A DNA stretch of 64,000 bases from positions 3,844,001 to 3,908,000 of the forward strand of contig NZ_JALN02000001.1 in the NCBI RefSeq assembly GCF_000559085.1, written 5' to 3'. The DNA is from Mycolicibacterium aromaticivorans JS19b1 = JCM 16368 (lineage in GTDB: Bacteria > Actinomycetota > Actinomycetes > Mycobacteriales > Mycobacteriaceae). Below, piece after piece: positions 1 to 64,000 of this stretch. A model generated the notes under the pieces. The model did not search any database, was not told the DNA's origin, and saw nothing but the letters and a program-made list of their open reading frames with translations. The translations under genes were made by a program, and so were the position numbers. Position 1 is the stretch's first letter. The number at the start of each line of letters is the position of its first letter.

Positions 1-49
1 ACACCGTGGTCAGGTTTGCGCCGAGGCAAGACTGCCGATAAGTCCTACC

Positions 50-1192
50 GTGAAGTCGAAGCGGATCCTGGTCACCGGTGCCACCGGATACGTCGGTTCC
101 CGGCTGGTGGCGCGGCTGCTCGACGAGGGTCACGAGGTCGTCGCCGCGACGCGTAACCCGGAGAAACTGGGCCGGTTCGGCTGGTGTGACCAGGTCACAG
201 CCGTCGTCTTCGATGCCGACGATCCGACCTCGGTCGAGGCGGCGCTTGCCGTGTCCGGGCATGTCGACGTCATCTACTACCTGGTGCACGCGATCGGCCA
301 GCCCGGCTTCCGCGAACGTGACAATGCCGCCGCGGCGAACGTCGGCAAGGCAGCGGCCGCAGCCGGGGTTGGGCGCATCGTGTACCTCGGCGGATTCGTG
401 CCCGACGACGACACGTTGTCCGAGCATCTGGCCGGCCGGGCCGAGGTCGCCGCGGCGCTGGACATCGAAGGCGGCGCCGAACTGGTCTGGCTCGGCGCGG
501 CAGTGATCATCGGCGCGGGCTCGACGTCGTTCGAGATGGTCCGCTACGTCGGCGACCGGTTCTGGGTGATTCCGCTGCCGCCGTGGGCCGACCACGACAT
601 CGAGCCGATCTCGATCAGCGACGTGCTGTACTACCTGCTGGCCGCGGCCGACCCAGCGATTGTGCCTGCGGGGTCGTACGACATCGTCGGGCCCGACGTC
701 GTGACCTACGGCGAGCTGCTGCAGACCTACATCGACGCGGCGGGCGAACTGCGGGCCGGGCTGCCGGTACGCGACATCGTGCCGCAGGCGGTCGTCGGCC
801 GGGTGGCCGGCGCAGCGGTACCGGTGCCCAGCGGATTGGCCGCCGATCTCATCGAATCGCTGGACCATCCGATGACAGCCTCGGACACTGTCTTACGTGA
901 TCATGTCCCGGACCCGCCCGGTGGGCTCACCACCGTCGAGGACGCCGTGGCCGCCGCGGTGGCCAGCCCGCCGCCGTGCCCGGTCGACCGACTGGCCGAC
1001 CCGCATCATCTGGCCGACAGTGATCCGATCTGGGCGGGCGGGGATGCGCTGCGACTGCGGCGGATGGCTGCCGCGGTGACGCCCGGGGTGGCGCGCCCTG
1101 CGCTGAGGCTGCTGGACTCGGTGCCCGGCCCGCTGGCCGGGGCGCTGCGGACCGGCCTGGACCTGTTGCTGGCGAAAGTCCGCATGTTATGA
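50..1192 (+). CDS. NAD(P)-binding atypical SDR / NmrA-like oxidoreductase
   Basis: The 380-residue product opens with a beta strand and the dinucleotide loop TGATGYVG near residues 9-16, followed by an acidic strand end near residue 55. This is a Rossmann fold of the extended or atypical SDR type (NmrA-like, sugar epimerase-like). I see no canonical YxxxK catalytic pair, so it may be a redox sensor or an atypical reductase. The substrate is unknown. The start is GTG at 50, directly at the TGATGY strand, with only 49 bases of upstream sequence in the window. The stop overlaps the ATG of the next gene by 4 bp (ATGA), so the two are probably translationally coupled. Confidence 0.8.
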   Translation: MKSKRILVTGATGYVGSRLVARLLDEGHEVVAATRNPEKLGRFGWCDQVTAVVFDADDPTSVEAALAVSGHVDVIYYLVHAIGQPGFRERDNAAAANVGKAAAAAGVGRIVYLGGFVPDDDTLSEHLAGRAEVAAALDIEGGAELVWLGAAVIIGAGSTSFEMVRYVGDRFWVIPLPPWADHDIEPISISDVLYYLLAAADPAIVPAGSYDIVGPDVVTYGELLQTYIDAAGELRAGLPVRDIVPQAVVGRVAGAAVPVPSGLAADLIESLDHPMTASDTVLRDHVPDPPGGLTTVEDAVAAAVASPPPCPVDRLADPHHLADSDPIWAGGDALRLRRMAAAVTPGVARPALRLLDSVPGPLAGALRTGLDLLLAKVRML

Positions 1193-1890
1193 CGATGCTG
1201 GCTGAGCTTCGGTCGGTGGCGTCCAATGTTGCTGTACCGCACCAGGAGTGGCCGTCGGCGATCCGCCGGCGGCGTATCGCGGTGTGTGTGGTGCTGGTTC
1301 TCGGCGCGCTGCTGCTCGGCTTGTCGCTGACCCGCAGGCCCGGCGACGCGGCGTTCTACTGGCTGACGATGGCGCTGGCGGCGACGTGGGCATTCGGTGC
1401 GCGGGCGTCCGGCCCGGTGCACCTGGGGTGCATCCGCTGGCGCGGGCGAAACCAGCGCCCGGTCGTCACCGGGCTCGTGATCGGATTGCTGCTCGGCGGC
1501 ATCTTTGTGCTCGGCGGTCTGGTGACCCGTGAGATACCGCCGGTGGCTGAGGCCATCACCCGCGTGCTGGAGTACGCCAACCACGGCAGCCTGCTGCTGA
1601 TCGTGGTGATCACCCTGGTGAACGGTTTGGCCGAGGAGATGTTCTTCCGCGGCGCGCTGTACACCGCACTGGGCGCCTTCCACCCTGTGGTGATCTCGAC
1701 GGTGCTCTACACGATCGCGACGTGTGCCAGCGGCAACTGGATGCTCGGCTTCGCCGCGATCATCCTCGGTACGGTGTGCGCTCTGGAGCGCCGCGCCACC
1801 GGCGGAGTGCTGGCACCCGTGCTGACCCACGTGGTCTGGGGCCTGATCATGGTGCTGGCACTGCCGCCGATGTTCGGCATCTGGCACTAA
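1189..1890 (+). CDS. CPBP family intramembrane metalloprotease (CAAX/Abi type)
   Basis: A 233-residue hydrophobic protein with about six to seven membrane segments. It carries the CPBP motif 1 EExxxR (AEEMFFRGALY, about residues 144-154) and a late membrane His (APVLTHVVWG, near residue 220) that matches the third motif. These residues bind the catalytic metal in Rce1-like glutamic/metallo intramembrane proteases, and the family includes CAAX proteases and bacteriocin-immunity proteins. The substrate is unknown. The gene starts inside the stop of the SDR gene (ATGA overlap), implying one operon. It may correspond to the integral membrane protein Rv1140 by position, which is an inference. Confidence 0.8.
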   Translation: MTMLAELRSVASNVAVPHQEWPSAIRRRRIAVCVVLVLGALLLGLSLTRRPGDAAFYWLTMALAATWAFGARASGPVHLGCIRWRGRNQRPVVTGLVIGLLLGGIFVLGGLVTREIPPVAEAITRVLEYANHGSLLLIVVITLVNGLAEEMFFRGALYTALGAFHPVVISTVLYTIATCASGNWMLGFAAIILGTVCALERRATGGVLAPVLTHVVWGLIMVLALPPMFGIWH

Positions 1891-1943
1891 GCCCGATTGG
1901 CCGGCTCCTCAGCGGGTCGTCCCTCCCCGCATCGTCGACCGAC

Positions 1944-3230
1944 CTAACGCAGCGGGTGGGCGATCTCGTCGCGCGGCATGCGCGCCGCGACGAGCGCGAC
2001 CGCGGCCAGTAGCACCGGCGCGATACCGGTCACCGCGAAGATGAGTTCCACCGGAACCACTTTCGACAGCGGGCCCGCGACCGCCATCGACACCGGCATG
2101 AACGCCAGCGAGACGAAGAAGTCCAGACTCGACACCCGGCCCAGCATCTCCGGTGGTACCCGCCGCTGCAGCAGCGTGCCCCAGATGACCATGCCCGCGC
2201 CGTCGGTGAGGCCGACGACGAACAGCGCGATCACCATCACCGGCAGCGACGACGTCGCGCCGACGAGCGCCAGCGGCAGTGAGCCCGCGCCCCACATCGT
2301 CATCATCACCGTGAGGTAGCGCCGCGGCAGCCGCCGCGAGGACACCGCCAGCGCGCCCAGCGCACTGCCCAACCCGAACGAGGCGAGCATCAGGCCGTAC
2401 ACCTGCTCGCCATGGGCGAACCGGTCGTGGGCGATGAACGGCAGCAGCACCTCGATCGGTCCCATCGCCAAAAACACCCAGGTGCACGCGAACAGCAACG
2501 TCCAGCGCAACCATCGGGTGTGCAGGACGAACCGCAGGCCATCCCTGAGATCGGTGAAGGCATGCGGCTTTTCGCGCTCGACGGTCATCACGATGTGTGA
2601 ACCCTCGCCTGGCCGCATGGACACCAGCAGGGTCAGCGCGACCGCGAACAGCACAGCCACCATGACCGAGCCCAGGGCGGGGAAGGTGATCCCGATCAGC
2701 ACGCCGGCCACTGCCGGGCCGATGGCCTGCTGCAGGGTGGGCCGGATCGCGCCTTCGACACCGTTGGCGGCAAGCAGCTGCTCGGCAGGCAGGATGCGCG
2801 GCAGGTAGGCGCTGTAGGCTGGGAAGAAGAACGCGGCACCGATACCGAGAACCGCTGCCGCAGTTGCCATGTGCCACAGTTGCAACTCGCCGAGCATGCC
2901 GAGGACGGCGACGGCGCCGGTGGCGGCGAGGTTGGTGACCTCGACCGCGATGATGATGCCGCGCTGCGATACCCGGTCGGCGACGATGCCGCCGACGAGG
3001 ATGAAGGCCAGCATGCCGACGGCAAGGCAAGCCGCGACGAGGGACAGGGCGGCGGGGTCGTCTGCCAGTGCGATGACTTGCAGCGCCATTACGACGGTCC
3101 ACATACCCTCGGCGAACAGGGAGATCGACATCGCCGCGATGAGCAGCCGGAATTCGCGGTACCGGAAGGGTGCGAGCACACGCCAGCGGCCGGTGGGTTT
3201 CACCGGCTCGATGTCGTAATGCGTACTCAT
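1944..3230 (-). CDS. MFS transporter (MFS_3 / EntS-like exporter)
   Basis: A 428-residue, roughly 12-helix major facilitator. After a short cytoplasmic N-terminus (FRYREFRLLIAAMSISL) it has the loop 2-3 motif GGIVADRVSQRG, which is typical of the MFS_3/EntS branch (enterobactin- and macrolide-type exporters). The direction is probably export; the substrate cannot be told from sequence. It converges with the CPBP gene across a 53 bp gap. ATG at 3230 is the first methionine before the conserved FRYREF block. No promoter hexamer close enough for a leaderless transcript was found. Confidence 0.85.
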   Translation of the reverse strand: MSTHYDIEPVKPTGRWRVLAPFRYREFRLLIAAMSISLFAEGMWTVVMALQVIALADDPAALSLVAACLAVGMLAFILVGGIVADRVSQRGIIIAVEVTNLAATGAVAVLGMLGELQLWHMATAAAVLGIGAAFFFPAYSAYLPRILPAEQLLAANGVEGAIRPTLQQAIGPAVAGVLIGITFPALGSVMVAVLFAVALTLLVSMRPGEGSHIVMTVEREKPHAFTDLRDGLRFVLHTRWLRWTLLFACTWVFLAMGPIEVLLPFIAHDRFAHGEQVYGLMLASFGLGSALGALAVSSRRLPRRYLTVMMTMWGAGSLPLALVGATSSLPVMVIALFVVGLTDGAGMVIWGTLLQRRVPPEMLGRVSSLDFFVSLAFMPVSMAVAGPLSKVVPVELIFAVTGIAPVLLAAVALVAARMPRDEIAHPLR

Positions 3231-3279
3231 GCCGTCGATGGTCGCTGACCGGCGCGGGCCACGTCCAACGATTTTCGGA

Positions 3280-3636
3280 TCAGCCGAACAGGTCTTCGAT
3301 GGAGGGTGCGGAGCGGCCGGCGAGTTTGTAACTCACCCACTGGTTCAACGAGATTCCCTGCTCGGCGGCCTCGACCACCAGTCGTTCGTGCAGCACGGGC
3401 GATGTGCGCACCGCGAACTTGCCGCTGTAGCGGTGGTCGGTCAAGGACTCCGGCGGGTCCATGCCGATCTCGGCCAGTTCGTCGAGTTCTTGGGCGATCA
3501 ACTACTCGACACGCTCGATCGCTTCATGGGGCGGGAGTGCCGTCGCGCACCTGCCTTTGAACTCGAGGCAGAGTCAGAGGTACTGACGGTAGTCGTCAGA
3601 CCATTCGGCGCGGTAGGTGTAGTTGTAGTTCGGCAT
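3280..3636 (-). pseudogene. HicB-family antitoxin, broken by two in-frame stops
   Basis: Reading from ATG at 3634-3636 gives a HicB-like protein in one uninterrupted frame, apart from TGA at 3574-3576 (codon 21) and TAG at 3502-3504 (codon 45). The start MPNYNYTYRAEWSDD and the stretch LCLEFKGRC after the first stop match the HicB N-terminal fold. The C-terminal part (GKFAVRTSPVLHERL to QGISLNQWV) is a ribbon-helix-helix DNA-binding domain. TGA sits where the family usually has Gly (GGA) and TAG where a Glu (GAG) would fit, so each could be a single G-to-T change. A 73-codon distal frame could still start at TTG 3501 and give an orphan DNA-binding domain. No HicA toxin is adjacent. Confidence 0.75.
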
Positions 3637-3709
3637 CGCCCCATGATGGCCAGGAGGTCCGACATTTCCGGTGGGCGTTGGTGGTTGAGCGCCGCGGTGT
3701 GGGTGGCTC

Positions 3710-3749
3710 TTCCAGAACGTGATATCACCGGCGATATCGCGTTCTGGAA
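3710..3749. repeat. Long imperfect inverted repeat; terminator or operator
   Basis: The two arms are TTCCAGAACGTGATATC and GATATCGCGTTCTGGAA around a short ACCGGC centre, about 17 bp with one mismatch. It lies 33 bp beyond the stop of the minus-strand echA gene and 74 bp upstream of the broken hicB start. On the minus strand it would form a strong hairpin after echA, although no U-tract follows. The GATATC cores are also compatible with a protein-binding palindrome. Confidence 0.6.
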
Positions 3750-3781
3750 AAGAGTGGTACAGCCCCGCCGGCTCGTCTCGG

Positions 3782-4588
3782 CTAGTCGTCCGTGAACGTC
3801 GGCGAGCGGTGCTCCTGGAATGCCCGGGTTCCCTCGCGGAAGTCCTTGGAACCCAATAGAACCAGCTGGCCGTCGCTTTCGCGGCCGATCGCGGGTTCGA
3901 GTTCGGTGAGCGTCGCGGCGTTGATCGCCTGCTTGGTCTTGCGCAGCGCGATCGCGGGACCGGACACCAGCTTGTCGAGCACCGCCGCCACGCCGGCCTC
4001 CAGCTCGTCGGCCGGATACACCTCGCTGACCAGACCGAAGTCCAACGCGTCGGCAGCCGAGATACGTTCGGCCAGAAGCGCCATCTTCATAGCGCGGGCC
4101 CGACCGATCGAGGCGGCCACCAACGCCGACGCGCCACCGTCCGGCATCAAGCCGATCTTGGTGAACGCCAGCAGGAAAAACGCCTTCTCCGAAGCCAATA
4201 CGATGTCGCAGGCCAATGCCAGCGACACCCCCACCCCGGCCGCCGGCCCGTGCACCACCGACACCACCGGCTTGGGCAGGTGCACGATCGCACGCACCGC
4301 CCGGTTCGCCTCCTGCAGAACCTCGTCCGGGGTGTCCGGGCGGCGCTCCGACTGATCCTCGGCGCTGATGCCCGCACCGGAGCTGAACCCGCGCCCGGCC
4401 CCGCCGAGCCGCACGGCCCGGACCGCCGCGTCGTCGGCCGCGTGCTCGAGGACGTCGGCCAGCGTGCGCAGCATGATCGCGTTCAGCGAGTTCAGGCTGT
4501 CCGGCCGGTTGAGCGTCACCGACAACACTCCGTTGTCGAGCGACACGGTCAGTTCCGGCACACCGGTGTAGGCGTCGATGGTCGTCAT
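3782..4588 (-). CDS. Enoyl-CoA hydratase/isomerase family protein (EchA)
   Basis: A 268-residue crotonase-fold protein, the usual family length. It has both oxyanion-hole segments, [14 protein letters not shown] (about residues 65-78) and HGPAAGVGVSLALACD, and the block FTKIGLMPDGGAS. In the last block an Asp-Gly-Gly replaces the PGAGG of classical hydratases, as in PaaG-like isomerase/hydratase subgroups, so the exact reaction (hydration or isomerisation of an enoyl-CoA) is open. It is divergent from mcr across 98 bp, in the position of echA10/echA11 (Rv1141c/Rv1142c) in M. tuberculosis as I recall it. Expected role: beta-oxidation of branched or sterol-derived acyl-CoAs together with Mcr. 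Confidence 0.85.
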   Translation of the reverse strand: MTTIDAYTGVPELTVSLDNGVLSVTLNRPDSLNSLNAIMLRTLADVLEHAADDAAVRAVRLGGAGRGFSSGAGISAEDQSERRPDTPDEVLQEANRAVRAIVHLPKPVVSVVHGPAAGVGVSLALACDIVLASEKAFFLLAFTKIGLMPDGGASALVAASIGRARAMKMALLAERISAADALDFGLVSEVYPADELEAGVAAVLDKLVSGPAIALRKTKQAINAATLTELEPAIGRESDGQLVLLGSKDFREGTRAFQEHRSPTFTDD

Positions 4589-4686
4589 GGCTGCACCTTA
4601 GCCCCGGCGGGGGCGCAGCCCACGACGGGTCGGGCCAGGTGTAAATAGTTAAGGCGGCGATCAATCAACTGGAGGGTAGACAACCT

Positions 4687-5772
4687 ATGGCCGGACCACT
4701 GCACGGCTTGCGAGTCATCGAATTGGCGGGCATCGGACCCGGTCCGCATGCCGCGATGATCCTCGGTGACCTGGGCGCCGACGTCGTCCGCATCGACCGG
4801 CTCGGCAAAGGCACCGGCACCCCCAGCAACGATTACCTGCTGCGCAACCGTCGCTCGGTCGGCGCCAACCTCAAGGACCCGAACGACCGCGACATGGTCC
4901 TGGGTCTGATCGCGAAGGCCGACGTCCTCATCGAGGGATTCCGTCCCGGTGTCACCGAACGACTCGGGCTCGGACCGGAGGACTGCGCCAAGGTCAACGA
5001 GCGCCTGATCTACGGCCGCATGACCGGGTGGGGCCAGGAAGGGCCGCGCAGTCAACAGGCCGGCCACGACATCAACTACATCTCGCTCAACGGCTTGCTG
5101 CACGCCGTTGGCCGGGTCAACGAACGTCCCGTCCCGCCGCTGAACCTGGCCGGCGACTTCGGTGGCGGCTCGATGTTCCTGCTGGTCGGCATCTTGTCCG
5201 CGCTGTGGGAGCGGGAGCGCTCCGGCAAGGGCCAGGTGATCGACGCGGCGATGGTCGACGGGTCCAGCGTGCTGGCCCAGATGATGTGGGCATTCCGCCA
5301 CATGGGCATGTGGAGCGACGAGCGCGGAACCAACATGCTCGACACCGGTGCGCCCTACTACGACACCTACGAGTGTTCCGACGGGCGGTACGTCGCGGTC
5401 GGCGCGATCGAGCCGCAGTTCTACGCCGAACTGATCGAGAAGCTCGGTCTCAACGACGCCGACCTGCCCGATCAGAACGACATCACCCGCTGGCCGGAAC
5501 TGCGCGCGGTGCTCACGGACACCTTCGGCAAGCACGAGCGCGACCACTGGGCCACGGTGTTCGCCGGAAGCGACGCCTGCTGCACGCCGGTGCTGTCGTT
5601 CGCCGAGGTCGACACCGAACCGCACAACACCGAGCGCAACACCTTCTACACCGAGGCGGGCTCGACGTTCCCGGCCCCCGCCCCCCGGTTCTCCCGGACC
5701 GGGCTCGACACCCCGGCCGCACCCGGCGTACCGGGAGCCGACAACGAGGCCGTCCTGCGCGACTGGGTATAG
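4687..5772 (+). CDS. mcr: Alpha-methylacyl-CoA racemase
   Basis: A 361-residue family III CoA-transferase-fold enzyme that epimerises (2R)- and (2S)-methylacyl-CoA, needed before beta-oxidation of methyl-branched and sterol side-chain acyl-CoAs. The catalytic residues known from the M. tuberculosis MCR (His126, Asp156, Glu241) appear with an offset of one as His127 (AGHDINY), Asp157 (LAGDFGGG) and Glu242 (AIEPQFY). A GGAGG ribosome site lies about 10 bp before ATG 4687. It is the first gene of a probable three-gene unit with an SDR and a nitronate monooxygenase-like protein, and is divergent from echA. Confidence 0.95.
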
Positions 5773-5825
5773 TCCCCAACCAACCAGTAGGTCGAGCTAT
5801 CTGAGTATCTGAAAGGAAACCATTC

Positions 5826-7587
<1,762 letters not shown>

Positions 7588-7621
7588 TCCCAGGCGGGCA
7601 CAGCCCACATCAAAGCTCCGG

Positions 7622-7655
7622 ACGGCGCGTCACCGCATCAGCGGTGGGGCGCCGT
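7622..7655. terminator. Hairpin terminator between convergent genes
   Basis: Arms ACGGCGCGTCACCGC and GCGGTGGGGCGCCGT pair at 13 of 15 positions around an ATCA loop, followed by TTGG rather than a U-tract. It lies 34 bp after the nitronate monooxygenase stop and 13 bp from the 3-prime end of the minus-strand small gene, so it could serve both directions. Confidence 0.7.
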
Positions 7656-7668
7656 TTGGCGCTGCGCG

Positions 7669-7800
7669 CTAGCTCGCGTTGGCGAGCGGGGGCTTGTCCT
7701 CGAACTGCTCGGAGGTGTCACCCTCCACGAGGAAGTCGCCGTGATACAGCGCATCGAAATCGATTTTGATGACATCGGCACTGGTGTCGTCGATCCACAT
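7669..7800 (-). CDS. Small acidic hypothetical protein (43 aa), leaderless
   Basis: An acidic 43-residue protein beginning MWIDDTSADVIKIDFDAL and ending PPLANAS. No domain is recognised. The start was chosen at ATG 7800 because the minus strand carries TAGAGT at 7808-7813, exactly 7 bases upstream, the standard spacing of mycobacterial leaderless promoters. Earlier in-frame starts (ATG 7821, TTG 7863) lie upstream of that promoter. Third codon positions are GC-rich, as expected of a real gene. It could be a small regulator; the function is unknown. Confidence 0.55.
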   Translation of the reverse strand: MWIDDTSADVIKIDFDALYHGDFLVEGDTSEQFEDKPPLANAS

Positions 7801-7973
7801 ACCCAGGACTCTATGAGCCGCCATTAAGGAATCTTTGAGCCCCGATTCGGAGTTTCCTGGCAATTGTTACTCACGAGTCAGGTCGTGCCTTACTCAAAAG
7901 TCAGGTTGGTCACACGTGGAGCCAAAAACCGCCTACGACTAGGGTGGCTCTGAGCAGGGAGGACATCACAGAT

Positions 7974-8606
7974 ATGTCACAGCAGACCGTCGACAACCCG
8001 TTTTTCGCCCGCTTCTGGACAGTGCTGTCCGCCCATGAGTCACAGGCCATGCGCAGGCTCCGCCGAGACAATCTCTCAGGGCTGCACGGGCGTGTCCTGG
8101 AGGTCGGGGCGGGCACCGGAACCAACTTCGAGTTCTACCCCGACACCGTGGCCGAGGTGGTCGCGCTCGAGCCCGAAACCCGCCTCGCGCCACTGGCCAG
8201 ACAAGCCGCCGCGGCGGCACGGGTTCCCGTCACCGTCATCGAATCGACCGTCGAGACCATGCCGGCGGCCGAACCCTTCGACGCGGTGGTGTGCTCACTG
8301 GTGCTGTGCTCGGTCGCCGACCCCGACGGTGTGCTGCGGCAGCTGCGCTCCGTCCTGAAGCCGGGCGGCGAGCTGCGCTACTTCGAGCACATCGCCGCCG
8401 GCGGGTGGCGTGGTCAACTGCAGCGGCTGGCCGACGCCACGATCTGGCCGCGGTTCGCCGGCAACTGCCATACCCACCGCGACACCGAGCGCGCGATCTC
8501 CGGGGCCGGATTCGTCATCGAGACCGCCCGCCGTGAAGCGCAGTTCCCGGCATGGGTGCCCCTGCCCGTGCACGAGGTCGCAATGGGACGGGCGACGAAG
8601 AACTAG
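7974..8606 (+). CDS. Class I SAM-dependent methyltransferase
   Basis: A 210-residue methyltransferase with motif [16 protein letters not shown], an acidic residue ending strand 2 (ALEPETR) and motif IV-like [17 protein letters not shown]. The overall pattern matches the UbiE/Methyltransf_11 group; the substrate is unknown. It sits where Rv1147 lies in M. tuberculosis. ATG 7974 is preferred over GTG 7944 because AGGGAGGA (7956-7963) is a good ribosome site 10 bp before it. The TAG stop overlaps the TAG of the convergent sirtuin gene in a shared CTAG. Confidence 0.85.
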
Positions 8607-9319
8607 TTCTTCAACAGTTCGGGCAACTGCTGCAGCAGGGTCGGCAGCGCGGTGCTGGCCGACTCCCGGATGGTGAGCGTCGCATTCGCCGACAGCGGAG
8701 TCGGCTCGGGATTGACCTCCACGACGACGGCTCCGCGGGCCAACGCCACATCGGGCAGGCCCGCCGCCGGATAGACGATCCCGGACGTGCCGACCACCAC
8801 CAGGACGTCGGAGGTGGCCACCGCTTCGACGGCGGCCTGCCACGGCTCGTCGGGCAGCTGTTCGCCGAACCAGACGATCCCGGGACGGACGAGTCCGCCG
8901 CATTCGCAGTGCGGCGGCATCTTCTCCAGCTCGGGCTCCGGCATGTCCGGCAACGGACCGTGATAGCGCGAACCGCAAGTGTCGCACCAGAACTCGAACA
9001 GACTGCCGTGCAGGTGGTGCACGGGGTTGCTGCCCGCCCGCTCGTGAAGATTGTCGACATTCTGGGTGATCACCGAAACGTCGGCGTAGTCCTGCCAGGC
9101 CGCCACCGCGCGATGCCCGTCGTTCGGCTCGACCTGCTGAACGAGGTGATGCCGCCACAGATACCAGGCCCACACCCGTTCAGGGTGGTTCTGCCAACCG
9201 TCTGTGCTCGACAGTTCGTAGGGGTCGTATTTGGCCCACAAACCGGTCTTGTCGTCGCGGAACGTCGGCACGCCGCTCTCGGCGGAGATCCCCGCCCCGC
9301 TCAGTACCGCGATACGCAC
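8603..9319 (-). CDS. NAD-dependent protein deacylase, sirtuin family
   Basis: A 238-residue sirtuin (Rv1151c ortholog). Motifs in order are [15 protein letters not shown] (residues 8-22), TQNVDNLH (85-92), catalytic His104 in HHLHGS, and a zinc site Cys112/Cys115/Cys138/Cys140. Tyr53 and Arg56 (WYLWRH) are the pair that binds succinyl or malonyl groups in SIRT5/CobB-type class III sirtuins, so desuccinylation as well as deacetylation is expected. GTG 9319 is chosen because TATTTT at 9327-9332 on the minus strand is 7 bases upstream, giving a leaderless transcript. It is divergent from a GntR regulator across 37 bp and is expected to act on acylated lysines of metabolic enzymes. Confidence 0.93.
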
Positions 9320-9356
9320 ATCCCCCAAAATAGCCGGTCTAGGCGATACTTAGCAT
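9320..9356. promoter_or_regulatory. 37-bp divergent promoter, sirtuin / GntR
   Basis: On the minus strand TATTTT (9327-9332) lies 7 bases before GTG of the sirtuin. On the plus strand GATACT (9345-9350) lies 6 bases before GTG of the GntR gene. Both transcripts are therefore predicted leaderless and their upstream elements overlap. The GntR protein is an obvious candidate to bind here. Confidence 0.6.
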
Positions 9357-9722
9357 GTGTCGGATTTGGGGGTCTGGTTACGCGTCGACGGACAGGCCTC
9401 GCGGCCGCTGTTCGATCAGCTCAGAACACAGATCATCGAGGGGATCCGGGACGGGCGCCTATCGCCCGGCACCAGGCTGCCCACGGTGCGCGAGCTGGCC
9501 GTTCAGCTGAATCTGGCTGTCAACACCGTCGCGCGGGCCTACCGGGAACTGGAAAGCGCAGGCATCGTCGAAACCCGCGGCCGTTTCGGCACGTTCGTGG
9601 CCCGCGCCGATCCGGCCGACGCCGCGATGGCGGCGGCGGCCCGCGCCTACGTCGAAGCCGCCCGTGCGCTGGGACTGGGCAAGCAGGAGGCGCTGCGATA
9701 TCTGGACAACGCGTTCGGCTGA
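9357..9722 (+). CDS. GntR-family transcriptional regulator, YtrA subfamily
   Basis: A 121-residue regulator with an N-terminal winged HTH ([17 protein letters not shown] to [29 protein letters not shown]) and only a short C-terminal helical tail. This is the length and plan of the YtrA subfamily, which lacks a large effector domain. It corresponds to Rv1152. YtrA-type regulators usually repress nearby transport or stress genes and often their own promoter. Start GTG 9357, 37 bp from the divergent sirtuin gene. Confidence 0.9.
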
Positions 9723-9728
9723 GAGGCG

Positions 9729-10556
9729 TCAGCCGAATTCCAGCAGGGTGTAGGAGCCGCGGAATCGCTTCGTCGGGCCGAAGTTCCAGATCGCCGGCCA
9801 CACCGTGTCGAAGAAGAAACCGCGGCCTTTGGGCATCGGGATGTCGTGGACCGCGGTGATCCCCGGCACCGTGTTGACCAGGTCAGCCAGCTGGACCGTG
9901 GTGAGGCTGAACGGCATCGGTGGGACGCGGTAGTGCTTCGAGGACTTCATGCCCTTCGGGGCAAGCTTCTTGACGAACACCGGCGGCATGTCGAAGAACA
10001 TCTGGCCACCCGGAAAACGCTTGGCGCACTGGACAATAAGATCCATCGCCTCTTTCGGCTGCAGATACATCAGCAGGCCTTCGGCGGTGACGAACACCCC
10101 GTTGGCGGTATCGACCTGGTCCATCCAGCTGTAGTCCAGCGCGGACTGCGCCAACGCGGTGATTCGGGGAGACGACGGCAGCAGACGCTGGCGCAGCTCG
10201 ATCACCGGCGGCAGGTCCACCGACACCCACTGGAACTGAGGGTCCGCTATGGCGTCGCTCAACCGCCAGAAGCTGGTCTGGAAACCTTCGGCCAGCGCGA
10301 CGACGGTGGCCTGCGGGTGCGTGCGCAGGTAGTTGACCGCGCAGGAGTCGACGGCCAGTGAGCGCAGCGCCATCTCCTGGCCCTTGCGACCGAACTTGTC
10401 GAAGTCGAAGTCGATGGAGTCGACGACCTTGATCGCCATCGGGTCGCGAAGGATGGCGCCGGGCAGACTTGCCTGGTAGGCGCGGCCGTTGAGGGTCAGC
10501 AGCGCGGTTTCGGAGACGCCGCCGAGCTGACTGGCGTCGATTTTTTCCGTTGTCAT
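9729..10556 (-). CDS. omt: SAM-dependent O-methyltransferase, leucine carboxyl methyltransferase (LCM) family
   Basis: A 275-residue protein of the LCM/Ppm1 fold (Pfam LCM). After an N-terminal helical region (LTLNGRAYQASLPGAILRDP) comes the family motif VVALAEGFQTSFWR, which replaces the usual glycine-rich motif I, then VSVDLPPVIELRQRL and VFVTAEGLLMYL. It is the homologue of Rv1153c, annotated as an O-methyltransferase; related actinobacterial proteins modify polyketides or lipids. The start overlaps the upstream DUF1697 stop (ATGA, 10553-10556), so the two form a translationally coupled operon. Confidence 0.85.
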   Translation of the reverse strand: MTTEKIDASQLGGVSETALLTLNGRAYQASLPGAILRDPMAIKVVDSIDFDFDKFGRKGQEMALRSLAVDSCAVNYLRTHPQATVVALAEGFQTSFWRLSDAIADPQFQWVSVDLPPVIELRQRLLPSSPRITALAQSALDYSWMDQVDTANGVFVTAEGLLMYLQPKEAMDLIVQCAKRFPGGQMFFDMPPVFVKKLAPKGMKSSKHYRVPPMPFSLTTVQLADLVNTVPGITAVHDIPMPKGRGFFFDTVWPAIWNFGPTKRFRGSYTLLEFG

Positions 10557-11074
10557 GTCAATACCTTCGCCAGAGTGCGCACGTTGCGCGTGGTGGTCGA
10601 CGACTTGTAGCGCTTCTTACCCATGGTCTTACCGACGGCCGAGTCCAGAGTGGAGGACTTGGGGACCTGCCAGTAGAGGACGCCTACACCGCGGTCGATC
10701 TTCTCGTCGGGCCCGGCGTCGCCGGCCAGATCGGCCAACTCGTCGAGAATCTCCTCGTCGCTGACGAACGTCACGTACGAGTGATAGCCCTCGACCTCGC
10801 GGTCGAACGGATAGCCGTCGAAGATGGCGCGCAGAGTCTCGAGGTCGTAGACCAGCACCCATGCTTCATACCCGAACGCATTCCGAAGTGCTGCTTCGGC
10901 TTTCGTACGTACCGCCGTGGCGGCTGCCTTGCTGTCGAGCAACACGTTGCCGCTGGCGAGGATGGTGCGCACGTCGGTGAAGCCGGCGCCGGTGAGCGCC
11001 TCGGCGACGTCGGCCATCTTCATCGTCGTTCCGCTCACGTTCACACCGCGCAGGAAAGCCGCGTAGCGGGTCAT
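10553..11074 (-). CDS. DUF1697 family protein
   Basis: A 173-residue DUF1697 protein (Rv1154c homologue). The family signature RYAAFLRGVNVSG at the N-terminus, ILASGNVLLDS, and the lysine-rich C-terminal GKTMGKKRYKSSTTTRNVRT are all present. The function of the family is unknown. TAGCAT (11082-11087, minus) lies 7 bases before ATG 11074, indicating a leaderless mRNA that also carries the downstream O-methyltransferase. Confidence 0.85.
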   Translation of the reverse strand: MTRYAAFLRGVNVSGTTMKMADVAEALTGAGFTDVRTILASGNVLLDSKAAATAVRTKAEAALRNAFGYEAWVLVYDLETLRAIFDGYPFDREVEGYHSYVTFVSDEEILDELADLAGDAGPDEKIDRGVGVLYWQVPKSSTLDSAVGKTMGKKRYKSSTTTRNVRTLAKVLT

Positions 11075-11549
<475 letters not shown>

Positions 11550-11570
11550 CCCACGGGTTAGTCTGACCGC

Positions 11571-11747
11571 ATGGCCGAATCAGAGTCCGAACCGCAGGAC
11601 GACAACAAGCGCAAGTTCCGCGAGGCGCTCGAGCGCAAGAAGGCGAAGTCTGCGGGCGGCTCGGCGCACACGGACAGCGGCCCCAAGCAGCCCCGCTCGC
11701 ACGGGCCGGTGGAGAACCGGCGGGAATTCCGCCGTAAGAGCGGCTAG
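11571..11747 (+). CDS. DUF5302 family small protein (58 aa)
   Basis: A highly charged 58-residue protein, MAESESEPQDDNKRKFREAL at the start and RREFRRKSG at the end, matching the small DUF5302 family of actinobacteria. It is probably intrinsically disordered; the function is unknown. TAGTCT (11559-11564) is 6 bases before ATG 11571, suggesting its own leaderless promoter just 21 bp after the previous gene. Its TAG stop overlaps that of the convergent MFS gene in a shared CTAG. Confidence 0.8.
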   Translation: MAESESEPQDDNKRKFREALERKKAKSAGGSAHTDSGPKQPRSHGPVENRREFRRKSG

Positions 11748-12988
11748 CCGGCCGCCTGCTCGGAAAGCTCTGCCGCAGGGCGTGATTCCTGCCAGAGGAT
11801 GGCTGCCAGGCAGACCAGTGCCAGCACCCCGACCGCGATCGCGAACACGGTGCCGCCGGTGCGCAGCCCCCACGCCTGCGCGGCGAAGCCCTCCCCGATC
11901 ACCGGGATCGAAATCGCGACGTAAGCCACCACGAAATAGGTGGAGCTGACCTCGGCTCTACGTTCCGCCGGAGTGCGTTCGGCGACCGCCGCCAAGCCCC
12001 GGCTGAAGCTGATGCCCTGACCGGCGCCGGCCACCACGGCCGCGGCGATCAGGCCGGCCAGTGACGAATAATGCAGGGCGACAACCAGAATGCCCATGCC
12101 GACCGCGAGTATGCCGCAGCCCAGGGCGACCGCGCGCTGCGGTTCGATGCGGGTGCCTGCGATCTGAGCGATCGCCGAGGCACCGAAGATCGAGCCGGCC
12201 ATCAAGCCGGCCAGCGCGTGATTGCCGATACCGATGACGTTGGTCAGCAGGGACGGCGCCACCGAGGTGAACAGCCCCGTGACGGCAAAGCCGGCGAAGG
12301 CGGCCAGTGCGGCGGTGATGAACACCGACCGCACCTCGGGCGGCACCGAAAGCCGTTGCAGGCCGAGCTTTCCGGTGCGGCTCGACGTCTCGGGCACCGA
12401 GAGGATCGCGACTGCGGCCAGCACCATCAACCCGATGTGGATGAGGTAGGTGAGCTTCAGCGGGCTCGGCGCGTACTGCGCCAGGATGCCGGCCAGGATG
12501 GGCCCGATGCCGAGGCCGCCGATGTTGGCGATGGTTGCGACCGCCGCCGCACGGCTCCGCCAGCTCGGCGGCGCGGCTTCGATGACCGCCGCGGTGGCGG
12601 TGCCGGTGAAGACGCCCGCCGACAACCCGGACAGCACCCGGCCCACCAAGAGCTCGGGCACCGAGTCCGCGAACAGGAATATCACCGCACTGGCCAGCGC
12701 GGCGCCGACACCGGCCAGCAGCACCGGCCGTCGGCCGATGGCGTCGGACCAGCCACCGAACACCAGCAGCGCGAACAACACTCCGCCGGCATAGGTGGCG
12801 TAGATGACGGTCGTCGTCAGCACTGCGAAGTGCATCTGCTCGGAGTACAGCGCGTACAGCGGGGTGGGCAGCGTGGTGCCGACCATGATCGCGGCGAACG
12901 CGTAGGCCAACAGGGCGAAGGCGAAACCTCGCCGGGGCGGGGTCGGTGTCATGGTTCGGCGGGCAGGAGCGTAGCGACCTGGGGTCAT
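11744..12988 (-). CDS. MFS transporter (DHA1-type)
   Basis: A 414-residue major facilitator with about 12 helices. The motif A loop GGWSDAIGRRPVLLAG lies between helices 2 and 3, and motif C-like glycines (GLGIGPILAGIL) in helix 5 favour a proton-driven drug exporter of the DHA1 group. The substrate is unknown. ATG 12988 gives a 12-residue leader before a second possible start (ATG 12952); neither has a clear ribosome site, so the start is uncertain. It lies downstream of the actP-like gene on the same strand, with a 75 bp gap. Confidence 0.8.
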   Translation of the reverse strand: MTPGRYAPARRTMTPTPPRRGFAFALLAYAFAAIMVGTTLPTPLYALYSEQMHFAVLTTTVIYATYAGGVLFALLVFGGWSDAIGRRPVLLAGVGAALASAVIFLFADSVPELLVGRVLSGLSAGVFTGTATAAVIEAAPPSWRSRAAAVATIANIGGLGIGPILAGILAQYAPSPLKLTYLIHIGLMVLAAVAILSVPETSSRTGKLGLQRLSVPPEVRSVFITAALAAFAGFAVTGLFTSVAPSLLTNVIGIGNHALAGLMAGSIFGASAIAQIAGTRIEPQRAVALGCGILAVGMGILVVALHYSSLAGLIAAAVVAGAGQGISFSRGLAAVAERTPAERRAEVSSTYFVVAYVAISIPVIGEGFAAQAWGLRTGGTVFAIAVGVLALVCLAAILWQESRPAAELSEQAAG

Positions 12989-13063
12989 AGGAGGGTAAAC
13001 GTCGTCGGCACACCCACACCATTCCCGCCCCCGGCGAGATTCTCACCTCAATATTGCTCGGGC

Positions 13064-14710
13064 CTAGTGGTGCGTGGCCTTCTCCGCGCCCACCCCGGTC
13101 AGCGACCGGACCTCCATCTCCGCGTTGATCTCCGGATCGCCGGCGTCCTTCGACGTCAGCGTTCCCACAATGCCGAGGACGAAGGCCAGCGGAATCGACA
13201 CGATGCCGGGGTTGGCCAGTGGGAACCAGTCGAAGCTCGCGCCGGGGATCATCGCGGCCTTGTTGCCCGAGACGGCCGGCGAGAAGACGATCAGCACCAG
13301 GCAGCTGATCAGACCGCCGTACATGCTCCACAGGGCGCCGCAGGTGTTGAACCGCTTCCAATACAGCGAGTACACAATCGTCGGCAGGTTGGCCGAGGCC
13401 GCCACCGCGAACGCCAGCGCCACCAGGAACGCGACGTTCTGGCCGTTGGCCAGGATGCCCAAGCCGATCGCGGCGACACCGAGCACCACCGCGGTGATCC
13501 GGGAGACCCTGACCTGCTCCTCCTCGGTCGCTGGAGCCTTTCCGTGGGCTCTTCGCAATACACTGGCGTAGACGTCGTGGGCGAACGATGCCGACGCGGT
13601 GATCGTCAGACCCGCCACCACGGCCAGGATGGTGGCGAAGGCCACCGCCGAGATGATGCCGAGCAGGACCACCCCGCCGAGCTGGAATGCGAGCAGCGGT
13701 GCGGCCGAGTTCTGTCCGCCCGGGGCCGCCAGGATCTTGTCGGGGCCGACCATGGCCGCCGCGCCGTAGCCAAGCGCCAGGGTGAACAGGTAGAAGGCGC
13801 CGATCAGGCCGATCGCCCAAACCACCGACCGCCGAGCCTCTTTCGCGGTCGGCACCGTATAGAAGCGCATCAGCACGTGCGGCAGGCCCGCGGTGCCCAG
13901 CACCAGCGCCAGCCCCAGTGACAGCAGGTTGATCTTCGAGGTGGTGTTCGCGCCGTACTGGGCGCCGGGGGCCAGCACATCGCGGCTGGCGACACCCTTG
14001 GTGGTGGCCTCGTGCACCATCTGCTGCGCCGAACCCAGGATGTCGGAGAAGTTCAGGCCGAACTTGACCAGCACCATGGCCGTCATGATGGCCGCGCCTG
14101 CGATCAGCAGCACGGCTTTGATGATCTGCACCCAGGTGGTGCCTTTCATGCCGCCGACCAGCACGTAGACGATCATCAGCACACCGACCACCGCGATCAC
14201 GAAGGATTGGGCCGTGCGGCCGTGGACGTCGAGCAGCAGCGCGACCAGGCCACCGGCACCGGCCATCTGCGCCAGCAGGTAGAACAACGACACCGTCAGC
14301 GTCGAGGTGGCCGCGGCCACTCGGACCGGCCGCTGCTTGAGCCGGAAGCTCAGCACGTCGGCCATCGTGAATTTGCCGGTGTTGCGCAGCAATTCGGCGA
14401 CCAGCAGCAGGGCGACCAGCCAGGCCACCAGGAAGCCGATCGAATAGAGGAAGCCGTCATAGCCGTACACCGCGATCGCGCCGGCGATGCCGAGAAAGCT
14501 TGCCGCAGAGAGATAGTCACCGGCGATGGCGATACCGTTCTGCGGTCCGGAGAACGCCCGGCCGCCGGTGAAGAACTCGGTGGCGTTGGTGTTGGTGCGG
14601 CCGGCGCGGATCACGATGAACAACGTGATGAGCACGAAAGCCACGAAGATGCTGATGTTGACGACCGGATTGCCGATCCGGGCTGCCTCGGCCAGGACGG
14701 TGGTGCTCAC
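13064..14710 (-). CDS. actP: Cation acetate symporter, SSS family (ActP-like)
   Basis: A 548-residue sodium:solute symporter with 13-14 helices. Early motifs FFTGGRAFSGPQNGIAIAGDYLSAASFLG and later GTAGLPHVLMRFYTVPTAKEARRS are hallmarks of ActP/MctC-type acetate, pyruvate and propionate carriers. GTG 14710 is chosen because it overlaps the stop of the upstream DUF485 gene in GTGA and directly precedes the first membrane segment. DUF485-ActP pairs are standard for acetate uptake (yjcH-actP in E. coli). Expected role: uptake of acetate or related monocarboxylates across the inner membrane. Confidence 0.9.
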   Translation of the reverse strand: MSTTVLAEAARIGNPVVNISIFVAFVLITLFIVIRAGRTNTNATEFFTGGRAFSGPQNGIAIAGDYLSAASFLGIAGAIAVYGYDGFLYSIGFLVAWLVALLLVAELLRNTGKFTMADVLSFRLKQRPVRVAAATSTLTVSLFYLLAQMAGAGGLVALLLDVHGRTAQSFVIAVVGVLMIVYVLVGGMKGTTWVQIIKAVLLIAGAAIMTAMVLVKFGLNFSDILGSAQQMVHEATTKGVASRDVLAPGAQYGANTTSKINLLSLGLALVLGTAGLPHVLMRFYTVPTAKEARRSVVWAIGLIGAFYLFTLALGYGAAAMVGPDKILAAPGGQNSAAPLLAFQLGGVVLLGIISAVAFATILAVVAGLTITASASFAHDVYASVLRRAHGKAPATEEEQVRVSRITAVVLGVAAIGLGILANGQNVAFLVALAFAVAASANLPTIVYSLYWKRFNTCGALWSMYGGLISCLVLIVFSPAVSGNKAAMIPGASFDWFPLANPGIVSIPLAFVLGIVGTLTSKDAGDPEINAEMEVRSLTGVGAEKATHH

Positions 14711-15057
14711 TTGGCCGCGCCTTCCATCTCGGTGCGGATAGCCTCGGCGCGCGGGTCGAGTTCCCGATTGGCGAACCGCACGTACAGACCCGTGATGAGG
14801 AACGTCGTCACGAACTGGCCAAGACCGATGAGCAGCCCGACGTTGATGTTGCCCCACACCGTGATGGCCATGAAGTCGTGGGCGAAGGCGCCCAGCAACA
14901 CATAGGTGGCGTACCAGATCAGGAAGAACGCGGTGGTGGGGAACACGAAGCGACGCAACGTGCGGCGCAGCTCCTGAAACTCGGGACTGGCCTGCATGGA
15001 CAGGTAGTGGGCCCCGCTGGGATGGGTCTCCCGTGGCGGCAGGTCGGTTGTGGACAC
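14707..15057 (-). CDS. DUF485 membrane protein, symporter partner (YjcH-like)
   Basis: A 116-residue protein with two membrane helices (about residues 40-60 and 75-98) preceded by SPEFQELRRTLRRFVFPTTAFFLIWYATYVLL, the DUF485 signature. DUF485 proteins are encoded immediately before ActP-type symporters. GTG 15057 is preferred over ATG 15102 because GAGGAG lies at about 8 bases spacing, and because a -10 hexamer at 15103-15108 would put the transcript start just downstream of 15102. The gene is coupled to actP through a GTGA overlap. Confidence 0.85.
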   Translation of the reverse strand: MSTTDLPPRETHPSGAHYLSMQASPEFQELRRTLRRFVFPTTAFFLIWYATYVLLGAFAHDFMAITVWGNINVGLLIGLGQFVTTFLITGLYVRFANRELDPRAEAIRTEMEGAAK

Positions 15058-15081
15058 CGCGTGCTCCTCAGCTCGAAAGGT

Positions 15082-15108
15082 GTGAACTCCGGTCGTGTTC
15101 ACAGGCTA
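15082..15108 (-). promoter_or_regulatory. Promoter -10 with adjoining inverted repeat for DUF485-actP
   Basis: On the minus strand TAGCCT (15103-15108) is a good -10 hexamer. Immediately downstream, at and beyond the predicted transcript start, lies an inverted repeat GTGAAC-N9-GTTCAC (15082-15102), a possible operator or 5-prime hairpin. The 5-prime leader to GTG 15057 would be about 40 bases. Confidence 0.5.
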
Positions 15109-15152
15109 TTGAGAGGTGCATCACAGTCCTAGAGCGCGCGCGGACCATGCGT

Positions 15153-15182
15153 TGAACGGTTGGCGGGCGGCGCTGAACGGTT
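15153..15182 (-). promoter_or_regulatory. Direct repeats fitting a LytTR operator
   Basis: TGAACGGTT occurs at 15153-15161 and again at 15174-15182, exactly 21 bp apart start to start, i.e. two helical turns. LytTR proteins bind two 9-bp direct repeats separated by about 12 bp, with a core resembling TACNGTTAT, to which AACGGTT is similar. The pair lies about 45 bp upstream of the -10 hexamer of DUF485-actP, a suitable place for an activator. A LytTR regulator is encoded 2 kb away at 17290-18069. Confidence 0.55.
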
Positions 15183-15189
15183 TCTGGGG

Positions 15190-16920
15190 TCAGCCGCGCG
15201 GGAGTCGCTCCAGGCCCATGCCCAGACGCTCCGGCACATGCATGCGGGCGAAGATGCGCGCCACATCGGGTGGCACGTCGGTCCGGGTGACACGGCTGAC
15301 GAGCACCATCGTGGCGAACGCCAGCGGAACGGTGATGGCGGCGGGGTAGCCGATCAGCGTGGTCAGCCAGCCGCCGAGCACGTCGTCGCCGACCCAGCCG
15401 GTGATCGCGACGAGGATGGCCAGACCGGAGGCCAGTGCGCCGACCGCCAACCCGGCGATCGCCCCGGCCGCGGTCAGCCCGCGCCACCAGATGCCGAGGA
15501 TCAGCAGCGGGCACAGCGTGGACGCCGCGACGGCGAAGGCCAGACCGACTCCGCGCGACAGCTCCAGGACGGGCGCGACGACCGAGAGCGGAATCGGGAT
15601 GAGGCCGGCGATCAGCGCCACCGTCCGGAAGTCGCGGACCCGCCCGCGCAGCACGTCGGTGGACAACGCACCGGCGATGCTGACCAGCAGTCCGGACGAG
15701 GTCGCCAGGAATGCCGCGATGGCGCCGGCCGCGACCAGCGCGCCAAGCAGTTCGCCGGGCAGCCCGGCGACGGCGGCCGACGGAAGCAGCAGCACCGCGG
15801 CGTCGGCCTTGCCGGTGATGAGCAGCTGAGGCACATACAACCGGGCGAACACCCCGAGCAGCACGGGGAACAGATAGAACAGCGACATCAGGACGATCAC
15901 GCTCAGCGCGGTTCGGCGCGCGGCGCGCCCGTCGGTGTTGGTGTAGAAGCGGACCAGCACATGGGGGAGGCCCATGGCGCCGAGGAATGTCGCCACCATG
16001 ATGGAAAACACTTGGTAGAGAGGATGTTTCCCGCCCAAGCCACCGCCGCTGACGATCCACTCCGAGCCGGTGGCAGGTGCCCCGACGACGACGGGGGTCT
16101 GAGCTCCGGCGGCCAATGTCAGTGTGCTGCCCTTCTGCAGGCTGTACCGGCCGGGACTGTGCAGGGAGCCGCTGTGCGTTGGGCCGGTCACCGTCACACC
16201 GGCTGGGTCGGCGACCGTGACCACCACGTCGGTGTCGATGCTGACGACGGTCGGCTGGTCCACCGTGGGTGGGAGCGGGCCGCCGAGTGCGGGATGCTCG
16301 TGCCCGAAGTGCATGAGCAGTGCCAACGCGGGCACTGCGACCGCGGTCAGCTTCAGCCAGTACTGAAACGCCTGGACGAACGTGATCGAGCGCATGCCGC
16401 CACCGACGACGTTGGCGATCACGATCCCGCCGACCGCCAGCGGACCGATCCAAACCGGCACGCCGAGAAGGGCTTTGAGGGCAAGTCCGGCGCCCTGATA
16501 CTGGGGCACGAGATAGAAGATGCAGACGGTGGCGACCACGAGCATCGCGACCCGGCGCACACGCGGCGAGCCGAGCCGGAACTCCGCGAAATCCGGCACG
16601 GTGTAGGCGCCGGAACGGCGCAGGGGAGCGGAGACGAACAGCAATAGACCCAGGTAGCCCGCCGTGAAGCCGACCGGGTACCACAGCGCGTCGGCGCCGT
16701 ACTTCGCGATCAGACCGGCCACCCCGAGAAACGAGGCAGCCGATAGGTATTCACCCGAGATCGCGGCGGCATTCCAGCGTGGGCCGACAGTGCGGGACGC
16801 CACCAGGAAGTCGGATGTGGTGCGCGACAACCGAACCCCGTAGGCGCCGACGGCCACCGTCGCCACCGCGGCGGCGATCAGGCCGCCGGCGGTCAGGGCC
16901 GTCGCCGTCGATCCGCTCAT
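15190..16920 (-). CDS. Second SSS-family cation/monocarboxylate symporter
   Basis: A 576-residue sodium:solute symporter paralogous to the ActP-like gene, with FLVASRTVGPRWNAAAISGEYLSAASFLG at the start and GAMGLPHVLVRFYTNTDGRAARR in the middle. Between roughly residues 210 and 295 it carries an additional, beta-rich, Val/Thr/Gly-rich stretch (DTDVVVTVADPAGVTVTGP and neighbours) that looks like an extracytoplasmic loop domain. The start overlaps the stop of the upstream membrane gene in ATGA. It is downstream of a LytS/LytTR system, so its expression or activity is probably tied to sensing of a small carboxylate. Confidence 0.9.
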   Translation of the reverse strand: MSGSTATALTAGGLIAAAVATVAVGAYGVRLSRTTSDFLVASRTVGPRWNAAAISGEYLSAASFLGVAGLIAKYGADALWYPVGFTAGYLGLLLFVSAPLRRSGAYTVPDFAEFRLGSPRVRRVAMLVVATVCIFYLVPQYQGAGLALKALLGVPVWIGPLAVGGIVIANVVGGGMRSITFVQAFQYWLKLTAVAVPALALLMHFGHEHPALGGPLPPTVDQPTVVSIDTDVVVTVADPAGVTVTGPTHSGSLHSPGRYSLQKGSTLTLAAGAQTPVVVGAPATGSEWIVSGGGLGGKHPLYQVFSIMVATFLGAMGLPHVLVRFYTNTDGRAARRTALSVIVLMSLFYLFPVLLGVFARLYVPQLLITGKADAAVLLLPSAAVAGLPGELLGALVAAGAIAAFLATSSGLLVSIAGALSTDVLRGRVRDFRTVALIAGLIPIPLSVVAPVLELSRGVGLAFAVAASTLCPLLILGIWWRGLTAAGAIAGLAVGALASGLAILVAITGWVGDDVLGGWLTTLIGYPAAITVPLAFATMVLVSRVTRTDVPPDVARIFARMHVPERLGMGLERLPRG

Positions 16921-17297
16921 GGTGGGCTCTCCTCGTCGACCACACCCATGAAGTCACGCTCGCCCTGTTCGGCCAGCTTGATGAACAGCCGACCGACCGC
17001 GTAGAGCGCCGGATACACCAGCACCGCCAGGGTCAGCCAGTTCAGCCGAACCCCGAATATGGTGGCGGCGGACAACTCTGGGAACACCGCGTTGAGCAAC
17101 GGCAGCGCCGCCATCCCGCCGGCCACCACCGCGGCCAGTCGCAGCGCCAGTCCGAGCTGGGCGCGCACCAGTCCGCGCACCAGCGCGTCGCCGACCTCGG
17201 TCTGCTCCTGCACCTCCACCCGGGTGTGCACCAGGCGGCTGCCGCGCCGGTGGGCCAGCACCACACGCTCACGTTGCGGGCGACCCGGCCTAGTCAT
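16917..17297 (-). CDS. Two-helix membrane protein, probable symporter partner
   Basis: A 126-residue protein with a charged N-terminal half (RPGRPQRERVVLAHRRGSR) and two hydrophobic helices (about residues 50-72 and 84-107), ending in an acidic tail. It occupies the same position relative to the SSS symporter as DUF485 does for ActP, and so may be the equivalent small subunit. Its 3-prime end overlaps the symporter start by 4 bp, and its 5-prime end overlaps the response regulator gene by 8 bp. Confidence 0.75.
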   Translation of the reverse strand: MTRPGRPQRERVVLAHRRGSRLVHTRVEVQEQTEVGDALVRGLVRAQLGLALRLAAVVAGGMAALPLLNAVFPELSAATIFGVRLNWLTLAVLVYPALYAVGRLFIKLAEQGERDFMGVVDEESPP

Positions 17298-18069
17298 CGG
17301 TTGCCCCCGGCCGGAAGGTCCGCATCGGATCGCGGATCAGCCGGTCGCGTAATTCGCGGGCCTGGCGGCGGCTGACCGGAAGCTCGACCGGCGCCGACGC
17401 GCCGTTGGCGCGTAACCGCACCATCGTGGAGGCGCCGGAGGTGCGCAGCCCGGTCACCATGTTCAGCGCGACGAGATAGGACCGATGCACCCGCTGGAAT
17501 CCGCGGCTGCGCCAGCGATCCTCCAAGGTGCTCAACGGAATTCGAACCAGATGCGAGCCGGAGGCGGCGTGCAGGCGGGCGTAGTCGCCTTCGGCCTCGA
17601 CCCAGCCGATGGTGTCGCAGCGCACCAACTGGGTGACCCCGCCGAGCTCCACCGGGATGGTGTCGGCCTGCGGCTCGTCGGCGGGCGGGGCCGACTCTGC
17701 GGCGCGTGCCGACACCACCCGCCGGACCGCCGCGTCGAGGCGCTCCTTGCGAATCGGCTTGAGCAGATAGTCCAGGGCGCCGACCTCGAAGGCGGCCACC
17801 GCCTTGTCGTCGTGCGCTGTCACGAACACGACGGCGGGCGGGTGAGTGAAATTGCTCAGCACACTGGCCAATTCGAGACCAGAGAGCCCGGGCATGTTGA
17901 TGTCCAGGAAGATCGCGTCCACGGTGCGTTCGTTGATGATCCGCAACGCCGACGTGGCATCGCCGGCGCCGGTCACCTCGGCGATGTCGGGATGCTCGCC
18001 GAGCAGGTAGGTGAGCTCGTCGAGCGCCGGGGCTTCATCGTCGACCGCCAGCACCCACAGCCCTGCCAT
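17290..18069 (-). CDS. LytTR-type response regulator
   Basis: A 259-residue regulator. The receiver domain (residues 4-120) has the acidic pair Asp10/Asp11, phosphoacceptor Asp56 in IFLDINMPG, Thr84 and Lys104 (LLKPI). The C-terminal LytTR domain (about 150-245) has DTIGWVEAEGDYARLH and RVHRSYLVALNMV, the typical DNA-binding beta fold. LytTR regulators bind pairs of direct repeats near promoters. It lies 8 bp downstream of the kinase gene and upstream of the symporter genes. By analogy with E. coli BtsSR and YpdAB, which control pyruvate transporters, it may control monocarboxylate uptake here. Confidence 0.92.
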   Translation of the reverse strand: MAGLWVLAVDDEAPALDELTYLLGEHPDIAEVTGAGDATSALRIINERTVDAIFLDINMPGLSGLELASVLSNFTHPPAVVFVTAHDDKAVAAFEVGALDYLLKPIRKERLDAAVRRVVSARAAESAPPADEPQADTIPVELGGVTQLVRCDTIGWVEAEGDYARLHAASGSHLVRIPLSTLEDRWRSRGFQRVHRSYLVALNMVTGLRTSGASTMVRLRANGASAPVELPVSRRQARELRDRLIRDPMRTFRPGATDD

Positions 18070-18077
18070 GGTTCTCC

Positions 18078-19259
18078 TTAAACCCGTACGCCCGCGCGGA
18101 ACTTGGGCACCCGCATGATCACCTTCGTGCCCGCACCCGGGGCGGTCTCGACCACCAGACCGTAGTCGTTGCCGAACGCGGCGCGCAGGCGATGGTCGAC
18201 ATTGCTCAGCCCGACGTGGGCGGCCTGCTCCCCGTCGCCCAGGATGTCGCCGTGCCCGGAGCGCAGGGCGTGAGGATCCATGCCGATGCCGTCGTCCTCC
18301 ACGCTGATGACGCAGTCGGAACCCTCATTGCGAGCGATGATTTCGATCGATCCGCCCTGCCGCCCGGCCAGGCCGTGGCGCACCGCGTTCTCGACCAGTG
18401 GCTGCAACGCCAGGAACGGCACCACTACGGTCAGCACCTCGGGTGCGATCTGCAGGGTCACCGACAGATTCGGCCCGAACCGGGCCCGTTCAAGGGTGAG
18501 GTAGCGGTCGATGTTGCGCAGCTCGTCGGCCAGCGCCGTGTAGGGGCCTGCCGAACGGAACGAGTAGCGGGTGAAGTCGGCGAACTCCAGAATCAGGTCG
18601 CGGGCCCGGTCGGGGTCGGTGCGGACAAACGAGGCAATCGTGTTGAGCGCGTTGTAGATGAAGTGTGGGCTGATCTGGGCGCGCAGCGCCAGCACCTCGG
18701 CCCGGTCGAGGCGGGCGCGCGACGCGTCGAGCTCGGCCAGCTCGAGTTGGCTGGCGGCGTAGCGCGCGACCTCTGCGACGGCACCCAGCATGCCCGGCGA
18801 CGGTTCGGCGGTGTTGACGACGACGAGCACGCCGATCGCCATGCCGTCGTCGTCGAGCAGCGGTTGGGCCACCACCGCGGGCGTCTGGTCGCGGGCGAGC
18901 ACCCGGCGCTGCCCGGAGATCGCGTCGCGGGCGGTGTGGTGGCAGACCTCGAGAATGGCCGGCGTCCACAACGCGGCGCCGGGCGGATCGAGCGCGAGCA
19001 GGGCCGTATCGCCGTCGTAGAGCGCGACACCGTCCGAGCCGGTGAGACCGCGCAGGTGCGGGGCGGCACCGCCTGCCGAGTCGGCGTCCAGGCCCTTGCG
19101 CAGCGAGCGGGCCGCCAGCGAGGCGGTGTGCAGCGCGGCGTGCACGGTCCGCTCGGCTGGCGTGGTGACCACGCTGCGGGTCAGCACGGCGACCGCGCCG
19201 ACGATCAACGCGACGGCGGCGAGCGCGACGGCCAGCGCGAGCGCTACCGCACCCGACAT
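18078..19259 (-). CDS. Sensor histidine kinase, LytS/BtsS (His_kinase) type
   Basis: A 393-residue kinase with one N-terminal membrane helix (about residues 5-28), an unassigned GAF-like sensory region (40-170), a short coiled coil and the LytS-type phosphoacceptor block AQISPHFIYNALNTIASF with His199. A HATPase domain follows (LQPLVENAVRHGL; DDGIGMD). Classic LytS/BtsS proteins have many membrane helices, so this is a single-span variant and the ligand may be sensed by the GAF-like part. GGGAGAG lies shortly before ATG 19259. It is the first gene of the four-gene kinase-regulator-membrane protein-symporter operon. Confidence 0.9.
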   Translation of the reverse strand: MSGAVALALAVALAAVALIVGAVAVLTRSVVTTPAERTVHAALHTASLAARSLRKGLDADSAGGAAPHLRGLTGSDGVALYDGDTALLALDPPGAALWTPAILEVCHHTARDAISGQRRVLARDQTPAVVAQPLLDDDGMAIGVLVVVNTAEPSPGMLGAVAEVARYAASQLELAELDASRARLDRAEVLALRAQISPHFIYNALNTIASFVRTDPDRARDLILEFADFTRYSFRSAGPYTALADELRNIDRYLTLERARFGPNLSVTLQIAPEVLTVVVPFLALQPLVENAVRHGLAGRQGGSIEIIARNEGSDCVISVEDDGIGMDPHALRSGHGDILGDGEQAAHVGLSNVDHRLRAAFGNDYGLVVETAPGAGTKVIMRVPKFRAGVRV

Positions 19260-19388
19260 CTCGCTCTCCCGTCCTGGTGTCTCTCAGGCTGCGCCACAAC
19301 AGGACCGCCGATCACACAGGATCCCGCGGCCGACCGCCGACCATTCCGAGATTGTGGCAATCAGACCCACGCTGCCCATTTTTGCCCA

Positions 19389-19394
19389 TAAGGT
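19389..19394 (+). promoter_or_regulatory. -10 hexamer TAAGGT upstream of the Ltp-repeat gene
   Basis: TAAGGT fits TANNNT and lies 8 bases before an ATG at 19403 that opens a short frame ending in the start codon of the Ltp-repeat gene. It lies within the 217 bp kinase/Ltp intergenic region; nothing else clear was seen there. Confidence 0.4.
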
Positions 19395-19402
19395 CCCTCG
19401 GC

Positions 19403-19480
19403 ATGTCGGATGCTGTGGCTATGCTGACGCCTGCCTGTGAGCGTGCGGGAAATAGCAGCCGAGATCGGGGGATTTCATGA
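19403..19480 (+). CDS. Possible leaderless upstream ORF (25 aa)
   Basis: From ATG 19403 a 25-codon frame (MSDAVAMLTPACERAGN at the start) runs to TGA 19478-19480, which overlaps the ATG of the Ltp-repeat gene at 19477 (ATGA). Its start is 8 bases from a TAAGGT hexamer. It could couple translation to the main gene, or it could be chance; nothing in the peptide suggests a function. Confidence 0.3.
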   Translation: MSDAVAMLTPACERAGNSSRDRGIS

Positions 19481-20085
19481 CGCAGCCAGCACCTGGTTGG
19501 TATCCAGATCCAAGCGGCACGCCTGGGCAGCGCTACTGGGACGGCATTGCATGGGGACCGGTGGCCCCCGGTACGCAGGTTGAGCCCGTTCCTCCGAAGA
19601 AGCCCAAGGTGTGGCCGTGGGTGGTTATTGGGTTGGTCATCCTCTTATTTGGTGGCTGCGTCTCGATGTGTTCCTCCATCGGCAGCAGTATCGACAAGGA
19701 CAAGAAGGGCTCGTCGTCCAGCACGGGCAGCTTTGGTAGGACCGCGGACGTCCTGCCGCCGACTACGTCCAAGAGTATGTTCACGCCAGCGCAGGACAAC
19801 GCAATTGCGAAGGCCGAGAGCTATTTGGGTTACACCGCATTCTCGAAACAGGGGCTGATCAAGCAGCTGGAGTACGACAAGTTCAGCGCGGCTGACGCGA
19901 CATTCGCGGTCGAGCACATCGAGGCCACCGGCGGTGTGGACTGGAATGAGCAGGCGGTCAAGAAGGCCAAGAGCTACCTGAACTACACGTCATTTTCCGA
20001 GGAGGGCTTGGTCAACCAGTTGGAGTACGACGGGTTCACTTCGAGCCAGGCTCAATATGGTGCCGGCAAGGCGTATGGGGGTTGA
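19477..20085 (+). CDS. DUF2510-TM-Ltp repeat membrane protein
   Basis: A 202-residue protein. Residues 5-30 (PGWYPDPSGTPGQRYWDG) form a DUF2510 domain, 45-66 a membrane helix, 67-95 a Ser/Lys linker, and then two Ltp repeats (PF07553-like) at about 99-146 and 152-200. The repeats share AxSYLxYTxFSxxGLxxQLEYDxF. The Ltp domain was defined in phage superinfection-exclusion lipoproteins and is common in actinobacterial surface proteins. The repeats should be extracytoplasmic. Codon usage is visibly less GC-rich than the neighbours (many A/T third positions), which suggests acquisition. GGGGGA precedes ATG 19477. Confidence 0.85.
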   Translation: MTQPAPGWYPDPSGTPGQRYWDGIAWGPVAPGTQVEPVPPKKPKVWPWVVIGLVILLFGGCVSMCSSIGSSIDKDKKGSSSSTGSFGRTADVLPPTTSKSMFTPAQDNAIAKAESYLGYTAFSKQGLIKQLEYDKFSAADATFAVEHIEATGGVDWNEQAVKKAKSYLNYTSFSEEGLVNQLEYDGFTSSQAQYGAGKAYGG

Positions 20086-20095
20086 CGGCCCCGAC

Positions 20096-20111
20096 TGGCG
20101 CCGAGGCGCCA
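20096..20111. terminator. Short GC-rich hairpin after the Ltp gene
   Basis: TGGCGCC-GA-GGCGCCA is a perfect 7-bp inverted repeat 10 bp downstream of the Ltp-repeat stop, without a U-tract. It is a likely transcription terminator or mRNA 3-prime hairpin. Confidence 0.45.
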
Positions 20112-20165
20112 TCGTTGCGATCTCGAATTCGTGATGACGCGGGCTGCTTCGTCCGATCGTCGTCC

Positions 20166-20171
20166 TAGACT
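20166..20171 (+). promoter_or_regulatory. Leaderless -10 TAGACT for the HhH-GPD gene
   Basis: TAGACT is exactly 7 bases upstream of ATG 20179. It supports that start over ATG 20131, which lies upstream of this hexamer. Confidence 0.6.
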
Positions 20172-20178
20172 GTCGGCC

Positions 20179-20757
20179 ATGGCGAGATTGCAGCTCACCG
20201 GAGATCCCGCGTCCGACGACCTGTTGAGTGAGGATCCGTTCGCGCTGTTGACCGGCATGCTGCTGGATCAGCAGATCCCGATGGAGACGGCGTTCGCCGG
20301 GCCGCGCAAGATCGCCGAGCGGATCGGCGGGATCGACCCCCGGCTGATCGCCGACTGCGACCCCGAACAGTTCACCCAAGAATTCTCGAAAACTCCTGCT
20401 GTGCACCGGTTTCCGGGATCGATGGCCAAACGTGTTCAGGACCTGGCCCGCGAGATCGTCGACCGCTACGACGGCGACGCCGCCCAACTGTGGCTCGACG
20501 GCGATCCGGACGGCGCCGAGGTGCTGCGCCGGCTGAAGGCGCTGCCCGGCTTCGGTGAGCAGAAAGCCAAGATCTTCCTGGCCCTGCTGGGCAAGCAGTA
20601 CGGCGTCACCCCCAAGGGTTGGCGTGAGGCGGCGGGTGACTACGGCAAGCCCGGCACCCACATGTCGATCGCCGATGTGGTCGACAAGGGGTCGCTGGAG
20701 GAAGTCAGGGCGTACAAGAAGAAGATGAAGGCCGCAGCCAAGGTGAAAACCGGATAA
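20179..20757 (+). CDS. HhH-GPD type base-excision repair protein (Rv1156-like)
   Basis: A 192-residue helix-hairpin-helix glycosylase-fold protein of the small actinobacterial family that includes Rv1156. It has FALLTGMLLDQQIPMETAFAGP (the GPD helical region) and the hairpin LKALPGFGEQKAKIF. In endonuclease III the catalytic lysine follows LPGVGR; here the aligned position is Gln, with a Lys one residue later, so lyase activity is doubtful. Monofunctional glycosylase or DNA-binding activity remains possible. ATG 20179 is fixed by the -10 spacing and by alignment with the homologue start MARLQL. The small DUF1059 gene follows after 10 bp. Confidence 0.85.
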   Translation: MARLQLTGDPASDDLLSEDPFALLTGMLLDQQIPMETAFAGPRKIAERIGGIDPRLIADCDPEQFTQEFSKTPAVHRFPGSMAKRVQDLAREIVDRYDGDAAQLWLDGDPDGAEVLRRLKALPGFGEQKAKIFLALLGKQYGVTPKGWREAAGDYGKPGTHMSIADVVDKGSLEEVRAYKKKMKAAAKVKTG

Positions 20758-20767
20758 CGGAGGAACC

Positions 20768-20914
20768 ATGAAGACTCACATCAACTGCCCGTGTGGCGAA
20801 GCGATCAGCGCCAAAGACGAGGACGAACTCGTCGACCTCACCAAGCAGCACCTCGCCGCGGCGCACCCCGGCATGGACTACGGCCGGGACGAAATCCTGT
20901 TCATGGCCTACTAG
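20768..20914 (+). CDS. DUF1059 family small protein (48 aa)
   Basis: A 48-residue protein with an N-terminal CPCGEAI zinc-ribbon-like turn, a helix (DELVDLTKQHLAAAHP) with a conserved His pair, and the C-terminus FMAY. This is the DUF1059 pattern, predicted to be a small metal-binding protein. ACGGAGGAACC immediately precedes ATG 20768 and is a strong ribosome site. It probably forms an operon with the HhH-GPD gene. Confidence 0.85.
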   Translation: MKTHINCPCGEAISAKDEDELVDLTKQHLAAAHPGMDYGRDEILFMAY

Positions 20915-20986
20915 GCGCCATCATCGAATCAGAACTGAGAGCGACGATTCGCCGAAATCTTCGCCTTCAGTACTATCTCGATGCGG

Positions 20987-22387
20987 TCAGGACACCCCGA
21001 CGGCGGCCTCGAGTTCCGCGAGCGCGGTTTCGGTCAGCGGAATGAGGTCGGCGACGTCGGCCATCACCTCACGGTCGGCGATGTACCCGACGCCGATCTG
21101 GTCGGCGTAGGAGCACAACGTCACGTTGAGTGCCATCCCGTCGTACACGACTGACACGGGGTAGATCTCGTCGACGCTGGCCCCGTTGAGGTAACCCTGC
21201 CTGGGCGGACCCGGCACATTCGAAATCGGCAGGTTGTAACTGGGCCGCACCCACGAACTGAACGGCAGCAGCGGTGTCAGCGCCGTCGGCACGACAGCCG
21301 GCATCACCACCATCAGCATCGCGCCCGGGCCCCGAGTAGCAACCTGGTACTTGACCCCCGCCATCGCCTCGTGCACCAACCGCAGCCGCTGCGCGGGGTC
21401 GTCGCGATTGGTCGCCAGCGGACACAGCCCGAGGCCGAATTGGTTGCCGTGCCCCTTGTCGTTCGAGGCCGAGTCACGGTCGCGCACCGTTACCGGGCAC
21501 AGCGCCACCAGCGACTGCTCGGGGAGTTCGTCCTGTGCGGTCAGCCACTCCCGCAGCACACCGGCCACCAACGCCGTCACGACGTCGTTGCCGGTGACAC
21601 CGGCTGCGTGCTGGATAGCTCGAATTCTGTTGTGGTCCAAGCTGGTTGCCGCAAATGCCCGCCGGTGGCTCAGCTTGGTGTTGAACCGGGTGTGCGGTGC
21701 GCCGAACGGCGCCGCGATCGTCGGTGTGATCAGTCCGCCGACCAGGTTGGTCACTTCCGCCGACGCGACGTTGCGGGCCAGGCTCAATCCGGACGCCGCG
21801 ACACCCGCGACGTCTCGCATCACCGACAGCGGATTGAGGCCGCGGTGGCGCGGCCGTTCGGGCGGTGTCGCGTCGGCGTAGAACGGCGGCATGTCGCGCC
21901 GGTCCGGGTCCTCCGACAGCGAGTCGGCGATCATCTTCAGGCCCGCGACGCCGTCGATCACGATGTGATGGATCTTGATGTAGAGGGCGAGCCGGCCGCC
22001 CTCGAGCCCGTCGATCAGGTAGGCCGTCCACATCGGCGCAGACCGGTCGAGTGGCTCGGCGTGCAACTCCGACACCAGCTCCCAGAGTTCCGTGGCGCCT
22101 GCCTCGGGTGGCAGGGTCAGCCGGTGCACGTGGCGGCGCATGTCGAGCTCGTCCACCTCGCGCCACACCCACAAGCCGCCGGTCTCGATGCCGCGGTGCG
22201 GATGCCGGCGCAGCCGAGGGTCCACCGGATCGGAGGCGCTCAGAGCCTGCGCGTAGAGCTCGTCGACGAACGTCGTGCTCGACGTCCCGCTCGGCGGGGT
22301 CATGATCAGAGCGACGGCGACGTGCATCGGGCTGGAGATCAGCTCAGCCGTCAGCATCATCGCGTCAAGCGGGTCGAGCGTCTCCAT
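20987..22387 (-). CDS. Wax ester synthase / diacylglycerol O-acyltransferase (WS/DGAT)
   Basis: A 466-residue acyltransferase with catalytic HHxxxDG at residues 140-146 (KIHHIVIDGVAG), the N-terminus ETLDPLDAMMLTAE replacing the common LSPLDxxF, and conserved late blocks NGNDVVTALVAGVLREWL-like and ISNVPGPPRQGYLNGA. The family makes triacylglycerol or wax esters from acyl-CoA at the membrane, for storage lipid. Mycobacteria have many paralogues, so no specific symbol is given. The downstream gap to DUF1059 is short and holds no clear terminator. Confidence 0.9.
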   Translation of the reverse strand: METLDPLDAMMLTAELISSPMHVAVALIMTPPSGTSSTTFVDELYAQALSASDPVDPRLRRHPHRGIETGGLWVWREVDELDMRRHVHRLTLPPEAGATELWELVSELHAEPLDRSAPMWTAYLIDGLEGGRLALYIKIHHIVIDGVAGLKMIADSLSEDPDRRDMPPFYADATPPERPRHRGLNPLSVMRDVAGVAASGLSLARNVASAEVTNLVGGLITPTIAAPFGAPHTRFNTKLSHRRAFAATSLDHNRIRAIQHAAGVTGNDVVTALVAGVLREWLTAQDELPEQSLVALCPVTVRDRDSASNDKGHGNQFGLGLCPLATNRDDPAQRLRLVHEAMAGVKYQVATRGPGAMLMVVMPAVVPTALTPLLPFSSWVRPSYNLPISNVPGPPRQGYLNGASVDEIYPVSVVYDGMALNVTLCSYADQIGVGYIADREVMADVADLIPLTETALAELEAAVGVS

Positions 22388-22449
22388 GTGGTACCGACCC
22401 CCGTCGGGTTGGAATGCCGATCCCCAACCCTAGCGCGGCTTTTCGCGCC

Positions 22450-23544
22450 TCAGGGCACGACCGTCGAACCGATTGTCGGCATGAAGGTGCACTGCTTGTC
22501 GACAGTGGTGACCTGGCCGAAGATCGTGGACATGATGCTGCCGGAGCCGGTGTCGGCGATGGCGGTCAGAGTGGTCGGGCCCGCGGAGTTGATGTCCGGA
22601 TTCGGCTTCAGCGTGACGCTGCCCGACTTGCCGGTGGTCAGGTTCACCCAGGTGACGTTCAGCGGGAGCTTCTGCTCGGCGGCCGGGGCGGGAGTGCCCA
22701 CCGCGGTAAAGACGTAGGCGGTCTGCCCGGCGGCCGGACCCGGGGTCGGGATCTTGGCCGGGCCCGCGACGGAGATCGCGGTCGCGATAACGTTGCCGCC
22801 GTCCTTGAGGCACCCGTTGCTGATCGACGGGTACATGAAGTCCTGGGTGGGCGGGCTGGCCGGGTCGTAGTTCGGGGGCGTCGCCGCTGCGGGCGCCGGG
22901 GCCGGTGTCGCGACATTGACCGAGTTGCCGGCCGGCGTCGCCGACGGGGTAGGCGGCGCGGCCGGGTTCACCACGGTCACCGGGGTGGGCACCTCGGGAA
23001 GTGCCTCGGGCGCCGGGCCGACGGCGTGCGCCGGGTCGATGCCGATGGGCAGGTGCGCCTCGGTGCCGAAGATCGAGCTGGGTGCGGCGCCATCGGGCAG
23101 ATGTTCGGGCAGGGGGGCGGGGCCGTTACCGGTGCCAGGAGTCAGCAACGGCGTGGTGCCGTGCGGGACGCCGGTCGCCTGGGCGGCGGGGGGAGCCGCC
23201 GCAGGCAACGCGGCCGTGGGGCCGGCGGCCCCGCCGTCCTGCACGAACTTGGTCACTTGCTGAGCCAGTGCCGCCGAGCCGCCTGGCGTAGTGGCACCAC
23301 CAGCGAGTTGCGAAGCGGCCGCCAGGAGCAACGACTGCGCCGATGAGGGGTTCCCCGCGGCCTGCTGGACGACCGGACCGAGCATCTGCATGGCGTCGAG
23401 GCCGGGCAGCTGACCGGGATCCAGCGGGATGGCCGGGTCCGCGGCCGCGACCGGGCTGAACGCCAGATTGGTCGCGGCCACGAACGTGGCGGTGGTCAGC
23501 AGAAGAGCCAGCTTGGCGATCTGCGGCACGGTGAACTCCCTCAT
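22450..23544 (-). CDS. Secreted Ala/Pro-rich protein (Rv1157c-like)
   Basis: A 364-residue exported protein. A signal peptide of about 34 residues ends AFSPVAAA before DPAIPLDPG. An Ala/Pro-rich central part follows (about 100-240), then a C-terminal folded domain (about 245-364) with two cysteines (SNGCLKD and DKQCTFMP) that may form a disulfide. The function is unknown; the position corresponds to Rv1157c. The N-terminal mature region (LDAMQMLGPVVQQAAGNPSS then QSLLLAAASQLAGG) resembles that of the next gene upstream, indicating an old tandem duplication. Confidence 0.8.
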   Translation of the reverse strand: MREFTVPQIAKLALLLTTATFVAATNLAFSPVAAADPAIPLDPGQLPGLDAMQMLGPVVQQAAGNPSSAQSLLLAAASQLAGGATTPGGSAALAQQVTKFVQDGGAAGPTAALPAAAPPAAQATGVPHGTTPLLTPGTGNGPAPLPEHLPDGAAPSSIFGTEAHLPIGIDPAHAVGPAPEALPEVPTPVTVVNPAAPPTPSATPAGNSVNVATPAPAPAAATPPNYDPASPPTQDFMYPSISNGCLKDGGNVIATAISVAGPAKIPTPGPAAGQTAYVFTAVGTPAPAAEQKLPLNVTWVNLTTGKSGSVTLKPNPDINSAGPTTLTAIADTGSGSIMSTIFGQVTTVDKQCTFMPTIGSTVVP

Positions 23545-23558
23545 CGGGTGGTGGTTGG

Positions 23559-24176
23559 TCAGGGCAGAGCAGACAGCGGCAACAGCTGGCCGAGGCCGGC
23601 GCCACCAGGAGTGGTCGGCGCGACCGGGCTGCTGGCCGGCGGTACACCGGCCGGTCCGGCGACCCCGGTCGCCACCGGGGCGATGGGGGCAACCGGCGCC
23701 GGGCTGCCGACGGACAGGTTGTCGCCGACCTTGACCGGGAACGGCACGTCCGACGGCGTCAGGCTGGCCAGGTCACCGGGCACGCCGAGCTGGTTCAGCA
23801 GCGGTGCGACCGCTCCGGTGATCCCGCCGGGGGCGGGAGCCGCCGGTGCGGCTGCGGGGGCGGCCGGGGCCGGCATGCCCGGCAGCGTGGCCGTGGCCGG
23901 CGCGCCGCCGATCGGCGAGACCGGCAGGGTCGACGGTGCGCCGGTGAGAGCCGACGCGCCGCCGAGAGCGGTCGCAGCGGACTGCAGGAGCGCCGCGGCA
24001 CTGGCCGGGTTCGTGACGAACTGCTGCAACATGTTCAGTGCGGGCACGCCGGGAACGGCCGGTGAGACACCGGGATCGGCGGCGGCCGACGGACTCAGTG
24101 CGAGTGCGGCCGAGCACAGCCCGGCAGCCGCAATCGCGTTGGCGGCGAACAACTTTGAAATACGTGACATGGTCAT
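23559..24176 (-). CDS. Secreted Ala/Pro-rich protein (Rv1158c-like)
   Basis: A 205-residue exported protein with a signal peptide (about residues 1-33, ending SPSAAA before DPGVSPAVPG), then a helical segment (LNMLQQFVTNPASAAALLQS) and low-complexity Ala/Pro/Gly sequence. The helical segment is related to the adjacent 364-residue protein. The function is unknown; it matches Rv1158c by position and composition. The gap to the downstream paralogue is 14 bp, so they are co-transcribed. It is divergent from pimE across about 200 bp. Confidence 0.8.
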   Translation of the reverse strand: MTMSRISKLFAANAIAAAGLCSAALALSPSAAADPGVSPAVPGVPALNMLQQFVTNPASAAALLQSAATALGGASALTGAPSTLPVSPIGGAPATATLPGMPAPAAPAAAPAAPAPGGITGAVAPLLNQLGVPGDLASLTPSDVPFPVKVGDNLSVGSPAPVAPIAPVATGVAGPAGVPPASSPVAPTTPGGAGLGQLLPLSALP

Positions 24177-24371
24177 CCCAATCCCTCGAGTGCAGGTCTG
24201 AACCCGAAGGTAGTCCGTTACTAGAGTTACTCAAGTGACACGTGTGGTGTTTATGCAACCGTTACGGCAGTGATGGTCTTGTGTGATGCGCGGGCCCGTG
24301 CCGGCCGGAATCTGGTTCGGCGCGCTCACGTGCGCGTAGCGCCGGTCAGCGCGCCGGATCCGCTGCGTCGC

Positions 24372-24377
24372 TACAGT
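24372..24377 (+). promoter_or_regulatory. -10 TACAGT upstream of pimE
   Basis: TACAGT lies 6 bases before GTG 24384, suggesting a leaderless pimE transcript. The rest of the 207 bp gap to the secreted-protein genes shows no other clear element. Confidence 0.45.
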
Positions 24378-24383
24378 CGCCAC

Positions 24384-25562
24384 GTGGACACGAAGGCGCC
24401 GGCGCGGCCAGCCTGGCTGGCCCCGGTACTGCTGATCGCCAGCGTGGCCGCGCGGCTGGGGTGGACGTACCTGGCGCCCAACGGCGCCAACTTCGTCGAC
24501 CTCCACGTCTATCTCGGCGGCGCGGGAGCGCTCGAGCATCCCGGCACGCTGTACTCCTACGTCTACGCCGACCAGACCCCGGATTTCCCGCTGCCCTTCA
24601 CCTACCCGCCGTTCGCCGCGCTGGTGTTCTACCCCCTGCACCTGCTGCCGTTCGGGGTGGTCGCGTTCTGCTGGCAGCTCGGCACCATCGCCGCGCTTTA
24701 CGGCGTGGTCCGAATCAGTCAGCGGCTTCTGGGCACGGCCGCGACGGATGGGCGCGCCATCGCGATGATCTGGACCGCCGTCGCGATCTGGCTCGAACCG
24801 CTGCGCAGCAACTTCGACTACGGCCAGATCAACGTGATCCTGGTTCTGGCGGTTCTCTGGGCGGCCTACAGCAGCCGCTGGTGGCTGTCAGGTCTACTGG
24901 TCGGCCTCGCGGCAGGCATCAAGCTGACGCCGGCCGTGACCGGGCTCTACTTCCTTGGCATGCGCCGTTGGGGCGCGGCGGTCTTCTCCGCGGTGGTGTT
25001 CTTCGGGACGGTCGGGCTTTCGGTCGCGGTGATCGGCCAGCAGGCCCGCTTCTACTTCACCGATCTGCTCGGCGACGCCCGGCGCGTCGGTCCGATCGGA
25101 ACCTCGTTCAACCAGTCGTGGCGGGGAGCGATCTCCCGCATCCTCGGCCACGATGCCGGCTACGGACCGGTGGTGCTGGCCGCGATCGCGGTGGCCGCGG
25201 TGATGGCGGTCGTGGCGTGGCGTGCGCTGGACTCGGACCGGCTGGGGTGCCTGCTGGTGGTGCAACTCTTCGGGCTACTGATCTCGCCGATCTCGTGGAC
25301 GCATCACTGGGTGTGGTTGGTGCCGTTGATGATCTGGCTGCTGCACGGACCGTGGCGAAATCGATTGGGCGCCAAGGTTTTCGGGTACGGGTGGCTGGCG
25401 CTGACAGTGGTCGGGGTGCCGTGGCTGCTCAGCTTCGCCCAACCCACGATCTGGCAGATCAGTCGACCCTGGTACCTGGCGTGGGCGGCCTTGATCTACG
25501 CCGTGGCGACCATGGCCACACTGGCCTGGATCGCGGCTACACCTCGCCGAGAATCTCGTTGA
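24384..25562 (+). CDS. pimE: Polyprenol-phosphate-mannose-dependent alpha-1,2-mannosyltransferase PimE
   Basis: A 392-residue GT-C (GT87, DUF2029) membrane glycosyltransferase with about ten helices. The catalytic Asp of the first extracytoplasmic loop is seen in [11 protein letters not shown] (residue 39 from this start). PimE adds the fifth mannose to phosphatidylinositol mannosides (AcPIM4 to AcPIM5) on the periplasmic face. It is syntenic with Rv1159. The start is uncertain: GTG 24384 fits a -10 hexamer 6 bases upstream, whereas GTG 24330 or GTG 24270 would lengthen the N-terminus; sequence before 24384 has weaker GC3 bias. The 3-prime end overlaps convergent phhB by 26 bp. Confidence 0.88.
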
Positions 25563-25824
25563 TTTCGGCCGCCATCTGCACATCCTTGTCGGTGATCCCG
25601 CCTTCGGAATGCGTGACTAGAGCGAAAGTGACTGTGCGCCAGCGGATATCGATGTCGGGATGATGGTCTCGGTGCTCGGCGTGTTCGGCGACTCGGCGAA
25701 CTGCGTCGATCCCGCCCAGGAATGACGGGAACTTCACCGAGCGGCGCAGCGCGCCGCCGGCATGCTCCCAGTCGTCGAGTTTCGTGACAGCGGAGTTCAC
25801 TTCTTCATCGGTCAGCACAGCCAT
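25537..25824 (-). CDS. phhB: 4a-hydroxytetrahydrobiopterin (pterin-4a-carbinolamine) dehydratase
   Basis: A 95-residue protein of the PCD/DCoH family with the signature [16 protein letters not shown] and downstream [15 protein letters not shown]. It dehydrates 4a-hydroxytetrahydropterins; in bacteria without aromatic hydroxylases it may serve folate or molybdopterin chemistry. It matches Rv1159A, which also lies between pimE and mutT2. No ribosome site or leaderless hexamer is evident at ATG 25824. Confidence 0.9.
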
Positions 25825-25919
25825 ACCGTCGAGTCTTCTCCGGTCTGAACGCTGGCGGAAGACCGAAAGAAGATCAGGGACATCTGTCTCACGTTCGGGA
25901 CTCGAACTTTCACTTGGAT

Positions 25920-25934
25920 CTTAGGTTGCCTAAG
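25920..25934. promoter_or_regulatory. Perfect palindrome CTTAGG-TTG-CCTAAG
   Basis: A 6-3-6 palindrome in the middle of the 206 bp phhB/mutT2 divergent region, about 95 bp from each start. The TTAGG/CCTAA halves recall iron-box (IdeR/DtxR) half-sites, but the spacing of 3 differs from the known box. It is a probable regulator-binding site of unknown identity. Confidence 0.45.
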
Positions 25935-26016
25935 TTGATCGTCCTGTCGTTCTCGCCGCGTAGGCCCCGGGGGTGCTGATGATCTCCACTGCCACCGCCC
26001 ACAGCAGTACAACCGA

Positions 26017-26022
26017 TAACGT
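26017..26022 (+). promoter_or_regulatory. -10 TAACGT upstream of mutT2
   Basis: TAACGT is 8 bases before ATG 26031, consistent with a leaderless or near-leaderless transcript. Confidence 0.45.
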
Positions 26023-26030
26023 TGCACGCC

Positions 26031-26420
26031 ATGACCGCCCAGATCGTCGTCGCCGGAGCGCTGATCTCCGGCGCGACGCTTCTGGTCGCCCAGCGGCAAC
26101 GTCCGCCGGAACTGGCGGGCTTATGGGAGCTGCCGGGTGGGAAGGTCGCGCCGGGAGAGTCCGAAGTCGATGCGCTGGTGCGGGAGCTCAGTGAAGAACT
26201 CGGGATCGACGTCGTCGTCGGGGAACGTCTCGGCGCCGACGTACCGGTCGGCGAGTCGATGATCTTGCGGGCCTACCTCGTCACCCACACCGGCAGGACG
26301 CTGCACCCGCACGACCACCGTGCTCTGCGGTGGGTGAGCGCCGCCGAGCTGGAATCCGTGGACTGGGTGCCCGCGGACCGGGCGTGGCTGGCCGGGCTCG
26401 CGAAACACCTTGGCGGGTGA
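26031..26420 (+). CDS. mutT2: Nudix hydrolase MutT2
   Basis: A 129-residue Nudix protein with the box GGKVAPGESEVDALVRELSEELGID (GxxxxxE, REL-EE) and the MutT2 hallmarks AQRQRPPELAGLWELPGG and DWVPADRAWL. M. tuberculosis MutT2 (Rv1160) hydrolyses 8-oxo-dGTP weakly and dCTP/5-methyl-dCTP, sanitising the nucleotide pool. ATG 26031 is chosen by the homologue start TAQIVVAGA and by the -10 spacing. It lies 24 bp before the cyp142 start. Confidence 0.92.
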   Translation: MTAQIVVAGALISGATLLVAQRQRPPELAGLWELPGGKVAPGESEVDALVRELSEELGIDVVVGERLGADVPVGESMILRAYLVTHTGRTLHPHDHRALRWVSAAELESVDWVPADRAWLAGLAKHLGG

Positions 26421-26431
26421 GCCCGCCGCCC

Positions 26432-26437
26432 TATGAT
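26432..26437 (+). promoter_or_regulatory. Leaderless -10 TATGAT for cyp142
   Basis: TATGAT (close to the TATAAT consensus) lies exactly 7 bases before GTG 26445. It also overlaps an alternative ATG at 26433, which would lie inside the promoter, so GTG 26445 is the better start. Confidence 0.65.
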
Positions 26438-26444
26438 CTGGGGC

Positions 26445-27647
26445 GTGCTCATAGACGTCACCGCCGACGTTGATCTCACCGACGGCCGGTTCTACGCCGG
26501 CGGCGCGGTCCGCGAGGCGTATCGCTGGATGCGCACCCACCAGCCGGTCTTCCGCGACCGTAACGGCCTGGCCGCCGCCGCGACCTATCGCGCGGTGATC
26601 GACGCCGAGCGGCAGCCGGAACTGTTCTCCAACGCGGGCGGGATCCGCCCGACGACTCCGCCGCTGCCGCACATGATCGACATGGACGACCCGCAGCATC
26701 TGTTACGGCGCAAGCTGGTCAATGCCGGCTTCACCCGCAAGCGGGTGCGGGACAGAACGAAATCCATTGACGCGCTGTGCGATGCGTTGATCGACGCGGT
26801 GTGCGAACGCGGCTCGTGCGACTTCGTCCGCGACTTGGCCGCGCCGCTGCCGATGGCCGTCATCGGCGACATGCTCGGCGTGGCCCCCGAAGACCGCGAC
26901 ACCCTGCTGGCATGGTCCGACGACATGGTGGTGGCGCTGAGCTCGGTGGCCACCGAGGAGTCGCTGCTGGCCGCGGCCACCGCACTGACCGCCTACAACG
27001 AGTTCATGGCCGGCTTCGTCGCGCAGCGCAGGCGCGAACCCGCGGACGATCTCGTCAGCGTCCTGATCGCCGCCGACGTCGACGGTCAGCGGCTCACCGA
27101 CGAGCAGATCTACGCCGAGACGCTGCTGATCCTGATCGGCGGCGACGAGACCACGCGGCACACGCTGTCCGGCGGAACCGCCGAACTGAGCCGCCACCCC
27201 GAGCAGTGGCATGCGGTGCGCGACGACCCCGACCTGTTGCCCGGGGCGGTCGAGGAGATGCTGCGCTGGACCTCGCCGATCAAGAACATGTGCCGAACAC
27301 TGACCGCCGACACCGACTTTCACGGCACGGCGCTGCACCAGGGCGAGAAGATCCTGCTGCTGTTCGAATCGGCCAACTTCGACGAGACGGTCTTCGGTGA
27401 TCCGGACGTCTTCCGCATCGACCGCAATCCCAACAACCACGTCAGCTTCGGCTTCGGCACCCACTTCTGCCTGGGCAACCAGCTGGCCCGCCTGGAGCTG
27501 ACGGCGATGACCCGCCGGGTACTGGCTCGGCTACCGGATCTGCGACTGGCCGACGGCGCGGAGTTGCCGCTGCGGCCGGCCAACTTCGTCAGCGGGCTGG
27601 AGGCCATGCCCGTCGAATTCACGCCGACCGCACCGGTTTCGCGCTGA
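26445..27647 (+). CDS. cyp142: Cytochrome P450 CYP142 (cholesterol 26/27-hydroxylase)
   Basis: A 400-residue P450 clearly of the CYP142 family: DLTDGRFYAGG, AYRWMR-x-QPVFRDRNGLAAA, FSNAGGIRP and MIDMDDPQHLLRRKLVNAGFTRKRV all match M. tuberculosis CYP142A1. The I-helix GGDETTRHT, the ExxR helix and the haem loop FGFGTHFCLGN with ligand Cys342 are intact. The enzyme oxidises the terminal methyl of the cholesterol side chain using ferredoxin electrons. In M. tuberculosis it lies in the cholesterol regulon (Rv3518c); here it sits alone next to mutT2, with its own leaderless promoter. Confidence 0.93.
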   Translation: MLIDVTADVDLTDGRFYAGGAVREAYRWMRTHQPVFRDRNGLAAAATYRAVIDAERQPELFSNAGGIRPTTPPLPHMIDMDDPQHLLRRKLVNAGFTRKRVRDRTKSIDALCDALIDAVCERGSCDFVRDLAAPLPMAVIGDMLGVAPEDRDTLLAWSDDMVVALSSVATEESLLAAATALTAYNEFMAGFVAQRRREPADDLVSVLIAADVDGQRLTDEQIYAETLLILIGGDETTRHTLSGGTAELSRHPEQWHAVRDDPDLLPGAVEEMLRWTSPIKNMCRTLTADTDFHGTALHQGEKILLLFESANFDETVFGDPDVFRIDRNPNNHVSFGFGTHFCLGNQLARLELTAMTRRVLARLPDLRLADGAELPLRPANFVSGLEAMPVEFTPTAPVSR

Positions 27648-27701
27648 GGACTGCGGCGCAGCACCGCCGTGCGGGCGCGTCATGCTGCTCCTGTCCGGCT
27701 C

Positions 27702-27974
27702 CTAGTACTTGAGGGCGTCACCCGCGACCCGCACATCGGCGAACTGTCGCGGGTGATGCGCGGCGTGCACCGGGTGCATGAGCACGGGGTGGCGGCAGTG
27801 CGGGCACGTCTCCGGCTGGCGGCGATCCGACGAGACCGTCAGGTGACGGCAACCCGCACACCGGACGACGTACGCCGCGCCGATCCAGTTGAGCAGCCCG
27901 AGATAGATGGCGGCGGTGGCCGCGGTGCCGAGCACCACGATGAGGGCAACGGTGAGAACTTCGTAGACCGTCAT
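27702..27974 (-). CDS. Small membrane protein with zinc ribbon
   Basis: A 90-residue protein with one N-terminal membrane helix (about residues 4-32) followed by a zinc-ribbon-like motif, CAGC then CPHC about 16 residues later, and a His-rich stretch HPVHAAHHP. The function is unknown. ATG 27974 was chosen because AAAGGAGG lies at the ideal spacing upstream; a longer in-frame start at 28001 has no such site. Confidence 0.65.
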   Translation of the reverse strand: MTVYEVLTVALIVVLGTAATAAIYLGLLNWIGAAYVVRCAGCRHLTVSSDRRQPETCPHCRHPVLMHPVHAAHHPRQFADVRVAGDALKY

Positions 27975-28049
27975 GTCCGAACCTCCTTTGACGGTATGCA
28001 TTCACGGTAACTCCGACGAGTTTGCGAATGATGTGGAAAGCCTGTTGGA

Positions 28050-28676
28050 ATGCCGTGCGTGGGGACGCTGGCGACACTTTCGCGGCAATGCTGGCTGTTC
28101 GCGGTGGGCTCGGCCTTCTTCGCCGCGGCGACCGTCCCCGGTTTCCCCTCGATCGCCGGTGCGGGTGCCGCCAACTGGCTCTGCTTCATCGGCTCCTGGT
28201 TCTTCACCGCTGCGGCCTGGATGCAACTGGTGCTCGCAACGCCGCCCTGGAAGATCGAATGGCTCTCGGCGGCAATCCAATTCGCGGGCACTGTGCTGTT
28301 CAACATCAGTACCGGTGCCGCGGTATGGGCGCACGCGACCGGAGTGCGCCGCCACTACGTATGGACGCCGGACGCGTTGGGGTCGGTCGCCTTCCTGGTG
28401 AGCGCGGCGCTCGGGGTGGCCGCCGCCACTATCGCGGTGGGGCTGATCGCGCTCGGGTCGCGCGACTGGCAGGCGGAGTGGATCAACATGGTCGGCTCGA
28501 TCGCGTTCGGGGTCTCCGCGGTGGGTGCATTCGTGCGGCGAACCGGAATCACCGAGGACGCGCTGGTAGCGAACCTGGGAACCTTCTTCGGAGCGCTGTG
28601 CTTCCTCGGCGCGGCGCTGCTGGTGCTTCCTCGTTTTCGCAAAAGGGCACCTGCGCTGCGAGAATCAGGGCCGTGA
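28050..28676 (+). CDS. Multi-pass membrane protein of unknown function
   Basis: A 208-residue protein with about six membrane helices (approximately 12-34, 42-63, 70-94, 108-136, 143-163 and 178-197) and no recognised family motif. The TGA stop overlaps the GTG start of typA (GTGA at 28673-28676), so translation is coupled to typA. In M. tuberculosis the corresponding place upstream of typA holds narGHJI, which is not present here. Confidence 0.7.
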   Translation: MPCVGTLATLSRQCWLFAVGSAFFAAATVPGFPSIAGAGAANWLCFIGSWFFTAAAWMQLVLATPPWKIEWLSAAIQFAGTVLFNISTGAAVWAHATGVRRHYVWTPDALGSVAFLVSAALGVAAATIAVGLIALGSRDWQAEWINMVGSIAFGVSAVGAFVRRTGITEDALVANLGTFFGALCFLGAALLVLPRFRKRAPALRESGP

Positions 28677-30571
28677 ACAACCGAGACTTCCGCAATGTCG
28701 CCATCGTGGCGCACGTCGACCACGGCAAGACCACCCTGGTGGACGCCATGTTGCGGCAGTCCGGCGCCCTTACCCACCGTGGTGACGACACCATCGAACG
28801 GCTGATGGATTCCGGTGACCTGGAGAAGGAAAAGGGCATCACGATCCTGGCGAAAAACACCGCCGTGCATCGTCATAACCCCGACGGTTCGATGACAGTG
28901 ATCAACGTCATAGACACCCCCGGTCACGCCGACTTCGGCGGTGAGGTGGAACGCGGCCTGTCCATGGTCGACGGTGTGCTGTTGCTGGTGGACGCCTCCG
29001 AGGGTCCGCTGCCGCAGACCCGGTTCGTGCTGCGCAAGGCGCTGGCGGCACACCTGCCGGTGATCCTTGTGGTCAACAAGACCGACCGCCCCGACGCCCG
29101 GATCGCCGAGGTCGTCGAGGAAAGCCACGATCTGCTGCTCGACGTCGCGTCCGATCTCGACGAGGAAGCCCAGGCGGCCGCCGAGAAGGCACTGGACCTG
29201 CCGACGCTGTACGCCTCGGGACGGGCAGGCATCGCCAGCACCACCCAGCCCGCCAACGGGGAGAACCCTGACGGCGAGAACCTCGATCCGCTGTTCGACG
29301 TCCTGCTCGAGCACATTCCGCCGCCGCAGGGCGATCCCGAAGCGCCGCTGCAGGCGCTGGTGACCAACCTGGACGCCTCGGCGTTCCTGGGCCGGCTCGC
29401 GCTGATCCGCATCTACAAAGGCCGCCTCAAGAAGGGCCAGCAGGTGGCCTGGATGCGGGAGGTCGACGGCCACCCGGTGATCACGAACGCCAAGATCACC
29501 GAGCTGCTCGTCACCGAGGGCGTCGAACGCACCCCGACCGAGGAAGCCGTCGCCGGCGATATCGTCGCGGTGGCCGGCATCCCGGAGATCATGATCGGCG
29601 ACACCCTGGCCGACCCCGACCACGCGCACGCGCTGCCGCGGATCACCGTCGACGAGCCGGCGATCTCGGTGACCATCGGCACCAACACCTCGCCGCTGGC
29701 GGGCAAGGTGTCCGGCCACAAACTCACAGCGCGAATGGTCAAGAGCCGCTTGGACTCCGAACTGGTCGGCAACGTCTCGATCAAGGTCGTCGACGTCGGC
29801 CGCCCGGATGCCTGGGAAGTGCAGGGCCGCGGTGAGCTGGCGCTGGCCGTCCTCGTGGAGCAGATGCGCCGCGAAGGATTCGAGTTGACCGTCGGCAAGC
29901 CGCAGGTGGTCACCCGCACCATCGACGGCAAGCTGCACGAGCCGTTCGAGGCGATGACCATCGACTGCCCCGAGGAGTTCGTCGGCGCGATCACCCAGCT
30001 GATGGCCGGCCGCAAGGGTCGGATGGAAGAGATGGCCAACCACGCGGCGGGATGGGTGCGGATGGACTTCATCGTTCCCAGCCGCGGCCTGATCGGATTC
30101 CGCACCGACTTCCTGACGCTGACCCGCGGCACCGGAATCGCCAACGCGGTGTTCGACGGATACCGGCCGTGGGCCGGGGAGATCCGGGCCCGGCACACCG
30201 GTTCGCTGGTGAGTGACCGCTCCGGCCAGATCACCCCGTTCGCGATGATCCAACTCGCCGACCGTGGGCAGTTCTTCGTCGAGCCCGGGCAGGAGACCTA
30301 CGAGGGCCAGGTCGTCGGAATCAACCCGCGCGCCGAGGACCTCGACATCAACATCACCCGCGAGAAGAAGCTCACCAATATGCGGTCCTCCACCGCTGAC
30401 GTGATGGAGACGCTGGCCCGGCCGCTGGAACTCGGTCTCGAGCAAGCCATGGAGTTCTGCGCCGAGGACGAGTGCGTCGAGGTGACGCCGGAGATCGTGC
30501 GGGTGCGCAAGGTCGAGCTGGATGCCACCAGCCGGGCGCGGGCGAAGTCCCGGGCCAAGGCCAGGGGCTGA
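28673..30571 (+). CDS. typA: Ribosome-associated GTPase TypA/BipA
   Basis: A 632-residue translational GTPase. The G1 loop AHVDHGKT (residues 13-20), switch region [14 protein letters not shown]3 [21 protein letters not shown] and G4 NKTDRPDA are intact, followed by domain 2, an EF-G-like domain and the BipA-specific C-terminal domain ([29 protein letters not shown]). BipA helps ribosome assembly and stress translation. The true start is GTG 28673, immediately before [17 protein letters not shown]; upstream in-frame sequence belongs to the shadow of the membrane gene. Rv1165 ortholog. Confidence 0.95.
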
Positions 30572-30586
30572 CCTGCGACCTATCGC

Positions 30587-30592
30587 TACTCT
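30587..30592 (+). promoter_or_regulatory. Leaderless -10 TACTCT for lpqW
   Basis: TACTCT lies exactly 7 bases before GTG 30600, between the typA stop and lpqW. Confidence 0.6.
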
Positions 30593-30599
30593 GAGGGGC

Positions 30600-32537
30600 G
30601 TGCCGACCGGACCGCGCAGCCTTCAAGTCCTGGCTGTGCTGCTGTCCGTGCTGGTCACGGCCGCCTGCACGGTGAGCCCGCCACCGGCTCCGCAGAGCAC
30701 CGAAACGACGAACGTGCCCCCGCCGCCACCGGCCCGGCCCACCCAGATCATCATGGGCATCGACTCGATCGGCGCCGGGTTCAACCCGCACCTGCTCTCT
30801 GACCAGTCGCCGGTGAACGCCGCGATCAGTGCGCTGGTTCTGCCCAGTTCGTTTCGCCCGGTCCCGGATCCGGCGACGCCGACCGGCTCCCGCTGGGAGA
30901 TGGACCCGACGCTGCTGGTCTCGGCCCAGGTGACCAACCAGAACCCGTTCACCGTCACCTACAAGATCCGTCCCGAAGCGTCGTGGACCGACAACGCCCC
31001 GATCGCCGCCGACGACTTCTGGTACTTGTGGCGCCAGATGGTCAGCCAGCCCGGCGTTGTCGACCCCGCGGGCTACGACCTGATCACCGGCGTCCAGTCG
31101 ATCGAGGGTGGGAAGACCGCGGTGGTGACGTTCGCGCAGCCGTACCCGGCATGGCGGGAGCTGTTCAACGACCTGCTGCCCGCGCACATCGTCAAGGATG
31201 TGCCGGGCGGGTTCCCGGCCGGCCTGGCCCGTGCGATGCCGGTGACCGCCGGCCAGTTCCGGGTGGACAACATCGACCCCCAGCGCGACGAGATCCTGCT
31301 GGCCCGCAACGACCGATTCTGGGGACCACCGGCGCACCCCGACCAGATCCTGTTCCGCCGCGCCGGCGCGCCTGCCGCGCTGGCGGATTCGATCCGCAAC
31401 GGGGACACCCAGGTGGCGCAGGTGCACGGTGGCGCCGCCGCGTTCGCCCAGCTGTCGGCCATCCCGGATGTGCGTACCGCGCGGATCGTCACTCCGCGGG
31501 TCATGCAGCTGACGTTGCGGGCGGGCGAGCCCAAACTGTCGGATCCGGCTGTGCGCAAAGCGATTCTGGGACTGCTGGACGTGGATCTGCTGGCCGCCGT
31601 CGGCGCCGGCAGCGACAACACCGTCACCCTGGCGCAGGCGCAGGTACGTTCGCCGAGTGATCCGGGCTACGTGCCCACCGCGCCGCCGGCACTGGGCAAG
31701 CAACGGTCGCTGGAACTGCTCGAGCAGGTCGGCTTCCAGATCGACCGGACCCCGACCGAGTCGCCGGTGCCGTCGCCGCCGTCGGCCGGATCACGCACCG
31801 AGACCCCGCAGCCGGGCCCGCCGGAGATCACCCGCGGGAGGGTCAGCAAGGACGGCGAGATCCTGTCGCTCGTGATCGGCGTGGCCGCCAACGACCCGAC
31901 GGCGGTTGCGGTCGCCAATACCGCCGCCGACCAGTTGCGCAGTGTCGGCATCGCCGCGACGGTGCTGGCGCTCGATCCGCCGGTGCTCTATGGGGACGCG
32001 CTGGTGAACAACCGCGTCGACGCCATCGTCGGCTGGCACGCCGCGGGCGGTGACCTGGCCACATCGCTGGCCTCGCGCTACGGCTGCCCGGCCTTGGAGG
32101 CCACATCCGTTCTGACGGCGGCTCCGACCACCACGGCGGCTCCGACCACCACGGCGGCTCCGACCAGCACGACCGCAAGCCCGTCGTCGACGCCCTCGGC
32201 CGGCCCGCCGTCCGCCGCTACCACCACCACCGCGCCGACGAGCCCGCCGCCGGCCCCCGAGTCGGGTGCGCTGGTGCAGGCACCGTCGAACCTGACCGGG
32301 ATCTGTGATCGCAGCATTCAGCCCAATATCGAAGCGGCTCTTGATGGTTCGGCCAAGATCGACGACGTCATCAACCTGGTCGAGCCGCGGCTGTGGAACA
32401 TGTCGACTGTCTTGCCGATCCTGCAGGACACCACGATCGTCGCGGTGGGCCCGAGCGTGCAGAACGTCAGCCTCAGCGGAGCGGTGCCGGTCGGCATCGT
32501 CGGTGACGCCGGCCGATGGGCGAAAGCAACGCAGTAG
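30600..32537 (+). CDS. lpqW: Lipoprotein LpqW, PIM/LAM biosynthesis regulator
   Basis: A 645-residue substrate-binding-protein-like lipoprotein (SBP_bac_5/OppA fold). A signal peptide ends in the lipobox VTAAC (Cys23) and is followed by a Pro-rich linker and then the binding-protein core ([36 protein letters not shown]). LpqW channels phosphatidylinositol mannosides towards LM/LAM and is linked genetically to PimE, also in this window. An Ala/Pro/Thr/Ser linker (about residues 505-565), partly built from 18-bp DNA repeats, interrupts the C-terminal lobe. GTG 30600 is chosen by signal-peptide position and -10 spacing. Rv1166 ortholog. Confidence 0.92.
32115..32168 (+). repeat. 18-bp tandem repeat inside lpqW (3 copies)
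   Basis: Three near-identical 18-bp units encode repeated APTTTA in the LpqW linker. In-frame repeats of this type can vary in copy number by slippage. Confidence 0.8.
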
Positions 32538-32554
32538 GCCGCTGTGCAGTACTC

Positions 32555-33511
32555 CTACGGGGCCGAGGCGGCCTTGTGCGCGCGCTGGGAACCGGCGACT
32601 CCGCCCTTCTTGGCGGTGGAGGGGCCGGTATCGGCGGCCTTGGCGAGGCTGGTCTTCGACGAACTGGCTGCCGTGGCCGGACGCAGTGCCGCGCCGGCCT
32701 GCGGCGGCACGGTCGGAATCGGGCGGGTGGTCGCGCCGGGCCCGCCGATGAGGTCGGCGTAGATCGTCGTGCGGCCCTCGTTGATCTGGCTGACGAGGTC
32801 GGTGGAGGCGGTGGTGACCGCGTTCTGGATCGGGACTCGACCGGCGGCGAACGCGGCCGCGACGTCACCGGTCTGGGCCAGCGTTCCGGCGAAAACCGTC
32901 GTCCCTTTGACCGCGCCGGCCAGCACCGTCAGCGGGCCGGTCACGAACGCCTGGGCGGCGATGTTGACTCCTGACTCGACAGCGTGGTTGTAGGCGGCGA
33001 ACGCCCGGTCCAGGGTTGCCTGCAGCGCGAATCCGCCGGACGGAGTGCGCGGCGCGAGCAGCAGGCTGAAGGTGTTGGCGATCGGCACCTGAACCGCGAG
33101 CAGCGCGGCGCCGAGCGCTTGGGCGACATCGCGACCGGCCTGCAGTGCGCCGATGAACGCGACCGGGCTGCTGATCAGCCCGTTGCCGAGGCCGACCAGC
33201 CCCCACCCGGTGAACGGCGCGTACGTCGGGTCGGGCGCCGGGGTGTTCGGTCCCAGGCAGTACGTGGCGCACTGCTGGGTGCTGCCGACCAGGATCGGCG
33301 TCGCGGCGAGGATGTCACCGAGCAGGTTGATGCCAATCTGGTACGGGATTGCGCCGAGAGCCGGGACGGACACGTCGGTGAGCTGGATTCGGGGCAGCTG
33401 CACAGAGGCGACGGGCGCGCTGTGGCTGAGGATCAGCGGACTGACGGCGATGACGCCGGCCCCCACGACCGCGATGCTGGTCCGATAGAGCGAGTTGACA
33501 GCAGCAGGCAT
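32555..33511 (-). CDS. Exported Ala-rich protein, paralogue family member 1
   Basis: A 318-residue protein with an N-terminal signal/anchor (NSLYRTSIAVVGAGVIAVSPL), then a mature region with LPRIQLTDVSVPALG, a Cys pair (QQCATYCLG) and Ala/Val-rich amphipathic helices, and a Lys/Ser/Ala-rich C-terminal tail (SSKTSLAKAADTGPSTAKKG). No known domain. Two other genes here (33640-34704 and 38563-39507) share this plan of signal, helical body and Ser/Lys tail. It may be cell-wall associated, which is inferred from the export signal and basic tail. It is convergent with lpqW across 17 bp. Confidence 0.75.
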   Translation of the reverse strand: MPAAVNSLYRTSIAVVGAGVIAVSPLILSHSAPVASVQLPRIQLTDVSVPALGAIPYQIGINLLGDILAATPILVGSTQQCATYCLGPNTPAPDPTYAPFTGWGLVGLGNGLISSPVAFIGALQAGRDVAQALGAALLAVQVPIANTFSLLLAPRTPSGGFALQATLDRAFAAYNHAVESGVNIAAQAFVTGPLTVLAGAVKGTTVFAGTLAQTGDVAAAFAAGRVPIQNAVTTASTDLVSQINEGRTTIYADLIGGPGATTRPIPTVPPQAGAALRPATAASSSKTSLAKAADTGPSTAKKGGVAGSQRAHKAASAP

Positions 33512-33639
33512 TTCTGGCTCCTAGGCCGAGGTGTACCGACCAGGCGAAACTTACCTGACAGCAAACTGAGAAGCGGCGAGTTGGCAGAAGTCGCGGACAG
33601 TGCTTGAGCGGTCAATCAGTTCGGCCGGCGTGCACGGCG

Positions 33640-34704
33640 TCAGCCGTTCGACGAGCCGGCGCCGGAGGAACTGGACGAAGAGTTCTTCGAGCTCCGGGCC
33701 GACCCAGCCGTCGAGTGCGTTGTCGTCCCCGTCGTCGTCCCTGTTGTCGTCCCCGTCGTCGCCTTGCTGTCACTGCCGACCTTCGTCGGAGTTGTCGCGT
33801 CGGTGCCCGAGTTGCTGGAGTTGGTCGACTTGGTGGTGGTGGGCCGCAGGCTGGCTGCCGTCGGCGTGGTTTCCGGTTTGCGAGCGGAGCCGGCCTTGTT
33901 GTTCTGGCTGGACGGCGCCGTTGTCGCGGTATCGGTGGCCGGCTCGCTGGGGGCCGGATTGGCCTCCGTCCCGGCGCCGGCGGTGGCCGCTGCGACCAGA
34001 TTCTTGAGCGCGGTGGGCGGCGGGATGGCCGGAGGGCGACGTCCGTACAGAACGTCCCTGATGCCGTCGAGAATGATCAGCCCCGGGCCCCAGAATGCGC
34101 GGATGGCCGCCTTGACGGTGTCCAGGGCGCCGGCGATGTCGCCGTTGAGCAGATCGAGGGCAGCGGTCACGACGAATTGCGGGACGCGGATGATCACCGC
34201 CACCACGGCGTAGGCCGCCTCGACGACTTTTCCGCCAAGATATGAGGTGTCCAAGACCAGGCCGTTGAGCGCCTGCACCACGTCGGAACTGACGACTGAC
34301 GTGACAAATCCCGTGGTGAATGGGGCAGGAGTGGCGTTTGGCGACTCGACGAAGCCGGAACCTATCGGGTCGGGCCGATAAGCAGTTTGCTCGGGGAGCG
34401 CCGCGGCCGTCGACGGCTCGGGGTTGATCGCCGAACTGACCTCGCGGCTGATGCGATCGGCGTCCGCGGCCAATGCGGCCAGGATCTGCGCGAGCGCAGG
34501 GCCGATGTCGGAACTCGGCAACTTCGGCGTCAGTGCGCTGAGCAGGGATTTATCGGAAGGGCTGAGCAGATCGGGACTGGTGGACAGCTGCGTGGTGGAG
34601 ATCTGCATGTCCCTGGATGGAGGCGCGAGGGGGTTGGCCACGACCACAGTCGCCGCCACGAGTGCCACCCCTGTAGTAAGGAATGGCCCCAACGCCCGTC
34701 GCAT
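33640..34704 (-). CDS. Exported Ala/Thr/Ser-rich protein, paralogue family member 2
   Basis: A 354-residue protein starting MRRALGPFLTTGVALVAATVVVANPLAPPSR (split here by position 20), a signal/anchor like that of its paralogues. A helical body follows (DIGPALAQILAALAADADRISREV; LDLLNGDIAGALDTVKAAIRAFWGPGL), then a long Thr/Ser/Gly tail with TTTG repeats and the motif STAGSARSSK shared with the 38563-39507 product. The function is unknown. GGGAGA precedes ATG 34704, and a -10 TATTCT lies at 34755-34760 (minus) in the AT-rich leader. Confidence 0.72.
   Translation of the reverse strand: MRRALGPFLTTGVALVAATVVVANPLAPPSRDMQISTTQLSTSPDLLSPSDKSLLSALTPKLPSSDIGPALAQILAALAADADRISREVSSAINPEPSTAAALPEQTAYRPDPIGSGFVESPNATPAPFTTGFVTSVVSSDVVQALNGLVLDTSYLGGKVVEAAYAVVAVIIRVPQFVVTAALDLLNGDIAGALDTVKAAIRAFWGPGLIILDGIRDVLYGRRPPAIPPPTALKNLVAAATAGAGTEANPAPSEPATDTATTAPSSQNNKAGSARKPETTPTAASLRPTTTKSTNSSNSGTDATTPTKVGSDSKATTGTTTGTTTGTTTHSTAGSARSSKNSSSSSSGAGSSNG
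33719..33761 (-). repeat. 12-bp tandem repeat encoding TTTG
   Basis: About 3.5 copies of a 12-bp unit within the 3-prime part of the exported-protein gene, coding for consecutive Thr-Thr-Thr-Gly blocks. Potentially length-variable. Confidence 0.75.
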
Positions 34705-34926
34705 GCCGTCTCCCTAATCCGTGTTTGCGGCACCGGCAAGGAGAACGATACCTGAGAATAGGCTGATAAGGGTAAAGACGCCGCCTGAGAATTTTTTTAA
34801 GCGAAAATTCCTGATTGCCGAGGTAGAGGCAGAAATTCCTTGTGAGCCAACCCAATTAGCACACCCCCTTACCTTAAGGGCGGCTGAGGAAATTTGCGTA
34901 CGCACAGACTGGCTAATTCTGGTGCG
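34705..34926. other. AT-rich intergenic segment (222 bp)
   Basis: Roughly half A/T, against about one third in the surrounding genes. It holds the -10 TATTCT (34755-34760, minus) for the exported-protein gene, a T7 run with flanking GAATTTT/AAAATTC arms near 34790-34811, CCTTAAGG near 34873-34880, and the perfect palindrome TGCGTACGCA (34895-34904). No convincing coding sequence was seen on either strand. The composition fits a Lsr2-bound regulatory region. Confidence 0.55.
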
Positions 34927-35982
34927 TCAGTCCGACGGTGTGCTCGATTTTTCGTAGACCAACCACCGCATCTCGATCGGGCGTTGATCGCGGGGAACGT
35001 CGAACACGTCCTGCCCGCTGACCCATTCGCCGTACCAGCTGGTCGGCGGCCACGTCCCGGCCGGCAGATGGTTTTTCTCGTAGTCGTAGACCGACACGTC
35101 CGACACCAGTGCCAGAGCAGACCCGGCCAGGGCCGCTGCCATCTGAGGTTGGGTGAAGATCGTCGTATAACACTGCTGGCCCAGCTGGAGTGCCCCGTCA
35201 TCCGGGGTGTAGTCGCGGTGTGCGACGAAAGCGTTGAACACCAGGCGACCGCCCGGGGCCAGGCAATGGGAGGCCAACTCGAAGACCCCGCGCAGCTGGT
35301 CCGTCGACCGGAAATCCGACACCACCTCCGACAGCAAAATCAGGCGGTAGTCGCGGCGCAGATCCTCCAGCGTTGCGAAGATGTCGCGCTCCAACACGCG
35401 GACCGGCAGCGACTCGCCCTGCGCGGCCGCCCGGATGCTCTCGGCGAACGACGCCGTCATCTCGACGGCGTCGACCTCATGGCCGCGCCGCGCCAGCGCC
35501 AGCGCGTTGCGTCCGGTGCCGGCACCCAGATCCAGGATCGGACACAAACGGGGATCGGCGGCTTCGCCGGCCAGCGCCAACACCCGCGCGTCGGGTTCTG
35601 ATCCGAACAACGGGGGTTCGCGGGTGGCGATCCAGTTCTCGTATGCACCTTCGACCGTCCACCAGCGGCTCTTGACGTGGTAGTTCAGCACCGTTCCGAC
35701 CGGGGCCGCATACGAGATGACGATCTCCGAGCGCGGTGACGCGCCGAACGCCTCGGTCAGCTGTTCGTGCAGGATGGCGCGCAGTTCGTCGATCTGCTCG
35801 GCGCTGAACTCGCTGCCCAACGCTGCGAACAGGGTGGCGCACATGGTCACGTACGCCTCGAGCAGGCCGGGCACGGCCGGCAGGCTGATCTCACCGGTGG
35901 CGACCGAACGCCGGAGCAGCCGACGTGTCATGGCGCTCTGGAGCGAGGGATCGGCGGTCGACGACAGCGGCACGTTCTCCAC
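34927..35982 (-). CDS. Class I SAM-dependent methyltransferase
   Basis: A 351-residue protein with an N-terminal helical domain (about 1-140) and a Rossmann methyltransferase core: motif I LDLGAGTGRNALALARRGHEVDAVE (near residue 158), LILLSEVVSDFRS (motif IV region) and LAPGGRLVFNAFVAH. The last part contains many aromatic residues (WPPTSWYGEWVSG). The substrate is unknown. GTG 35982 (ENVPLSSTADPS) is chosen as the first start after the gap to the clc gene; the same frame stays open far upstream only as a shadow of clc and mshB. Confidence 0.75.
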   Translation of the reverse strand: MENVPLSSTADPSLQSAMTRRLLRRSVATGEISLPAVPGLLEAYVTMCATLFAALGSEFSAEQIDELRAILHEQLTEAFGASPRSEIVISYAAPVGTVLNYHVKSRWWTVEGAYENWIATREPPLFGSEPDARVLALAGEAADPRLCPILDLGAGTGRNALALARRGHEVDAVEMTASFAESIRAAAQGESLPVRVLERDIFATLEDLRRDYRLILLSEVVSDFRSTDQLRGVFELASHCLAPGGRLVFNAFVAHRDYTPDDGALQLGQQCYTTIFTQPQMAAALAGSALALVSDVSVYDYEKNHLPAGTWPPTSWYGEWVSGQDVFDVPRDQRPIEMRWLVYEKSSTPSD

Positions 35983-36014
35983 CTGAGTTCTTCTACCCGA
36001 TCCGGCGGCGGTTG

Positions 36015-37265
36015 TCAGTGATCGGTTTGCTCGTTCACCTGAATTTCGCGGCGCCGCTCGAGCAGACCGTTGAGCGCATTGGCGGCATACGCGGCGGCCG
36101 CGAAGACGATCAGCAGCCACCAGGGGGGATGGGCCAGCTCCCAGACGAACAGCGCGGCCCAGGTGGGAGCACCCTGAGTGACGGCCAGTACGCCCGCCGC
36201 GCAGGCCAGTGACACCGCCGGGACGCTGACAGTCAGCGGTGTCCAGGTGTTGATCGCCACGGCCACCAGCGACCCCATCGCCGCGCCGGTGGCCAGTGCG
36301 GGAGTCAGCATGCCGCCGACTGCGCCCGCCCGCAGGAACAGTGCGGTCACCAGCGGCTTGAGCAACAGCAGCGCCCCGGCCGACGCCAGCGTCAGCCCGG
36401 AGCCGACGCTCACGGTCAGCACGCTCTTGCCGTTGCCGGGCAGTTCGGGCCACCAGTGCGACAGCACACCCACCAGCAGCCCGGCGGCCGTGATGGCGGG
36501 GATCAGCAGCCAGGAGTCGCCGACCCGGTGAGCTTTGGCGTACTGCATCAGCCGGTTGAAGCCCCGGCCCACCGCGAGCGCCAGCGGCGAGAGCAGGACA
36601 GCGAATCCGGTCAGCAGATACGACAGCTCGGGATTGGGCCAGTGCAGCGGCACCTCCAGGTGGGTGACCGGCGCGGCCACCGCCACCGCGATGCTGGAGG
36701 TGATCATCGCCGTCCCGACAGTGCGCAGGCTCCAGGTGCGCAGCACGATCTGGATGGCGAACAGGGCGCCGCCCATCGGCACGCTGTACACCGCCGCCAA
36801 GCCGGCGCCGGCGGCGCAGCCGAGCAGGATCCTGCGATCGCTCTCGGTGAGCGCCCACCTCGAGGTGCCGAGATCGCCGAGCACCGCGGCGAATTGGCGG
36901 GGCGCGCCCTCCCGGCCGAGCGACGCGCCGGCGCCCACCAACACCACCTGCAGCAAGGCGTCGAGCGTCAACGCGAGCCGCGGCAACGGTCCGGGAGAAT
37001 CGATGGCGTCCGACAGCGACGGCACCCGGGTCCGTCGCCGCAGCAGCCACCAGCCGAGGCCGGCCAGCGCGCCGCCGATCGTGGGGCCGACCGCGCGGCG
37101 CACCGGACTCGACCCCGTCACCCCGTCCAGCAGGGTCCCGAAGCTGTAGTTGAACGTGAGGTGCTCGACCGCGTGCAGCAGCACAGTGGTCGCGGCGCCG
37201 GCGAGCCCCGCCAGCAGCCCGATCGCGGCGACCGCGCAGCCGAACTCCAGGTGGCGCCGGTTCAC
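36015..37265 (-). CDS. ClC-family chloride channel/transporter
   Basis: A 416-residue ClC protein with the gating-glutamate motif [13 protein letters not shown] (GREGP in most members). The C-terminal cytoplasmic CBS domains are absent. In E. coli ClC-ec1 the proton-path Glu203 lies in FIIEEM; the aligned stretch here is FAIQIVL, with Gln and Ile instead, so the proton coupling seen in antiporters is probably lost. TAGATT (37272-37277, minus) is 6 bases before GTG 37265, giving a leaderless start 40 bp from divergent mshB. Confidence 0.88.
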
Positions 37266-37305
37266 GCGCCGAATCTATGTCACCCGCGGCGGTAGGGTGG
37301 CCGAC
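37266..37305. promoter_or_regulatory. 40-bp divergent leaderless promoters, clc / mshB
   Basis: TAGATT (37272-37277, minus) is 6 bases before the clc GTG, and TAGGGT (37293-37298, plus) is 7 bases before the mshB GTG. Only 15 bp lie between the two hexamers. Confidence 0.65.
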
Positions 37306-38172
37306 GTGGCTGAGCAGGAGACCCCGCGGTTGTTGTTCGTGCACGCCCACCCGGACGACGAGACGATGAACAACGCGGTCAGCATTGCGCGCTACGTGCA
37401 ACGCGGGGCGGAGGTGACCGTCGTCACCTGCACCCTCGGTGAAGAGGGCGAGATCATCGACGACCGCTGGCGACGGCTCGCCGTCGACGAAGCGGATCAG
37501 TTGGGCGGCTACCGAATCGGGGAACTGACGACGGCCCTTCAGGCGCTGGGTCTGTCCGGCCCGCGGTTCCTCGGCGGGGCGGGCAGGTGGCGCGACTCGG
37601 GCATGCCCGGTACCCCGGCGCGCAAGCACACCAAGTTCGTGGACGCCGACGTCGACGAAGCCGTCGGTCTGCTGGCCGACGTCATCGACGAACTGCGCCC
37701 GCACGTCGTCGCCACCTACGACCCCGGCGGCGGCTACGGCCACCCCGACCACGTACAGACCCACAAGATCACCACCGCCGCGGTCGCGGCCGCGACGTGG
37801 ACGGTGCCGAAGTTCTACTGGGGTGTCATCTGCGCCAGCGCTTTTCGCGACGGCGTCAACGCGCTCGGGCCCGACGACGTGCTGGCCGACTGGATCATGC
37901 CGCCCCCCGATGTGGAGTTCGGTTTCCCCGACGACAGGATCACCGCGATCGTCGAGGCGCCCGAGCATGTCGACGCCAAGGTCGGCGCGATCGCCGCACA
38001 CGCCACCCAGATGCTGGTCGGTCCGACCAGGCGGGCGTTCACGCTGTCCAACAAGCTCGTGCTGCCGGTACTGGCCGCCGAACACTATGTGCTCGTCGAG
38101 GGCACGGCGGGTCCGACCAATGAGCGTGGTTGGGAGACCGACCTTCTCGGCGGGCTCGGCTTCGGGCAATAG
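37306..38172 (+). CDS. mshB: N-acetyl-GlcN-Ins deacetylase MshB (mycothiol biosynthesis)
   Basis: A 288-residue LmbE/PIG-L-fold zinc deacetylase. It removes acetate from GlcNAc-Ins, the second committed reaction of mycothiol synthesis in the cytosol. Zinc ligands are His15 and Asp18 in HAHPDDE and His149 in [13 protein letters not shown] (His13, Asp16, His147 in M. tuberculosis, offset by two). GTG 37306 is supported by the TAGGGT hexamer 7 bases upstream and by homologue starts. Rv1170 ortholog; the following membrane gene starts 4 bp after the stop. Confidence 0.95.
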
Positions 38173-38176
38173 ATCG

Positions 38177-38566
38177 GTGAAGCCACCCCGAACCCGTGGA
38201 ACGGCCGACTCGGCCATCCGCACAGCGGTGCTGGCCCTGCTGGCCGTCGACGGCGTCCTCTCGGCTGTCGCCGGCGCGCTGTTCCTGCCGCTCTATCTGG
38301 GCACCGTGCCGCTGCCGATCAGCGCGCTGGTCAGCGGTCTGGTGAACCTCGCCCTGGTCTGGGCGGCCGCCTACTGGACGGATTCCGACCGGCTTGCCGC
38401 CCTACCGCTGATGACGTGGCTGGTCACGGTCGCCGCGCTGACCCTGGGCGGGCCGGGCGGCGACATTGTCTTCGGCGGCCCGGGCGTGATGGCTTACTCG
38501 GTGCTGATCTTCCTGGCGCTGGGCGCTGCGCCGCCCGCGGTGTTCCTCTGGCGGCGCACCCGCTAA
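38177..38566 (+). CDS. Small four-helix membrane protein (Rv1171-like position)
   Basis: A 129-residue protein with about four membrane helices after a short basic start (KPPRTRGTADSAIRTAVLA). No known domain. It lies 4 bp after mshB, as Rv1171 does in M. tuberculosis, so it is probably in the mshB operon. The GTG 38177 start has no separate promoter. Its TAA overlaps the TAG of the convergent exported-protein gene (CTAA at 38563-38566). Confidence 0.75.
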   Translation: MKPPRTRGTADSAIRTAVLALLAVDGVLSAVAGALFLPLYLGTVPLPISALVSGLVNLALVWAAAYWTDSDRLAALPLMTWLVTVAALTLGGPGGDIVFGGPGVMAYSVLIFLALGAAPPAVFLWRRTR

Positions 38567-39507
38567 CTGGCGCTCTTCGCGGCCTTGCTTCGCGCCGAAC
38601 CGGCCGTCGACTTCTTGGCGCCGGACGTGGTGCCCGACGTGGCGGCGCCGCCCTGCCCTGAGCCCGCGCCGCTGTTCGCCTTGGCGGACCTGTTGGTGCT
38701 GACGGCCTTCGGGGGCGGGGCGTTCGTCGATCCGGTGGTGTCGGTGACCGCCTGGGCGGTGACCGTGGTGCCGTCGGATGTGTCGGCCGTCGTGGTGACC
38801 GCCTGGGGACGGCCGGAATGGCCGAGGCCGGACTTGGCGGTGGCCGTTTCGGTCTTCTGCTGGACGGCGCCCGCGCTCGCTGCCGCGGCGGGGGTCTTCA
38901 GTGCCGCGAAGGGCAGCGGTGGGAGCGGCGGCAGCGGGATGGGGAACCACTGCAGGCTCCAGAAGTACGCGACCTCTTGGGTGCCGACCACGCCCAGGCT
39001 GCTGAGGGTGGTCTGGGCGATTGCGGTCAGCCCGTCCCGCCAGACCGTCGGGTTCCAGAAATCATTGACCACCGGATCCAGGAAGTCGTAGACGACGGTG
39101 TTGGCCACCGGGACTGTGAAGTTCGGGTACCAGATGTTGATCTGGTCGCTGATGAGATAGCCGAACGGGACCCATCCGAGTAAATACGGACCGAGCTGCA
39201 GGGCGAAATAGTTGCCCCAGTAGAGGGCCCACTGATATGCCGCGTCGATCGCGTCCGAGGCGTTGTTGTTGGCCTGCGCCGTCTTGTGAGCTCCGGGCTG
39301 GGCAGGGGCGGCAACGACGTCGGGCGCACCGATCGCTGCTGCCGCGGTGTCGACCTGGTTGACCAGCGGCTGGACCGCGGCGGACAGGCGGACAAAGTCC
39401 AGCGACATCGCGGTCGGCGCCGACGGCTGGACGGGGGTCAGGGCCACGGCACCGACCACCGCCGCCGCTATTCCAGCGGTCAGATATGAACGGACGGACA
39501 CGGTCAT
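38563..39507 (-). CDS. Exported protein, paralogue family member 3 (at the PE12 position)
   Basis: A 314-residue exported protein with a signal/anchor (RSYLTAGIAAAVVGAVALTPV). An aromatic-rich conserved body follows (YQWALYWGNYFALQLGPYLL, WVPFGYLISDQINIWYPNF and a PLPPLPPLPF segment), then a Ser/Lys-rich tail ending in STAGSARSKAAKSAS. The aromatic body with IWYPNF and PPLPPLPF is a mycobacterial repeat-type domain of unknown function, also seen in other secreted proteins of the genus. It sits where M. tuberculosis has PE12 (Rv1172c), but has no PE motif. Confidence 0.75.
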   Translation of the reverse strand: MTVSVRSYLTAGIAAAVVGAVALTPVQPSAPTAMSLDFVRLSAAVQPLVNQVDTAAAAIGAPDVVAAPAQPGAHKTAQANNNASDAIDAAYQWALYWGNYFALQLGPYLLGWVPFGYLISDQINIWYPNFTVPVANTVVYDFLDPVVNDFWNPTVWRDGLTAIAQTTLSSLGVVGTQEVAYFWSLQWFPIPLPPLPPLPFAALKTPAAAASAGAVQQKTETATAKSGLGHSGRPQAVTTTADTSDGTTVTAQAVTDTTGSTNAPPPKAVSTNRSAKANSGAGSGQGGAATSGTTSGAKKSTAGSARSKAAKSAS

Positions 39508-39642
39508 GGCGAACCCCCTGCTCCAGGCACAGCTAATACTGACAATCTACGTTGCGCGCGCGTAAGTGTTACAGATTTTCCGGCCGTGTCCCGGTCACTG
39601 AGCGGGGCCGACGGGCAAGGCCGCGCGGCCGCGTGCGAGGAC

Positions 39643-39648
39643 TACTGT
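39643..39648 (+). promoter_or_regulatory. -10 TACTGT upstream of fbiC
   Basis: TACTGT lies exactly 7 bases before ATG 39656, which opens a 13-codon Cys-containing mini-ORF rather than fbiC itself. fbiC begins 70 bp further downstream. Confidence 0.6.
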
Positions 39649-39655
39649 GTGCAGC

Positions 39656-39697
39656 ATGTCAGTCGCCGAAGTTTCAGATTGTGGGACGTGCGGATGA
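39656..39697 (+). CDS. Leaderless Cys-containing mini-ORF (13 aa) before fbiC
   Basis: The frame encodes [13 protein letters not shown] and ends at TGA 39695-39697, 28 bases before the fbiC GTG. Its ATG is 7 bases from a TACTGT hexamer, so it would be translated leaderlessly as the first ORF of the fbiC mRNA. Short leaderless ORFs with clustered Cys codons near their end are known in mycobacteria as cysteine-responsive attenuators. FbiC has no strong ribosome site, which is compatible with control by this mini-ORF. Confidence 0.5.
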
Positions 39698-39725
39698 TTT
39701 CTCTGCTGCCGACGGTTACCGGGGA

Positions 39726-42305
39726 GTGGCCCTGAACTCGCAGCCAAGTAGCCCGTTGCCCACACCGGTGGTTCCGCAGCGGACTGATGCTCCGTCGCCC
39801 GCTGCGCTCAGACGCGTCCTGCGTCGCGCGCGGGACGGTGTCGCCCTCAACGTCGACGAGGCGGCGATCGCCATGACCGCCCGCGGTGACGACCTCGCCG
39901 ACTTGTGCGCAAGCGCGGCCCGGGTTCGTGACGCCGGCCTGGATTCCGCAGGCCGCCGGGGCCCGGGTGGGCGCCTACCGGTCACCTATTCGCGCAAGGT
40001 GTTCATCCCGGTGACCCATCTGTGCCGCGACACCTGCCATTACTGCACCTTCGTGACGGTGCCGGGCAAGCTGCGTGCCGAGGGCAAGGGCATGTTCATG
40101 GAGCCCGACGAGATTCTCGACGTGGCCCGTCGAGGCGCGGAATTGGGTTGCAAGGAAGCTCTTTTCACTCTCGGTGACCGTCCTGAGGCCCGTTGGGACG
40201 AGGCTAAGCAGTGGTTGGACGAGCGCGGCTACGACTCCACCCTCGATTACGTGCGCGCTATGGCGATCCGGGTGCTCGAAGAGACCGGCCTGCTGCCGCA
40301 CCTGAACCCCGGGGTGATGAGCTGGACCGAGCTGTCGCGGCTCAAGCCGGTCGCGCCCTCGATGGGCATGATGCTCGAGACCACGTCGCGGCGGTTGTTC
40401 GAGACCAAGGGGTTGGCGCATTACGGCAGCCCGGACAAAGATCCCGCAGTGCGGCTGCGCACGCTGGACGACGCCGGCCGGCTGTCGATCCCGTTCACCA
40501 CCGGGCTTCTCGTCGGTATCGGTGAGACGCTGACCGAGCGCGCCGAGACCATGCACGCGATCCGGCGTTCGCACAAGGAGTTCGGGCACGTTCAGGAAGT
40601 GATCGTGCAGAACTTCCGGGCCAAGGACCACACCGCGATGGCGGCGGTACCCGATGCGGGCATCGAGGACTTCCTGGCCACCATCGCCGTCAGTCGCCTG
40701 GTGCTCGGCCCGAAGATGCGCATTCAGGCGCCGCCGAATCTGGTGTCGCGGGAGGAATGCCTGGCGCTGGTCGGGGCCGGTGTCGACGACTGGGGTGGGG
40801 TGTCGCCGCTGACGCCCGATCACGTCAACCCGGAGCGGCCGTGGCCCGCTCTGGACGAGCTGGCGGACGTGACTGCCGCGGCGGGTTATGAACTGGTGGA
40901 ACGCCTTACGGCGCAGCCGTCGTACGTGCAGGCGGGTGCGGCGTGGATCGATCCGCGGGTGCGCGGACATGTGGATGCGCTTGCCGATCCGGACACCGGA
41001 TGGGCGCTGGACACCAACCCGGTGGGCCGGCCCTGGCAAGAGCCCGACGAGGCGTCGGAGTCCTTGGGTCGCACCGATCTTCACTCGGCCATCGACACCG
41101 AGGGGCGGCTGACCGAGACCCGCAGCGATCTCGGTAGCGCGTTCGGGGACTGGGAGTCCATCCGGGAGAAGGTCTCCGAGTTGGCGGCCCGCGCGCCCGA
41201 GCGCATCGACACCGATGTGCTGGCGGCGCTGCGTTCGGCCGAGCGCGACCCGGGCGGCTGCAGCGACGACGAATACCTGGCTTTGGCCACCGCCGACGGT
41301 CCGGCGATGGATGCGGTTGCCGCCCTTGCTGATTCGCTTCGCCGCGACGCGGTGGGTGATGACGTGACGTTCGTGGTGAACCGGAACATCAACTTCACCA
41401 ACATCTGCTACACCGGCTGCCGGTTCTGCGCGTTCGCTCAGCGCAAGGGCGACGCCGACGCGTACTCGCTGTCCACCTCTGAGGTCGCCGACCGGGCCTG
41501 GGAAGCGCACGTCGCCGGAGCCACCGAGGTCTGCATGCAGGGCGGGATCGACCCCGAACTGCCGGTCACCGGCTACGCCGATCTGGTCCGGGCGGTCAAG
41601 GCGCGGGTGCCGTCGATGCACGTCCATGCGTTCTCGCCGATGGAGATCGCCAACGGGGTGACCCGCAGCGGCCTCTCGGTGCGCGAATGGCTGACCTCGC
41701 TGCGTGAGGCCGGGCTCGGGTCCATTCCCGGCACCGCCGCGGAGATCCTCGACGACGAGGTGCGCTGGGTGCTGACCAAAGGCAAGCTGCCCACCTCGGA
41801 GTGGATCGACGTGGTGACCACCGCGCACGAGGTGGGGCTGCGCTCGAGCTCGACGATGATGTACGGCCACGTCGACACCCCCAAGCACTGGGTGGGACAC
41901 CTCAACGTGCTGCGGGGCATCCAGGACCGCACCGGTGGGTTCACCGAGTTCGTTCCGCTGCCGTTCGTGCACCAGTCATCGCCGCTGTACCTGGCGGGCG
42001 GTGCTCGCCCGGGGCCGACGCACCGGGACAACCGCGCGGTGCATGCCCTGGCGCGGATCATGCTGCACGGCCGGATCTCTCACATCCAGACGTCGTGGGT
42101 CAAGCTCGGGGTCGAGCGCACGCAGGTGATGCTGCAGGGTGGCGCCAACGACCTGGGCGGCACGCTGATGGAGGAGACCATCTCGCGGATGGCGGGCTCG
42201 GAGAACGGCTCGGCGAAGTCGGCGGAAGAGTTGATGGCCATCGCCGCCGGTATCGGTCGTCCGGCGCGTCAGCGCACGACGACCTACACCGACCTTGCGG
42301 CCTGA
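39726..42305 (+). CDS. fbiC: Bifunctional 7,8-didemethyl-8-hydroxy-5-deazariboflavin (FO) synthase
   Basis: An 859-residue fusion of the CofG and CofH radical SAM enzymes that together build FO, the chromophore of coenzyme F420, from tyrosine and 5-amino-6-ribitylaminouracil. The first cluster motif is Cys100/Cys104/Cys107 (CRDTCHYC) and the second Cys561/Cys565/Cys568 (CYTGCRFC), each binding a 4Fe-4S cluster. Start GTG 39726 ([17 protein letters not shown]) matches homologue lengths. Rv1173 ortholog. F420-dependent chemistry elsewhere in the window (11106-11549) depends on this product. Confidence 0.96.
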
Positions 42306-42555
42306 GGACTGAGGTACTCCGGCTGCCGAATCACCGACGGTGTCGGCACGGTCTCTGCGGGTATAGGTCGCTAATATACGAAACGTCTAGTATCAGTAAC
42401 CACTCGCAACACCTGTGCCGACCGGCACTCCGATGGGCGACAAGTTAGGGCACACTGAGTCGGCTATCCGGTGACCGGCATCGGATACTAGGCGTTCCCA
42501 GCGGCCCCGCAGACATACAGCCACCCCGAATAGAGCAGACCGAGGAGAACCTCAA
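42306..42555. other. fbiC-fdxC intergenic region (250 bp)
   Basis: No gene seen. It contains a TGCCG-AC-CGGCA palindrome at 42416-42427, an AT-rich patch (CTAATATACG to TAGTATCAG, about 42371-42396) and, just before fdxC, the ribosome site GAGGAG at 42542-42547. The AT-rich patch probably holds the fdxC promoter, but no hexamer stands out. Confidence 0.4.
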
Positions 42556-42879
42556 GTGACGTACACGATCGCCGAGCCCTGCGTCGACATCAAGGACAAG
42601 GCATGTATCGAAGAGTGCCCGGTCGACTGCATTTATGAGGGTGCGCGCATGCTGTACATCCACCCCGACGAGTGCGTCGACTGCGGCGCGTGCGAGCCGG
42701 TCTGCCCCGTCGAGGCGATCTACTACGAGGACGACGTCCCGGATCAGTGGGCCTCCTACACCCAGATCAACGCCGACTTCTTCGCCGAGCTGGGTTCGCC
42801 GGGCGGTGCCTCCAAGGTCGGCCAGACCGACAACGACCCGCAGGTGGTCAAGGACCTGCCTCCGAAGGAAGAGGCCTGA
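42556..42879 (+). CDS. fdxC: 7Fe ferredoxin (3Fe-4S/4Fe-4S)
   Basis: A 107-residue ferredoxin. Cys9, Cys17 and Cys50 fit the 3Fe-4S ligands, and Cys21, Cys40, Cys43 and Cys46 the 4Fe-4S ligands of Azotobacter-type 7Fe ferredoxins; Cys25 is the extra free Cys. The C-terminal extension (about residues 60-107) is typical of mycobacterial FdxC. It transfers electrons at low potential to partners such as P450s. GTG 42556 follows GAGGAG at 8 bases. The gene lies 43 bp before dapC, as in Rv1177-Rv1178. Confidence 0.93.
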   Translation: MTYTIAEPCVDIKDKACIEECPVDCIYEGARMLYIHPDECVDCGACEPVCPVEAIYYEDDVPDQWASYTQINADFFAELGSPGGASKVGQTDNDPQVVKDLPPKEEA

Positions 42880-42922
42880 CGGCTGCCGTCCCGTTGCGCG
42901 CGGCGTCGTCCGGTATGGGCTG

Positions 42923-44050
42923 ATGTCTGATTCGCCTGCTCCTCCTCGCTACGCTCGGCATCCTCGCTCGGCGGTGCTGCCGGTTTTCCCGTGGGACACC
43001 CTTGCTGAGGTGACGGCCACCGCGCGGGCTCACCCGGGTGGCATCGTCGACCTTTCGGTGGGCACACCCGTCGATCCGGTGGCGCCGGTGATCCGGGAGG
43101 CATTGGCTGCGGCGAGTTCGGCGCCGGGATATCCGACGACGGCGGGAACGCCCGCGCTGCGGGCCTCCGCGGTGGCCGCGCTGCACCGGCGCTACGGCAT
43201 CACCGGCCTGCCGGAGCACGCCGTCCTCCCGGTGATCGGCACCAAGGAACTGATCGCGTGGCTGCCGACTCTGCTGGGTCTGGGCGCCGACGATCTGGTG
43301 GTCGTTCCGGAGCTGGCCTATCCGACGTATGACGTGGCGGCGCGGCTGGCGTACGCCCGGGTGATCCCGGCGGACTCGGTGACCCAGCTCGGACCCGAGT
43401 CGCCCGCGGTGCTGTTCATCAACTCGCCGAGCAACCCGACCGGCAAGGTCCTGGGCCGCGACCACCTGCGCAAGGTCGTCGAATGGGCCCGCGAACGCGG
43501 CACGCTCGTGGTGTCCGACGAGTGCTATCTGGGCCTGGCATGGGAGGAGGAGCCGACGTCAGTTCTGCACCCGTCGGTCAGCGACGGCGACCACACCGGG
43601 CTGCTGGCGGTGCACTCGCTGTCGAAGAGCTCGTCGCTGGCGGGGTATCGCGCCGGGTTCGTCGCCGGCGACCCCTATGTGGTCGCCGAGCTGCTCGCGG
43701 TGCGCAAGCATGCCGGGATGATGGTTCCGGGGCCGGTTCAGGCGGCCATGGTGGTCGCGCTCGACGACGATGCCCATGAAATAGAGCAGCGGCAACGCTA
43801 TGCGCGCCGCCGCGATGTCATGCTGGCCGCGATGCGGTCGGCGGGTTTCACCGTCGACCACTCCGAGGCCGGTCTGTATCTCTGGGCCACCCGCGGTGAG
43901 CCGTGCCGGACGACGCTGGCGTGGCTGGCCGAGCGTGGCATCCTCGTCGCCCCCGGGGAGTTCTACGGGGCTCGTGGTTCACAGCACGTTCGGGTGGCTC
44001 TGACCGCGACGGACGAACGGATCGCCGCCGCGGCGGAGCGGCTGGCCTGA
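42923..44050 (+). CDS. dapC: PLP aminotransferase, probable N-succinyldiaminopimelate aminotransferase DapC
   Basis: A 375-residue class I aminotransferase. PLP is expected on Lys235 in HSLSKSSSLAGYRAGF; NSPSNPTGK and SDECYLGL are the other PLP-pocket motifs. Actinobacterial homologues following fdxC are annotated as DapC, which makes N-succinyl-LL-diaminopimelate for lysine and peptidoglycan. DapD and DapE of the same pathway are encoded at 56-58 kb. In M. tuberculosis the assignment of DapC between Rv1178 and Rv0858c is debated. ATG 42923 is taken as start. Confidence 0.82.
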   Translation: MSDSPAPPRYARHPRSAVLPVFPWDTLAEVTATARAHPGGIVDLSVGTPVDPVAPVIREALAAASSAPGYPTTAGTPALRASAVAALHRRYGITGLPEHAVLPVIGTKELIAWLPTLLGLGADDLVVVPELAYPTYDVAARLAYARVIPADSVTQLGPESPAVLFINSPSNPTGKVLGRDHLRKVVEWARERGTLVVSDECYLGLAWEEEPTSVLHPSVSDGDHTGLLAVHSLSKSSSLAGYRAGFVAGDPYVVAELLAVRKHAGMMVPGPVQAAMVVALDDDAHEIEQRQRYARRRDVMLAAMRSAGFTVDHSEAGLYLWATRGEPCRTTLAWLAERGILVAPGEFYGARGSQHVRVALTATDERIAAAAERLA

Positions 44051-44090
44051 GCCAGCCGCCCCAGCCCAAGCGGGGGTCAGAAACGCATTG

Positions 44091-44729
44091 TCAGTTCATG
44101 TTCCAGGGTTCGCCGTAGGTGGTGACGCTGTCGCCGGCCTTGGAGATCAGGCGGGCGAAGGGGCGCAGAAGCACGCCGCCGGCAGCACCGGTGACGGTGC
44201 CGTGGGCGTTGGCCACCGCGACCGAGCCGTTGGGGCCTGTGACGTCGACGGAGAACGTGGCGACTTCCTGGATACCGGGGCCGTTGCCCAGGTCGGCGGA
44301 GATCGACACACCCGGGAACAGGTTCGGGGTGATCACCGAACCCAGCGGGTTGAAGTTCGTCGGCGAGATGCTCGCGTCGTCGATCAGGATGTTGGGTGTG
44401 GTGTAGCTGAAGTTGATGCCCACACCCAGCGACCACGGGAAGCCCACCTGATAGCCCAGCTCCAAGGTGCCCGCGAACTGGTCGGCACCCGGGCCGACCA
44501 CGCTGTAGACAGCCTTGCCGGAGTGGAACCACTCCCGGGTCAGCCGGTTGCGGTCCAACGGGAACACACCGTTGAGGAAGGTGTCCCACTGCTGCACCGT
44601 CATCGTCCGGCCACCGCCGTCGACCAGACTCAGCTCATTATCCAAACCTGCGTGCGAGGTGCCCGTCCCGACGAACAACGCCGCGACGGCAGCGATCATC
44701 GCCACCAGCACTCGACCCATGTATTTCAT
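44091..44729 (-). CDS. mspA: MspA-family outer membrane porin
   Basis: A 212-residue precursor whose 27-residue signal peptide ends GTGTSHA before GLDNELSLVDG, exactly as in M. smegmatis MspA. Mature length 185 against 184 in MspA. The constriction residues Asp90 and Asp91 (NILIDD) are conserved, but mature position 93, Asp in MspA, is Ser here. MspA forms an octameric goblet pore for small hydrophilic nutrients. Several paralogues exist in rapid growers, so the exact msp letter is not certain. It is convergent with dapC. AGGGG lies before ATG 44729. Confidence 0.92.
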   Translation of the reverse strand: MKYMGRVLVAMIAAVAALFVGTGTSHAGLDNELSLVDGGGRTMTVQQWDTFLNGVFPLDRNRLTREWFHSGKAVYSVVGPGADQFAGTLELGYQVGFPWSLGVGINFSYTTPNILIDDASISPTNFNPLGSVITPNLFPGVSISADLGNGPGIQEVATFSVDVTGPNGSVAVANAHGTVTGAAGGVLLRPFARLISKAGDSVTTYGEPWNMN

Positions 44730-44910
44730 CCTGACCCCTTGTGCTCAGTGGTTCGACGGTGATCGGGGGGCCCGGTTCACCGAGGTTCTGGCGCCGTGAC
44801 GAGCTTCACAGCCAGTCATGACAAAAGCCTCATCGGCAACAGATGCAACAGTGTTACCGGGATGGTCAAAAAATTTCCGCTAACGCGGCGCGGCTGTTTG
44901 ACTGCTCTGA

Positions 44911-46473
44911 TCACGCGGTCGCCCGCAGGCTCAACGAAAGTAATAGCCGGACGTCGGGATCGCTCAGCGAAGTGGAAAGTGCCTGCTCGAGGCGGCGCGC
45001 CCGGTAGCGCACCGTGTTCGGATGAACATGAAGCGCCGCTGCAGCCGCCCCCACATCGCCGAAACAGTCCAGGTAGACCCGCAGGGTCTCGGCCGACGTC
45101 GGGTCGGCCTCTCGCAGGGCGCGCACCCGCGGATCGATCAGCCGCTCGTCGGCGGCCACGAGCGTGACGATCTCGTCGAGCAGCACCGTGGTGCGTGCCT
45201 CGGCCAGCGTGGTCACCTTGCCGAACACCGGATGACGCTGGGCGCTGTCGAAGACGCGGTCGATCTCGCGGCGGGCACCGGCGACAGCGGCCAGCCCGGC
45301 GATCGGGGCGGCGATCACCGCGTGCAGGTCCAGTCCGAGCTCGGCGTGCAGCGTGCCGATGGTGCCGCGGACCCAGGACACCACCGCGGCGGTGCGCCCG
45401 GAGTCCGGCAGCACGACGTAGACCCGCGAACCGCCGGTGGCCACCTGCGCGTCGGGGCGGAAAGCGCTGGCGCTCAACGCCAGAACGTCGGGCAGCCGAG
45501 GGTCGGCGCCGGTGGTGACGAAGCCGATCACCGCAGCGCGGCCGTCGAGGGGGACGCACAGTTCGCGGGCTACCCCGGCCAGGTCGACCCCGTCGGGGTC
45601 GGCCAGCCCGAGCAGTTGCTGTACGGCCAGCAGGTGCGCCGACGGCCGTGCGGCCAGTCGCGCCATGATCCGCGCGGCCAGCACCGCTGCGCCGCGCAAC
45701 ACCTCGTCGGCGTCGTCGGCCAGCGGTCGGGTGCCCTGCTGTACCCAGATGGTGCCGTCGAATACCGGCGGCCCGTCCTGGTGATGGATGCCGATCGCCA
45801 GCCGCGGCCGCAAGCCCAGCTCGGGCCGCTCCTCGATCGCCACCACCTCGGGGCCTGCGCGCAACCGATCGAAGATGCCCCACTGGGCGATCCATCGCAG
45901 ATGTTCCGGCGGTCCGGCCCGGCCCAGAATGGACAGTCGACGCAGCTCGTCGGCCTCGTCGTTGGACGCCGAATAGGCCAGCACGTGCGACTGCGCGTCC
46001 TCGATGCTGACCATGCCGTGTGTGCGGTCGGCGATCGACTGCGCCAGCGCGAAAAGATCCGTACCTGAATCGGTGAGCGAGTCGGTGCGACGGTGCTCGA
46101 AGACGTGGTTGACCAGGCGGTACAGCCGTTCCCAGCGAGCTTTCGGTTCGACGGCGACGACAGCGGTACCGGCGGCGACGGCCCGGGCGAGGACCGCGTC
46201 GGACGGCTCCTTGGCGAAGATCGCCGCGGGGGAGCCGTGCGCGGCGACCTGCCGGTCCAGCCATCGCACCGCGTCAGTGTCGGAGATGCCGAGAAGGAAG
46301 AACACGTCTGCAGAGCCGGTGCTGACCGCGAGGCCCAGCCGCACGTCGTCCGCGTCGATCAGTGCCGCCGAGCGGACCGGCCGGTCCAGGCCCCGGGGTG
46401 CCTCGACGAGCCGCACCAACGTCGCATCCAGGGCCAACACCAGCTGACCCAGGCTGACACCGGCCGCCCGCAT
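44911..46473 (-). CDS. PucR-family transcriptional regulator of proline catabolism (PruR/PruC-like)
   Basis: A 520-residue regulator with an N-terminal sensory region, a central GGDEF-like PucR domain and a C-terminal HTH_30 domain (CFGDVGAAAAALHVHPNTVRYRARRLEQ, about residues 470-500). It corresponds to Rv1186c, which activates the proline dehydrogenase operon. It is divergent from pruA across 83 bp. TAGCAT (46482-46487, minus) lies 8 bases before ATG 46473, so the mRNA is probably leaderless. Confidence 0.9.
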   Translation of the reverse strand: MRAAGVSLGQLVLALDATLVRLVEAPRGLDRPVRSAALIDADDVRLGLAVSTGSADVFFLLGISDTDAVRWLDRQVAAHGSPAAIFAKEPSDAVLARAVAAGTAVVAVEPKARWERLYRLVNHVFEHRRTDSLTDSGTDLFALAQSIADRTHGMVSIEDAQSHVLAYSASNDEADELRRLSILGRAGPPEHLRWIAQWGIFDRLRAGPEVVAIEERPELGLRPRLAIGIHHQDGPPVFDGTIWVQQGTRPLADDADEVLRGAAVLAARIMARLAARPSAHLLAVQQLLGLADPDGVDLAGVARELCVPLDGRAAVIGFVTTGADPRLPDVLALSASAFRPDAQVATGGSRVYVVLPDSGRTAAVVSWVRGTIGTLHAELGLDLHAVIAAPIAGLAAVAGARREIDRVFDSAQRHPVFGKVTTLAEARTTVLLDEIVTLVAADERLIDPRVRALREADPTSAETLRVYLDCFGDVGAAAAALHVHPNTVRYRARRLEQALSTSLSDPDVRLLLSLSLRATA

Positions 46474-46556
46474 ATTGGCCGATGCTACTAGTAGATCGCC
46501 GAAGTCTTGGCGGATCAGCCAACAGTTTGGCGTGCGTCGAGAGTCATTCTGGGGTC
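46474..46556. promoter_or_regulatory. pruR / pruA divergent control region with palindrome
   Basis: It contains TTGGC-N6-GCCAA at 46507-46522, followed by a third TTTGGCG at 46526-46532, a candidate binding site for the PucR-type regulator. The minus-strand -10 TAGCAT is at 46482-46487. No clear hexamer was seen for pruA. Confidence 0.5.
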
Positions 46557-48188
46557 ATGGACGCCCGCACCGATGTTCCCGCGCCGGCCAACGAGCCGGT
46601 CCACGACTATGCGCCAGGATCTTCCGAACGAGACCGCCTCACCGTGGCCCTGCACGAGCTCTCCGCCAACCCCGTCGACCTGCCGCACGTGATCGGCGGC
46701 GCTCACCGCCTCGGCGAGGGCGATCGCATCGACGTGGTCCAACCCCACCGGCACAGCTCCCGGCTGGGCACGCTGACCAACGGCACGGCCGCCGACGCCA
46801 CCGGCGCGGTCGAGGCTGCGATGACCGCCAAACACGACTGGGCTGCCGCCGGGTTCGACGAACGGGCCGCGGTGTTCCTGCGTGCCGCCGACCTGCTGGC
46901 AGGCCCGTGGCGGGAGAAGATCGCCGCTGCCACCATGCTGGGCCAGTCCAAGACCGCCTACCAGGCCGAGATCGACGCCCCCTGCGAGCTGGTCGACTTC
47001 TGGCGCTTCAATGTGGCCTTCGCCCGACAGATCCTGGCCCAGCAGCCGATCAGCGGTCCAGGGGTATGGAACCGCACCGACTACCGCCCCCTGGACGGCT
47101 TCGTGTACGCCGTCACCCCGTTCAACTTCACCGCTATTGCCGCCAACCTGCCGACGGCGCCTGCGCTGATGGGCAACACCGTGGTGTGGAAGCCGTCGAT
47201 CACCCAGACCTTCGCGGCGTATCTGACAATGCAGTTGCTCGAAGCCGCCGGCCTGCCGCCGGGCGTGATCAATCTCGTCACCGGGGACGGGTTCGCGGTC
47301 TCCGACGTGGTGCTGGCCGACCGGCGGCTGTCCGGTATCCACTTCACCGGATCGACCGCCACCTTCCAGCACCTGTGGCGTGAGGTCGGCACCCGCATCG
47401 CCGACTACGACAGCTATCCGCGGCTGGTGGGCGAGACCGGCGGTAAGGACTTCATCGTCGCGCACCGCTCGGCCGATCCGGATGCGTTGCGCACCGCGCT
47501 GATTCGCGGGGCATTCGACTATCAGGGCCAGAAGTGTTCGGCCGCTTCGCGGGCATTCATCCCGCGCTCGGTGTGGCAGACCATGGGCGACGACTTCCTC
47601 GGCGCCACCGAGGCGCTGACCTACGGCGACGTCACCGACCTGTCGAACTACGGCGGGGCCGTGATCGACGCCCGCGCGTTCGCCAAGATATCGCGGGCTT
47701 TGGAACGAGCGAAGTGCGGGCCTCATATCACCGTCGCCGTCGGTGGTGAATGTGACGACAGCGAAGGCTATTTCGTGCGTCCGTCCGTTCTGTTGTCCGA
47801 CGATCCGACCGACGAGGCCTTCTCTACCGAGTACTTTGGCCCGATCTTGGCGATCCATGTCTATCCCGACGACGAATTCGATTCGGTTCTCGACGTCGTC
47901 GACGGCGGCTCCCGCTATGCGCTCACCGGCGCGGTGATCGCCGACGACCGGGCCGCTGTGCAGACCGCCGCCGAGCGACTGCGATTCGCCGCGGGCAACT
48001 TCTATGTCAACGACAAGCCGACCGGTGCGGTCGTCGGCCAGCAGCCGTTCGGCGGATCGCGGGCCTCAGGCACCAACGACAAGGCGGGTTCACCGCTCAA
48101 CCTGCTGCGCTGGACCTCGGCACGGTCAATCAAGGAGACCTTCGTTCCGCCCACCGATCACACCTATCCGCACATGGGAGTGGACTGA
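46557..48188 (+). CDS. pruA: L-glutamate gamma-semialdehyde (delta-1-pyrroline-5-carboxylate) dehydrogenase
   Basis: A 543-residue aldehyde dehydrogenase of the P5C dehydrogenase branch. Catalytic Cys327 lies in DYQGQKCSAASRAF and Glu293 in LVGETGGKDF; NFTAIAANLP and GSTATFQHLW are NAD-binding. It oxidises glutamate semialdehyde to glutamate, the second step of proline degradation, and detoxifies P5C. ATG 46557 is the first start at the homologue N-terminus. The stop shares one base with the putB ATG (TGATG). Rv1187 ortholog (rocA/pruA). Confidence 0.94.
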   Translation: MDARTDVPAPANEPVHDYAPGSSERDRLTVALHELSANPVDLPHVIGGAHRLGEGDRIDVVQPHRHSSRLGTLTNGTAADATGAVEAAMTAKHDWAAAGFDERAAVFLRAADLLAGPWREKIAAATMLGQSKTAYQAEIDAPCELVDFWRFNVAFARQILAQQPISGPGVWNRTDYRPLDGFVYAVTPFNFTAIAANLPTAPALMGNTVVWKPSITQTFAAYLTMQLLEAAGLPPGVINLVTGDGFAVSDVVLADRRLSGIHFTGSTATFQHLWREVGTRIADYDSYPRLVGETGGKDFIVAHRSADPDALRTALIRGAFDYQGQKCSAASRAFIPRSVWQTMGDDFLGATEALTYGDVTDLSNYGGAVIDARAFAKISRALERAKCGPHITVAVGGECDDSEGYFVRPSVLLSDDPTDEAFSTEYFGPILAIHVYPDDEFDSVLDVVDGGSRYALTGAVIADDRAAVQTAAERLRFAAGNFYVNDKPTGAVVGQQPFGGSRASGTNDKAGSPLNLLRWTSARSIKETFVPPTDHTYPHMGVD

Positions 48189-49144
48189 TGAGTACGTTCA
48201 CCCGGGTCGCCCGGCCGGCCATCCTGGCCGCCGGCCGCTCGAATCGGTTGCGGCACAGCGCCGAGCGCCTGCCGATCGCGCGTGACGTGGTCGGCCGGTT
48301 CGTACCAGGGGAGACGACGGACGACGCACTGGCCGCGGCCGGCGCGCTGCGTGACTCGAGACGGCTGGTCAGTATCGACTACCTCGGTGAGGACGTCACC
48401 GACACCGACGCGGCCGAGGCCACCGTCAAGGCCTACCTCGACCTACTCGACGCGCTCGGCGCCCGATCCGAAAATGCGGCCATCGTCCGCCCGCTGGAGG
48501 TCTCGCTCAAACTGTCCGCGCTCGGCCAGGCACTTCCCAAGGACGGCGACAAGATCGCATTCGAGAACGCGCATACGATCTGCCAACGGGCGCAGCAGGT
48601 CGGCGTCTGGGTCACCGTCGACGCCGAGGATCACACCACCACCGACTCGACGTTGTCGATCGTGCGCGAGCTGCGCATCGAATTCGATTGGCTGGGAACT
48701 GTTTTGCAGGCTTACCTCAAGCGAAGCGAGACCGACTGCGCAGAATTCGCGGCAGTCGGCGCGCGGATCCGGCTGTGCAAGGGCGCCTACGACGAACCGG
48801 CGTCGGTGGCCTATCGGGACGCCGCCGGGGTCACCGGGTCCTACCTGCGCTGTTTGCGTACGCTGATGGCCGGTAACGGATATCCGATGGTCGCATCGCA
48901 TGATCCCGCGGTCATCGTGGCCGCCACGGAGATGGCGAACGAATTCGGCCGGGGTACAGACCGTTTCGAGTACCAGATGCTCTATGGCATCCGGGACGGC
49001 GAGCAGCGTCGGCTCGCAGCGGAGGGCAACCAGGTTCGGGTGTACCTGCCGTTCGGCACGCAGTGGTACGGGTACTTCGTGCGCCGACTTGCCGAGCGCC
49101 CGGCCAACCTGATGTTCTTTCTACGAGCCCTGACCCACCGCTGA
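48188..49144 (+). CDS. putB: Proline dehydrogenase (monofunctional PRODH)
   Basis: A 318-residue FAD enzyme with a proline dehydrogenase TIM barrel: VSLKLSALGQALP, RIRLCKGAYDEP (flavin region), MVASHDP, FEYQMLYGIRD and the C-terminal substrate-binding arginines in GYFVRRLAERPAN. It oxidises proline to P5C, passing electrons to the respiratory chain. Coupled to pruA by a TGATG junction. Rv1188 ortholog. Confidence 0.94.
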   Translation: MSTFTRVARPAILAAGRSNRLRHSAERLPIARDVVGRFVPGETTDDALAAAGALRDSRRLVSIDYLGEDVTDTDAAEATVKAYLDLLDALGARSENAAIVRPLEVSLKLSALGQALPKDGDKIAFENAHTICQRAQQVGVWVTVDAEDHTTTDSTLSIVRELRIEFDWLGTVLQAYLKRSETDCAEFAAVGARIRLCKGAYDEPASVAYRDAAGVTGSYLRCLRTLMAGNGYPMVASHDPAVIVAATEMANEFGRGTDRFEYQMLYGIRDGEQRRLAAEGNQVRVYLPFGTQWYGYFVRRLAERPANLMFFLRALTHR

Positions 49145-49216
49145 TCCCCGGGTCCTGCGCTCGAGCCCGCCGGACGATAGAGAGACACCAACCTGAGCGC
49201 ACTCGACGCCATCACC

Positions 49217-49939
49217 TTGCTGATCGCCGGTGTGCTCGGTGGATTGACGGGCAGCATCGCCGGGCTGGCTTCGGTGGCCACCTACCCGGCCCTGCTGGCG
49301 ATAGGGTTGCCGCCGGTGACGGCGAATGTGACCAACACGGTGGCCCTGGTGTTCAACGGCATCGGCTCGGCGTGGGGATCCCGGCCCGAACTGGTCGGAC
49401 AAGGACGCTTCATCACCCGAATGGCGCCGGTGACCCTCACGGGCGGGGCGGCCGGCGCGGTACTGCTGCTGACCACCCCGGCCGACGCTTTCGAGAAGGT
49501 GGTTCCGATCCTGCTCGCGCTGGGCTCGGTGGCGATCGTCGCTCCGCGCGGCACACCCCATCCCGGGCGCCGGCGCCGACTCGTTGTGCTCGCCGAGGGC
49601 GTCGCGATCTTCGGAATCGCCCTGTACGGCGGCTATTTCGGTGCCGCGGCCGGCGTGCTGCTCCTGGCGTTGCTGCTCAACGCCGGGGCCGACAGCCTCG
49701 CCCACGCCAATGCCGCCAAGAACATCCTGCTCGGGCTGGCCAACACCGTTGCCGCGGTGCTGTTCGCGTTCCTCGCGCCGGTGCACTGGCTCGCGGTCAT
49801 CCCGCTGGGCGCCGGCTGCCTGATCGGATCCCGGCTGGGACCCGTCGTGGTCCGGCACGCACCGGGCACCCCGCTGCGCATCCTCATCGGCGTCGCGGGC
49901 CTGGTGCTCGCGGTCAAACTCGGTTTCGACGCCTACTGA
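49217..49939 (+). CDS. TauE/SafE family anion exporter
   Basis: A 240-residue protein with seven to eight helices and two family repeats (GGLTGSIAGLASVATYPALLAIGLPPVTANVTNTVAL; GGYFGAAAGVLLLALLLNAG). TauE/SafE proteins are linked to export of sulfite or organic anions. The start is unclear: TTG 49217 is the first accepted start, but eight further conserved-looking codons (SALDAITL) run back to a CTG at 49193, preceded by AGAGAG, so a rare CTG start is possible. The 3-prime end overlaps the convergent acyltransferase gene by 26 bp. Confidence 0.82.
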   Translation: MLIAGVLGGLTGSIAGLASVATYPALLAIGLPPVTANVTNTVALVFNGIGSAWGSRPELVGQGRFITRMAPVTLTGGAAGAVLLLTTPADAFEKVVPILLALGSVAIVAPRGTPHPGRRRRLVVLAEGVAIFGIALYGGYFGAAAGVLLLALLLNAGADSLAHANAAKNILLGLANTVAAVLFAFLAPVHWLAVIPLGAGCLIGSRLGPVVVRHAPGTPLRILIGVAGLVLAVKLGFDAY

Positions 49940-51227
49940 CCGGCGACACCGACACCAGCAGGACGCCCACGGCGAAGGCGATGGTGACGGCAAGGGGGAA
50001 CCGGCCGCCGGGGGCGAAGCCGAGTGAGGCGAACACGGAGATGGTCAGCGCAATCGTCACGGTGCCCGCGAACAACAGCACCTCGCCGAGCCGGTACGGG
50101 ATGGGCAGCCCAACCGTCGGCAGCGGCGCCGAGAACAACCGGCGGCCCCACCACAGCAACAGCAGCTCGACCGCCGTCACCACGGCCAGGATCGCCACCC
50201 ACTCCAGCCGGAACCACCACCAGGCCGCCGTGCCGAGGGTCGGTTGCGGCAGCAGCCCGGTGGGATAGCCGGCCACCGCCACGATCACCACCGGGACCAT
50301 ATGCCACAGGTAAAGGGCCATCACGTTGTCGTTGGCGACGGTCAGAACACGCTGCGTACGAACGGACTTCACCATCCGGTTCACCGTGGGCGCCATGGCC
50401 AGCGCCACACCGGCCTGGACCCCGCCGAGCGCCAGAAGCGCCAGGTTGGGCGGTCCGGTGTTGTTCACGGCCGCACCGGGGACCCCGATCATGCTGACCG
50501 GATAGGGCCCGACGGTGACCGCCAGCGCCAGCACGATCGCCGACAGAACAGCCACCGCGATCGCCGCACGACGGCACAGTGTGCCGTCGTGCCAAGCGAT
50601 GCCGAGCTGGTAGAGCACCCCCCAGACCAGCAGATGGTTCAACCAGCCGACGTAGGGCAGGTGAGTGCCGATGGCCGCCACATCGACCGCCGCGACGGCG
50701 AGCGTCATCACGAACGGCACCCACTTGCCCCAGCGCCGGTGCGCGGCCACCGCGACCGGGGTCAGCGCGACCACCACCACATAGATGCCCAGGAACCACA
50801 GATGCATGGCGACCGCCCAGGCGCCGAAGTCGAGCTCTGAGCCCGGCACCCCGAGCCGGCCGAGAACAGCCACGACCAGTAGGGCGAACACGACGTAGAC
50901 CACGGTCGGCCCCAGCGGGCGGACCAGTCGCCGCCGCAGCCACGCCTGTCTGGACTCGTCGGAGGAGCGCTGGGTCCACGACACCGCGCTCGCGTAGCCG
51001 GCCACCACGAAGAACACCGGGACGACCTGGAAGATCCACGTCAACCACTGCGTCCACGGCATGTCGACCAATGGGTTCTCTCGCCAGAACCCGCCGTCGG
51101 AGAAGGTCAGCGCCGCCGCGATCCAGTGCCCGATGACGACGAACACCAGGGCGACCACCCGGTAGAGGTCCAAAGCATGGTTACGCGCCGCCGTCGTCGT
51201 GGTCGCCGTGTCGGTCACGTTATCCAT
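49914..51227 (-). CDS. Acyltransferase 3 family membrane protein
   Basis: A 437-residue, 10-helix membrane protein of the Acyl_transf_3 fold. The conserved early motif LDLYRVVALVFVVIGHW contains the catalytic-type His; an Arg-rich loop (LRRRLVRPLGP) follows helix 3. Such proteins O-acylate sugars or lipids at the membrane. The substrate is unknown. ATG 51227 (DNVTDTATT) is chosen just before the first helix; upstream in-frame sequence lies antisense in the neighbouring region and reads like a shadow. Confidence 0.82.
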   Translation of the reverse strand: MDNVTDTATTTTAARNHALDLYRVVALVFVVIGHWIAAALTFSDGGFWRENPLVDMPWTQWLTWIFQVVPVFFVVAGYASAVSWTQRSSDESRQAWLRRRLVRPLGPTVVYVVFALLVVAVLGRLGVPGSELDFGAWAVAMHLWFLGIYVVVVALTPVAVAAHRRWGKWVPFVMTLAVAAVDVAAIGTHLPYVGWLNHLLVWGVLYQLGIAWHDGTLCRRAAIAVAVLSAIVLALAVTVGPYPVSMIGVPGAAVNNTGPPNLALLALGGVQAGVALAMAPTVNRMVKSVRTQRVLTVANDNVMALYLWHMVPVVIVAVAGYPTGLLPQPTLGTAAWWWFRLEWVAILAVVTAVELLLLWWGRRLFSAPLPTVGLPIPYRLGEVLLFAGTVTIALTISVFASLGFAPGGRFPLAVTIAFAVGVLLVSVSPVSRRRNRV

Positions 51228-51250
51228 TGTGCGGGCGACGGGGTCCAGGG

Positions 51251-51754
51251 TCAGGCGGGCACTGCCGAAACGGGCATGACGACGCTGCCGCGGCAGGGTC
51301 CCGACGCGATGTCGGTGTGCCACGTGCCGCGCAGGGATCCGTCGGGCTGCGGGGTGTAGAACGCCCACGAGGTGGCCGGGCTCCATTGCTTCTGGTAGCC
51401 GTCACCGAGGAAGCAGTCCCACACCCAGTCGTAGGTGGTGGCCCACTCGGCACCGTTCCAGGTGTAGCGCGTCGGCTGGGGGATCGTCGGGTTACTCGGC
51501 GCAGGACCGTCGACGACGGTGGCCACGCAGGCGCCACCCGAGCAGGCTGTCGTCAGGGTGAACACCGCGCCGAAGTCGTTCTCCTTCTGACGAGTGGCCG
51601 GGCTGGTGCCCGCCTTCTGCGAGGCGTAGGTCGTCATCTGATAGCGCCCGTTCCAGGCCAGCGGCTGTCCGTGCGCCGAGGCGGGGGACACCAGTCCTGC
51701 GGCGCATATCGTCGCGGCGGCCACCAGCGTGGTACCCCAACTTTGGCGGCTCAT
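51251..51754 (-). CDS. Secreted protein of unknown function (167 aa)
   Basis: A 167-residue exported protein with a signal peptide of about 27 residues ending SPASA before HGQPLAWNG. The mature part is Trp/Tyr-rich (WNGRYQMTTYAS, YTWNGAEWATTYDWVWDC) with four cysteines that may pair (ACSGGAC, WDCF, GPCRG). It resembles a widespread mycobacterial secreted family with conserved W-G-x-Y-x-MTTYAS motif; no function is known. GAGGAG directly precedes ATG 51754. Confidence 0.75.
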   Translation of the reverse strand: MSRQSWGTTLVAAATICAAGLVSPASAHGQPLAWNGRYQMTTYASQKAGTSPATRQKENDFGAVFTLTTACSGGACVATVVDGPAPSNPTIPQPTRYTWNGAEWATTYDWVWDCFLGDGYQKQWSPATSWAFYTPQPDGSLRGTWHTDIASGPCRGSVVMPVSAVPA

Positions 51755-51840
51755 GACTCCTCGGAACGTCGTTGCGAGTTATCAGCGTAGCCGTCAGAAA
51801 ATCTCACCTGCCACATCTGCCCCACGCGTGCCGGTCACGA

Positions 51841-52386
51841 TTAGGCCTCGAAACGCTCCTTGAGCAGCAGTTGCGCATACGCCGCGAGCGACTGGGCATC
51901 GGTGATCTCGCCCGTCCGGACCATCTCCTCGAACCGACGGCGCTCGAACCATTCGAAATGCATGTCCTGCTCTTCGTGCTCGCGGTCGGGCTCGCCCTCG
52001 GTGACATCGGCGGCCAGGAACACCCAGCCCCGCTGGCTCATGATCCCGGGTGCGACGTCGAGACGGCCGAGCAATATCAGCGAGCCAGCCGTCAGCCCTG
52101 TCTCCTCGCGTAGTTCGCGGGCCGCCAGATCGGCCGGTTCGATGTCGGGCTCCCCGGGGACGGTGCCCATGGGGAACTCCCAGCGACGGGCTCCCATCGG
52201 ATAGCGATACTGCTCGACCATCGCGAGTCGGTCGCCGTCGACTGCGATGATCACCGCATAGTCGGGCCGGTCGACGACGCCGTGAATGCCGGTGGAGCCG
52301 TCCGGCCGTTCAACGGTGTCCTCACGCACCGACATCCAGCGGTTGCGGTACACCTCGCGCGATGAGAGCTGGGTGATGGGCTTCAC
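51841..52386 (-). CDS. Nudix hydrolase, ADP-ribose pyrophosphatase-like
   Basis: A 181-residue Nudix protein with the core box ARELREETGL, slightly re-spaced from the consensus. The context VYRNRWMSVREDTVERPDG, MVEQYRYPMGARRWEFPMG and a late Glu-rich loop (EPDREHEEQDM) places it in the ADP-ribose/NDP-sugar pyrophosphatase group. GTG 52386 is chosen: CATACT lies 6 bases upstream on the minus strand. It is divergent from fadD36 across 30 bp. Confidence 0.85.
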   Translation of the reverse strand: MKPITQLSSREVYRNRWMSVREDTVERPDGSTGIHGVVDRPDYAVIIAVDGDRLAMVEQYRYPMGARRWEFPMGTVPGEPDIEPADLAARELREETGLTAGSLILLGRLDVAPGIMSQRGWVFLAADVTEGEPDREHEEQDMHFEWFERRRFEEMVRTGEITDAQSLAAYAQLLLKERFEA

Positions 52387-52416
52387 CCGCCCAGTATGTT
52401 CGGTAGCGTCGGCGGC
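52387..52416. promoter_or_regulatory. 30-bp divergent promoters, Nudix / fadD36
   Basis: On the plus strand TAGCGT (52404-52409) is 7 bases before the fadD36 GTG 52417. On the minus strand CATACT (52393-52398) is 6 bases before the Nudix GTG 52386. This is the tightest divergent gap in the window. Confidence 0.55.
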
Positions 52417-53817
52417 GTGCTGCTGGCCTCCCTGAATCCCGCCACCGTCGCCGCCGGAGCCGACATCGGCGACGCCGTGCGGATCGACGGCGCCGTGTTG
52501 TCCCGCAGTGACCTCGTCGGGGCAGCCACGTCGGTCGCCGAGCGCATCGGCGGTGCCCGTCAGGTCGCCGTGCTGGCCACCCCCACCGCCGCCACCGTGC
52601 TTGCTGTCACCGGCTGCCTGATCGCCGGCGTCCCTTTCGTGCCGGTGCCCGCCGACGTCGGGGTCGCCGAACGCGCGCACATTCTCACCGACTCCGGCGC
52701 CCAGGCCTGGCTGGGGGAGTCACCCGCCGATCTCGGTGGCCTGCCGCATGTTCCGGTTCGGCTGCACGCACGGTCATGGCACCGCTACGCCGAGCCTGCG
52801 CCGTCAAGCACTGCGATGGTCATGTATACCTCCGGCACGACCGGGCTGCCCAAAGGCGTGCCGATCAGCAGGCGTGCCATCGCGGCCCAGATCGACGCGC
52901 TGGTCCAGGCCTGGCAGTGGACCCCCGACGACACTCTCGTGCACGGGTTGCCGCTGTTCCACGTACACGGCCTGATCCTGGGGCTGCTCGGATCGCTACG
53001 AGTGGGAAATCGCTTCGTGCACACCGGAAAACCGACCCCGGCCGGTTATGCGGCCGCCGGTGGCAGCCTGTACTTCGGCGTGCCGACGGTGTGGTCGCGG
53101 GTGGTGGCCGACGCCGGCGCCGCCACCGCGCTGGCCTCGGCACGGTTGCTGGTGTCCGGAAGCGCTCCGCTCCCGGTGCCGGTGTTCACCCAGTTGACCG
53201 AACTGACCGGCCGGCCACCTGTCGAGCGGTACGGCAGCACCGAATCGCTGATCACGCTGAGCACCCGTGCCGACGGTGAACGACGGCCCGGCTGGGTTGG
53301 CTTGCCGCTCAACGGAGTCCAGACCCGGTTGGTGCACGAGGACGGTTCGATCGCGCCGCACGACGGCGAGACCATCGGCAGCCTCCACCTCAAGGCTCCG
53401 ACGGTGTTCGAGGGCTACCTCAACCGGCCCGATGCCACCGCAGAGGCGTTCGACGCCGACGGGTGGTATCGCACCGGCGATGCCGCCGTGATCGGCGGCG
53501 ATGATATGCACCGCATCGTCGGGCGGGAATCGGTGGACCTGATCAAGTCCGGTGGCTTCCGGGTCGGCGCGGGTGAGGTCGAGACGGTGCTGCTCGGCCA
53601 CCCGGGCGTCGAGGAGGTCGCGGTGGTGGGCCTGCCCGACACCGATCTCGGCCAGCGGATCGTTGCGTTCGTGGTCGGCGATGCCAACCCTGAGGACCTG
53701 ATCACCTTTGTCGCCGAGCAACTTTCGGTGCACAAGCGGCCACGGGAAGTGCGGTTGGTCGAATCGCTGCCGCGCAACGCGATGGGCAAGGTCGTCAAGA
53801 AGGAGCTGATGAAATGA
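52417..53817 (+). CDS. fadD36: Acyl-CoA synthetase FadD36
   Basis: A 466-residue ANL-family adenylating enzyme, close to Rv1193: LLASLNPATVAAGADIGDAVRIDGAVLSRSDL at the start (split by motif), P-loop MYTSGTTGLPKGVP, ERYGSTES, GWYRTGDAAVI, and the catalytic Lys region RNAMGKVVKK. It is about 50 residues shorter at the N-terminus than typical FadDs, and resembles malonyl/short-chain acyl-CoA synthetases. GTG 52417 is preferred to ATG 52396 because TAGCGT lies 7 bases before it and homologues start LLASLNP. It overlaps the next gene by ATGA. Confidence 0.9.
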   Translation: MLLASLNPATVAAGADIGDAVRIDGAVLSRSDLVGAATSVAERIGGARQVAVLATPTAATVLAVTGCLIAGVPFVPVPADVGVAERAHILTDSGAQAWLGESPADLGGLPHVPVRLHARSWHRYAEPAPSSTAMVMYTSGTTGLPKGVPISRRAIAAQIDALVQAWQWTPDDTLVHGLPLFHVHGLILGLLGSLRVGNRFVHTGKPTPAGYAAAGGSLYFGVPTVWSRVVADAGAATALASARLLVSGSAPLPVPVFTQLTELTGRPPVERYGSTESLITLSTRADGERRPGWVGLPLNGVQTRLVHEDGSIAPHDGETIGSLHLKAPTVFEGYLNRPDATAEAFDADGWYRTGDAAVIGGDDMHRIVGRESVDLIKSGGFRVGAGEVETVLLGHPGVEEVAVVGLPDTDLGQRIVAFVVGDANPEDLITFVAEQLSVHKRPREVRLVESLPRNAMGKVVKKELMK

Positions 53818-54161
53818 CGCTCCGGTTCAGCGAAGTCTGCATCGACGCCCACGACATCCACGCGCTGTCCGCGTGGTGGTCGGCGGTGCTGGGCTGGGCC
53901 GCCGAGCCGACCGAGGACGGCGATGTGGCTCTGCGCGCCCCCGCCGGCGCCGGGCCCGACTGGCTGTTCCTGGCGGTGCCTGACGACAAGGTGGTCAAGA
54001 ACCGCATCCACTTCGACTTCACACCCGACGACCAGCAGGCCGAGGTCGACCGAGTGCTCGGCCTCGGCGCGCGCCACGTGGACATCGGCCAGGGCGAGCA
54101 GAGCTGGGTGGTGCTGGCCGACCCCGAGGGCAACGAGTTCTGCATTCTCTCGGCGAATTAG
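53814..54161 (+). CDS. VOC (glyoxalase-like) family protein
   Basis: A 115-residue single VOC module (Glyoxalase_6 group): FSEVCIDAHDIHALSAWWSAVLGW, HFDFTPDD and VVLADPEGNEFCIL. VOC domains bind metals or small molecules; this small group is uncharacterised. The start overlaps the fadD36 stop (ATGA), suggesting a linked role. It is convergent with malQ across 18 bp. Confidence 0.85.
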   Translation: MTLRFSEVCIDAHDIHALSAWWSAVLGWAAEPTEDGDVALRAPAGAGPDWLFLAVPDDKVVKNRIHFDFTPDDQQAEVDRVLGLGARHVDIGQGEQSWVVLADPEGNEFCILSAN

Positions 54162-54179
54162 CCCTCGCTGCGTAGGGTT

Positions 54180-56144
54180 TCAGCGCCGGAAGGCCGCGGC
54201 TATCTCGGCGACACGCGGATCCGCGCGGAGCTCCTCGATGGTCTCGGCCAATGGCAGTCGCCAGTTCGGGTACTCGTCGATCGTGCCGGGCAGGTTCGGC
54301 TGCCGGAGCTCACCGATGACGTCGTAGGGCGAGATCAGTTTCAGCCGGCTCGGCGTCTTCGTCAGGAAGCGGTGCATCGCAACGATGATCGCCTTCTCGT
54401 CTGGCTCCGGCTCATCAAGCAGTCCTTCGGAGCGGAGCAGGGTCAGCCATTCGGCACGCTCCTTGTGCGCATCAGCCTCTTCGGCCGGGACGTCGTCGAG
54501 CAGCCCCAGCTCGGCGCGGGCGCGGACGTGTTCGCCGTGGAGAAACCCTGCGGCGGTGGGCAGGTCATGGGTGGACAGACTGGCCGCCGCCCGTTCCGGC
54601 CACGCCGTCGATGCCAGCAGCGGCTGGTCCGGGTCAGCCTCGTCGCGGGTGAACCACGAGACCGCCGAGCCGAGCATCCCGTTGGCTGCCAACGCCTCGG
54701 TGACCTCCGGTTCGACGGTGCCCAGGTCTTCCCCGACGACGACCGCACCGGCCCGATGTGCCTCCAGGGCGAGAACCGCGAGCATGACGTCGGCGTCGTA
54801 GTGGACGTAGGTACCGCGGTCCGGCGTGTCGCCGGGCGGAATCCACCACAGCCGCCACAGCCCGGCGACATGGTCGATGCGCAGACCGTCCGCGTGAGTC
54901 AGGATGGCGCGCAACATGTCCCGCAGTGCCGCGTACCCGGTGGCGGCCAGTCGGTCGGGACGCCACGGCGGCAGACCCCAGTCCTGGCCGCGCGGGGTGA
55001 AGTTGTCCGGCGGCGCGCCGACGCTCACGCCACCGGCCAGCACATCGGCCAGCGCCCATGCGTCCGCGCCGTCGGCGTCCACACCGACGGGCAGGTCGTG
55101 CAGCACACCGAGGGCCATTCCGGTGGTTCGTCCGGCCGCACGTATCGCGGCCAACTGCTCGGCGCACTGTTGCTGCACCCAGGCGTGAAAGTCGATGCGC
55201 GACGCCAACTCCCGGCGGGCAGCCACGACAGCCGATCCCTTGGCAACGCGCAGTTCGGCGGGCCAGCGGCTCCACCGCCCGCCATGGCGCTCGGCGAGCG
55301 CGCAGTACGTCGCCCAATCGGTCAACCCTTCGGTGCCAGGGGATCCGTCGGGTGGGCTGGGCCGGCCTGCCGCGCGCCAGAGCATTTCCAGCGCAGAGCG
55401 TTTGGCAGCCCACACCAGATCGTGATCGATCCGCTCGGTGGTCGCCGAGACACGCAGCGTGTCCACCTCGGCGCGAGTGTCCGGATCGGCCCGGCGGTAC
55501 ACCTCGAGGTCCTCGATGCGCAGCGCCAGTGGATTGGAGAATCGCCGGCTCGACGGCGTGTAGGGCGACGGTTGCACCGGATGCGTCGGGCCGGGCGCGT
55601 GCAGCGGGTTGAGCAGCACCGCACCGGCGCCGTGCTCGGCGACCGTCCACTCCAGGAACTCCCGCAGGTCGCCGAAATCGCCGATGCCCCATGACCGCTG
55701 TGAGCGCAACGCATACAGCTGCAGCATCCAGCCCCACGTGTCGGGCGTCTGCGGCACCTGCGCAGGCGCCGCGACCAGCGTCACCTGCTGGCCGTCGCGG
55801 GTGTGCAGCCGGTACCAGCCCGGCACCAGATCGCCGGACAGCTCGTCGCTGACCTCGATGCGGCTGCCGTCCTCACCGACGAGCAGTTCGGCTCCGGGCA
55901 CCCGGTGTGGTGTGCCATCCAGTCGGACAGCGATGGTCGGGGCCAGGCGTCCTGCACGTCGGAGGTCACTGAGCTTGGCCAATTCGGCGCGCCGGCTGTC
56001 CTCGGTACTGGCGTCGACGTCGAGCAGTCCGAGGACGCGGATCACCACGTCGGCGTCGACCTCGACCGGCTCCCGTCGCTCGTTGCGATAGGACGTGGCC
56101 ACGCCATGCGCCGCGGCCAACTGCCGCAAGTCATCTCCGAACAC
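54180..56144 (-). CDS. malQ: 4-alpha-glucanotransferase (amylomaltase)
   Basis: A 654-residue GH77 enzyme with an N-terminal extension of about 140 residues, as in actinobacterial MalQ. The nucleophile is Asp424 in LRIDHVAGL, the acid/base Glu472 in VVGEDLGT, and the third carboxylate lies in STHDLPT. It transfers maltooligosyl units between alpha-1,4-glucans in glycogen/maltodextrin metabolism. It lies 121 bp downstream of dapD on the same strand, beyond a tandem-repeat stretch; it occupies a different neighbourhood in M. tuberculosis (Rv1781c). Confidence 0.93.
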   Translation of the reverse strand: MFGDDLRQLAAAHGVATSYRNERREPVEVDADVVIRVLGLLDVDASTEDSRRAELAKLSDLRRAGRLAPTIAVRLDGTPHRVPGAELLVGEDGSRIEVSDELSGDLVPGWYRLHTRDGQQVTLVAAPAQVPQTPDTWGWMLQLYALRSQRSWGIGDFGDLREFLEWTVAEHGAGAVLLNPLHAPGPTHPVQPSPYTPSSRRFSNPLALRIEDLEVYRRADPDTRAEVDTLRVSATTERIDHDLVWAAKRSALEMLWRAAGRPSPPDGSPGTEGLTDWATYCALAERHGGRWSRWPAELRVAKGSAVVAARRELASRIDFHAWVQQQCAEQLAAIRAAGRTTGMALGVLHDLPVGVDADGADAWALADVLAGGVSVGAPPDNFTPRGQDWGLPPWRPDRLAATGYAALRDMLRAILTHADGLRIDHVAGLWRLWWIPPGDTPDRGTYVHYDADVMLAVLALEAHRAGAVVVGEDLGTVEPEVTEALAANGMLGSAVSWFTRDEADPDQPLLASTAWPERAAASLSTHDLPTAAGFLHGEHVRARAELGLLDDVPAEEADAHKERAEWLTLLRSEGLLDEPEPDEKAIIVAMHRFLTKTPSRLKLISPYDVIGELRQPNLPGTIDEYPNWRLPLAETIEELRADPRVAEIAAAFRR

Positions 56145-56193
56145 GGTGCTGCTATACCCGAGCGCTCATCTTTCACACGCGCGGCGACACGAG

Positions 56194-56289
56194 CTGGTTG
56201 GCGTGCAGCGCCTCCGCCTAGTTCGCGTGCAGCGCCTCCGCCTAATTCGCGTGCAGCGCCTCCGCCTAATTCGCGTGCAACGCGGTGTT
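56194..56289 (-). repeat. 24-bp tandem repeat spanning the dapD stop codon
   Basis: Three 24-bp units follow the native end of dapD: 56242-56265, 56218-56241 and 56194-56217. Each reads in frame AEALHAN; the first two again end in TAG and the last in CAG, followed by a short run to TGA at 56173-56175. The dapD frame thus has TAG at 56266-56268, 56242-56244 and 56218-56220, each preceded by codons for LHAN. Confidence 0.85.
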
Positions 56290-57210
56290 GAGCGCGATGC
56301 CCTTACCATCGCGCCCGACCACCTCGACGGCGCCGGTCACCGAATTACGGCGGAACAGAAGGTTGTTCGCTCCGGACAGGTTGCGGGCCTTGACCGTCGT
56401 GCCGTCCGGCGTGGTGACCTTGGTGCCCGCCGTCACGTACAGGCCGGCTTCGATGATGCAGTCGTCGCCCAGCGAGATACCCAGGCCCGCGTTGGCGCCC
56501 AGCAGGCAGCGCTTGCCGACTGAGATGACCTGGGTGCCACCGCCGGACAGCGTGCCCATGATCGATGCGCCGCCCCCGATGTCGGAGCCGTCGTCGACGA
56601 CCACACCCGCCGAGATGCGGCCCTCCACCATCGACGCCCCGAGTGTGCCGGCGTTGAAGTTCACAAAGCCTTCGTGCATGACGGTGGTGCCCGGCGCCAG
56701 ATGCGCACCGAGGCGCACCCGGTCGGCGTCGGCGATCCGCACCCCGGTCGGCAACACGTAGTCGACCATCCGCGGGAACTTGTCCACGCCGTAGACCGCC
56801 ACATGACCGCGGCTGCGCAGCCGCAGCCGGACGTCTTCGAACCCCTCGATCTGACACGGGCCGAAGTTCGTCCACACCACGTTGGTGAGTACTCCGAAGA
56901 TGCCGTCGAGGTTGCAACCATGCGGCTCGATCAGCCGGTGCGAGAGCAGGTGCAGCCGCAGGTAGGCGTCATAGGTGTCGAGCGGCTTGTCGTTCAGGTC
57001 CGCGATCACCGTGCGCACGACGATGGTCTCCACCCCGCGCGCCGCATCGGGGCCGGTCGCCGCGGCCAGATCGTCGGGCACCTCGGCGACCGAGAGCCGG
57101 GTGCTGCCCGACGGGCTGTAGGCGCCCAGTTCCGGGTCCGGGAACCAGGTGTCGAGGACGGTCCCGTCCTCGGTGATGGTGGCCAATCCGACGCCAGCAG
57201 CAGAAGTCAC
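56266..57210 (-). CDS. dapD: Tetrahydrodipicolinate N-succinyltransferase
   Basis: A 314-residue left-handed parallel beta-helix acyltransferase closely matching Rv1201c: [75 protein letters not shown] (split by motif), [23 protein letters not shown] and the C-terminus ALNTALHAN. It succinylates tetrahydrodipicolinate in the lysine/DAP pathway. GTG 57210 is supported by TACGGT 8 bases upstream. The normal end is TAG 56266; two more in-frame TAGs follow in tandem repeats. Divergent from dapE, next enzyme but one in the pathway. Confidence 0.95.
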
Positions 57211-57256
57211 GGTGCTCAACCGTAATGCATCGCGCTGCCCGCTAGCCTGGTCAGTT
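57211..57256. promoter_or_regulatory. 46-bp divergent promoter, dapD / dapE
   Basis: TACGGT (57219-57224, minus) is 8 bases before the dapD GTG, and TAGCCT (57243-57248, plus) is 8 bases before the dapE GTG. Two lysine-pathway genes thus share a bidirectional control region only large enough for overlapping promoters. Confidence 0.6.
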
Positions 57257-58321
57257 GTGTTGGATCTACACGCTGACCCGATCGCGCTGACCGCCGCGCT
57301 CGTCGACATCCCGAGTGTGTCGCGCGACGAGGCCCGCATCGCAGGTGAGGTCGAGTCGGCGCTGCGCGCGCAGACGTCCGGCTACGAGATCATCCGAAAC
57401 GGCGACGCCGTGCTGGCGCGCACGAACTTCGGCCTGCCCTCGCGGGTGGTGCTGGCCGGACACCTCGACACCGTCCCGATCGCCGAGAACGTGCCGTCGC
57501 GGTTCGACGCCGACCACCTGTACGGGTGCGGCACCTCGGACATGAAATCCGGTGACGCGGTGTTCCTGCATCTGGCCGCCACAATCGCCGAGCCTGCTCA
57601 CGACATCACCCTGATCTTCTACGACTGCGAAGAGATCGAAGCCTCCGCCAACGGACTGAACCGCATCCAGCGCGAGCTTCCGGACTGGCTGACCGCAGAC
57701 GTCGCGATCTTGGGCGAACCCTCCGGCGGCTACATCGAGGCCGGCTGTCAGGGCACCCTGCGGGTGGTGATCTCGGCTACCGGAACGCGGGCGCACTCGG
57801 CGCGATCCTGGTTGGGCGACAACGCTATTCACAAGCTCGGCCCGGTGCTCGACCGGCTGTCCGGTTACCAGGCCCGCATGGTCGACATCGACGGTTGTAC
57901 ATACCGCGAAGGACTGTCGGCGGTGAAGATCGACGGGGGTGTGGCAGGCAACGTCATCCCCGACGCCGCGCAGCTGACCGTGAACTTCCGGTTCGCCCCG
58001 GACCGCTCACCCGACCAGGCACTGGCCCACGTGCGCGAGGTGTTCGACGGTCTCGACGTACACCTGGAACAGACCGATGCGGCCGCCGGAGCGCTGCCCG
58101 GACTCAGTCATCCCGCCGCGGCGGCGCTGGTGGCGGCGGCCGACGGGATGGTGCGTGCCAAGTTCGGCTGGACCGACGTCGCCCGGTTCGCCGCGCTGGG
58201 CATCCCCGCCGTGAATTACGGACCGGGTGACCCGAATCTGGCGCACAAACGCGACGAACGGGTGGCGCTGGCCCAGATCACCGCCGTCACCGAGACGTTG
58301 CGGCGCTATCTCACCGGGTGA
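57257..58321 (+). CDS. dapE: Succinyl-diaminopimelate desuccinylase
   Basis: A 354-residue M20 metallopeptidase-fold enzyme that hydrolyses N-succinyl-LL-DAP to LL-DAP. Metal and catalytic residues lie in [36 protein letters not shown] and the C-terminal AHKRDERV. The dimerisation domain (about 170-280) contains [22 protein letters not shown] 57257 is chosen by -10 position. Rv1202 ortholog. The 3-prime end overlaps the convergent STAND ATPase gene by 11 bp. Confidence 0.95.
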
Positions 58322-60380
58322 ACGCGCAGTCCACCGTCTCCGCCAGCTTCGAGATCGCCCCGGCGGCCTGCGCATCGCCGAGTCGCGCCGCCTCGTTCCA
58401 CGCCCACACCGCGACCCCCAGCTGACCACTGCGCTCCGCGCCGCGGGCCGCCTCGCGTGCCGCGTCGATAGCGGCGTGGGTGCCGTCGCCGACCGTCGCC
58501 AGCCGCCACGCCCGCGCCACTCCCAACTCGGGGGCGAACAACGCGGACTTGGTGCCATGCCGGGCGTCGGCCCGGCTCAGCGCCTTCGCCGAATCGGCGA
58601 TCTCGCCCAGCTGGGCCAGCGCGGTGGTCAGATACATCAGCGACAGCGGTCCCCACGAGTAGCCGGTGCGCTCCAGCGTGGCCGCAGCCGGGTCGAGCAG
58701 TCGCGCCGCGCCGGCGGGATCGCCCTGCGCGATCAAGACCTGCGCCAGCAACACCTCACCGATCGAGCGGCCCGGCTGGGCCAGCTCGGCGAAGTCGGTG
58801 AACTCGCCGGCAGCCGCGAGCGCGGCGTCGGGCTGCCCGGTCATCAGCAGTGTGGTGGTCTGCGCCAGGCCGACGGTGAAGCGCAGCAGGCCGGGATGTT
58901 CGGCGTTCAGTGCCCGCTTCGCCAGTGCTTCCACCTGATCGAAGCGGCCCATCCGTGCCGAGCACAGCGCCGAGGCGCTGGCCGCCCAGGCTACCGCCAT
59001 GTCCTCGGCTTCCGGCGCGGCCAGCACGCCGGCCGCGATCTCGAGTGCGCGGGCCACATTGCCGGCGTTCATCGCGAACGTCGCCGACAGTGCGTCCAGG
59101 GTCAGCCTGGCCGACGGCGTGCTGATCCGCTTGCGGGTGTTCTGCAGGAACGCGGTGGCGCGCTCGGGTTCGGACAGCATCCAGAACTGGTTGGCCGCCC
59201 GCGGCAATGCCCACGCCATCACCTCGTCCTCGGTGAGCGTGGCGGCGTCGACGTCGGCGAGCACCGAATCCGCTTCCCGCCCGCGGCCCTGCCAGGCGAG
59301 TGCGTAGCTGAGCGCGAGCCGCGCGTCGAACCGTGCGGAGCGCGTCAGGGCCGCCCCGGCGAGACGTTCGCTCAGGGGCAGATCGCCGAGTCGCAGCGCC
59401 TGCTGTGCCGCGGCGACCACGTCGTCGACCGGCTCGGGGGAGTCGCTGTCCAGTGCGAGCGCCGCGCGGCCGAGGCGATCGCAGAGGTGGCGATGCGGCT
59501 GGGCGGCGAGCCGGGCCAGGATCTCGGTCCGTAACCGCCTGATATCGGCCGGGTCGGCGTCCTGGTTCGTCCGCTCGGCGAACAGCGGGTGACCGGCATA
59601 CACCGTCTGGTCGAAAAGATCTGCGGCACCGGCGTTTTCAGACTCGGCGACAGCATCGTCACCGGCGAGTGCGGCCAGGTCGTCGCGTGACAGCGGCTCA
59701 TGCACGGCAAGGTAGCTCAGCACGGTGCGGACCCCGCCCGGCAGCTCGGCGAGATACGCATCGACCAGGCCGGCCAGTGACGTTGCCGCCGAACGGGTCT
59801 GCAGGTGCAGCCGCAGTTCCAACGGATTGCCGCCGGTGCGGTGGTACTCGTCGCCCAGGGGCTGGCCCAACGCGGTCAGCACGTCTGCGGTCTCATCCTG
59901 ATCGAGAGGGCCGACGTCCAGCGTGGCCAGCAGCTCGTCGTCGGTCAGCGCGGCCACCGCCGACGGCAGGGCCGCGCCCGCTCGTACCGTGACGATCAGT
60001 CGGGCCGACCCGTGCCGCGCCAACTGATAGACCAGGCTGGCGGACAGCGGGTCGAGCAGCTGAGCGTCGTCGACGATGATCAGCGTGCTCTTCGCTTGGG
60101 CGAGTAGTGATTCCAGCGCCGAGTGAATCAGCGCGGCCGGCTTGCCCACCTCGTGGACTTCGACCAGTGGGCCGAACGCGCCGAACGGCACCGCGGCTTG
60201 GGTAGCGGTGGCTTTCACCCGCACCGGCGTCGTCTCGCCGAGCCGCTCGGCGATCTGGCCGGCCAGCGTCGTCTTGCCCACTCCGTCCGCGCCCACCAAA
60301 ACCAGGCCGCGATGAGTGTCGAGCAGCTCGATCGCGCGGTCGCAGGACTGGCGCGGGACGAGCGGCCACCGATTCGGCAT
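58311..60380 (-). CDS. STAND/AAA-type ATPase with TPR-like repeats, without HTH (Rv1204c-like position)
   Basis: A 689-residue protein. The N-terminal P-loop ATPase has Walker [11 protein letters not shown] (about residues 30-39) and Walker [14 protein letters not shown]; a winged-helix-like region and then a long helical Ala/Leu-rich array (about 300-680) reminiscent of the MalT/LuxR-LAL sensor superhelix follow. It ends with [15 protein letters not shown] and has no C-terminal LuxR HTH, which LAL regulators need for DNA binding. It may act as a signalling ATPase with other partners. TAAGGT (60387-60392, minus) is 6 bases before ATG 60380. Confidence 0.75.
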
Positions 60381-60452
60381 AGCCGGACCTTATTTGCCTC
60401 CGCCGCACCGGCACGGCAATAGCCGCAAATCGGCTGCGTTAGGTTTGCCGGT
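60381..60452. promoter_or_regulatory. Divergent leaderless promoters, STAND ATPase / LOG
   Basis: TAAGGT (60387-60392, minus) lies 6 bases before the ATPase ATG. TAGGTT (60440-60445, plus) lies exactly 7 bases before the LOG GTG 60453. Both transcripts are predicted leaderless. Confidence 0.6.
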
Positions 60453-61016
60453 GTGGAACCCGAGAACCGCGACGGCGAGTGGGCGGTGTGCGTCTACTGC
60501 GCTTCCGGCCCGCGTCACCCCGACCTGCTCGACCTCGCCCGACGGGTGGGGGAGGCGATTGCCGACCGCGGCTGGACGTTGGTGTCCGGCGGCGGCAACG
60601 TCTCGGCGATGGGCGCGGTGGCCGAGGGTGCCCGATCCCACGGCGGGCGCACCGTCGGCGTCATCCCCAAGGCGCTGGTGCACCGGGAGCTGGCCGACGT
60701 CGAGGCCGACGAGTTGATCGTCACCGACACCATGCGCCAGCGCAAACAAGTCATGGAAGACCGCAGCGACGCCTTCCTGGCACTCCCCGGCGGGATCGGC
60801 ACGCTGGAGGAACTTTTCGAAACGTGGACCGCGGGGTACCTGGGTATGCATGAAAAGCCGGTGGTGCTCCTCGATCCCACCGGCCACTACGACGGTCTGC
60901 GCACCTGGTTGGGGTCACTGGTCGAGCCCGGTTTCGTCGCGCAGGCAGCATTGGACCGGCTGGCGGTCGTCGACGTCGTCGAGGCGGCTCTCGACGTCTG
61001 CGCACCCCGGACGTGA
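60453..61016 (+). CDS. LOG-family protein (Rv1205-like), cytokinin phosphoribohydrolase-type
   Basis: A 187-residue Rossmann-like protein with the LOG signature PGGIGTLEELFETWT and substrate-binding MRQRKQVMEDRSDAF. LOG enzymes release N6-modified adenine bases from nucleoside monophosphates. In M. tuberculosis Rv1205 makes cytokinins whose breakdown aldehydes matter in proteasome mutants. GTG 60453 is supported by the -10 spacing. Near the end is TACTCT at 61024-61029, a probable promoter for fadD6. Confidence 0.9.
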   Translation: MEPENRDGEWAVCVYCASGPRHPDLLDLARRVGEAIADRGWTLVSGGGNVSAMGAVAEGARSHGGRTVGVIPKALVHRELADVEADELIVTDTMRQRKQVMEDRSDAFLALPGGIGTLEELFETWTAGYLGMHEKPVVLLDPTGHYDGLRTWLGSLVEPGFVAQAALDRLAVVDVVEAALDVCAPRT

Positions 61017-61023
61017 CCAGGGT

Positions 61024-61029
61024 TACTCT
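61024..61029 (+). promoter_or_regulatory. -10 TACTCT for fadD6
   Basis: TACTCT lies 37 bases before the fadD6 ATG 61067, giving a conventional leader of about 30 bases containing the ribosome site GGGAGG (61053-61058). Confidence 0.45.
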
Positions 61030-61066
61030 GACTCGCGGGACGGGCGACACACGGGAGGTGGCATCG

Positions 61067-62881
61067 ATGGCCAGCAATAGTTCTGCCGAATCCGGCGCGG
61101 GAAAGTCGGATGCGAAGCATTCGGTAGGGCTGCTCGACCTGGCTACCCGGTTGCCGGCGGTGGTGATGGATGCCCCGGTGATCGTGCGCGGCGCACTGAC
61201 CGGTCTGCTGGCGCTGCCGACCACGAAGACCTCCATCGGCAAGGTGTTCCAAGATCGCGCCGCGCGCTACGCAGACCACGTGTTCATCCGGATGGGCGAC
61301 GAGAAGATCACCTACCGCGAAGCCAACGAGACGGCCAACCGATTGGCGGCGGTGTTGGCCGACAAGGGAGTTGGCCGCGGCGACGTGGTCGGCATCATGC
61401 TGCGCAACTCGCCCCACGCCGTGCTGATGATGCTCGCCGCGGTCAAGTGCGGCGCGGTGGCCGGCATGTTGAACTACCACCAGCGCGGAGATGTGTTGTC
61501 GCACAGCATCGGTCTGCTGGACGCGAAGGTCGTGATCGCCGAATCCGACCTGATCGATCCGATCAAGGAAAGCGGCGCGGAGGTCGCCGACCTGGAGACC
61601 ATCGAGGACTTCGACGAGCAGGCGAAGGGCAAGCCGACCGACAACCCGGCGTCGGCGTCACAGGTCCAGGCCAAGGACACCGCCTTCTACATCTTCACCT
61701 CGGGCACCACCGGGCACCCGAAGGCCAGTGTGATGACCCATCACCGGTGGCTGCGCGCGCTGGCGGCGTTCGGCGGATTGGGGTTGCGGCTCAACAGCAA
61801 TGACACCCTGTACTGCCCGCTGCCGCTCTACCACAACAACGCGCTCACGGTCGCGGTGTCGTCGGTGATCAACGCGGGCGGCACTCTGGCGCTGGGTAAG
61901 TCGTTCTCGGCGTCGCGGTTCTGGGACGACGTGATTCAGATGGAAGCCACCGCGTTCATCTACATCGGTGAGGTGTGCCGCTATCTGCTGAACCAGCCGC
62001 CCAAGGACACCGACCGCGCCCACAAGATCCGCGTCATCGCGGGCAACGGGTTGCGCCCGGAGATCTGGGACGAGTTCACCCGCCGGTTCAACATCGGCCG
62101 GGTCGCCGAGTTCTACGCCGCCAGCGAGGGCAACACCGCCTTCATCAACATCTTCAACATTCCCAAGACCACCGGCATCAGCCCGATGCCACTGGCTTAT
62201 GTCGAGTACGACGCGGAGACCGGCGAGCCGGCCCGCGACGAGAACGGCCGGGTCCGCAAGGTGGCGCCCGGCGAGCCCGGCCTGCTGATCAGCCCGGTCA
62301 ACAAGCTCTCGCCGTTCGACGGCTACACCGACAAGGAAGCCAGCGAGAAGAAGTTGGTGCGCAACGCGTTCAAAGAGGGCGACGTCTGGTTCAACACCGG
62401 CGACGTGATGAACCCGCAGGGCATGCGCCACGCCGCCTTCGCCGACCGCCTCGGCGACACCTTCCGGTGGAAGGGCGAGAACGTCGCCACCACCCAGGTC
62501 GAGGCCGCGCTGGGCCAGGACAAGAACGTCGAGGAGTCGACGGTGTTCGGCGTCGAGGTGCCCGACACCGGCGGCCGCGCCGGGATGGCGGCGGTCAAGC
62601 TGCGTGACGGGGTGGATTTCGACGGCAAGGTGCTGGCCGAGACCGTCTACGGCAACCTGCCCGGCTACGCCGTGCCGTTGTTCGTTCGGATCGTCGAGTC
62701 GCTGGAGACCACGTCGACGTTCAAGAGCCGCAAGGTCGACCTGCGCAAACAGGGATACGGCGCCGACGGCGAGGAGATCAAGGACCCGCTGTACGTACTG
62801 AAGGGTCGCGACGAGGGCTACGTACCGTTCTACGACGAGTATCCCGAGGAAGTGGCGGCCGGCTCCCGGCCCAAAGGCTAG
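61067..62881 (+). CDS. fadD6: Long/very-long-chain acyl-CoA synthetase FadD6
   Basis: A 604-residue FATP/ACSVL-type adenylating enzyme: AMP-binding YIFTSGTTGHPKASVMTHHRW (split), EFYAASEGNTAFINIFN, WFNTGDVM, GDTFRWKGENVATTQVE and FKSRKVDLRKQGY. It activates long-chain fatty acids at the membrane, and in this family couples import to activation. ATG 61067 is chosen over GTG 61013 because GGGAGG lies 8 bases before it. Rv1206 ortholog, upstream of folP2 by 47 bp. Confidence 0.92.
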   Translation: MASNSSAESGAGKSDAKHSVGLLDLATRLPAVVMDAPVIVRGALTGLLALPTTKTSIGKVFQDRAARYADHVFIRMGDEKITYREANETANRLAAVLADKGVGRGDVVGIMLRNSPHAVLMMLAAVKCGAVAGMLNYHQRGDVLSHSIGLLDAKVVIAESDLIDPIKESGAEVADLETIEDFDEQAKGKPTDNPASASQVQAKDTAFYIFTSGTTGHPKASVMTHHRWLRALAAFGGLGLRLNSNDTLYCPLPLYHNNALTVAVSSVINAGGTLALGKSFSASRFWDDVIQMEATAFIYIGEVCRYLLNQPPKDTDRAHKIRVIAGNGLRPEIWDEFTRRFNIGRVAEFYAASEGNTAFINIFNIPKTTGISPMPLAYVEYDAETGEPARDENGRVRKVAPGEPGLLISPVNKLSPFDGYTDKEASEKKLVRNAFKEGDVWFNTGDVMNPQGMRHAAFADRLGDTFRWKGENVATTQVEAALGQDKNVEESTVFGVEVPDTGGRAGMAAVKLRDGVDFDGKVLAETVYGNLPGYAVPLFVRIVESLETTSTFKSRKVDLRKQGYGADGEEIKDPLYVLKGRDEGYVPFYDEYPEEVAAGSRPKG

Positions 62882-62928
62882 GCAACGGCCATTTCGTCGA
62901 ACTCGCCGCCACCAGGCACCATGGTGGG

Positions 62929-63804
62929 GTGAAGTCGACGTTCTGCGGACGGCCGGTGGCCGGTGATCGCGCGCTGATCATGGCGATCGTCAACCGCACA
63001 CCCGACTCGTTCTACGACCGGGGCGCGACCTTCACCGACGAGGCCGCAAAGGACGCCGCCCACCGGGTAGTCGCCGAGGGGGCCGATGTGGTCGACGTCG
63101 GGGGAGTCAAGGCCGGCCCGGGAACCGTGGTCGACGCCGACGAGGAAATCGCGCGGGTGGTGCCGTTCATCGAATGGCTGCGCGGCGAGTACCCCGACCA
63201 GCTGATCAGCGTCGACACCTGGCGTTCCGCGGTCGCAAAGCAGGCCTGCGCGGCCGGAGCGGACCTGATCAACGACACCTGGGCCGGCGCCGACCCGGCC
63301 CTTCCCGAGGTCGCCGCCGAGTTCGGGGCCGGGCTGGTGTGCTCCCACACCGGCGGCGCGACGCCGCGCACCCGGCCGTTCCGGGTGAGCTACGGCACGA
63401 CCGTGACCGGCGTGGTCGACGACGTCATCGCCGAGGTCACCTCCGCCGCCGAACGAGCGGTGGCCCTGGGGGTGCCCCGGGACGCGATTTTGATCGACCC
63501 GACCCACGATTTCGGCAAAAACACTCACCACGGTCTTACTTTGTTGCGCCACGTAAAAGATCTTGTTAAGACCGGATGGCCCGTCCTGATGGCACTGAGC
63601 AACAAAGATTTCGTCGGGGAGACTTTGGGTGTGGAGCTCACCCAACGCCTCGAGGGCACGCTGGCAGCGACCGCTTTGGCCGCCGCCGACGGAGCCCGGA
63701 TGTTCCGGGTGCATGAAGTGGGACCCACTCGGCGCGTACTGGAAATGGTCGCGTCGATCCGTGGGGAGCGTCCGCCGGCGCGGACGGTGAGGGGCTTGGC
63801 ATGA
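62929..63804 (+). CDS. folP2: Dihydropteroate synthase paralogue FolP2
   Basis: A 291-residue TIM-barrel protein of the DHPS family: IMAIVNRTPDSFYDRG, VVDVGGVKAGPG, LINDTWAGADP and DPTHDFGKNTHHG. The normal DHPS motifs MGVLNVTPDSFSD-like and DPGIGFGK are altered, as in the M. tuberculosis FolP2 (Rv1207), which lacks DHPS activity and was suggested to act in glucosylglycerate-type metabolism or another step. The stop overlaps the gpgS ATG (ATGA), so the two are coupled. The GTG 62929 start fits homologues after trimming repeats. Confidence 0.88.
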   Translation: MKSTFCGRPVAGDRALIMAIVNRTPDSFYDRGATFTDEAAKDAAHRVVAEGADVVDVGGVKAGPGTVVDADEEIARVVPFIEWLRGEYPDQLISVDTWRSAVAKQACAAGADLINDTWAGADPALPEVAAEFGAGLVCSHTGGATPRTRPFRVSYGTTVTGVVDDVIAEVTSAAERAVALGVPRDAILIDPTHDFGKNTHHGLTLLRHVKDLVKTGWPVLMALSNKDFVGETLGVELTQRLEGTLAATALAAADGARMFRVHEVGPTRRVLEMVASIRGERPPARTVRGLA

Positions 63805-64000
63805 CCGAACTCGCCAACGACACACTTCCCGGCGACACCTGGCTGTCTGACCACAGCTGGAGCCGGCCGACCTGGACCATCGCTGAACTGGTGGCCGCCA
63901 AACGCGGCCGCACCATCTCCGTCGTCCTGCCTGCGCTCAACGAGGAGGAGACCGTCGGATCGGTGGTGGACACCATCCGCCCACTGCTGGGCGGCCTGGT
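63801..64000 (+). CDS. gpgS: Glucosyl-3-phosphoglycerate synthase (5-prime part only)
   Basis: The first 66 codons of a gene cut by the window edge. MTELANDTLPGDTWLSDHSW, RPTWTIAELVAAKRGRTISVVLPALNEEETVGSVV (split by motif) match GpgS (Rv1208), the GT81/GT2-type enzyme that starts methylglucose lipopolysaccharide synthesis from NDP-glucose and 3-phosphoglycerate. VVLPALNEEE is the GT-A nucleotide-sugar strand. ATG 63801 overlaps the folP2 stop. Confidence 0.9.
   Translation, partial: MTELANDTLPGDTWLSDHSWSRPTWTIAELVAAKRGRTISVVLPALNEEETVGSVVDTIRPLLGGL

Follow-up and report, generated by a model that had tools for sequence, protein, structure and literature searches.

The locus raises the question of what its two-component system controls, and what part is played by the carrier homologue encoded with the kinase and the regulator. 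In the window, the 64,000-nucleotide stretch of Mycolicibacterium aromaticivorans DNA that we analysed, six genes, all on the minus strand, follow one another as listed in the first-pass annotation. They encode a LytS-type histidine kinase of 393 amino acids (18078..19259; PF06580, 79.7 bits; PF02518, 46.3 bits), a LytTR response regulator of 259 amino acids (17290..18069; PF00072 and PF04397), a small membrane protein (16917..17297), SSS1, a VC_2705-like sodium:solute symporter (SSS) homologue (15190..16920; PF00474), a DUF485 protein, the small subunit of an ActP/MctC-type carrier (14707..15057; PF04341, 125.3 bits), and the monocarboxylate transporter MctC (13064..14710). MctC scores 899.8 bits against NF058657 (equivalog cut-off 670), and SSS1 scores 231.5 bits against TIGR03648, below the cut-off of 320.75. 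The DUF485 protein most likely starts at the GTG at 15057 rather than at 15102, and MctC at about 14710, as read from the sequence. No title on this system was found in the open literature searched. We conclude with considerable confidence that the locus encodes a LytS/LytTR two-component switch devoted to the uptake of monocarboxylates, acetate being the likeliest ligand.

The candidate binding site of the regulator lies upstream of DUF485-mctC. The repeat TGAACGGTT, reported earlier to occur twice at 21-bp spacing, is found at 15153-15161 and 15174-15182. Read in the coding direction, the predicted operator is ACCGTTCAGCGC-N9-ACCGTTCAACGC (15149-15181, minus strand), a 12-bp direct repeat with a 21-bp period and half-sites at 15170-15181 and 15149-15160. 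An exact search of the window for AACGGTT-N14-AACGGTT finds it a single time, and none of 100 shuffles contains it. With the motif derived from the family, the only match with 0 mismatches in the 6.3-Mb genome is this operator; two further matches have 2 mismatches each, and a backward control gives six at up to 2 mismatches. The same genome encodes one LytTR protein (PF04397 search), the window regulator having both the receiver and the LytTR DNA-binding domain of LytS/LytTR systems. LytTR binding sites consist of two 9-11-nt repeats with 11-13 nt between them (PMC4847170). The predicted, conserved site has this form, being ACCGTTCA-N13-ACCGTTCA or, as 9-nt repeats, AACCGTTCA-N12. These comparisons support the paired repeats as the putative operator of the window's LytTR regulator.

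The first-pass annotation had proposed a search for the repeats upstream of orthologous DUF485-carrier operons, and they proved to be conserved there. By a weight matrix trained on the same 38 loci for which it is reported, the motif lies upstream of DUF485-mctC in 37 of the 38 regulator-bearing loci. These loci comprise 40 that were taken, minus three without DUF485 in the available DNA (L069, L070 and L072), plus the window; in the 38th, L068, a weak copy scoring 15.2 bits is in register, and TACGTT is found at offset 61. Across 41 family sequences, every match above 18 bits sits at the DUF485-mctC promoter position. Three lines of support are independent of the matrix training. A spacing test without any motif model gives the 21-bp period a mean of 9.18 of 11, compared with 6.3-7.3 for 27 other spacings. 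Of 78 no-match genomes, 20 are named; the 41 hand-picked regulator-less genomes include others taken as negative by absence from the match list, and four that came from another analysis. Among these 41, 18 retain DUF485 with mctC, and the motif is missing from all 18 of these promoters (best score 1.1), 7 of which are from the window's genus. In wider families the operator precedes DUF485-mctC in 10 of 12 loci; L131 has the kinase, the regulator, SSS1 and DUF485-mctC-acs and no operator, and L116 has only a weak one (score 12.4).

In four loci with DUF485 0.7-1.9 kb from SSS1 (L046, L049, L057 and L063), the operator remains with DUF485; in L120 it lies upstream of the kinase, and in L130 it is divergent. 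Among 80 named loci, the best 80 of 586, which partly overlap with the other genome set, all 62 Mycobacterium/Rhodococcus/Nocardia/Gordonia/Williamsia/Hoyosella-type loci holding DUF485-mctC have the operator; they were grouped by record names (two are MAGs with other labels), three score only 20-22, and the genomes are partly the same as in the other counts. Rhodococcus erythropolis NBRC 15567 (L177) is one laboratory strain with the system. Within the same best 80, the profile finds the operator in none of eight Pseudonocardia/Actinomycetospora-type loci with DUF485-mctC, and a shared 21-bp repeat upstream of DUF485 was sought in these eight promoters and not found. The Gordonia alkaliphila locus (L217) carries the kinase, the regulator and SSS1, with mctC and the operator absent from its 19 kb. 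The idea that the repeat is a chance match within a GC-rich intergenic stretch could draw on whole-genome searches, in which degenerate motif forms (2 mismatches or fewer) and the backward control turn up at about the same rate: the counts were similar in 201 genomes at 2 mismatches, and 12 versus 12 in ten genomes at up to 1 mismatch. Because the genome-wide pattern search is unspecific, we used the weight matrix together with local position, and only the position of the ten-genome matches counts. A chance origin is at odds with the way period 21 stands out from the 27 other spacings, with the strict link of the motif to the regulator, and with the conserved position and phase; on these grounds we reject it as negligibly probable.

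The TAGCCT -10 element noted earlier (15103..15108) is present 40 bp after the operator. Operator-to-minus-10 distances are 40, 51, 61-62 and 83 bp, in steps of approximately whole helical turns. TAnnnT elements are helically spaced from the operator in 95 distinct loci, left from 113 operator loci (score >20) after dropping those at least 80% identical; TAnnnT elements are what is counted, and a locus lacking one contributes nothing. The helical spacing suggests that the regulator would be a phase-locked activator. A CRP/GlxR-like box, TGTGATGCACCTCTCA (15110..15125), has 9 of 10 bases of what we take to be the CRP/GlxR consensus, and in 37 of 37 promoters the 75 bp that follow the operator include a box with 8 or more of the 10 bases, compared with 2.2% of shuffles.

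The kinase has the His_kinase (PF06580) and HATPase_c domains, as do 31 of 31 kinases scanned. Judged by eye, it has a single N-terminal membrane span followed by a GAF-like region; GAF (PF01590) is matched by 11 of the 31 kinases, and the window kinase reaches 19.8 bits (cut-off 22.4). This architecture had been said to set it apart from E. coli sensors, but E. coli BtsS also contains GAF (PMC10653868), so GAF is no difference. The real difference is the absent 5TMR_LYT, the pyruvate sensor of BtsS, which has no match in the window kinase and is not among the 11 families matched by the 31 kinases (E<=0.01).

The analogy with E. coli BtsSR, suggested in the first-pass annotation, is closer than could be seen then, because the operator itself matches. 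Like the window system, BtsS/BtsR-btsT (YehU/YehT-yjiY) combines a LytS kinase and a LytTR regulator with a monocarboxylate carrier as target and the same form of operator. The window regulator is 33% identical to BtsR, and the kinase core is 33% identical to BtsS over 223 amino acids. The published E. coli YehT-site oligonucleotide contains ACCGCTTA-N13-ACCACTCA; in a scan of 12 kb around btsT, the actinobacterial profile places this site at the top, at a modest 14.7, and a site inside btsS reaches 14.9. Both promoters hold a CRP-like site (read by eye in E. coli), but it lies upstream of the operator in E. coli and downstream here. The systems also differ in their targets, an SSS/MctC carrier here and BtsT in E. 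coli, and in the second SSS protein and subunit encoded here with the kinase. The locus thus has the operator form of BtsSR proper and neither its 5TMR_LYT sensor nor a regulator above the BtsR equivalog cut-off (NF008677, 151.4 bits, cut-off 246). In E. coli YpdA/YpdB-yhjX, a LytS/LytTR pair likewise controls a carrier, but the YpdB site is a different motif, a direct repeat of GGCATTTCAT (PMC4847170).

The genes that follow the operator elsewhere indicate what is controlled. It precedes SatP-AcsA in L069 and L134, and also in L244, where it has one mismatch; an OFA-type carrier, a relative of YhjX, in three genomes that share a genus (g50, presumed Streptomyces); and, as the next recognised gene, MctP in one genome (632.2, cut-off 625). 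The predicted regulon is therefore one of monocarboxylate uptake. Acetate, pyruvate and propionate had been named as possible substrates; linkage to AcsA, an acetate--CoA ligase, and to SatP favours acetate as the ligand rather than proving it. In 7 of 41 family sequences and in 12 of the 80 named loci (the best 80 of 586), the gap from mctC to a following AcsA is 32-240 bp, and in the wider set the target operon contains or adjoins AcsA in L122, L125, L129, L132, L123, L069, L134 and L244. This recurrence across many lineages makes it unlikely, in our judgement, that the ligand is pyruvate, lactate or propionate instead, and the window-type kinase lacks 5TMR_LYT, the domain where BtsS binds pyruvate. 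Such a ligand would fit an operator of BtsR type, BtsSR being a pyruvate system, as well as the genome with mctP after the operator and the g50 genomes, in which the one OFA-type carrier tested comes near the L-lactate transporter cut-off (305.3, cut-off 320; 25% identity to E. coli YhjX). MctC substrates include pyruvate and propionate as well (PMC7918813). The ligands of the system may differ between lineages.

The remaining question concerns SSS1, which stays with the kinase-regulator pair where the target changes or moves, except for a paralogous pair without SSS1 (L128). The small membrane protein encoded beside it is probably a divergent DUF485/DUF4212-type subunit: the window copy has no Pfam match, homologues match DUF485 in 12 of 22 cases (best 4.2e-8) and DUF4212 in 7 of 22 (best 5.4e-6) at E<=0.1, and their profile matches DUF485 with a probability of 74%. 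The first-pass annotation is supported in that the regulator probably switches on the second symporter operon, but its high/low-affinity switch is unsupported. That SSS1 and MctC are uptake carriers of differing affinity, SSS1 being a simple constitutive carrier, seems to us rather doubtful. A useful carrier should sometimes survive alone, but SSS1 is absent from all 41 regulator-less genomes searched, 18 of which keep DUF485-mctC; nor does its operon have the operator, as no match above 18 bits lies near the kinase gene in 41 sequences, which leaves autoregulation of the kinase operon unsupported too. Genes of one operon may be lost jointly, so the absence pattern is not decisive. SSS1 has a DUF485-like subunit of its own, and at the helix positions that we take, from PutP and vSGLT, to form the sodium site it has Thr in 59 of 59 sequences and an adjacent Ser (42) or Ala (17), so that it may still transport; a dead carrier is unsupported by this helix. 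MctC has Ala and Val at the same positions (48 of 50 each). The mapping is our assumption because solved relatives are only weak: none by single-sequence search, and five weak matches by profile search (best E 0.00027).

SSS1 may therefore be regarded as a companion of the kinase and regulator and a candidate sensor, a part that fits at least as well as that of a second uptake carrier. We tentatively propose, giving it a little less than an even chance, a split transporter-sensor made up of the LytS kinase, SSS1 and the DUF485-like subunit of SSS1. The SSS protein, kept as a receptor or flux sensor, would signal to a kinase that has no extracellular sensor of its own, and through the LytTR partner of this kinase a homologous carrier would be induced, as would acetyl-CoA synthetase in some lineages. 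A similar logic is known from UhpABC-uhpT, in which a homologue of the carrier acts as receptor for the kinase while the carrier proper is induced by the regulator; the protein families are unrelated to those of the window. The CrbS/CrbR (MxtR/ErdR) acetate switch likewise couples an SSS protein to a kinase and has acetyl-CoA synthetase among its targets, but CrbS unites SSS, STAC domain and kinase in one polypeptide (PMC7918813). In the window, SSS1 and the kinase are separate genes, outside the fused CbrA/CrbS class, and the pair is LytS/LytTR.

We envisage the following sequence of events. The kinase would phosphorylate the LytTR regulator, as expected from their families, and two regulator protomers would bind the 21-bp-spaced repeat upstream of DUF485-mctC, a step that phylogenetic footprints support. 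Bound in this way, the regulator would switch the promoter on, acting always from one side of the helix, and the neighbouring CRP/GlxR-like box may add control by carbon status. The induced MctC and DUF485 subunit would then import the acid. The kinase operon, with SSS1 and its small subunit, is probably expressed independently of the signal. Since no extracellular domain is evident in the kinase, SSS1 and its subunit probably help to detect the ligand, though this step is less certain.

For a LytTR regulator that is widespread among actinobacteria, the analysis predicts a definite target and operator and indicates the likely class of substrate. It also points to one operator form common to E. 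coli BtsR and actinobacteria. The stepwise operator-promoter spacing amounts to a natural helix-phasing experiment. The role of the SSS part in SSS-linked kinases is still termed enigmatic (PMC7918813), and the locus offers a naturally occurring case whose sensor may be an SSS protein separate from the kinase. The split transporter-sensor, if true, would correspond in actinobacteria to the fused CrbS acetate switch, with its parts on separate polypeptides, and would follow the logic of UhpC and UhpT.

On the minus strand, the LytS-type kinase (18078-19259), the LytTR regulator (17290-18069), a small membrane protein (16917-17297) and the SSS-family protein SSS1 (15190-16920) are followed by DUF485 (14707-15057) and the monocarboxylate carrier MctC (13064 to about 14710), which reaches 899.8 bits with its family model (curated cut-off 670). 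Among the best 80 of 586 named loci, the closest kinase locus is that of a Mycobacterium sp. MAG (97% identity). One LytTR protein was found in the host genome (6.3 Mb). MctC is followed on its strand by an MFS carrier gene (11744-12988), an arrangement conserved in many Mycobacterium relatives; the two genes may share one transcript.

The first-pass annotation had reported TGAACGGTT twice, at 15153 and 15174. Both copies were found; as an exact pair they are unique in the window and absent from all 100 shuffles. Gene order was compared in 40 relatives' loci plus the window. SSS1 lies at most 1.5 kb after the regulator in all of them; five loci have the kinase 1.0-2.2 kb upstream, and one has it inverted. 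DUF485-mctC comes next in 37 of the 40, the remainder being two short records and L069, which carries other genes. Self-similarity of the SSS1-DUF485 DNA (38 loci) is maximal at a 21-bp period, with a mean of 9.18 of 11 bases matching and at least nine in 28 loci (runner-up: 20 bp, 9/38); the remaining 27 spacings average 6.3 to 7.3. The element derived from the relatives' loci is RCCGYTCRYCGC-N9-RCCGYTCRYCGC.

With a weight matrix trained on these 38 loci, the candidate operator scores 33.4 bits (next best in the window, 13.9); by motif search it is the sole perfect match in the whole genome. When 41 sequences were scanned on both strands, all hits above 18 bits fell at a single position, directly upstream of DUF485-mctC or, in L069, of SatP-AcsA; two sequences have an additional overlapping copy shifted by 21 bp. 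No hit above 18 bits was found at the kinase operon, or in L068, L070 and L072 (the latter two short records), and ten shuffled loci gave at best 10.3. The reading as a LytTR operator had hinged in part on conservation upstream of orthologous DUF485-mctC operons, and this was found: 37 of 38 regulator-bearing loci with DUF485 score at least 24.4, L068 reaching 15.2. None of 18 DUF485-mctC promoters of regulator-less relatives, seven from the window's genus, exceeds 1.1. On these comparisons, the candidate operator is strictly associated with the regulator in the window's family.

The regulator was found in 123 of 201 family genomes and, across the class with the window's family counted in, in 165 of 345. 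In G182, G192 and G515 its match is in two pieces, possibly by insertion or by mere search splitting. Among the best 80 of 586 named loci, the operator precedes DUF485 in 62, one record (L170) stops after the operator, and 17 have no operator. Eight of these 17 have DUF485-mctC, and all eight are Pseudonocardia, Actinomycetospora or an uncultured Corynebacteriales. In such loci (L222-L225, L228-L230, L233) all components are kept and DUF485-mctC has no recognisable operator. A consistent 21-bp repeat was sought in these eight loci and not found, so they have either a diverged circuit or one that acts elsewhere.

Twelve of 20 wider loci have DUF485-mctC, preceded by the operator in ten (L120, L121, L122, L125, L126, L127, L129, L130, L132, L133); the site is weak in L116 (12.4), and the scan found none in L131. 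The operator precedes SatP-AcsA in L134, and a weak copy (17.4) precedes AcsA in L123. L115, L117, L118, L119 and L124 have neither DUF485-mctC, SatP or AcsA target genes nor an operator above 20, with hits of 16.2 and 13.2 at other positions in L117. L128 has a second kinase-regulator pair without SSS1; an operator of 32.5 lies just behind the regulator gene (4920-4952, regulator turned to plus), with TAnnnT at offset 83 and no target gene recognised on its strand. A motif search of ten genomes, allowing one mismatch, gave 12 matches, as did the backward control (12). All four perfect matches precede carriers, with TAnnnT at offset 42-43: three OFA-type genes (identity tested for L240, the other two having the same first residues by eye) and one mctP, ~0.3 kb downstream. 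One of eight one-mismatch matches is near a query gene (L244, between SSS1 and SatP-AcsA). AcsA follows mctC by 32-240 bp in 7 of 41 family sequences and in 12 of the best 80 of 586 named loci; AcsA and SatP were identified by family model in L069 and by similarity elsewhere. Import of monocarboxylates is the theme common to this range of putative targets, with acetate the favoured acid wherever an acetate--CoA ligase is attached.

Within ~105 bp past the operator, 79 TAnnnT elements were found (95 distinct operator loci), at offsets of 61-63 (n=60), 82-85 (n=7), 50-51 (n=5), 40-41 (n=4), and 36, 93 and 102 (one each). The 19 off the main peak remain in phase with 61.7 at a period of 10.5 bp (V 0.74, nominal p ~3e-6, overstated by related lineages), which points to a fixed operator-promoter phase. 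In the window the offset is 40, about two turns nearer the operator than in most relatives; TACGTT stands at offset 61 after the weak L068 site. A CRP-like box (at least 8 of 10 consensus bases, at most 75 bp past the operator) occurs in 37 of 37 promoters versus 2.2% of shuffles. Such boxes also lie within 250 bp upstream in 11 of 18 regulator-less DUF485 promoters (a count without a null), and are therefore not specific to the LytTR circuit. Four of the regulator-less DUF485-mctC promoters, all from one genus (L138, L140, L141, L143), have two boxes 33-34 bp apart.

The candidate operator resembles the E. coli BtsR (YehT) site. The YehT-site oligonucleotide published in PMC4847170 contains ACCGCTTA-N13-ACCACTCA, a form identical to that in the window. 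By an 8-bp core score this site ranks first in 12 kb around btsT, the carrier target (14.7, next 10.4); a site within btsS, in the other stretch examined, scores 14.9, which means that the score cannot decide the matter by itself. The regulator shares 33% identity with BtsR; against the BtsR equivalog model it reaches 151.4 bits, under the cut-off of 246. Judged by its sequence, it would act as BtsR does, on a BtsR-type candidate site, yet is not classed as BtsR.

Full-length SSS1 was found in each of 4 regulator-bearing genomes and in none of 41 regulator-less genomes searched; in the 18 of these with DUF485-mctC, the query gives only partial matches (32-43% identity), beside DUF485, in mctC. 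It is present in 78 of the best 80 of 586 named loci, and the records of the other two stop early. The small partner of SSS1 resembles a diverged DUF485/DUF4212 protein. The sodium-site helix, at what we take to be its position from other SSS carriers, has an invariant Thr in SSS1 and Ala-Val in MctC. SSS1 also has an insert of some 70-90 residues (about 208-300; window 16021-16299) that several wider loci lack or have in shortened form, their SSS1 lengths being 491-509 versus about 575-590 in most. The kinase starts with a single membrane span of poor conservation, and no extracellular domain is evident; GAF was recognised in 11 of 31 kinases. That SSS1 takes part in signal detection is a serious possibility, to which we give slightly less than even weight, and it may also transport. 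According to a review (PMC7918813), which contains neither LytTR nor LytS, SSS-HisKA proteins are at first glance absent from Gram-positive bacteria.

We hypothesize that the regulator binds the operator and, depending on its phosphorylation, would activate the promoter, with SSS1 as putative sensor and acetate as presumed ligand.
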